From a virus, in IMG/VR virus record IMGVR_UViG_3300043466_004129, positions 1 through 25,236 of that record: a DNA stretch of 25,236 bases. One strand, 5' to 3'. The notes under the pieces were generated by a model. It had not been told where the DNA came from, made no database searches, and was given only the letters and a program-made list of their open reading frames with translations. Each line of letters opens with the position of its first letter. The stretch's first letter is position 1. Below are positions 1-25,236 of this stretch, piece after piece. A program made the translations under genes and the position numbers.

Positions 1-2
1 CG

Positions 3-350
3 CGCATGATGCGCGCCACAGCCGAGGCACCAGGCTGGACCTCGCAGTTTCGCGAACTGATTGGCGCGATCGACGCAGAGCTAGACGACGCCGAAGGCCG
101 CGCGGATCTGCTGCAACCTGACGACTATGGGCCCTCGCAGATCTTCGGCACCGAACGGCGCGGCGCCGGTTCCAATGGTATCACATGGCCTAGCGTACGC
201 TATTCAGGCGGTAGTTGCATCGCAGCGTTCTGGCCTGATGTGGTGCCAATCCCCTCGCAGGGGGCACACTTTGCCTATCACTGGAACGGGGAGGCCGTAG
301 ACTTTGTGAAGCGGCTGGATACCGGCGAGGTGATGGCAATCAGGCAATAG
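3..350 (+). CDS. RES-domain protein, C-terminal part (toxin-like NAD+ phosphorylase), cut by window edge
   Basis: The reading frame is open to the left edge, so only the C-terminal part is seen. It carries the conserved tail of the RES domain: a DDYGPSQIFG-like stretch, then GITWPSVR, then a CIAAFWPD block and AYHWNGE near the end. RES proteins are toxins of type II systems that destroy NAD+ and pair with an Xre/MbcA/ParS-like antitoxin normally encoded just upstream. That partner would lie outside the window and cannot be checked. The ATG at 6 is probably internal, because a complete RES protein is larger and its N-terminal catalytic arginine and glutamate are not in this part. It may belong to the prophage or to flanking host DNA. 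Confidence 0.8.
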   Translation, partial: RMMRATAEAPGWTSQFRELIGAIDAELDDAEGRADLLQPDDYGPSQIFGTERRGAGSNGITWPSVRYSGGSCIAAFWPDVVPIPSQGAHFAYHWNGEAVDFVKRLDTGEVMAIRQ

Positions 351-857
351 TAGCTGGCTATAACTTCAGGACATGTTGCGCCAAGCAATGTAGCCGCGCA
401 TCCGCCCCCCCGGCATGGTTCCTCCCCGGCCCTTTGCGTATACGGGCGTACTCAGCCCGAGACTTTTCTAGCGTCTGGCCTTTTCACCGGGGAATCCACC
501 CGGAAGCCACCTGCGCCGGCTCGGCTGAGATTTCGACTCATTTTCATGGGCTTGCGCAACCAGCGCTTAGGGAAAGGTGGATCCCGGTTGGAATCCACGG
601 AATCCACCCAGAGGAATCCAGGGACCGCGGAAGCCACTCCAGGAAGCCACCTTCGCCTAGGCGCCCAGAAGGCATTGATTCAACGTCAAAAAACCGTTTG
701 ACAAAGCTGCCCCCATTGACGTACCCCTTGATCATCGAAGAATTGCGACCGGAGGAGACCCTCGCGGGCGTTTCGTTTTCCTGACATCGCGGATTGCAAG
801 TCCTGGCGCCCATGGGTGGCCACGGGTCCCTGCGCACGCCCATCCGAGCCCTGCCCT
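351..857. other. Gene-poor spacer with short repeats
   Basis: About 500 bp separate the RES gene from the methyltransferase. Short ORFs exist on both strands, but none resembles a known protein or has a convincing ribosome binding site. The visible structure is a cluster of GGAAKCCAC motifs (491-650). A TTGACA at 698-703 has no good -10 element at the right distance. A plus-strand frame is open through the repeats and ends at 701; if started at the ATG at 546 it would give a 51-residue peptide. I see no tRNA or strong terminator here. Confidence 0.4.
491..650. repeat. Seven copies of a GGAAKCCAC motif
   Basis: Copies of GGAATCCAC or GGAAGCCAC lie at 491-499, 502-510, 590-598, 599-607, 613-621 (last base G), 629-637 and 642-650. 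All are in the same orientation. A partial inverted copy (GTGGAT, near 577) can pair with ATCCAC of the third copy. Spacing is irregular (11, 88, 9, 14, 16 and 13 nt between starts). Spacings are not consistently multiples of three, so the copies fall in different reading frames and are not simply a repeated peptide. They could be protein-binding sites or iteron-like sequence; no function can be assigned. Confidence 0.6.
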
Positions 858-2126
858 ATGGATCTCCCATTCATGCCGAGCCAGATTGAACTCTGGCCGA
901 TCGAGCGGCTGCGGCCCTATGCCCGCAATGCCCGCTTGCACAGCGACAACCAGGTGGCTGTTCTGGCTGCAAACATGCTCAAGTTCGGCTGGACCATGCC
1001 GTGCCTGATCTCTGACGATGGGGAGTTGATCGCCGGGCACGGACGCATCCTGGCTGCGACCCAGCTTGGCCTAAGCAAGATCCCAGTGCTGCGCCTGTCG
1101 CATCTTGATGAGGACCATCGCCGGGCGCTGCGTTTGTCGGACAACAGCGTCGCGGATATGGCGGAGTGGGACGGGCTCAATCTGGGTCTGGAAGTGATCG
1201 ACCTACAGGCGCTGGGCTTTGATACTGACCTGCTGGGCTTCTCAGACGAGTTCCTCGAGGGGCTGCTGAACGCGGCACAAGGTGGCGATGACGCGAACAG
1301 CGGGTCGATAGAGGGCGAGGACAATATCCCCGAGCCCCCGGTTACACCGGTGTCGGTGGCGGGTGACCTCTGGCAGCTGGGTTCGCATCGGTTGATCTGC
1401 GGCGACAGCACCAGCGCAGATGTCGTTGGGAGACTGCTTGCCGGTGTGAAGCCGCTTCTGATGGTGACTGATCCGCCCTATGGCGTGGAATACGATCCGT
1501 CCTGGCGCAATCAAGCCGGTGCCGCGAAGACAAAACGAACCGGCAAGGTGCTGAATGACGACCGCGCCGACTGGCGTGAGGCCTGGTCGCTCTTCCCCGG
1601 CGATGTCGCCTACATCTGGCACGGCGCGCTGCATGCGGCCACGGTTGCCGACAGCCTGATCGCCGCAGGTTTCGCAATCCGCTCCCAGATCATTTGGGCC
1701 AAGGATCGGCTGGTCCTCAGCCGCGGCGACTATCACTGGCAGCATGAGCCCTGCTGGTATGCGGTGCGCGCCAAGGGCAAGGGCCACTGGGCGGGTGACC
1801 GCAAGCAGACGACCCTCTGGCAGATTGCCAACAAGGACCAGGATGCAGCCACAGTGCACGGGACACAAAAACCCGTCGAATGCATGCGCCGCCCGATCCT
1901 GAACAACTCGAGCCCCGGCCAGGCGGTCTACGAGCCCTTCATGGGTTCCGGCACCACGCTGATCGCGGCCGAGACGACTGGGCGCCTGTGCTACGGGGTG
2001 GAACTGAACCCTACTTACGTTGATGTGGCCATCGAGCGCTGGCAAGCTTTTACAGGCGAGGAGGCCGTCTTGCTGGACAGCGGCGAGACCTTTGCAGCGC
2101 TTAAATCACAGCGGTTGGCTGCATGA
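858..2126 (+). CDS. ParB-like domain fused to site-specific DNA methyltransferase (N6-adenine/N4-cytosine type)
   Basis: The protein has two parts. An N-terminal ParB/Srx-like domain (about residues 8-120) includes IERLRPYARNAR and a GELIAGHGR motif. A C-terminal amino-methyltransferase follows, with the DPPY catalytic motif (TDPPYGVEYD) and, further on, the AdoMet-binding FMGSGTT motif. This order, DPPY before FxGxGT, is that of beta-class enzymes of the N6_N4 family. Such fusions are common in phages and prophages, where methylation may protect phage DNA from host restriction. No partner endonuclease is adjacent. The start is uncertain: ATG 858 gives 422 residues, ATG 873 fits where homology begins, and a GTG at 816 is also in frame. 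None has a clear ribosome binding site. The stop overlaps the next gene (ATGA). Confidence 0.88.
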   Translation: MDLPFMPSQIELWPIERLRPYARNARLHSDNQVAVLAANMLKFGWTMPCLISDDGELIAGHGRILAATQLGLSKIPVLRLSHLDEDHRRALRLSDNSVADMAEWDGLNLGLEVIDLQALGFDTDLLGFSDEFLEGLLNAAQGGDDANSGSIEGEDNIPEPPVTPVSVAGDLWQLGSHRLICGDSTSADVVGRLLAGVKPLLMVTDPPYGVEYDPSWRNQAGAAKTKRTGKVLNDDRADWREAWSLFPGDVAYIWHGALHAATVADSLIAAGFAIRSQIIWAKDRLVLSRGDYHWQHEPCWYAVRAKGKGHWAGDRKQTTLWQIANKDQDAATVHGTQKPVECMRRPILNNSSPGQAVYEPFMGSGTTLIAAETTGRLCYGVELNPTYVDVAIERWQAFTGEEAVLLDSGETFAALKSQRLAA

Positions 2127-2332
2127 CCCAATCGCGTAGGCTGTCGCTGATCGAGGCGATCACCAATGTAGCTGTGGGCTATGTGCTGGCGGTGATCACG
2201 CAGATCGTGGTGTTCCCATGGTTTGGCATTCACCCCAGCCTTGGTGAGAACCTTGCCATTGGCTCTATGTTCACCGGGATCTCGCTTTTGCGCAGTTACG
2301 CACTGCGCAGGCTTTTCGAGCGGCTGCGGTGA
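2123..2332 (+). CDS. Small membrane protein, DUF7220-like
   Basis: This 69-residue protein starts inside the methyltransferase stop codon (ATGA overlap), so the two are probably translationally coupled. It has a short polar N-terminus (SRRLSLIEA), one hydrophobic segment at about residues 14-32 (VAVGYVLAVITQIVVFPWF), a second hydrophobic stretch around residues 45-55, and an arginine-rich end (LRRLFERLR). This layout matches a family of small phage-associated proteins I recognise as DUF7220, whose function is unknown. It is probably inserted in the inner membrane. It ends 10 bp before the oppositely oriented DUF3489 gene. Confidence 0.7.
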   Translation: MTQSRRLSLIEAITNVAVGYVLAVITQIVVFPWFGIHPSLGENLAIGSMFTGISLLRSYALRRLFERLR

Positions 2333-2342
2333 GGGCGAGGTA

Positions 2343-2924
2343 TCAGGCAGCCTCAAGTTTGTAGACGGTTCCTCTGCCAGCGACCTTCTCCGCGGTAATC
2401 GGCAGGTTCAGCTTCTTCTTCAGCCCGCCCGAGATCAGACCTCGGGCACTGTGGGGCAACCAGCCCGTCGCTTCGACAATCTCGGTGATGGACGCCCCGT
2501 CGGGCCGCTGCAAGAGCGCGATGATCTGCGCCTGCTTGGTGCCAGCACGGATCGCGACGGGCTTAGGCACGTCAACATCGGGCGATGTTTCGGCGGTCTC
2601 CTTTGGCGCCAAGGCCAGTTCAAGCTTTGCCTTGCGCAGATTGGTCATGATCGTCGCGACGACGGGTTCGATGCCGATCACGGCGAGGCCAGCTTCGGTT
2701 GCGATCAGCGTAGTGCCATGACCATCGCCAGTCTCGCGCCACAGGGGCTCGCCAAGGCGCACGTTTGCCTCGACCTCTTCGAGCCAGCCGCGTTCGATCA
2801 TCTTGGCCACCGCCATCTTCGCAGCTGCGCCAGCCAGCGCTTCGGGCAGAGGCATCGCAAGGTTGCCAGGGCGGGTGGCCGCGCGGCTGAGGATGATGGA
2901 CTGCGTATCGGTGAGCTTTGGCAT
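2343..2924 (-). CDS. DUF3489 domain-containing protein
   Basis: This 193-residue protein has the DUF3489 domain in its C-terminal third: a RAGTKQAQIIALLQR stretch, GASITEIVEATGW, then SGGLKKKLNLPI and GRGTVYKL. The domain looks like a winged-helix DNA-binding fold, so a regulatory or DNA-binding role is plausible but unproven. The N-terminal half (MPKLTDTQSIILSRAA) looks like a second helix-turn-helix region. A strong ribosome binding site (GGAGG, about 5 nt before the ATG) supports the start at 2924. It is the last gene of the leftward cluster. Confidence 0.8.
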   Translation of the reverse strand: MPKLTDTQSIILSRAATRPGNLAMPLPEALAGAAAKMAVAKMIERGWLEEVEANVRLGEPLWRETGDGHGTTLIATEAGLAVIGIEPVVATIMTNLRKAKLELALAPKETAETSPDVDVPKPVAIRAGTKQAQIIALLQRPDGASITEIVEATGWLPHSARGLISGGLKKKLNLPITAEKVAGRGTVYKLEAA

Positions 2925-2961
2925 CTTGGCCTCCTGTCGTGATGGGAATGTCGAGGATGAG

Positions 2962-3363
2962 TCAATCGCTCTCGAGCATCGCGGCGGTGACGGCGAAGTG
3001 CTGCACCCAGCCGGTCAGGTAAGGCAGCCCCGCGGGGATGCCGTGATCGCGCTCGGTCTTGCGGTCGATGCGCCAGCCCTGCCAGCGGCGGATCGCGGAG
3101 GCGATGGCGGGTTCGAGCCCGATGTTGCAGCCGGTCATGTTGCCGACGACATCGTCGGCAAAGTGGCGGCCCATGTTGCTGTCCAGAAAGTCGCGGATGC
3201 CGATCATCTCGTCTTCGCTGTCAGCGTGGATGGCTTCGGCGATCATGCGTGAAGCGAGCGTCCAGACCTCTGCGCTGCGCCGGTCGCGCGCAGGGCAGAC
3301 GGTCAGGGTGCGGAAGAAGCCGTAATCCTCGTTGCGGCTGGGAAGGCAGGGGTGCATGGTCAT
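2962..3363 (-). CDS. Hypothetical phage protein (133 aa)
   Basis: I do not recognise this protein. The start at 3363 (MTMHPCLPSRNEDYG) is chosen because a GAGG lies about 11 nt upstream. Longer in-frame starts would run antisense-free but in another frame through the preceding gene 3419-3766, and give a low-complexity Pro/Ala-rich leader. The protein is soluble and mixed alpha-helical, with a conserved-looking core (GIRDFLDSNMGRHFADDVVG) and a tryptophan-containing basic segment (RRWQGWRIDRKTERD). The same-strand neighbours are 37 bp downstream (DUF3489) and 55 bp upstream, consistent with one transcript. Confidence 0.65.
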   Translation of the reverse strand: MTMHPCLPSRNEDYGFFRTLTVCPARDRRSAEVWTLASRMIAEAIHADSEDEMIGIRDFLDSNMGRHFADDVVGNMTGCNIGLEPAIASAIRRWQGWRIDRKTERDHGIPAGLPYLTGWVQHFAVTAAMLESD

Positions 3364-3418
3364 GGTCGGGATCCTCGTGATGGGCGCGGGCGGGGCGCTG
3401 AGCCCCGCCGGTTCAGGC

Positions 3419-3766
3419 TCAGGCGGCGCTGATGGATTCGAGCGTGTTAATGTGGCTGCGCAGCGTTGCTGCCTCTTCGCGCGCAGCATCGGCCCAGAAT
3501 TCGGCGCGGGCGCTGCAGGCGCGAGCAAGGCGCTCGGCATCAGCCTTCGTGAAGCGGTTAACCTTGTGCGCGCGACCATGGCCCGTGCAGGTGGCGCGAT
3601 GCTTCCCGCCCTCGGGCGTCAGTTCGAATTTGAGGGGTCCGAAATCGTCGATGACGATCCAGTTGTGCGAGGCGATCGTGGCGCAGGCGCTGGGCGCGAG
3701 GCGGGCTTCTATCTCTTCTGCGGCGCTGCGGAAGTCAGCCATCAAGGTGGCGGTGGCGTTGGACAT
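3419..3766 (-). CDS. Hypothetical phage protein (115 aa)
   Basis: Unrecognised. The N-terminal half carries a predicted helix (ADFRSAAEEIEARL) and then a compact region with WIVIDDFGPLKFELTPEGG, which looks like a short beta meander. The C-terminal half is a long helix (FTKADAERLARACSARAEFW). An AAAGG lies about 10 nt before the ATG. A 102-bp gap separates it from the upstream gene of the cluster. That gap holds an AT-rich dyad (3842-3869), so this gene may have its own promoter. Confidence 0.6.
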   Translation of the reverse strand: MSNATATLMADFRSAAEEIEARLAPSACATIASHNWIVIDDFGPLKFELTPEGGKHRATCTGHGRAHKVNRFTKADAERLARACSARAEFWADAAREEAATLRSHINTLESISAA

Positions 3767-3841
3767 GGCTCGGGCCTTTCAGGTGAGTTGCATCGTTTTG
3801 GTGCGATGACATTCACTCGAGCGCGCCGACTATCGTAGTAA

Positions 3842-3869
3842 ATTATGAGCAATATCATTGCTTTATAAT
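3842..3869. promoter_or_regulatory. AT-rich inverted repeat, candidate operator or promoter
   Basis: A perfect 6-bp inverted repeat, AGCAAT-atc-ATTGCT (3848-3862), is flanked by ATTAT on the left and ATAAT on the right. The flanks extend the symmetry with one base of offset. It lies between the leftward genes 3869-4153 and 3419-3766 in a conspicuously AT-rich island within GC-rich DNA. A repressor-binding site is the simplest reading. A weak terminator of the upstream gene is also possible, although no long T-run follows on the minus strand. Confidence 0.35.
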
Positions 3870-4153
3870 CAACCGTCCGGGGCCGTTGCATGGACCCATC
3901 TTCCGTCCTGCCAGAGGTAGAGATGGGACAGTTCGCAGGTCGGGCGCGGCAGGATGCGGGGCGCTCGGGGTGGATCGAAACAGTCCAGCGCCTCAGCCCG
4001 GACTTGCCGGATTTCCTTGGCCGCAAGGATGTCCTCGGGCGTCCATGGGGCCAGCGCAGGCAACATGTGCGCGGGGTAGCCGTCATAATGACAATAGATG
4101 TGGGCCCATTCCTCGGGGCCGATCTGAATGGCGATCTGCACGCGGGTGCTCAT
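3869..4153 (-). CDS. Hypothetical phage protein (94 aa) with HIYCHYDGYP motif
   Basis: This small protein has a recognisable pattern (EEWAHIYCHYDGYPAHMLPAL near residues 14-34) that I have met in small proteins of alphaproteobacterial prophages. I know no function for it. The second half is rich in proline and aromatic residues (CFDPPRAPRILPRP, then SHLYLWQDGRWV). A GAGG about 9 nt before the ATG supports the start. It lies 10 bp downstream of the next gene in the cluster. Confidence 0.65.
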   Translation of the reverse strand: MSTRVQIAIQIGPEEWAHIYCHYDGYPAHMLPALAPWTPEDILAAKEIRQVRAEALDCFDPPRAPRILPRPTCELSHLYLWQDGRWVHATAPDG

Positions 4154-4163
4154 CGTCGCACCC

Positions 4164-4382
4164 TCAGATCAGCTGAAGGCTCGCCAGCAGGGTGCTGGCG
4201 GCGGCGAGCTGATTGGTCGGCAGCTCGATCTTAATGTGGGAGATCACGTCAGAGGCTTCGGCGGTGATCCCAGCGTCGCGCAACTCAGTCTGGATGACCT
4301 CGGCAACCGCGTCGGGGCGCGAGCGATCAAAGTGTTCCGGCAGCGCGGCGTGGTCGATGCGGATGGTGGTGATGGCGGTCAT
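4164..4382 (-). CDS. Hypothetical phage protein (72 aa)
   Basis: Unrecognised small acidic protein. It begins with a beta-strand-like segment (TTIRIDHAALPEHF), followed by two probable helices. An AAAGGA about 10 nt before the ATG is a good ribosome binding site. It is 12 bp downstream of the gene at 4395-4604 on the same strand and probably shares its transcript. Confidence 0.6.
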   Translation of the reverse strand: MTAITTIRIDHAALPEHFDRSRPDAVAEVIQTELRDAGITAEASDVISHIKIELPTNQLAAASTLLASLQLI

Positions 4383-4394
4383 GGTCAGATCCTT

Positions 4395-4604
4395 TCAGAC
4401 TTGGGTGTTGGCTGGGCCTGCGCGGCGTCCAGCTTCAAAGGCTTCCTCGAGCGCGGCGCGGATCGCCCAGACGGCGACATCGTGGAAATCCAGCCGGTCC
4501 CAGTTCTGGGTCTCCAGCGTCTCGATGCGGAACTGGCGTTGGGCGATCGCAAGAAGCTCAGCATCGCGGGTGGCCTTGGGATCAGTGGGCTTGCGGCGTG
4601 CCAT
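4395..4604 (-). CDS. Hypothetical phage protein (69 aa)
   Basis: Unrecognised. The start at 4604 (MARRKPTDPKATRD) is preferred over a longer in-frame start at 4781, because a GGGAGG lies about 9 nt upstream and the longer form would overlap most of the neighbouring gene with low-complexity sequence. A basic N-terminus is followed by a helical body (AVWAIRAALEEAFEAGRRAG). The stop codon of the upstream gene lies 2 bp before this start on the minus strand. Confidence 0.6.
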   Translation of the reverse strand: MARRKPTDPKATRDAELLAIAQRQFRIETLETQNWDRLDFHDVAVWAIRAALEEAFEAGRRAGPANTQV

Positions 4605-4606
4605 GG

Positions 4607-4825
4607 TCAGTCCTCCCAGCGGTGTTCGGGGTGGGTGGTTCGCGCGCAGGCTTCCTCGCGCATCATCTCTTGGGCGCGTGCCATCTCGACCATCCCGTCG
4701 GCCTGGCTCATCCGCCCCGACATCACTTCGTCCATCACCCAGTTCACCCGTTCCTGGGCGGGACTGGTGTGATCCCGCCACCCTTCACTCATCGAACTGT
4801 GACCCATCTTCTCCTGCGCGCGCAT
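4607..4825 (-). CDS. Hypothetical phage protein (72 aa), Met-rich
   Basis: Unrecognised; the first gene of the leftward cluster. The start at 4825 (MRAQEKMGHSSMSEGW) is favoured by an AAGGA about 10 nt upstream. A longer in-frame ATG lies at 4879. The protein has many methionines and acidic residues in a probable helix (VNWVMDEVMSGRMSQADGMV) and ends with THPEHRWED. It is transcribed away from the small-terminase gene. Confidence 0.55.
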   Translation of the reverse strand: MRAQEKMGHSSMSEGWRDHTSPAQERVNWVMDEVMSGRMSQADGMVEMARAQEMMREEACARTTHPEHRWED

Positions 4826-4964
4826 GGCTCTCTCCGATCCTTGTGTGCAGAGTGCGATGCACCCGCTTTCTGGATCCATGAATCGCTCTGTCGGGGAGTG
4901 TAATCAACTCAAATAGATATCTTTTCATGTTTATTTACAATATGTTGAGGATCAACCAATCATC
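4826..4964. promoter_or_regulatory. AT-rich divergent promoter region
   Basis: This 139-bp gap separates the leftward small-gene cluster from the rightward late operon, so it should hold promoters for both. About 4903-4945 is much more AT-rich than its surroundings. On the minus strand, TTGTAA followed 17 nt later by TCTATT is a tolerable sigma-70-like pair. On the plus strand, TACAAT (4936-4941) could be a -10 without a good -35. The palindrome AGATATCT (4915-4922) could be part of an operator. Confidence 0.4.
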
Positions 4965-5534
4965 ATGGAAGGTATGTCCGAACGCGCCTATGCCGAGCAC
5001 GCGGGCCTCTCGCGCGGTGCTGTGCAAAAGGCGCGAAAGACCGGGCGGCTGGTGCTCTTCGCAGACGGCTCTATCAATGCCGCCGCCTCGGATGCGCAGC
5101 GCAGCAGCATGACCGATCCCGATCAGCAAATACGGTCACGGGGCGGACTTGGCGCGGGTGGTGAGAGCCCAACGCTGGCTCCCAGTGCCGTCTCCGGCCC
5201 CGGCGACAGCACGTCCTATATCAAGGCCCGCACAGCGCTGACCGTATACCAGGCGCAGGAACGCCAGCTCTCGATCCAGAAGAAGAAGGGCGTTCTCGTG
5301 GATCGTGCGCGCGCCGAGACGCTGGTGTTTCGCCTTGCGCGCCAGGAGCGTGATACTTGGGTCACCTGGCCCACCCGCGTGGCAGCACTCATGGCCGCGC
5401 AGTTATCCGCAGAGATGGAGAAGGCATCGGGCAGACCCGTGACAATCGAGACTGCGATCTTACAGAGGGTGCTGGAAACCCATGTCCGAGAGCAGCTCGA
5501 GGCCCTCGCAGACCTCAGGGTCTCACTTGCTTGA
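4965..5534 (+). CDS. Phage terminase small subunit, Nu1-like
   Basis: This 189-residue protein starts with a helix-turn-helix region (SERAYAEHAGLSRGAVQKAR, residues 5-24) followed by TGRLVLFADGSIN. That pattern is typical of Nu1-type small terminase subunits in alphaproteobacterial phages. The HTH binds the packaging site (cos). The middle is a low-complexity linker (about residues 45-85). The C-terminal half is helical, with YQAQERQLSIQKKKGVLVD and RQERDTWVTWPTRVAALMAAQ, and should oligomerise and contact the large subunit. It is the first gene of the late operon. The large-subunit gene would normally follow directly, but here a toxin-antitoxin pair lies between them. A second ATG at 4974 is also possible. 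Confidence 0.85.
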   Translation: MEGMSERAYAEHAGLSRGAVQKARKTGRLVLFADGSINAAASDAQRSSMTDPDQQIRSRGGLGAGGESPTLAPSAVSGPGDSTSYIKARTALTVYQAQERQLSIQKKKGVLVDRARAETLVFRLARQERDTWVTWPTRVAALMAAQLSAEMEKASGRPVTIETAILQRVLETHVREQLEALADLRVSLA

Positions 5535-5540
5535 CCGACT

Positions 5541-5569
5541 TTGACTTTGAACACTAGGTCGCCTATATC
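5541..5569 (+). promoter_or_regulatory. Sigma-70-like promoter for the VapBC-like pair
   Basis: TTGACT (5541-5546) and TATATC (5564-5569) are separated by exactly 17 bp and lie just upstream of the antitoxin gene, in the short gap after the small terminase. This gives the toxin-antitoxin pair its own transcription inside the late operon. Transcription from here could also continue into the large terminase gene. Confidence 0.55.
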
Positions 5570-5588
5570 TGGCTAGGTAGATAGCTAG
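5553..5588. promoter_or_regulatory. Three CTAG boxes, candidate antitoxin operator
   Basis: CTAG, usually a rare tetranucleotide in bacteria, occurs at 5553-5556, 5573-5576 and 5585-5588. The boxes overlap and follow the -10 element. The last two lie in a GCTAGG-tagata-GCTAGG-like arrangement. Autorepression by the antitoxin or the toxin-antitoxin complex is typical of type II systems, so this is a plausible binding site. Confidence 0.4.
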
Positions 5589-5598
5589 GATGGGATTC

Positions 5599-5841
5599 AT
5601 GTGGACACTGCAGGATGCCAAGAACAAGTTTAGCACGGTGGTGGACGCAGCTCTGGCGGGCACCCCGCAAGAGGTCACGCGGCGCGGCAAGCCGGCAGTC
5701 GTGGTTCTTTCCGCGTCCGAATACCATCAGCTTCTTGCGGAAGCGCAGCGATCAAGGGGATCGTTCGTGGACCATTTGCTTGCCTTTCCTGCGGGAGAGA
5801 TCGAGCGCGCTCAGGTCAAACCCCGGCCGGTAGACTTCTGA
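5599..5841 (+). CDS. Phd/YefM-family antitoxin
   Basis: This 80-residue protein begins MWTLQDAKNKFSTVVDAAL and continues with a VTRRGKPAVVVLSASEY block. Both are the signature of the Phd/YefM fold, which binds operator DNA with its N-terminal domain and neutralises a toxin with its C-terminal tail. The start at 5599 is favoured over the ATG at 5590 because AGGA lies about 8 nt before it and homology begins there. The stop codon shares a base with the toxin start (TGATG), which is usual for such pairs. It lies between the two terminase genes. Confidence 0.88.
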   Translation: MWTLQDAKNKFSTVVDAALAGTPQEVTRRGKPAVVVLSASEYHQLLAEAQRSRGSFVDHLLAFPAGEIERAQVKPRPVDF

Positions 5842-6242
5842 TGTATCTGCTCGACACGAATGTGCTGTCGGCTTTGCGTCGACCTGACCGCGCGCCGCAA
5901 ATCGCAGACTGGCTAGGGACGAAAGCAGAAGATCAACTGTTCATCAGCGTTGTGACGCTCGGCGAGATCGAGCGCGGCATTGCGTTGCAGGAAGATCGAA
6001 ATCCTGATTTTGCGAATGATCTGCGCGGCTGGATAGACCGAACGAGCCTGCTCTTTGCCGACCGCCTCCTGGCCTTTGGACCTGAAGAAGCACGCATCTG
6101 GGGCAGGCTTTCAGCGCGGATCGGACACAACGGCGCGGATCTTCAAATCGCGGCGACGGCGCTGGCGCATGGCGCGGTGGTGGTAACTGGCAATGTGAGT
6201 GACTTTGAACCGACGGGCGTGGAGATCGAAAACCCGTTCTAA
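5841..6242 (+). CDS. PIN-domain toxin, VapC-like ribonuclease
   Basis: This 133-residue protein is a complete PIN domain. LLDTNVLS holds the first metal-binding aspartate (D5), LGEIERG the glutamate (E42), NGADLQIAATA the central aspartate (D100), and NVSDF a further aspartate (D121). Enzymes of this kind cut RNA, often tRNA or rRNA, and stop growth when freed from their antitoxin. All acidic residues are present, so it should be active. It forms an operon with the Phd-like antitoxin just upstream. As cargo in a prophage it could stabilise the element or act against other phages; this is inference. Confidence 0.9.
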   Translation: MYLLDTNVLSALRRPDRAPQIADWLGTKAEDQLFISVVTLGEIERGIALQEDRNPDFANDLRGWIDRTSLLFADRLLAFGPEEARIWGRLSARIGHNGADLQIAATALAHGAVVVTGNVSDFEPTGVEIENPF

Positions 6243-6293
6243 GCGTCGCACCGAGCCCTGAGATGCGCCCCGGAGTGAGACGGGAAGCAGGGC

Positions 6294-8291
6294 ATGACCG
6301 ACGCTGATCTGCCGCATGATGACCTAACATCGGATCTCGACCTCGGGTTTGACGGGGCTGAGGGCGTCCTGCGCGCGTGGCGCCGGGGCATGCGGCCTGA
6401 CGCTGATCTGACGGTGTCCGAATGGGCGGACAAGCATCGTTGGCTGTCGTCGCGCGCGGCAGCAGAACCCGGGCGGTATCGCACGGCGCGCGCGCCCTAT
6501 CTGCGCGAGATCATGGATGCGCTGTCGCCTCGGCATCCAGCACAGCGGATTTCGTTCATGAAGGCCGCGCAGGTTGGGGCTACTGAAGCCGGCAACAACT
6601 GGATCGGCTTCGTGATCCATCACGCGCCCGGCCCCATGCTGGCGGTGCTGCCCACCGTGGAGATGGCCAAGCGCACCTCGCGCGGTCGGATCGATCCGCT
6701 GATCGAGGACAGCCCGGCGCTGAAGGAGAGCGTCCAGCCGGCGCGCTCGCGGGATGCGGGCAATTCGATGCTGTCGAAGGAGTTCCCCGGCGGCATTCTG
6801 GTGCTGACGGGTGCCAATTCAGCCACCGGCCTGCGGTCCATGCCGGCGCGCTATGTGTTTCTGGACGAGGTCGATGCCTATCCGGCCTCGGCCGACGAAG
6901 AAGGCGATCCGGTCACGTTGGCCGAGGCGCGCACCACGACCTTCGCGCATCGGCGCAAGGTGTTCATGGTCTCGACGCCCACGATCCGGGGGCTGAGCCG
7001 CATCGAGCGAGAGTTCGAGGCTAGCGACCAGCGGCGGTATTTCGTGCCCTGCCCGCTTTGCGGTCATAGGCAATGGCTGCAGTTTGAACGACTGCGCTGG
7101 GTCAAGGACCGGCCGGAAACCGCGGCCTATGCCTGCGAGGGCTGCGAGCGCCCTATCGCGGAGCACCACAAGACGGACATGCTGGCACGCGGCGAATGGC
7201 GTGCAACGGCGACCAGTGCCGATCCAAATGCGATTGGGTTCCATCTGTCGGCACTTTATTCGCCGATCGGCTGGAAGAGCTGGGAGCAGATCGCCCGGGA
7301 CTGGCTGGCAGCGCAGGGCTCGGACGAGATGTTGCGCGCGGCGCGCAACACGCTTCTCGGCGAGACCTGGGTTGAAAGTGGCGACGCGCCGGAATGGCAG
7401 AGGTTGGCGGACCGCCGTGAGGCATTCGCCGCTCAGGTTCCGATGGGTGGGTTGTTCCTCACCGCTGGAGCGGACGTGCAAAGGGACCGGATCGAGGTCG
7501 ATGTCTGGGCTTGGGGCCGTGGCCTCGAAAGCTGGCTCGTCGATCATATCGTCATTCCAGGCGGACCAAGTGATCCCGCCTGCTGGCAGGCGCTGACTGC
7601 ACTGCTCGGGAAGACCTGGGCGCATGAAAACGGTGCAGTGATGCCACTTGCTAAGCTGGCCATCGACACCGGGTATGAAACCGCCGCAGTCTACGCCTGG
7701 GCGCGCCCGCATGGGATATCGCAGGTCGCACCCGTCAAAGGGCTCGAGGGCTTCAACCGGGCGACACCGGTTTCGGGGCCAACGTTCGTTGATGCGACGG
7801 TTAATGGTCGGAAGCTCAAGCGTGGGGCGCGGCTCTGGACGGTGGCCACAGCCACCTTCAAGGCCGAGACCTATCGCTATCTGCGGATTGAGCGGTCATC
7901 GGATGAGCACCGCGCGCTGGGCGCACCCAACCCGGCGGGCATGATCCACCTGCCCGACTGGACGGACAGCGAATGGCTCAAGCAGCTCGTGGCCGAGCAA
8001 CTGGTCACGATCCGCGACCGGCGGGGCTATGCCCGCCAGGAATGGCAGAAGATGCGCGAGAGGAACGAAGCGCTGGACACACGGGTCTATGCGCGGGCCG
8101 CCGCGTGGATCCTCGGCGCCGACCGCTTTGACGAACGGATGTGGCGTCAGTTAGAGAAACAGGCCGGTGTGGAAACGGCAGTCAAAGCTAAAGGTGATGA
8201 GCCCGAGCAATCGATCGAACCTCAAGCGGGGCGCATCAACACCCCGAGGCGGCGTGGCTGGAAGATCAGCACACCCAAGTACATGGAATAG
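6294..8291 (+). CDS. Phage terminase large subunit, lambda GpA-like
   Basis: This 665-residue packaging motor has the GpA-type layout. The N-terminal ATPase has a deviant Walker A around KAAQVGATE (residues 90-98), a Walker B at VFLDE (188-192) and the coupling motif STPT (227-230). A zinc-binding insert has C253, C256, C281 and C284. The C-terminal nuclease has acidic residues in AGADVQRDRIEVDVWAWG (D394) and AIDTGYETAAVYAW (D458). It cuts concatemeric DNA at cos and drives it into the prohead through the portal. Length is normal for the family. It lies 51 bp after the PIN toxin gene and may be transcribed partly from the toxin-antitoxin promoter. Confidence 0.95.
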   Translation: MTDADLPHDDLTSDLDLGFDGAEGVLRAWRRGMRPDADLTVSEWADKHRWLSSRAAAEPGRYRTARAPYLREIMDALSPRHPAQRISFMKAAQVGATEAGNNWIGFVIHHAPGPMLAVLPTVEMAKRTSRGRIDPLIEDSPALKESVQPARSRDAGNSMLSKEFPGGILVLTGANSATGLRSMPARYVFLDEVDAYPASADEEGDPVTLAEARTTTFAHRRKVFMVSTPTIRGLSRIEREFEASDQRRYFVPCPLCGHRQWLQFERLRWVKDRPETAAYACEGCERPIAEHHKTDMLARGEWRATATSADPNAIGFHLSALYSPIGWKSWEQIARDWLAAQGSDEMLRAARNTLLGETWVESGDAPEWQRLADRREAFAAQVPMGGLFLTAGADVQRDRIEVDVWAWGRGLESWLVDHIVIPGGPSDPACWQALTALLGKTWAHENGAVMPLAKLAIDTGYETAAVYAWARPHGISQVAPVKGLEGFNRATPVSGPTFVDATVNGRKLKRGARLWTVATATFKAETYRYLRIERSSDEHRALGAPNPAGMIHLPDWTDSEWLKQLVAEQLVTIRDRRGYARQEWQKMRERNEALDTRVYARAAAWILGADRFDERMWRQLEKQAGVETAVKAKGDEPEQSIEPQAGRINTPRRRGWKISTPKYME

Positions 8292-8316
8292 AACCCATAG
8301 TGTGAGATGCAGGGAT

Positions 8317-8496
8317 CTATCGAACCAGCAAAACTTGGATGTCGGCCAATGGGGTACCGTGAGTTTCGATCCAGGCAAGGCGCTCAGCGATAGCTGCAGC
8401 ATTCTCCTGCCGCCAGACCTCGGCCCGTGACAGTGCGGCGCCATCTCTGCGCGTCGCCGGCTTCAGCTGCGGATTGTCGTTCATGGGCTTTGGCAT
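8317..8496 (-). CDS. CcdA-like antitoxin, without a toxin gene
   Basis: This 59-residue protein ends with a pattern like the toxin-binding tail of CcdA: EVWRQENAAAIAERLAWIE followed by GTPLADIQVL. CcdA neutralises the gyrase poison CcdB. Here the N-terminal part (about 28 residues, MPKPMNDNPQLKPATRRD) is too short and too polar to be a clear ribbon-helix-helix domain, and no CcdB-like gene is next to it. The start at 8496 is supported by AGGAGG 5 nt upstream. It lies on the minus strand between the large terminase and the gpW-like gene. It may be a solitary antitoxin that counters host CcdB-like toxins, or a remnant. Confidence 0.6.
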   Translation of the reverse strand: MPKPMNDNPQLKPATRRDGAALSRAEVWRQENAAAIAERLAWIETHGTPLADIQVLLVR

Positions 8497-8553
8497 CGTC
8501 GCCTCCTGCAACGGCACATTACGCGTTCAGTCCCTTCAAGAGAAGATCAAGCG

Positions 8554-8763
8554 ATGACCCTCGACGAGCTGAAGCTCCGGCACAGCGCACTTCTGTCCGC
8601 GCGCTACAGCGGCACACGGTCTGTGAGCTATGACGGCAAGACCTTGAATTACGGCACCGATGCCGAGCTCGCCGCCGCCATAGGCGATGTCGAACGGCGC
8701 ATCGCCAAACTCGAGCGCGGCGCTGGGCGCGTGTTGCGCCCCTTTGCGGTGAAAGACCTGTGA
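8554..8763 (+). CDS. gpW-like head-tail joining protein
   Basis: This 69-residue protein resembles the gpW/gpFII-type joiner family. It has an N-terminal helix (MTLDELKLRHSALLSARYSG), a short beta hairpin (RSVSYDGKTLNY) and a second helix (ELAAAIGDVERRIAKLERG). In lambda, gpW closes the portal after packaging and makes the site for tail attachment. Its position, directly before the portal gene and overlapping it (TGA and ATG share a base), is the lambda W-B order. Confidence 0.8.
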   Translation: MTLDELKLRHSALLSARYSGTRSVSYDGKTLNYGTDAELAAAIGDVERRIAKLERGAGRVLRPFAVKDL

Positions 8764-10253
8764 TGAACTGGCGGCAGCGCCTCGGCGCCTTCATCGGTGG
8801 ATTTGACGCAGGACAGCATCACCGACGCCTGCGCGGGTTTCAGGCGACGCGGGCTCATGTCAACGCGCTGATCGCGGCATCTGGTCCCGACATCACCGCC
8901 CGTGCCCGCTGGCTGGTGCGGAACAACGGCTATGCCGTCAATGCAGTCGAAAGCTGGGCTGCGAACACCGTGGGTGACGGGATCAAGCCGATCTCGAAAC
9001 TCGCCGATGCCGCGAGCAAGGAAGAGCTGCAGCGGCTTTGGCTTGCCTGGACCGATGAGGCGGATGCCGAGGGACTGACAGACTTCTACGGGTTGCAGCG
9101 CCGAGCCGCGCGCGAGGTGTTCTTAGCCGGTGAAGTGTTCGTGCGGATCCGCCCACGGCGGGTGGAGGACGGCCTCACGGTACCGCTCCAACTTCAGATG
9201 CTGCCCTCGGAAATGTTGCCACTGCATGAGACCGGTGTTGCGCAGAATGGCAATCCGATCCGCCAGGGGATCGAGTTCGACCGGATCGGGCGACGCGTCG
9301 CCTATCACTTCTTCCGCCGTCACCCGGGTGACAGCACCGATCCCGGGCTCTCGGGCGAGATTGTCCGCGTTCCCGCGAGTGAGGTCATCCACGTCATCGA
9401 CCCGGTCGAGGGCGGCCAGCTGCGTGGTGTATCGAAGCTGGCCCCTGCCATCGTGAAGCTCTTCCTGCTCGACCAATATGACGATGCTGAGCTCGACCGC
9501 AAAAAGGTCGCTGCAATGTACGCGATGTTCGTGACCTCCCCTGCCCCCGAAAACCCGTTGGCGCCCTTGGACGACGAAGAGGTGCCAGCCGGAATAGAGA
9601 TCAGCCCCGGCCAGATCGTCCGGTTGGACCCGGGTGAGGATGTGACCGTGGGCCAACCTGCCGACAGCGGGGCAACCTACGAGCCGTTCCAGTACAGGAC
9701 GCTGCTGCAAATCTCGGCAGCGCTGGGCATCCCCTACCCCTACCTCGCCAATGACATGGTGAAGGGGAACTTCTCAAACTCGCGCCTTGCGCTGATCGAG
9801 TTCCGCCGTCGGGTTTCGGCCTGGCAGCATTCGGTGATGGTCTATCAGCTCTGCCGCCCGGTCTATGCGCGCTGGCTGGATCTTGCGGTTCTGTCCGGCG
9901 CGCTGGCCTTGCCCGGCTATGAAGCAGACCGCCCGCGCATGCTCGCCGCCGACTGGCTCCCCACAAAATGGGACTGGGTCGACCCGCTCAAAGACGCCAA
10001 TGCCGAGATCGCCCAGATCGAGGCCGGGCTAAAATCCCGCTCTCAAGCCATCGCCGAGCGCGGCTATGACGCCGAACAGGTCGATCGGGAGATTGCGGCC
10101 GAGCGGGACCGCGAGCGCGCGCTGGGGCTTGATTTCCGCCGGCCGGGATCGCCCGCGCAGGGCGTCCAGGCCATGCCAACGGAGGAGGAGGGCGTCGAAA
10201 CCGAGGATCCTGATCCCGAAAACCATTCAACCACAGCACGGGAGGAAGGATAG
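8763..10253 (+). CDS. Portal protein, lambda gpB-like
   Basis: This 496-residue protein matches the lambda-type portal family. It has an N-terminal ARARWLVRNNGYAVNAVESW segment, the core VFLAGEVFVRIRPRR, then SEVIHVIDPVEGGQLRGVSKL and the late GNFSNSRLALIEFRR block. Twelve copies form the ring at one vertex through which DNA enters and to which the joiners attach. The ATG at 8763 overlaps the stop of the gpW-like gene; a GTG at 8760 is the alternative. The C-terminus is a disordered acidic tail (EEEGVETEDPDPENHS). The gene ends 3 bp before the oppositely oriented PIN toxin gene. Confidence 0.93.
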   Translation: MNWRQRLGAFIGGFDAGQHHRRLRGFQATRAHVNALIAASGPDITARARWLVRNNGYAVNAVESWAANTVGDGIKPISKLADAASKEELQRLWLAWTDEADAEGLTDFYGLQRRAAREVFLAGEVFVRIRPRRVEDGLTVPLQLQMLPSEMLPLHETGVAQNGNPIRQGIEFDRIGRRVAYHFFRRHPGDSTDPGLSGEIVRVPASEVIHVIDPVEGGQLRGVSKLAPAIVKLFLLDQYDDAELDRKKVAAMYAMFVTSPAPENPLAPLDDEEVPAGIEISPGQIVRLDPGEDVTVGQPADSGATYEPFQYRTLLQISAALGIPYPYLANDMVKGNFSNSRLALIEFRRRVSAWQHSVMVYQLCRPVYARWLDLAVLSGALALPGYEADRPRMLAADWLPTKWDWVDPLKDANAEIAQIEAGLKSRSQAIAERGYDAEQVDREIAAERDRERALGLDFRRPGSPAQGVQAMPTEEEGVETEDPDPENHSTTAREEG

Positions 10254-10256
10254 ACG

Positions 10257-10655
10257 TCAGTCACTCAGCAGGCGGACACCGGGAAGTCTTGCGGCCTTAC
10301 GATCGAAGGTCACCAGTTCGTTGGCACCAGCGCGCCGGGCTGCGGCGGCAATCATCAGGTCAGCAAAGCCAAACCCGTCGTTGCGGTAGAGTTCAAGCGC
10401 AGGAGCAACCTCGTCAGAGCCCTCGATGTCCAGCTCAGTTGCTGACAGCAAACCGTCGAGGGCAACGGCGATTTCTGCACGGCCAAGGCGATAGGCGCGC
10501 TCCAGAACCCAGACGAGCTCGATCAAGACCTCGCGGCTGACAAAGCCCTGCGCGTCGTCCGTCAATTGCTCGATCACTTTCGTCGCCAACTGCGCCTGCA
10601 ACGGGTCGTCCTGCACCAGAAAGCGCACCAGAACATTGGTATCGAGCGCGATCAT
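10257..10655 (-). CDS. PIN-domain toxin, VapC-like ribonuclease
   Basis: This 132-residue PIN domain starts IALDTNVLVRFLVQDD. D5, E46 (EVLIELVWVLE), D99 (GFGFADLMIAAAA) and D118 (VTFDRKAA) occupy the conserved metal-binding positions. It is clearly different in sequence from the other PIN toxin in the window (5841-6242). It overlaps its antitoxin gene upstream by 4 bp (ATGA), forming a two-gene unit read leftward, against the structural genes. Likely activity is RNA cleavage; the target is not predictable. Confidence 0.9.
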   Translation of the reverse strand: MIALDTNVLVRFLVQDDPLQAQLATKVIEQLTDDAQGFVSREVLIELVWVLERAYRLGRAEIAVALDGLLSATELDIEGSDEVAPALELYRNDGFGFADLMIAAAARRAGANELVTFDRKAARLPGVRLLSD

Positions 10656-10903
10656 GGATCGAGGTCCACACTATCCATTGCGCCGGTGGCAATGGCCTCG
10701 TCCATCTCGTCCAAGGAGACCGGCTTTTGGCCGGACCTCGACAGGATGCCCCGTAATTCCTTGACGGAACGCGCTTTCACGATGCGCACCTCACCCTCAA
10801 GGATCAGGTAGCGCACCTTGTCCCCGCTGGTCAGACCAAGGGCGGCCCGGACATCTCTCGGAAGGGTCGTCTGACCTTTTACTGTCACCGTCGATTCATG
10901 CAT
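10652..10903 (-). CDS. AbrB/SpoVT-family antitoxin
   Basis: This 83-residue protein begins with a swapped-hairpin AbrB domain (STVTVKGQTTLPRDVRAALG, then GDKVRYLILEGEVRIV), which binds DNA as a dimer. The C-terminal tail (LSRSGQKPVSLDEMDEAIAT) should wrap around the PIN toxin. The start at 10903 is supported by AAGGAG about 7 nt upstream; a longer in-frame start at 10978 lacks homology. It comes first in the operon, as is usual for antitoxins. Confidence 0.85.
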   Translation of the reverse strand: MHESTVTVKGQTTLPRDVRAALGLTSGDKVRYLILEGEVRIVKARSVKELRGILSRSGQKPVSLDEMDEAIATGAMDSVDLDP

Positions 10904-10910
10904 CGGCGTA

Positions 10911-10941
10911 CTCCTTACATAATGAACTTTTTCCTTACCAT
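10911..10941. promoter_or_regulatory. Direct repeat upstream of AbrB-type antitoxin, candidate operator
   Basis: TCCTTAC occurs at 10912-10918 and again at 10932-10938, exactly 20 bp apart, or two helical turns. On the minus strand the repeats read GTAAGGA, and the copy nearer the gene overlaps the ribosome binding site. Dimeric antitoxins often bind such spaced repeats to repress their own operon. Confidence 0.4.
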
Positions 10942-10983
10942 GTGGGGATCGTAAATGCAAAGCCAAGCCGAGGACCAACCCTA

Positions 10984-12399
10984 ATGCTTCACCCTCGCAT
11001 TGCCGCGCGCGCTTTCAACACGCCGCTGCTGGTCGAACCTTCCAAGGCCATGGCGTTTCTATCTGGCCTTGGGCCGCGCGTCCTAGGACGGCAGGTTGAA
11101 CTGTCGGGCAGTGATCTGAACGACGCGTCCGACGCCTCAGCCCTGCCCGCCCGCGCGAGCATTCTCGGCGGAAACCTCACTGAACGCCTGCAGAACCATG
11201 GCGACGTTCCCTACCCGACCGTCGATGGGATCGCCGTGATCGAGATCTCGGGCGTGCTGATCCATCGCGGATCCTGGATCGGACAATCCTCGGGCCAGAC
11301 CAGCTATGAAGGGATCGCGGCTCAGATCGAGGCGGCGGCCAAGGATCCCAGCGTGCGCGGCCTTGCATTGGAAATAGACAGCTTTGGTGGCGAAGTGGCC
11401 GGCGTATTTGACCTCGCAGATCAGATCCGCGCCATCCGAGCTACCAAACCCGTCTGGGCTTTCGTGGCCGAGCACGCTTTCTCGGCGGGCTATGCTCTGG
11501 CTTCCCAGGCCGATCGCATCCTCTTGCCGCGCACGGGTGCCGTGGGCAGCGTCGGGGTCGTGGTTATGCATGCCGACCTCAGCGGCCAATTGGATAAGGA
11601 CGGGGTGCGCGTCACGCTGATCCATTCCGGCCAGCACAAGGTCGAGGGCAATCCATACCAGCCGCTGCCCGAGAGCGTGCGGGACGACATCCAGCGTGAG
11701 ATCGATGTTTTGCGGTTCCTCTTCGCAGAGACTGTCGCCGCTGGTCGGGCGGGTCGGCTGAGCCAGGAGGCGGCGCTGGCGACCGAGGCGGCAACCTTCC
11801 GCGGGACAGATGCCGTCGCCGCAGGCCTCGCCGATGAAGTCACAGATCTGGCGCGCGGCTTTGCCGGCTTTCGCCAAATGCTGTCCAGCACCCCGCCACT
11901 CTCGTTTATGCGCGCGCGGCGCGCAGCCCTTCCCCAGCCTAAACAGGAGGCATTCATGGCCCAAGAGAACCAGCCCGACGACCGTCCACAGGACACAAAC
12001 GCTGATTTGACGGACACTGCAGAGGGCGAAACCGATGCCGCCATTGCGCCATCATCCACGCCAACCCCGGCCTCGGCAGCATCGCAGCCACCGGTGGCTG
12101 TTGCCCCAGCGCCCAGCAATCTGGCAGAGCTCTCGGCGCAGTTGCGGGAGTCGGCGGCAGAGATCGCCGAGATCGCAGCGCAAGCAGGCCGGCTCGGCAT
12201 CGCGATTGATGCCGCCAAGGCGCTCCGCCAGGGCACCGCACCGGAGGCCCTGCGCAAGCTTGTCCTACAGCGTGCCGCAGCGGCAGCCGATGCGCGCGAC
12301 ATTGTTGCCGCGCCACCTTCGCCCGTTCTCCCCAAATCCGCTGAAAGCCCGATTGTGGCCGCCGCGAAGAAGGCCGCCTCGGCGGGCAGCAGGGGCTGA
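10984..12399 (+). CDS. S49-family capsid protease with C-terminal scaffold domain, lambda gpC-like
   Basis: This 471-residue protein combines a SppA/ClpP-type serine protease (about residues 80-310) with a disordered and helical scaffold region (about 325-471). The catalytic serine is in HAFSAGYALAS (S167) and the general-base lysine in SGQHKVEGNPYQPL (K219). The family mark DSFGGEVAG (132-140) is present. In lambda, gpC acts inside the prohead and removes scaffold. The start at 10984 (MLHPRIAARAFNTP) fits homologues; an upstream ATG at 10942 lies in the divergent toxin-antitoxin promoter area. The gene also contains a nested start at 11956. A terminator-like hairpin follows. Confidence 0.93.
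   Translation: MLHPRIAARAFNTPLLVEPSKAMAFLSGLGPRVLGRQVELSGSDLNDASDASALPARASILGGNLTERLQNHGDVPYPTVDGIAVIEISGVLIHRGSWIGQSSGQTSYEGIAAQIEAAAKDPSVRGLALEIDSFGGEVAGVFDLADQIRAIRATKPVWAFVAEHAFSAGYALASQADRILLPRTGAVGSVGVVVMHADLSGQLDKDGVRVTLIHSGQHKVEGNPYQPLPESVRDDIQREIDVLRFLFAETVAAGRAGRLSQEAALATEAATFRGTDAVAAGLADEVTDLARGFAGFRQMLSSTPPLSFMRARRAALPQPKQEAFMAQENQPDDRPQDTNADLTDTAEGETDAAIAPSSTPTPASAASQPPVAVAPAPSNLAELSAQLRESAAEIAEIAAQAGRLGIAIDAAKALRQGTAPEALRKLVLQRAAAAADARDIVAAPPSPVLPKSAESPIVAAAKKAASAGSRG
11956..12399 (+). CDS. Nested scaffold protein, lambda Nu3-like, from internal start
   Basis: An in-frame ATG at 11956 within the protease gene is preceded by AGGAGG with a 5-nt spacer, an almost ideal ribosome binding site. 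It would give a 147-residue protein (MAQENQPDDRPQ...) identical to the C-terminus of the protease. It is acidic and disordered at first, then helical (NLAELSAQLRESAAEIAEIA), and ends basic (KKAASAGSRG), as expected for a scaffold that binds capsid protein. This is the same arrangement as lambda C/Nu3, where the scaffold is made from an internal start. Expression has not been seen directly. Confidence 0.75.
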   Translation: MAQENQPDDRPQDTNADLTDTAEGETDAAIAPSSTPTPASAASQPPVAVAPAPSNLAELSAQLRESAAEIAEIAAQAGRLGIAIDAAKALRQGTAPEALRKLVLQRAAAAADARDIVAAPPSPVLPKSAESPIVAAAKKAASAGSRG

Positions 12400-12434
12400 A
12401 CCGCTCACTCCCAATACGCCTGACCGCCCACCTG

Positions 12435-12472
12435 ATCCCCCGCCGCTCCTCCCCGGCGGGGGATTTCTTTTT
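12435..12472 (+). terminator. Strong rho-independent terminator-like hairpin inside the late operon
   Basis: A perfect 11-bp stem, ATCCCCCGCCG (12435-12445) with CGGCGGGGGAT (12454-12464), has an 8-nt loop and is followed directly by TTTCTTTTT-type sequence. It lies 36 bp after the protease/scaffold stop and 27 bp before the decoration-protein start, so it faces transcription of the late genes. It may act as a partial terminator, an RNA-stability element protecting one side, or a site overridden by an antiterminator. Confidence 0.8.
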
Positions 12473-12498
12473 GGCCCCCTCAACCTCGGAGATGCCCC

Positions 12499-12879
12499 AT
12501 GCCCGTGCTGACCCAAACGCCCACCATGGGCGATGTTCTCAAATATGAGCTCAACCCCAACTTCACCCGCGAAACCGTCACGCTGCTGGCCGGCACCAAC
12601 TACCGCGTCGGCGCCGTACTGGGACGCATCACCGCAAGCGGCAAGATGAAACTCAGCACGGCCGCCGGCACCGATGGTGCGCAGAACGCGGCAGGCATGC
12701 TCCTTGATGACGTTGATGCCACCAGCGCAGATGCAAACGCAGTGGTGATCCTGCGTGGCCCCGCCATCGTCTCGAAGGCGGCGCTGGTTTTTGACGTCAG
12801 TGTTGATGATGCCACGAAGAGAGCAGCCAAACACGCTCAGCTGACCGCGCTCGGCATCATCCCGCGCGATACCGCCTGA
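12499..12879 (+). CDS. Head decoration protein, lambda gpD-like
   Basis: This 126-residue protein starts MPVLTQTPTMGDVLKYELNP and contains FTRETVTLLAGTNYRVGAVLG and a late GPAIVSKAALVF segment, the usual pattern of the gpD family. Trimers of gpD sit on the outside of the expanded capsid and stabilise it once DNA is packaged. It lies between the scaffold and the major capsid gene as in lambda. CGGAG about 7 nt before the ATG is the ribosome binding site. Confidence 0.9.
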   Translation: MPVLTQTPTMGDVLKYELNPNFTRETVTLLAGTNYRVGAVLGRITASGKMKLSTAAGTDGAQNAAGMLLDDVDATSADANAVVILRGPAIVSKAALVFDVSVDDATKRAAKHAQLTALGIIPRDTA

Positions 12880-12937
12880 TCTCGCCCCAGACACAGCGCG
12901 CCCCTCACCCCTGCCCCTCTTTGCCCGGAGTTCTCAC

Positions 12938-13960
12938 ATGACCATCACCCGCAACCCGTTTGACGCGGGCGGCTATTCGCTCGCCGAAATGACGCAGGCC
13001 ATCAACATCCTGCCCAATCTCTACACCCGCCTCGGCCAGATCGGCCTTTTCCGCTTTGAAGGCGTCACGCAGCGCTCGATCGTGATCGAACAGCGCCAAG
13101 GCGTCTTGAGCCTGCTGCCCTCGGTCCCGCTAGGCGCGCCCGCCACGGTGGGCAATCGCGAAGCCCGCTCGATGCGCAGCTTCGCTCTCCCTTGGATCCC
13201 GCATGACGATGTTATCCTGCCCGCTGACATCCAAGGCATGCCCGCGCTGGGCCTGTCGGACGCGGCCGATCCCCTCGTGGAGGTGATGAACCGCAAGCTG
13301 ACACTCATGCGCCGCAAGCATGCCCAGACCCGCGAATATATGGAGATGAATGCGCTTCGCGGCATCGTAAAGGACGGAGCGGGCGCCACCCTTTACAACT
13401 ATTTCACCGAGTTTGGGATCGAGCAGATCTCGGTCGACTTCGTCTTCGGCACGGCGGGTACGAATGTGCAGGGCAAGGTTCGCACGACCTTGCGCGGGAT
13501 CGAGGACAGCCTTCTAGGCGAAACCATGACCACGGCGCATGCACTCGTCAGTTCCGAATTCTTCGACAAGCTGATCAGCCACCCCAAGACCGAGGAAGCC
13601 TACAAGTTCTTCTCCGCCACCGGCGGCCAGCCCCTGCGCGAGGATATGCGCCGGGCCTTTCCCTTCGCAGGCATTCTCTTTGAGGAATACAACGGCTCGG
13701 TCACCCTCTCGAACGGGACATCGGAACGTCTGATCCCCGCGGGCGAGGGCATCGCCTTCCCGCTTGGCACGTTTGACACCTTCACCACCTATGGCGGGCC
13801 AGCCAACTTGCTGGAAACGGCCAACACCGTCGGCCTGCCGCTCTATGCACGGCAGATGATGGACACGAAGGGGCGCTGGATTGATCTCATGACCGAGGCC
13901 TCGATCCTGCCGGTGAACAAGCGCCCGCGCCTTGCGATCCGGATCTTCAGCTCGAACTGA
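12938..13960 (+). CDS. Major capsid protein, lambda gpE-like
   Basis: This 340-residue protein matches the lambda-type major capsid family with the HK97 fold. Characteristic parts are the N-terminal SLAEMTQAINILPNLYTRLG, the central RSMRSFALPWIPHDDVILPA and LMRRKHAQTREYMEMNALRG, the FEEYNG segment, and a C-terminal GRWIDLMTEASILPVNKRP. Length is typical of the gpE family. It forms the hexamers and pentamers of the head. CGGAG lies about 9 nt before the start. It follows the decoration gene by 58 bp. Confidence 0.95.
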   Translation: MTITRNPFDAGGYSLAEMTQAINILPNLYTRLGQIGLFRFEGVTQRSIVIEQRQGVLSLLPSVPLGAPATVGNREARSMRSFALPWIPHDDVILPADIQGMPALGLSDAADPLVEVMNRKLTLMRRKHAQTREYMEMNALRGIVKDGAGATLYNYFTEFGIEQISVDFVFGTAGTNVQGKVRTTLRGIEDSLLGETMTTAHALVSSEFFDKLISHPKTEEAYKFFSATGGQPLREDMRRAFPFAGILFEEYNGSVTLSNGTSERLIPAGEGIAFPLGTFDTFTTYGGPANLLETANTVGLPLYARQMMDTKGRWIDLMTEASILPVNKRPRLAIRIFSSN

Positions 13961-13972
13961 GGACGCTGAGCC

Positions 13973-14284
13973 ATGACGGCCTTTGCCGTGGCAGTTGATC
14001 TGCTCTTCGCGGATCCAAACCTCGCCCATGAGGCCTGGCATCGCGACAGCGAAGGGCAGTTCACCCGTATTCGCATCATCATGCGTCGTAATGATGATGT
14101 GACCACATTCGGGGCCGCGCGCCTGGTGTCAGAGACTATGCGCTTTGATGTGCGCGTCTCGGAACTCCCCGCGCCCCGCCCAGACGAGCAAGTCCTCATC
14201 GGGGATGAGACCTTCCTGATCCAAGGCGAACCAATCCGAGATCGGGACCGCCTGATCTGGACCATTGTGGCGGCACCCGCGTGA
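13973..14284 (+). CDS. Head-tail joining protein, lambda FII-like
   Basis: This 103-residue protein sits 12 bp after the major capsid gene, where lambda encodes its head-completion proteins. It is mostly beta (TRIRIIMRRNDDVTTFG, FDVRVSELPAPRPDEQVLIG, then ETFLIQGEPIRDRDRLIWTI). This fits the FII-type joiner that connects head and tail, which has an ending of the form 'length-of-value, derived quantity, precise rewrite' seen in many phage joiners. The assignment rests mainly on position and fold-like pattern. Its stop overlaps the next start (GTGA context, 4 bp). Confidence 0.7.
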   Translation: MTAFAVAVDLLFADPNLAHEAWHRDSEGQFTRIRIIMRRNDDVTTFGAARLVSETMRFDVRVSELPAPRPDEQVLIGDETFLIQGEPIRDRDRLIWTIVAAPA

Positions 14285-14913
14285 AACTTCGCCTTGAGAT
14301 CTCCGGCAGTATCGCGGCCGATATGCGGGCTGAGCTCATCGCTGGGAAAAAAGCCGTCTCAGATGCTGTTCGTGGCGCAGCCCTCAGTCTCAAGACAGAT
14401 TGGCGCGGGCAGATCACGGGTGCCGGGCTCGGGGCGCGTTTGGCGCGGACCATTCGTTCGCAAGACTACCCAAAAGGTAGGCCAAGCCTGAACGCCGCTG
14501 CCGTCATCTGGTCAAACGCGCCGGTGATCATCGGCGCGCATGACACCGGCCCGCTGATCCGGTCGAAGAACGGGTTCTGGCTGGCGATCCCAACACCTGC
14601 CGCGGGCAAATCCACGCGCGGTGGGCGCATCACACCGAGCGAATGGGAACGCCGTCGGGGCATCCGGTTGCGCTTCGTCTATCGCCCCCGTGGCCCGAGC
14701 CTGCTGGTGGCCGAGGGGAGGCTGAACAGCAGAGGCCTCGCAGTGGGCTCGCGGTCAAAGACTGGGCGCGGTGCGACCACCGTGCCGATCTTCCTGCTGG
14801 TGCCACAGGTCAAGCTGCGCAAGCGGCTTGACCTGGCGCGCGATGCCAAGGCCGCGCAGGAACGTATCCCGGGCGCGATTGTGGCGAATTGGGTGGAAGG
14901 AAAACTCGCATGA
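14281..14913 (+). CDS. DUF6441 family tail-completion protein (lambda gpZ position)
   Basis: This 210-residue protein belongs to the DUF6441 group found in alphaproteobacterial phages. Its N-terminal region has LKTDWRGQITGAGLGARLARTI, and the centre has the block PLIRSKNGFWLAIPTPAAG, then ITPSEWERRRGIRLRFVYRP. The C-terminus is KLRKRLDLARDAKAAQERIP. Its place between the head joiner and the tail terminator is that of lambda gpZ, which is needed for tail completion and DNA ejection. The function is inferred from position. GTG at 14281 overlaps the previous stop. Confidence 0.75.
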   Translation: MKLRLEISGSIAADMRAELIAGKKAVSDAVRGAALSLKTDWRGQITGAGLGARLARTIRSQDYPKGRPSLNAAAVIWSNAPVIIGAHDTGPLIRSKNGFWLAIPTPAAGKSTRGGRITPSEWERRRGIRLRFVYRPRGPSLLVAEGRLNSRGLAVGSRSKTGRGATTVPIFLLVPQVKLRKRLDLARDAKAAQERIPGAIVANWVEGKLA

Positions 14914-15332
14914 CGCCCCGCGAAACCATACTGACCGCGCTAACAGACCTTTTGCGCACGATCCCCCATGTGCCAGTGCTACGCGGCGAGGTCTTGCCCG
15001 AGCGGATCCCACCCTCAGGCCTGATGATCCTGCGTGACGGCAATCCTGGCGAGCCAGGCGTCACACTGTCGCCACTCACGTATCATTACCAGCACCGGGC
15101 TGAACTCGAAGTGATCGTGCAAAGTAGCACCGCACGAGACGCGCTCTTCGACGCCATTGCGGCGCAGATCGGTACTGTGATCGCAGCAGACCGCACGTTA
15201 CGCGGCCTATGCGATTGGGTGGAGGCCGAGGCGCCAGAGCACGTTGATCAGGCGATAGAGGGCGCGGCCAGCCTCAAGGCGGCGGTCGTACCCATCATTG
15301 TGCATTATTCGCTTGTGGATGCGCTCGCCTGA
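14910..15332 (+). CDS. Tail terminator-like protein, lambda gpU position
   Basis: This 140-residue protein (MTPRETILTALTDLLRTIPH) has a helix followed by beta strands (VPVLRGEVLPERIP, YHYQHRAELEVIVQSSTARD) and the end AAVVPIIVHYSLVDALA. This pattern is typical of small tail terminators and minor tail proteins that cap the tail tube and join it to the head. Databases often label these with misleading names such as acyl-CoA transferase. The ATG overlaps the DUF6441 stop (ATGA), with GGAAGG upstream. Its 3' end overlaps the convergent bactofilin gene by 28 bp. Confidence 0.72.
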   Translation: MTPRETILTALTDLLRTIPHVPVLRGEVLPERIPPSGLMILRDGNPGEPGVTLSPLTYHYQHRAELEVIVQSSTARDALFDAIAAQIGTVIAADRTLRGLCDWVEAEAPEHVDQAIEGAASLKAAVVPIIVHYSLVDALA

Positions 15333-15679
15333 ACGAATTCTGGCGCTGGAGCGATCTTTCTCAAGTGACCTTCGATCACCGCCCCTGCTTCAACGGTTAG
15401 CTTGGCGTAATGAACAGAGCCGTTGATCTGACCCGAATGTGCGACCCGCACATCGCTTGCGACGACGCCTCCGACGACGACGCCTTCAATCGCGGCCTGC
15501 CTGGCCTCGATGTCACCCTTTACATTGGACCAATGCTCGATGGTCACGATGTCACCGGTGATATTGCCGACAACCCGCGCTTGCACCACCAAAGGGCCTT
15601 TGCTCGTAATATCACCAATGACTTCGAGATCAGGCGCAAGCACAGAGGGCTTGCCTGCGGTCGATGTTGGAGAGTTCAT
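15305..15679 (-). CDS. Bactofilin family polymer-forming protein
   Basis: This 124-residue protein has the compact beta-helix pattern of bactofilins: repeating V-x-G-[DN]-I turns (LEVIGDITSKGPLVVQARVVG, then NITGDIVTIEHWSNVKGDI, then GQINGSVHYAKLTVEAGAVI) between disordered ends. Bactofilins polymerise without nucleotide into filaments at the cell membrane and help to shape cells and place cell-wall enzymes. The protein is short but covers the whole core. It is read against the tail genes, and its end overlaps the tail terminator gene by 28 bp. Nothing in the sequence suggests a structural role in the virion; it may be cargo acting on the host envelope. Confidence 0.85.
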   Translation of the reverse strand: MNSPTSTAGKPSVLAPDLEVIGDITSKGPLVVQARVVGNITGDIVTIEHWSNVKGDIEARQAAIEGVVVGGVVASDVRVAHSGQINGSVHYAKLTVEAGAVIEGHLRKIAPAPEFVQASASTSE

Positions 15680-15802
15680 TCGTCGTCAGCCTTAAGCCTG
15701 AGGGTTTTAGGTTAAAAACAACAAAAATGCGCCTGTCATTGATTGCGCAGTCAAGTTGCACTCTGCGCGTATAACCGCATACCTGCAAAAAGGGATAAAA
15801 AA
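15680..15802. promoter_or_regulatory. AT-rich divergent gap between bactofilin and tail tube genes
   Basis: This 123-bp stretch separates two divergent genes and is less GC-rich than its surroundings. On the minus strand TTGACT is present (about 15750-15755), but the sequence 17 nt further on (CGCATT) is a poor -10 element. The bactofilin gene must have a promoter here or be silent; the precise site cannot be fixed by eye. Confidence 0.3.
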
Positions 15803-16741
15803 ATGGCACGAGCCCAAGGGGCGCGGGCGCAGATGGCGCTGGCGTTCGAGACAACCTACGGAACACCTCCTGCGAGCGGGTTCACGCGGATGCCGTTCGC
15901 TAGCACCACGCTCGGGGCAGAGCAGCCGCTCCTGGCCTCGGAACTCCTGGGCTACGGCCGCGATCCGCTGGCGCCGATCAAGGATGCAGTGACCTCGGAC
16001 GGCGATGTGGTGATCCCGATCGACGCGGCTTCGATCGGTTTTTGGCTCAAGGCTGCCTTTGGAGCCCCCACGACCAGCGGCACGACCACCAAGACCCACA
16101 CTTTCCAGTCCGGAAACTGGAACCTCCCGTCGTTTGCCATCGAGACCGGCATGCCGGAGGTGCCGCGCTATGCCATGTATGCGGGCTGCAAACTCGACAG
16201 TCTGAGCTGGCAGATGGGGCGCACCGGGCTTTTGACAGCGACCGCACGCGTGATCGCACAGGGCGAAACGGCGGCGACGGCCTCAACGGCAGGCACGCTG
16301 GCGGATCTGACGCTGACGCGCTTTGGTCACTTCAACGGATCGATCAAGCGCAACGGCCAGCCCATCGGCAATGTAGTCACGGCGGACATCACCTATGCCA
16401 ACAACCTCGACCGGGTGGAGACCATCCGTGCAGACGGCAAGATCGAGGGTGCCGACCCGTCGATTGCGGCGCTCACCGGCAATATCGCCGTGCGCTTTGC
16501 AGATCAGGCTCTGGTGACCCAAGCCATCAACGGCGAGGCCTGCACGCTGGAGTTCGAGTATTCGGTTGCCGGCGGTGCGGGGCTGAAACTCACCGCCCAT
16601 GCCGTCTATTTGCCCCGACCGCGCGTGGAGATCGCGGGGCCACAAGGCATTCAGGCCACTTTTGACTGGCAAGCGGCGCTGGCTGCCGATCCTGGACGGA
16701 TGTGCACAGTGGTTTTGACCAACACTGTTGCGGGCTACTGA
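15803..16741 (+). CDS. Tail tube protein, lambda gpV-like
   Basis: This 312-residue protein matches the large phage tail tube family. It has an N-terminal MARAQGARAQMALAFETTYG and GFTRMPFASTTLG, the middle PLAPIKDAVTSDGDVVIPID and GFWLKAAFG, and a later YTITYA-like DITYANNLDRVETIRADGKI block with EGADPSIAALTGNIAV. It polymerises into the hollow tail tube. The start at 15803 has AAGGGA about 8 nt upstream; an in-frame ATG at 15743 would add a non-homologous leader. The 5' side faces the divergent bactofilin gene, so a promoter for it may lie in the AT-rich gap 15680-15802. Confidence 0.88.
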   Translation: MARAQGARAQMALAFETTYGTPPASGFTRMPFASTTLGAEQPLLASELLGYGRDPLAPIKDAVTSDGDVVIPIDAASIGFWLKAAFGAPTTSGTTTKTHTFQSGNWNLPSFAIETGMPEVPRYAMYAGCKLDSLSWQMGRTGLLTATARVIAQGETAATASTAGTLADLTLTRFGHFNGSIKRNGQPIGNVVTADITYANNLDRVETIRADGKIEGADPSIAALTGNIAVRFADQALVTQAINGEACTLEFEYSVAGGAGLKLTAHAVYLPRPRVEIAGPQGIQATFDWQAALAADPGRMCTVVLTNTVAGY

Positions 16742-17059
16742 TCACATCCTCCCGCCGGCGGCGGATCTGTTGGCCACATGAACGGGATTGCTCAGGCGCA
16801 GGATGCTTTTGCCATCCATCAAGACCTCGGTTGCCGCGCTGCGCATCGGTGCTGCAATCGCTTGGCGACCAAGATCCGCCATTGTCATAGTGACCTCATG
16901 CAGACGTGTCTCCGCGCGATCTGCGCGCTCCGTGGTTTGCTGCAGATAGCCTTGCAGCCAGATCAGCTGCGCACGCAGGTGATCGCGCTCGCTTTTGACA
17001 GCCTCGAGCTCCGAGGAGAGCGCGATGATCTGTTTGGTTCGTTCGCTGGTGGTGCTCAT
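16742..17059 (-). CDS. Hypothetical coiled-coil protein (105 aa)
   Basis: Unrecognised. Residues about 10-65 form a clear coiled coil with heptad spacing of leucine, isoleucine and alanine (TKQIIALSSELEAVKSERDH, then LRAQLIWLQGYLQQTTERAD). A less ordered C-terminus follows (SILRLSNPVHVANRS). GGAGG 6 nt before the ATG is a strong ribosome binding site, which argues that it is expressed. The stop codon directly abuts the tail tube stop, tail to tail. It has no place in the lambda gene order and is the fifth non-structural insert in the late operon. Confidence 0.65.
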   Translation of the reverse strand: MSTTSERTKQIIALSSELEAVKSERDHLRAQLIWLQGYLQQTTERADRAETRLHEVTMTMADLGRQAIAAPMRSAATEVLMDGKSILRLSNPVHVANRSAAGGRM

Positions 17060-17217
17060 CTCTTGCCTCCAGTGCGGGTGCAGTTGGGTTCATGCCAATC
17101 CGTTCGGTGTTGCGCGAAAGGGCGCAGAGCGTCTTGGCGCAGATGGCCCGTATCATGTCCCCGTGTTGGGGGTTTCGCAAATCCAATCCATCTCACCTTT
17201 TGAGGAGCACAAGCTCA
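17060..17217. other. Divergent spacer before tail assembly chaperone
   Basis: These 158 bp separate the minus-strand coiled-coil gene from the tail chaperone gene. A chaperone-frame extension upstream to 17092 is open but looks non-coding. A short CCCC-GTGTT-GGGG hairpin with TTT after it (about 17160-17175) is too weak to call. GAGGAG at 17203-17208 is the ribosome binding site of the chaperone. No convincing promoter is visible. Confidence 0.35.
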
Positions 17218-17679
17218 ATGATCCGATTGAACCTCGCGACGGGGCCTGAATGGCTTGATCTCGGCCATGGGCTGCGCCTTTGTGTCCTGCCCCTAACTTC
17301 GGCAGTAATGATGGCGGCGCGCAAAGGGGCGCAGGCAGAGATCGCCCGCTTTGAAGACAGGGATACTGAGGGCACAGACCCAGATACAGACAGCCTTGGC
17401 CTTGCCATGGCCAAGGCTGTGGCGCGGATTGTTGTGACGGATTGGGAGGGGGTTGGAGACGACTTGGGCCGACCGATCCCCGTTAGCCCAGACGGGATCG
17501 ACGCGCTTTTGGACCTTTGGCCGGTTTTTGAGGCCTTTCAGACCCAATATGTGGCCCGCGCCATGCTGCTGGACGCGGAAAAAAACGCCTTATCGCCCTT
17601 GCCGACTGGGACTTCGGCGGGGGCGGAGACTATTGCACAGCCTGCACTGGCCCATGCCCAGAGTGCCCGGCGCGGCTGA
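17218..17679 (+). CDS. Tail assembly chaperone, lambda gpG-like (unshifted form)
   Basis: This 153-residue protein (MIRLNLATGPEWLDLGHGLR) lies between the tail tube and tape measure genes, where lambda encodes gpG. It is mixed alpha/beta and acidic, with AQAEIARFEDRDTEGTDPDT and LLDLWPVFEAFQTQYVARAM. Such chaperones bind the tape measure and recruit tube subunits. The start at 17218 has GAGGAG about 9 nt upstream. Near the end, an A_AAA_AAC heptamer in frame (17580-17586) followed by a stem marks a programmed -1 frameshift. Ribosomes that do not slip add about 31 residues (from NALSPLPTG) before the stop at 17677. Confidence 0.85.
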   Translation: MIRLNLATGPEWLDLGHGLRLCVLPLTSAVMMAARKGAQAEIARFEDRDTEGTDPDTDSLGLAMAKAVARIVVTDWEGVGDDLGRPIPVSPDGIDALLDLWPVFEAFQTQYVARAMLLDAEKNALSPLPTGTSAGAETIAQPALAHAQSARRG

Positions 17680-17915
17680 ACGCACCGCAGACTGTGGAGG
17701 GCTGGCAGGTCTGGGATCTGGTCCTGCGCCTCGGCGGACAGATGCGGGTCGCAGGGACCTTGGTCATCGGCTGGGACATGGGTGCAGCCCTGCAGCTCGG
17801 CGGAGCGCTGGGCATATCCGCCTTGGCGATCGCCGAGCTGCTGCCCCCGATTGAGGCGGTCATGGTGCGAACGATCAATGAAGAGACACGGGCCACGACC
17901 AGTGCTGCCCGATGA
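17218..17915 (+). CDS. Frameshifted tail assembly chaperone, lambda gpGT-like (-1 shift at 17580-17586)
   Basis: A -1 slip on A_AAA_AAC changes the product after LLDAEK to RLIALADWDFGGGGDYCTAC and then a CPECPARL segment. It continues through VEGWQVWDLVLRLGG (which also has a GTG at 17694) to the stop at 17913-17915, giving about 232 residues. The new C-terminal half looks like a real protein, whereas the unshifted tail is short and low in complexity. In lambda, gpGT bridges the tape measure and the tail tube, and the G:GT ratio is set by frameshifting. The T part contains a CX2CX3CX2C cysteine cluster that could bind zinc, and a hydrophobic stretch (ALQLGGALGISALAIAEL). Confidence 0.82.
17580..17625 (+). 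promoter_or_regulatory. Programmed -1 ribosomal frameshift signal: slippery heptamer and stem-loop
   Basis: The heptamer A_AAA_AAC (17580-17586) is in the correct phase of the gpG-like frame. After a 7-nt spacer, CGCCCTTGCCGA (17594-17605) pairs with TCGGCGGGGGCG (17614-17625) over all 12 positions, including two G-U pairs, with an 8-nt loop. Heptamer, spacer and stem match the classical rules for bacterial and phage -1 frameshifting, and the shifted frame is open for 109 codons. Confidence 0.85.
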
Positions 17916-17963
17916 CACCGTTCAGTTCGCGAGCGATGTCACCAACCACAGGAAACTGACGAC

Positions 17964-20441
17964 ATGGCCACCAAACAGGTCTCCGTTCGCCTCTCTGCGA
18001 CCGGCGGACGGCAGGTTCGTGCGGAGCTCGAAGGCGTTGGCGAGGCTGGGGCGCGTGGTCTTGGGCGTCTGAGCCGCGAAATGGAGGCAGCCAATCGGCG
18101 AATGGAAGCCTTTTGGCGCCGCACTGGGGTGGCTGCCGGCGCGGCGACGGCTGCCTTGGCGACAGCGCTTGGTGCCATGGTGCGATCGACGGTCGCGGCA
18201 GCCAATGAGATCAGCCAATTTGCGCAGATCGCCAACGCCACGCCAGAGGCATTCCAGCGCTGGTCGGCGGCCTCAAGCACGGTTGGGATCGAACAGGAAA
18301 AGCTCGCCGATATCCTGAAGGACGTGAACGACCGGGTTGGGGACTTCCTGCAAACGGGCGGCGGCCCGATGGCGGACTTTTTTGAGAACATCGCCCCGAA
18401 GGTGGGCGTCACGGCAGAGCAGTTTGCGAGGCTGTCGGGGCCCGAGGCGCTGCAGCTTTATGTCTCGAGGCTGGAGAAGGCGGGCGTTAACCAACAGGAG
18501 ATGACTTTTTATCTCGAGGCGATGGCCTCAGATGCCACACGCCTCATCCCACTTTTGCAACACGGTGGCGCTGAGATGACGCGGCTTGGCGAGCGGGCCG
18601 AGGGACTGGGCGTGGTTTTGGACCAGCGGACGCTCACAGCCCTGCGGCGGACCCAGGTGGCACTCGTCGGCGTGGGTCAGGTTTTTGAGGGCATGCGCAA
18701 TCAGATTGGCGCGGCACTCGCGCCTGCGGTGACAGCCCTTGCCGAGGGGTTTGTCCGCCTTGCCGAGACAGGCGGTCCGATCAACCGCGCCTTCACGGCC
18801 GTGCTCGAAAACCTTGGCCGCATCACAACCTATGCTGCAACCTTTGCCACCCTGATGGCGGGGCGCTGGGTGGCAAGGCTGGCGGCGGCGGCCCTCTCCG
18901 TGAAGGGCCTCGCCACAGCATTGGTCTTTCTGCGTGGAGCCTTGATCCGCACGGGGATCGGCGCACTGATCGTGGGCGCAGGCGAACTTGTTTATCAGTT
19001 CACCCAACTGGTCGCAAAAGTCGGCGGGGTTGGCGCCGCCTTTGGCCTCTTGCGCGATGTCGCGGCAGAGGCCTGGGACCGCCTTGCGCTGGCGGCCACA
19101 GCAGCCTGGTCTCGCGTCGAAACAGGCTGGGCGCGCGCGCAGGCAGGGATTTACGACGGGCTGCAAGCGGCACTGACGGCTGTCGTGGGTTGGGGCAATT
19201 CTGCGGTCGGGACGTTCCAGGGGTCGTTTGATGCGGTGAAGGCGATCTGGGGCGCGCTGCCGCAAGCGATCGGGGATTTTGCCTATCAAGCGGCGAATGG
19301 ACTGATCGGTGGCGTCGAGTCCATGCTGAATGCGGTGGTCACGCGCATCAACAGCTTCATCGAAGGGCTGAACGCGGCCCTCGCCCTCCTGCCCGACTGG
19401 GCCACGGGCGAGGGTGGACTGAAAATCGGCACGCTGGAGGCGGTGGATCTTGGCGGGATTACCAATCCCTTCGAGGGCGCAGCATCCGCCGCGGGCACGG
19501 CAGCAGCTGATGCTTTCCGTGCTGCCATGGGAACCACCTATATCGACGCCCCAGACCTCTTTGGGAGCATGGCTGAGGCTGCGCGATCGCGTGCGGCAGG
19601 GTTTGGCGAGGCGGCCGGCATGTTGTCGGAGGCAGCCTCACGCCCAATGACAGCCTGGGAAGCCCTCAGGGCGGCGATGACCGGCGCAGGTGCCGAGGGC
19701 GAAGACGCACTAAACGGCGCGGCCGCAGCGGCTGGTGCGCTCTCAGACGGGCTTGAAGACGCAGGCCGATCAGCAGGAGTGGCCGGGGGCGCTGCAAAAG
19801 TCGCGGCCGAGGAGGCTGCGACCGGCTGGGCGCAGGTCACGAAATCCCTCGCTGATTATGCCAAGGGCGCGATGGACTGGGGCAAAGGGCTGGGTGAGAC
19901 GCTCACCTCGGCCTTCTCCTCGGCGGAGAACGCCTTTCGGCAGTTTGTGACCACCGGCAAGTTCGACTTCAAATCTTTAGTCTCCTCGATTCTCGCCGAT
20001 CTTGCGACACTGGCCTTCCGCAACGCGGTCTTGGGGCCGCTTGCCACTGCGCTCTCGGGTGTCTTCGGCGGAGGCTCTTTGACCGCTGCAGTCTCCCATG
20101 CGGGTGGCATCGTGGGGTTGTCAGGCCATCGTCGCGATGTACCAGCCTTGGCCTTCGCCGCGGCGCCGCGGATGCATTCCGGCGGTTGGGCGGGCCTGAG
20201 GCCGGATGAAGTCCCCACAATCTTGCAACGTGGCGAGCGGGTTTTGAACCGACGAGAGGCAGCGGATTATGGACGAGGGTCCCAAGCCGGAGCCGGGGTC
20301 AGCATCCACATCGATGCGCGCGGCGCGCAGATGGGCGTGGCCGAGCAAATTGACGCGCGCCTTCGCGCGGCCATTCCGGAGATTGCGCGTATTGCCAAAG
20401 AAAGCGTGGCAGATGGGCGACGCCGGGGCCAGGTGATCTGA
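17964..20441 (+). CDS. Tail tape measure protein, lambda gpH-like
   Basis: This 825-residue protein is the longest but one in the window and follows the tail chaperone genes, the universal place of tape measure proteins. The N-terminal part is helical (LGRLSREMEAANRRMEAFWR) with a hydrophobic segment at about residues 50-78. A larger hydrophobic region (about 290-365, including LVFLRGALIRTGIGALIVGA) may insert in the host membrane during DNA ejection. The C-terminus has MHSGGWAGLRPDEVPTILQR and ERVLNRREA, typical of the family. If it is fully alpha-helical at 1.5 angstrom per residue, the tail would be roughly 120 nm. AGGA lies about 9 nt before the ATG. Confidence 0.92.
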   Translation: MATKQVSVRLSATGGRQVRAELEGVGEAGARGLGRLSREMEAANRRMEAFWRRTGVAAGAATAALATALGAMVRSTVAAANEISQFAQIANATPEAFQRWSAASSTVGIEQEKLADILKDVNDRVGDFLQTGGGPMADFFENIAPKVGVTAEQFARLSGPEALQLYVSRLEKAGVNQQEMTFYLEAMASDATRLIPLLQHGGAEMTRLGERAEGLGVVLDQRTLTALRRTQVALVGVGQVFEGMRNQIGAALAPAVTALAEGFVRLAETGGPINRAFTAVLENLGRITTYAATFATLMAGRWVARLAAAALSVKGLATALVFLRGALIRTGIGALIVGAGELVYQFTQLVAKVGGVGAAFGLLRDVAAEAWDRLALAATAAWSRVETGWARAQAGIYDGLQAALTAVVGWGNSAVGTFQGSFDAVKAIWGALPQAIGDFAYQAANGLIGGVESMLNAVVTRINSFIEGLNAALALLPDWATGEGGLKIGTLEAVDLGGITNPFEGAASAAGTAAADAFRAAMGTTYIDAPDLFGSMAEAARSRAAGFGEAAGMLSEAASRPMTAWEALRAAMTGAGAEGEDALNGAAAAAGALSDGLEDAGRSAGVAGGAAKVAAEEAATGWAQVTKSLADYAKGAMDWGKGLGETLTSAFSSAENAFRQFVTTGKFDFKSLVSSILADLATLAFRNAVLGPLATALSGVFGGGSLTAAVSHAGGIVGLSGHRRDVPALAFAAAPRMHSGGWAGLRPDEVPTILQRGERVLNRREAADYGRGSQAGAGVSIHIDARGAQMGVAEQIDARLRAAIPEIARIAKESVADGRRRGQVI

Positions 20442-20442
20442 G

Positions 20443-21030
20443 ATGGCCATTCCTGTTTTGCCCCTGACGCTCGTGTCCTCGCTCGAGCGCCGGCTGGTTA
20501 CGTCGGTCGCCGAGGCGCGCTCGCCCTTTACCGGCACCTCGCAGATCCAAGACTGGGGCGCGTCGTGGTGGGAATACCAGATCGAGATGGCGGTGACACA
20601 AGGCGCCAAGGCCCGTCGGCTTTCGGCCTTCTTCACTGCGCTTGGTGGCCTCCGGGGCCGGTTCCTCTTTCCAGATCCCTCGATCGAAGTGCCGGTGGCG
20701 GCGGGCAATCCTTATGTCACCGAGGCGCAGGTGGCGGGAGCCTCCACCATGCGCACGGCAGGTTGGGGGCTTGGTCTGGGTGCGGGGGATTTCTTCCAGC
20801 TCGGATCGGACGCCGCCGCTCGGCTTTACCAAGTAACCGCAGATGTCACGCCATTCGGAAGTGAGGCGGTGATCAGCTTTGTCCCGCCGCTCAGGGCCTC
20901 GGTCCCAGTCGGTACGCTGCTTGGGCTTGATGCCCCGTCCGTCCTTTTGCGCCCGACGGCACCAGTCCCCTCGATCATCGGCCGGGCGGACCAGCACCGC
21001 TTCACGATCTCTGCGCGGGAGGCGCTCTGA
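20443..21030 (+). CDS. Distal tail-like protein (Dit position)
   Basis: This 195-residue protein (MAIPVLPLTLVSSLERRLVT) follows the tape measure by 1 bp. It has an aromatic segment (QDWGASWWEYQIEMAVTQG) and then ALGGLRGRFLFPDPS, which resembles the distal tail proteins that form the ring joining tail tube and tip. The later part is a beta-rich domain (FFQLGSDAAARLYQVTADVT). The assignment is from position and pattern; comparison with DUF2460-type Dit proteins of gene transfer agents would test it. Its stop overlaps the next start (TGATG). Confidence 0.65.
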   Translation: MAIPVLPLTLVSSLERRLVTSVAEARSPFTGTSQIQDWGASWWEYQIEMAVTQGAKARRLSAFFTALGGLRGRFLFPDPSIEVPVAAGNPYVTEAQVAGASTMRTAGWGLGLGAGDFFQLGSDAAARLYQVTADVTPFGSEAVISFVPPLRASVPVGTLLGLDAPSVLLRPTAPVPSIIGRADQHRFTISAREAL

Positions 21031-21590
21031 TGGGCCGCGATCTCACCGTCGCCTTTAGTTCTGCACTGGCGGATCATACCCTTCGGCCGGTCATCTTCTT
21101 CGAGGGCCAATTCGCGTCGGGCTGGGTGCGGCTCTGGTCAGGGATTGGCGAGATCACCTGGAACGGCAAAGCATGGTCGGGCGCGGGGACGCTCCTGGGG
21201 CTGGGGTCGATCGAAGAAACCGGAGAGGTTGTGGCGGGCGGCACGGCCATATCCCTTTCCGGCGTACCGCTCGATCTGGTGCAGATGGCGATCGCGGAAG
21301 CGCGCCAGGGGCTGCCGGGACGGGTGTGGCTTGGCCTGCGCGGTGAAAACGGCAGTGTCATTGCCGATCCAGTTCAGGCTTTCTCGGGTCGGCTTGATGT
21401 TCCTGAAATCAAGGATGATGCCGACAGCTGCACGATCACGATCAGCTATGAAAGCCGTCTGATCGATCTGACCGTACCGCGCGCCTGGCGCTACACCCAT
21501 GAAAGCCAGCAGGTCCTCTTCCCCGGCGATCTCGGGTTCGAATATGTCACCGCCATCCAGGACCGCGAAATCACCTGGGGGCGCGGATAA
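21030..21590 (+). CDS. Tail tip hub-like protein (DUF2163-like position)
   Basis: This 186-residue beta-rich protein contains VRLWSGIGEITWNGKAWSGA near residue 35 and AFSGRLDVPEIKDDADSCTI later, ending with SYESRLIDLTVPRAWRYTHE. The pattern of describing a surface and then an offset (W-G-G-x-W-x-G) is common in tail hub proteins of siphophages and gene transfer agents, such as DUF2163 proteins, which are longer. Position after the Dit-like gene and overlap with it and with the next gene (TAATG) support a role in the tail tip. Confidence 0.65.
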   Translation: MGRDLTVAFSSALADHTLRPVIFFEGQFASGWVRLWSGIGEITWNGKAWSGAGTLLGLGSIEETGEVVAGGTAISLSGVPLDLVQMAIAEARQGLPGRVWLGLRGENGSVIADPVQAFSGRLDVPEIKDDADSCTITISYESRLIDLTVPRAWRYTHESQQVLFPGDLGFEYVTAIQDREITWGRG

Positions 21591-22000
21591 TGCGTCCCCG
21601 CGTTGACCACTGGGAACGCCTTCTGGCCGCAGCCATCGATACGGCCCGCGTTCGGCCCTTTATCTGGGGCCTGCATGATTGCCCGACCTTCGCATTCGAG
21701 ACGCGCATGATCCTGACCGGCGGTGAGGATGTCGCGGCCCTCTGGCGCGGGCGCTACACCACGGCCCTTGGCGGCCAAAGGGTCATGCGCCGTATGGGCT
21801 GGGCTTCGCTCGAGAAAATGGCAAACGCCCTCTTGGGCGAACAGCGTCCGTCAGCGCTTCTCGCCCAACGTGGTGATATGGTTCTGGCCGATAACGGTCT
21901 GGGCTTTGGCATCTGCACCGGGGCCAGTGCTGTCGGCATGGGGCCAGCGGGCCTCATGACCGTGCCACTGACCTCTTGCCGGCTTGCCTGGCCCATCTGA
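21590..22000 (+). CDS. DUF6950 family protein, NlpC/P60-like, tail tip
   Basis: This 136-residue protein has the DUF6950 pattern: an N-terminal helix, PFIWGLHDCPTFAFE (C31 in the HDC motif, matching the catalytic cysteine of NlpC/P60 peptidases), the tGxD segment TGGEDVAALWRGRYTTALGG, and AQRGDMVLADNG. In active NlpC/P60 enzymes a histidine follows the GDxV segment; here the matching part reads LGFGICTG and lacks one. It may therefore be a degenerate peptidoglycan hydrolase kept as a tail-tip structural part. In lambda gpK and gene transfer agent gp14, the equivalent gene encodes a tip-bound peptidase. Confidence 0.75.
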   Translation: MRPRVDHWERLLAAAIDTARVRPFIWGLHDCPTFAFETRMILTGGEDVAALWRGRYTTALGGQRVMRRMGWASLEKMANALLGEQRPSALLAQRGDMVLADNGLGFGICTGASAVGMGPAGLMTVPLTSCRLAWPI

Positions 22001-22015
22001 CTTAGGAACCACCCC

Positions 22016-24559
22016 ATGCCCTTCATCGTGACAGCCGTCACCGCGATCGCGGGGGCGATCGGTGGTGTGCTGGCCGCGGGCGGGATTGGGGCTGCCCTCA
22101 TTCGAATTGGGGGTACGCTGCTGCTGTCCTATGCGGCCCAGGCGCTCATGCCAAAGCCGCAGATGATGCTGCAGGCGCGCACCGTGACCGTGCGCGAGCC
22201 GGTGATGCCGCGTGAGATTGTCTATGGCCGCGCGCGCAAGGGCGGGATCATCGTCTTCCTGAACGCCTCTGGCAACAAGGACCAGTTCCTCGATCTGGTG
22301 ATCGTGTTGGCCGCGCATAGCGTCAAATCGATCGGCGCCGTCTATTTCGAAGGTGAGATGGCGTTGAATGCTGCCGGCGAGGCACAGGGGCGCTGGGCTG
22401 GAAAGGTCCTCGTCGAAAAGAAACTCGGCACCGCCAACCAGACGGCCTTTGCGGGTCTTAAGGCCGCGCTGCCTGACAAATGGACCGAGAACCACCGACT
22501 TCAGGGCTGTGCGGCCATTCGGCTGCGATTGACCTATGATCAGGACGCCTTCCCGGGCGGCATTCCGAATATCACGGTGGACCTCGAGGGCAAAGACAAC
22601 ATCTTTGACCCCCGCACAGAAACGTATGCCTATTCAGAAAACCCCGCGCTGTGCCTTGCTGATTACATGGCCCATCCAGAGTTCGGGATCCGCGCAGCCA
22701 TCGGAGCCGCCGATGGCATCGACCGTATGAGCTTGGTTGAGGCCGCGAATATCTGCGACGAGGTGGTGTCCAAGGTCGGGGGTGGGTCCGAGCCGCGCTA
22801 TGCCTGCAATGGCCTGATCTCGCTCTCGGAGGCGCCGAAGGTCATCATCGAGGGGATGCTCTCGGCCTTTGCCGGGCGATGCGCCTTCTCGGGTGGCAGC
22901 TGGCGCATTCATGCGGGCGCGTGGCGTCCACCGACTGTGGCGCTGACCGCTGACTATGTGCGCGAAGGTGGTCTTACGCTCGCCACGCGGGTCAGCCGAT
23001 CGCAAAACTTTAACGGGGTTCGGGGTCAGTTCGTCAGTCCTGAGAATGACTGGCAGCCCGATGACTTTCCGGCCTATGCGAGCGACGTCTATTTGGCCGA
23101 AGATGGGGGCGAGCGGGTCTGGCGCGACATCTCCCTGCCCTTCACGATCTCAGCCTCGATGGCGCAGCGGCTGGCCAAGATTGAGCTCGAGCGCGCGCGG
23201 CGACAGATGACGGTGCGCCTTTCCGGCAAGCTCTCGGCTTGGGCTGCGACCGTGGGCGATGTGGTGACGCTCTCCTACGCCCGCTGGGGCTTTGCTGCCA
23301 AACCTTTTGAGGTTCATGGGCTGAGCCTCGATCTGACGGCCACCGGTGACGGGGCACTGCTACTGCCAGAACTCGTTCTGCGTGAGACATCACCCTTGGT
23401 GTATGACTGGGCAGCTTCAGAGGCGCGCATCTATGCGGCAGCACCCCGCACTAGCCTGCCCTCCCCGCGGGATATCCCAGCACCGGGCGCACCGCAGGTC
23501 ATTGAGGAGATTTATGTCACGCGCGATGGTGGCGGGCTCAAGGTACTGGCGCGGGTGTTCTGGGCGGCGGCACCCTCAAGCTTTGTGGCAGCCTATCAGT
23601 TGGAGGTGCGCCAAGGAGTTGGGAGCTGGCAGGATTACGGACGCACAGATGGGACCAACCTTGAGATCCGCGACATCGCGCCGGGCAGCTGGTCTTTCCG
23701 AGTCAAGGCAGTGTCGGTGCTCGGTGTCTCATCGAGTTGGCAGACGAGCACGGTTGAGATTCTCGGTCTGACGGCACCGCCCGCGCAGCTCGAAAACGTG
23801 ACACTGCAAACCGCCGGCGGGCTTGCGATCCTCAAATGGGCGCGCTCGGCCGACCCCGATGTGCGGGTGGGCGGCAATATCGTCATTCGCCATTCAAAAG
23901 AAGCGACCGCCACTTGGGCCGACAGCTATTCGATGGACCGGGTGGGCGGCGGCGAGGCGATTGCTGTCGTACCCCTGAAGCCTGGCACTTATCTACTGCG
24001 CGCCGAAGACAGCGGCGGACGCGCGGGGCCCGAGGTGCGGGTCTCAACCAAGGGCGCGCAGGTTCTGGCGTTCTCGCCGCTCGGTGCCTTGCAGGCCGAT
24101 CCCGGATTTTTTGGGCCCAAGACCGGGCTTCAAGTCACGGGCGGCAATCTGACACTCGCCACGCAGAGCGCTGCGGGGGTGACATCGGTCAGCACGCTTG
24201 AGGGGCAGTACAGCTTCAACGCCGGTCTGGATCTGGGCGCGGTCAAACGCGTGCGGCTGCGCTCGGAGATCGGGGTAGCGGCCTTGGCGCTCAATGACCG
24301 GATCGATGCGCGCACGGTGCTTATGGACACATGGGCGGACTTCGACGGCGCCGCTGGCGCGGAAATCGATGTGCTCTTCGAGGTTCGAGAAACCGATGAT
24401 GATCCGGCCACAAACCCTGTCTGGGGCCCCTGGGGGCGGCTCGACACCCATGAGATCGAGGCTCGCGCAGTTCAGGCGCGGGCCATTCTTTCGACGAAGG
24501 ACGCCTCCTACACGCCGATCGTCACCCAATTGCGGCTTTATGCCGATGAGGTTGCCTGA
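22016..24559 (+). CDS. Tail tip attachment / host specificity protein, lambda gpJ-like
   Basis: This 847-residue protein starts with a hydrophobic stretch (residues 4-45, including AIAGAIGGVLAAGGIGAALI), which is usual in this family. It continues with MPREIVYGRARKGGIIVF and the tip-attachment core (YDQDAFPGGIPNITVDLEGK, ADYMAHPEFGIRAAIG, then FNGVRGQFVSPENDWQPDDF). A fibronectin type III-like domain lies at about 485-590 (GAPQVIEEIYVTRDGGGLKV, GSWSFRVKAVSVLG). The C-terminal part probably determines receptor binding and would be the most variable region. It sits at the tail tip, recognises the host and seals the tube. The stop overlaps the next ATG. Confidence 0.9.
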   Translation: MPFIVTAVTAIAGAIGGVLAAGGIGAALIRIGGTLLLSYAAQALMPKPQMMLQARTVTVREPVMPREIVYGRARKGGIIVFLNASGNKDQFLDLVIVLAAHSVKSIGAVYFEGEMALNAAGEAQGRWAGKVLVEKKLGTANQTAFAGLKAALPDKWTENHRLQGCAAIRLRLTYDQDAFPGGIPNITVDLEGKDNIFDPRTETYAYSENPALCLADYMAHPEFGIRAAIGAADGIDRMSLVEAANICDEVVSKVGGGSEPRYACNGLISLSEAPKVIIEGMLSAFAGRCAFSGGSWRIHAGAWRPPTVALTADYVREGGLTLATRVSRSQNFNGVRGQFVSPENDWQPDDFPAYASDVYLAEDGGERVWRDISLPFTISASMAQRLAKIELERARRQMTVRLSGKLSAWAATVGDVVTLSYARWGFAAKPFEVHGLSLDLTATGDGALLLPELVLRETSPLVYDWAASEARIYAAAPRTSLPSPRDIPAPGAPQVIEEIYVTRDGGGLKVLARVFWAAAPSSFVAAYQLEVRQGVGSWQDYGRTDGTNLEIRDIAPGSWSFRVKAVSVLGVSSSWQTSTVEILGLTAPPAQLENVTLQTAGGLAILKWARSADPDVRVGGNIVIRHSKEATATWADSYSMDRVGGGEAIAVVPLKPGTYLLRAEDSGGRAGPEVRVSTKGAQVLAFSPLGALQADPGFFGPKTGLQVTGGNLTLATQSAAGVTSVSTLEGQYSFNAGLDLGAVKRVRLRSEIGVAALALNDRIDARTVLMDTWADFDGAAGAEIDVLFEVRETDDDPATNPVWGPWGRLDTHEIEARAVQARAILSTKDASYTPIVTQLRLYADEVA

Positions 24560-25215
24560 TGCCCCAGACTTCCAGCTTCGTGATCGCCAATGATGCCGGT
24601 GCGGCCGTGCGCGCGCGTATCAATGAGGTGATCGCCGCGCTGCAATCAACAAGTTCGGGTGCGACGGCCCCGGTTGCCACCACCGCGGGCATGCTCTGGG
24701 TCGATACCTCGGTCTCGCCTCCGGTGCTCAGACGGCGCAATGCCACCAACATGGGCTGGGACGCACTCCTGGATGCGGCAGGGAATCTGGCGGGTCTTGC
24801 CAACACCGCCGTGGCGCGTACGAACCTCGGGCTCGGCACAATGGCCACGAAATCCGCAGCCGACTATGACGCGGCGATTGCGGCAAAAGCGGCGCTGTCC
24901 GGGGCGACCTTCACGGGTGTCGTGACCGCCCCGAACTTCGTCTCCTCGTCAGATGCCCGCCTCAAATCCGAGGTCGAGACCATTACTGACGCGCTGGCTC
25001 TCGTCTGCGCATTGCGCGGGGTGCGCTTCACCATGGATGGCAGCCGCCAGATCGGCGTCATCGCCCAAGAGATCAAGGCCGTGCTGCCCGAAGTCGTACG
25101 CGACAACGAGGCGGGCCAGCTCTCCGTCGCCTACGGCAATATCACCGGCCTTCTGATCGAGGCCGTCAAGGAACTTACCGCCCGGGTGGCGGTGCTTGAG
25201 GAGGCACACCAATGA
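24559..25215 (+). CDS. Short tail fibre with C-terminal S74 intramolecular chaperone
   Basis: This 218-residue protein begins with a fibre-like region including GMLWVDTSVSPPVLRRR and a LANTAVARTNLGLGTMAT repeat typical of phage fibres. From about residue 129 it has the Peptidase_S74 chaperone: SSDARLKSEVETITD with the serine (S131) five residues before the lysine (K136), as in the self-cleaving endosialidase chaperones. Then come GVRFTMDGSRQIGVIAQEIK and LLIEAVKELTARVAVLEE (coiled coil). The chaperone makes the fibre trimerise and then cuts itself off. The mature fibre would be only about 130 residues. Confidence 0.85.
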   Translation: MPQTSSFVIANDAGAAVRARINEVIAALQSTSSGATAPVATTAGMLWVDTSVSPPVLRRRNATNMGWDALLDAAGNLAGLANTAVARTNLGLGTMATKSAADYDAAIAAKAALSGATFTGVVTAPNFVSSSDARLKSEVETITDALALVCALRGVRFTMDGSRQIGVIAQEIKAVLPEVVRDNEAGQLSVAYGNITGLLIEAVKELTARVAVLEEAHQ

Positions 25216-25236
25216 ATGACGGTGGGTTCATCGACA
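25212..25236 (+). CDS. Start of next gene, cut by window edge
   Basis: An ATG at 25212 overlaps the fibre stop codon (ATGA) and opens MNDGGFID before the window ends. ATG 25216 is in another frame. The coupled start suggests another tail or lysis gene. Eight codons are not enough to say what it encodes. Confidence 0.4.

Follow-up and report, generated by a model that had tools for sequence, protein, structure and literature searches.

The tail assembly chaperone gene of the virus contig IMGVR_UViG_3300043466_004129 almost certainly yields a gpG/gpGT-type pair of proteins through programmed -1 ribosomal frameshifting, judging from comparative sequence evidence. The same proposal had come from an earlier sequence-only reading of this DNA, and it is supported here because approximately 170 homologues, the gene order, profile matches and relatives in which the pair is already annotated all agree with it. 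The features of the window (the whole stretch that was analysed, 25,236 nucleotides) which bear on the pair are as follows:

15800–16741, + strand: tail tube protein gene (PF18906, E 1.4e-57)
17202–17207, + strand: putative Shine-Dalgarno-like GAGGAG, 10 nt 5' of the G start codon, as read from the sequence
17218–17679, + strand: G ORF, tail assembly chaperone, 153 aa, the 0-frame product (phrog_313, E 1.6e-17; homologues align from M1)
17580–17586, + strand: slippery heptamer A_AAA_AAC, in frame and at the same place in 167/167 homologues
17587–17593, + strand: 7-nt spacer
17594–17605, + strand: 5' arm of a 12-bp stem, from the fold and paired in the alignment
17614–17625, + strand: 3' arm of the stem, likewise from the fold and paired in the alignment
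17586–17915, + strand: T extension in the -1 frame, 109 aa plus TGA (open frame; conserved in 68 aligned homologues; AlphaFold2 pLDDT 90.7)
17634–17666, + strand: four-cysteine motif CxxCx3CxxC in the -1 frame, found in 165/167 homologues
17694–17915, + strand: 73-aa GTG ORF listed by mechanical gene calling, rejected as a gene of its own (GTG not kept in homologues)
17754–17894, + strand: match to DUF7697 (PF24752, E 7.8e-23) and phrog_11212 (E 2e-18)
17964–20441, + strand: tape measure protein gene (phrog_8462, E 1.4e-117; PF09718)

According to the Pfam and phrog matches, the G and T frames lie between the tail tube gene upstream and the tape measure gene downstream, which is the classical place of a G/GT pair. 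The earlier label of prophage goes beyond what this record, a virus contig, shows, though relatives are found in bacterial genome contigs.

Several further genes were observed in and around this operon. A bactofilin gene (PF04519, E 8e-20) is located on the opposite strand within the tail operon, in the gap between the tail terminator and tail tube genes (15305–15679, - strand), with near-identical copies in L007, L010 and L011 and more distant copies 5' of the same genes in L094, L161, L170, L197, L206 and L241; bactofilin is a bacterial cytoskeletal protein, and as recurrent phage cargo it looks unusual. Between the tail tube gene and G, also on the opposite strand, is an ORF of 105 aa with a coiled-coil-like sequence (16742–17059, - strand), homologues of which are located directly 5' of G or T in L015, L016, L047, L098, L177, L181, L183, L193 and L233. 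The window also carries two toxin-antitoxin pairs, one with a Phd/YefM-type antitoxin and a PIN-domain toxin directly 5' of the terminase large subunit gene (5590–6242, + strand), and a second with a PrlF/MazE-like antitoxin and a PIN-domain toxin, on the opposite strand within the head gene cluster (10257–10978, - strand).

At the proposed shift site, near the 3' end of G, the codons read GAA AAA AAC, which places the heptamer in the phase A_AAA_AAC relative to the ATG at 17218. The occurrence of AAAAAAC by itself proves nothing, with two copies in the window, both strands counted, against 0.77 expected by chance; it is the position and the conservation of the site that carry the proof. Twelve base pairs, enclosing an 8-nt loop, join positions 17594–17605 to 17614–17625, and the region 17587–17650 folds with -28 kcal/mol (z -2.7 versus shuffles). 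Downstream of the site, the -1 frame stays open for 109 codons and ends at TGA 17913–17915, so that 123 residues from G and 109 from the extension add up to a fusion of 232 residues. The heptamer, the spacer, the position of the stem, the length of the -1 frame and the size of the fusion had all been given correctly in the sequence-only reading, whereas its claim of full pairing needs the qualification that two of the 12 pairs are G·U. The two ORFs that it had expected from standard gene calling both exist, but the mechanical list starts the first one at an upstream ATG (17092), while the homologues favour the start at 17218.

The conservation of the slippery site was assessed in 167 loci, comprising 80 viral-contig and 80 genome-contig loci from a search with the G protein (using search patterns that excluded the shift site), six phage records and the window. 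Homologues devoid of a slippery site had earlier been named as evidence that would speak against frameshifting; in all 167 G-part loci the corresponding position is occupied by a heptamer in frame (AAAAAAC in 162, GGGAAAC in three and AAAAAAA in two), although the sequences are related and the counts are consequently not independent events. A scan with the T part, some loci of which lie on the same contigs as those of the G-protein search, gave AAAAAAC in 79/80 cases and GGGAAAC in the remaining one. Similarly, 12 of 13 DUF7697 loci in a sample of bacterial genomes lay directly behind AAAAAAC or GGGAAAC. Codon choice at the site agrees with this conservation, as GAA AAA AAC is found in 138 of the 142 distinct loci, whereas only 39% of the lysine codons upstream of the site are AAA, AAG being commoner. 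Moreover, several diverged loci have exchanged the first triplet from AAA to GGG, which preserves X_XXA_AAC, and no other single observation argues as strongly as this block swap that slipperiness is under selection. In one locus (L256) a site could not be recognised; the T frame there is also without its usual start and is perhaps decayed.

Both reading frames past the site are coding, and they differ in how strongly they are kept. Pairwise identity across the first 16 codons averages 0.79 for the -1 frame versus 0.62 for the 0 frame. AlphaFold2 predicts a fold for the -1 extension at high confidence (pLDDT as listed above); the 0-frame tail past the site has low model confidence, as for a disordered tail, within a G model of pLDDT 77.6. 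The alignments used for structure prediction left out proteins of phage records.

An alternative origin of the fusion is transcriptional: RNA polymerase would slip within the stretch of seven A (17579–17585), and the long product would be translated from edited transcripts. Such a stretch is present in the window as well as in 139/142 distinct homologues, but it shrinks to three A in those homologues where GGGAAAC occupies the site, and what is conserved is an X_XXY_YYZ heptamer rather than a long homopolymer, which makes this origin very improbable. Even less credence can be given to the possibility of two separate genes, with T translated independently from GTG 17694. Though the 73-aa ORF does exist, GTG is found at that position in only eight homologues, the others having CAG, CCG, GTC, GAA or other codons, and 108 of the 167 relatives have no -1-frame ATG between the last upstream stop and codon 60. 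In addition, the conserved region, including the cysteine motif, starts right at the slip, 36 codons ahead of the GTG. Since the motif lies between the slip and GTG 17694, it drops out of the second ORF when a gene caller begins that ORF at the GTG.

For programmed ribosomal frameshifting, the stem would be the stimulatory element. Its median energy across loci is -26.2 kcal/mol, compared to -13.7 kcal/mol for random stretches of the same loci, almost all of which it beats, and 97% of the pair cells are kept in the alignment. Covariation is weak, with shuffles matching the observed values in 22–40 of 500 cases. With both proteins held fixed, nearly all loci have only one possible stem sequence; a dual-frame null for the stem was dropped for this reason, as it constitutes no test. 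Because the stem is located in doubly coding sequence, the fact that it is conserved speaks for a function only in part. The stem is strong by energy, as first proposed, and the homologue alignment suggested as a check finds heptamer and stem kept, in a region where the stem has no synonymous freedom. The best independent hint of selection comes from the diverged loci L257 and L260, in which the 0 frame stops three codons past the slip, leaving the stem outside dual coding, while the heptamer and a strong stem are kept (z -1.9 and -2.5 under a null in which the -1 protein is fixed; the stem of L255 is strong too, with z -4.1). L258 is without a strong stem. Taken together, selection on the stem is moderately supported by these comparisons, and a stimulatory role is likely.

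In the mechanism that we propose, the majority of ribosomes would translate G up to the stop at 17679, giving the 153-aa product. A minority would shift back one base at A_AAA_AAC while the P site is occupied by tRNA-Lys (codon AAA) and the A site by tRNA-Asn (codon AAC). The stem, separated from the heptamer by 7 nt, would assist the shift, and these ribosomes would read 109 further codons to give the 232-aa GT fusion. Such tandem slippage predicts the junction ...DAEK-N-RLIALADW, which corrects the earlier junction of ...AEK directly into RLIALADW. We infer that slippage takes place; weighing against this, A_AAA_AAC is less shifty than A_AAA_AAG in E. coli (PMC5009743). If the proteins act as in lambda, the G part would coat the tape measure protein while the less abundant T part would recruit the tail tube protein, such that the G:GT ratio would control tail assembly.

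The G product belongs to phrog_313 (tail assembly chaperone) and reached no Pfam family in the profile search. A sequence search of the PDB gave no match, nor did a PDB fold search with the G and T models at E <= 0.001. DUF7697 and phrog_11212, both matched by the T extension, are listed without a function, and a literature search found no paper on DUF7697; they likely represent the frameshift-made T domain of the tail assembly chaperone. Cys17, 20, 24 and 27 are invariant in a 65-sequence alignment, though the CxxCx3CxxC spacing differs in some relatives. It is quite conceivable, though slightly less likely than not, that in this group of alphaproteobacterial phages the T domain acts as a recruiter of the tail tube, has four cysteines, probably binds zinc and is made only by frameshifting. 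If true, a metal-binding domain would be the product of frameshifting alone and be missing from ordinary gene calls.

The frameshift mechanism itself has long been established; the window adds an example that is well supported yet ordinary. The short and long products correspond to gpG and gpGT of lambda (Levin 1993; Xu 2004 and 2013; summarised in PMC5009743), the heptamer of which is GGGAAAG instead of A_AAA_AAC; the T part described here, with its four-cysteine motif and DUF7697, may differ from lambda T as well. Phage TP901-1 makes no tails once its slippery site is mutated, and its particles are non-infectious when the two parts are permanently fused (PMC4493119). The locus had been considered a distinct version of the lambda system, but AAAAAAC has already been proposed as the tail chaperone frameshift site of the Acinetobacter phages Loki and IME_AB3 (PMC5313236), as has A_AAA_AAC for the tail chaperone gene of the haloarchaeal virus HCTV-2 (PMC5009743); the likeness of these three to the window lies in heptamer and gene. 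Homologous G (~36%) and T (~56%) parts occupy the corresponding operon position in the Rhodobacter phages RcKemmy, RcOceanus and RcKvothe (MW677517, MW677520, OP009275); they are annotated there as overlapping CDSs, one short and one joined, with the heptamer GGGAAAC in contrast to AAAAAAC in the window; the paper on these phages takes the frameshift as the usual state (PMC8601537). Compared to these systems the gains are modest: DUF7697/phrog_11212 can be assigned, with the likelihood given above, as a T domain, a cysteine motif hidden from ordinary gene calls comes into view, and a family-wide rule, X_XXA_AAC with X being A or G, fits nearly all relatives and is usable by annotation pipelines.
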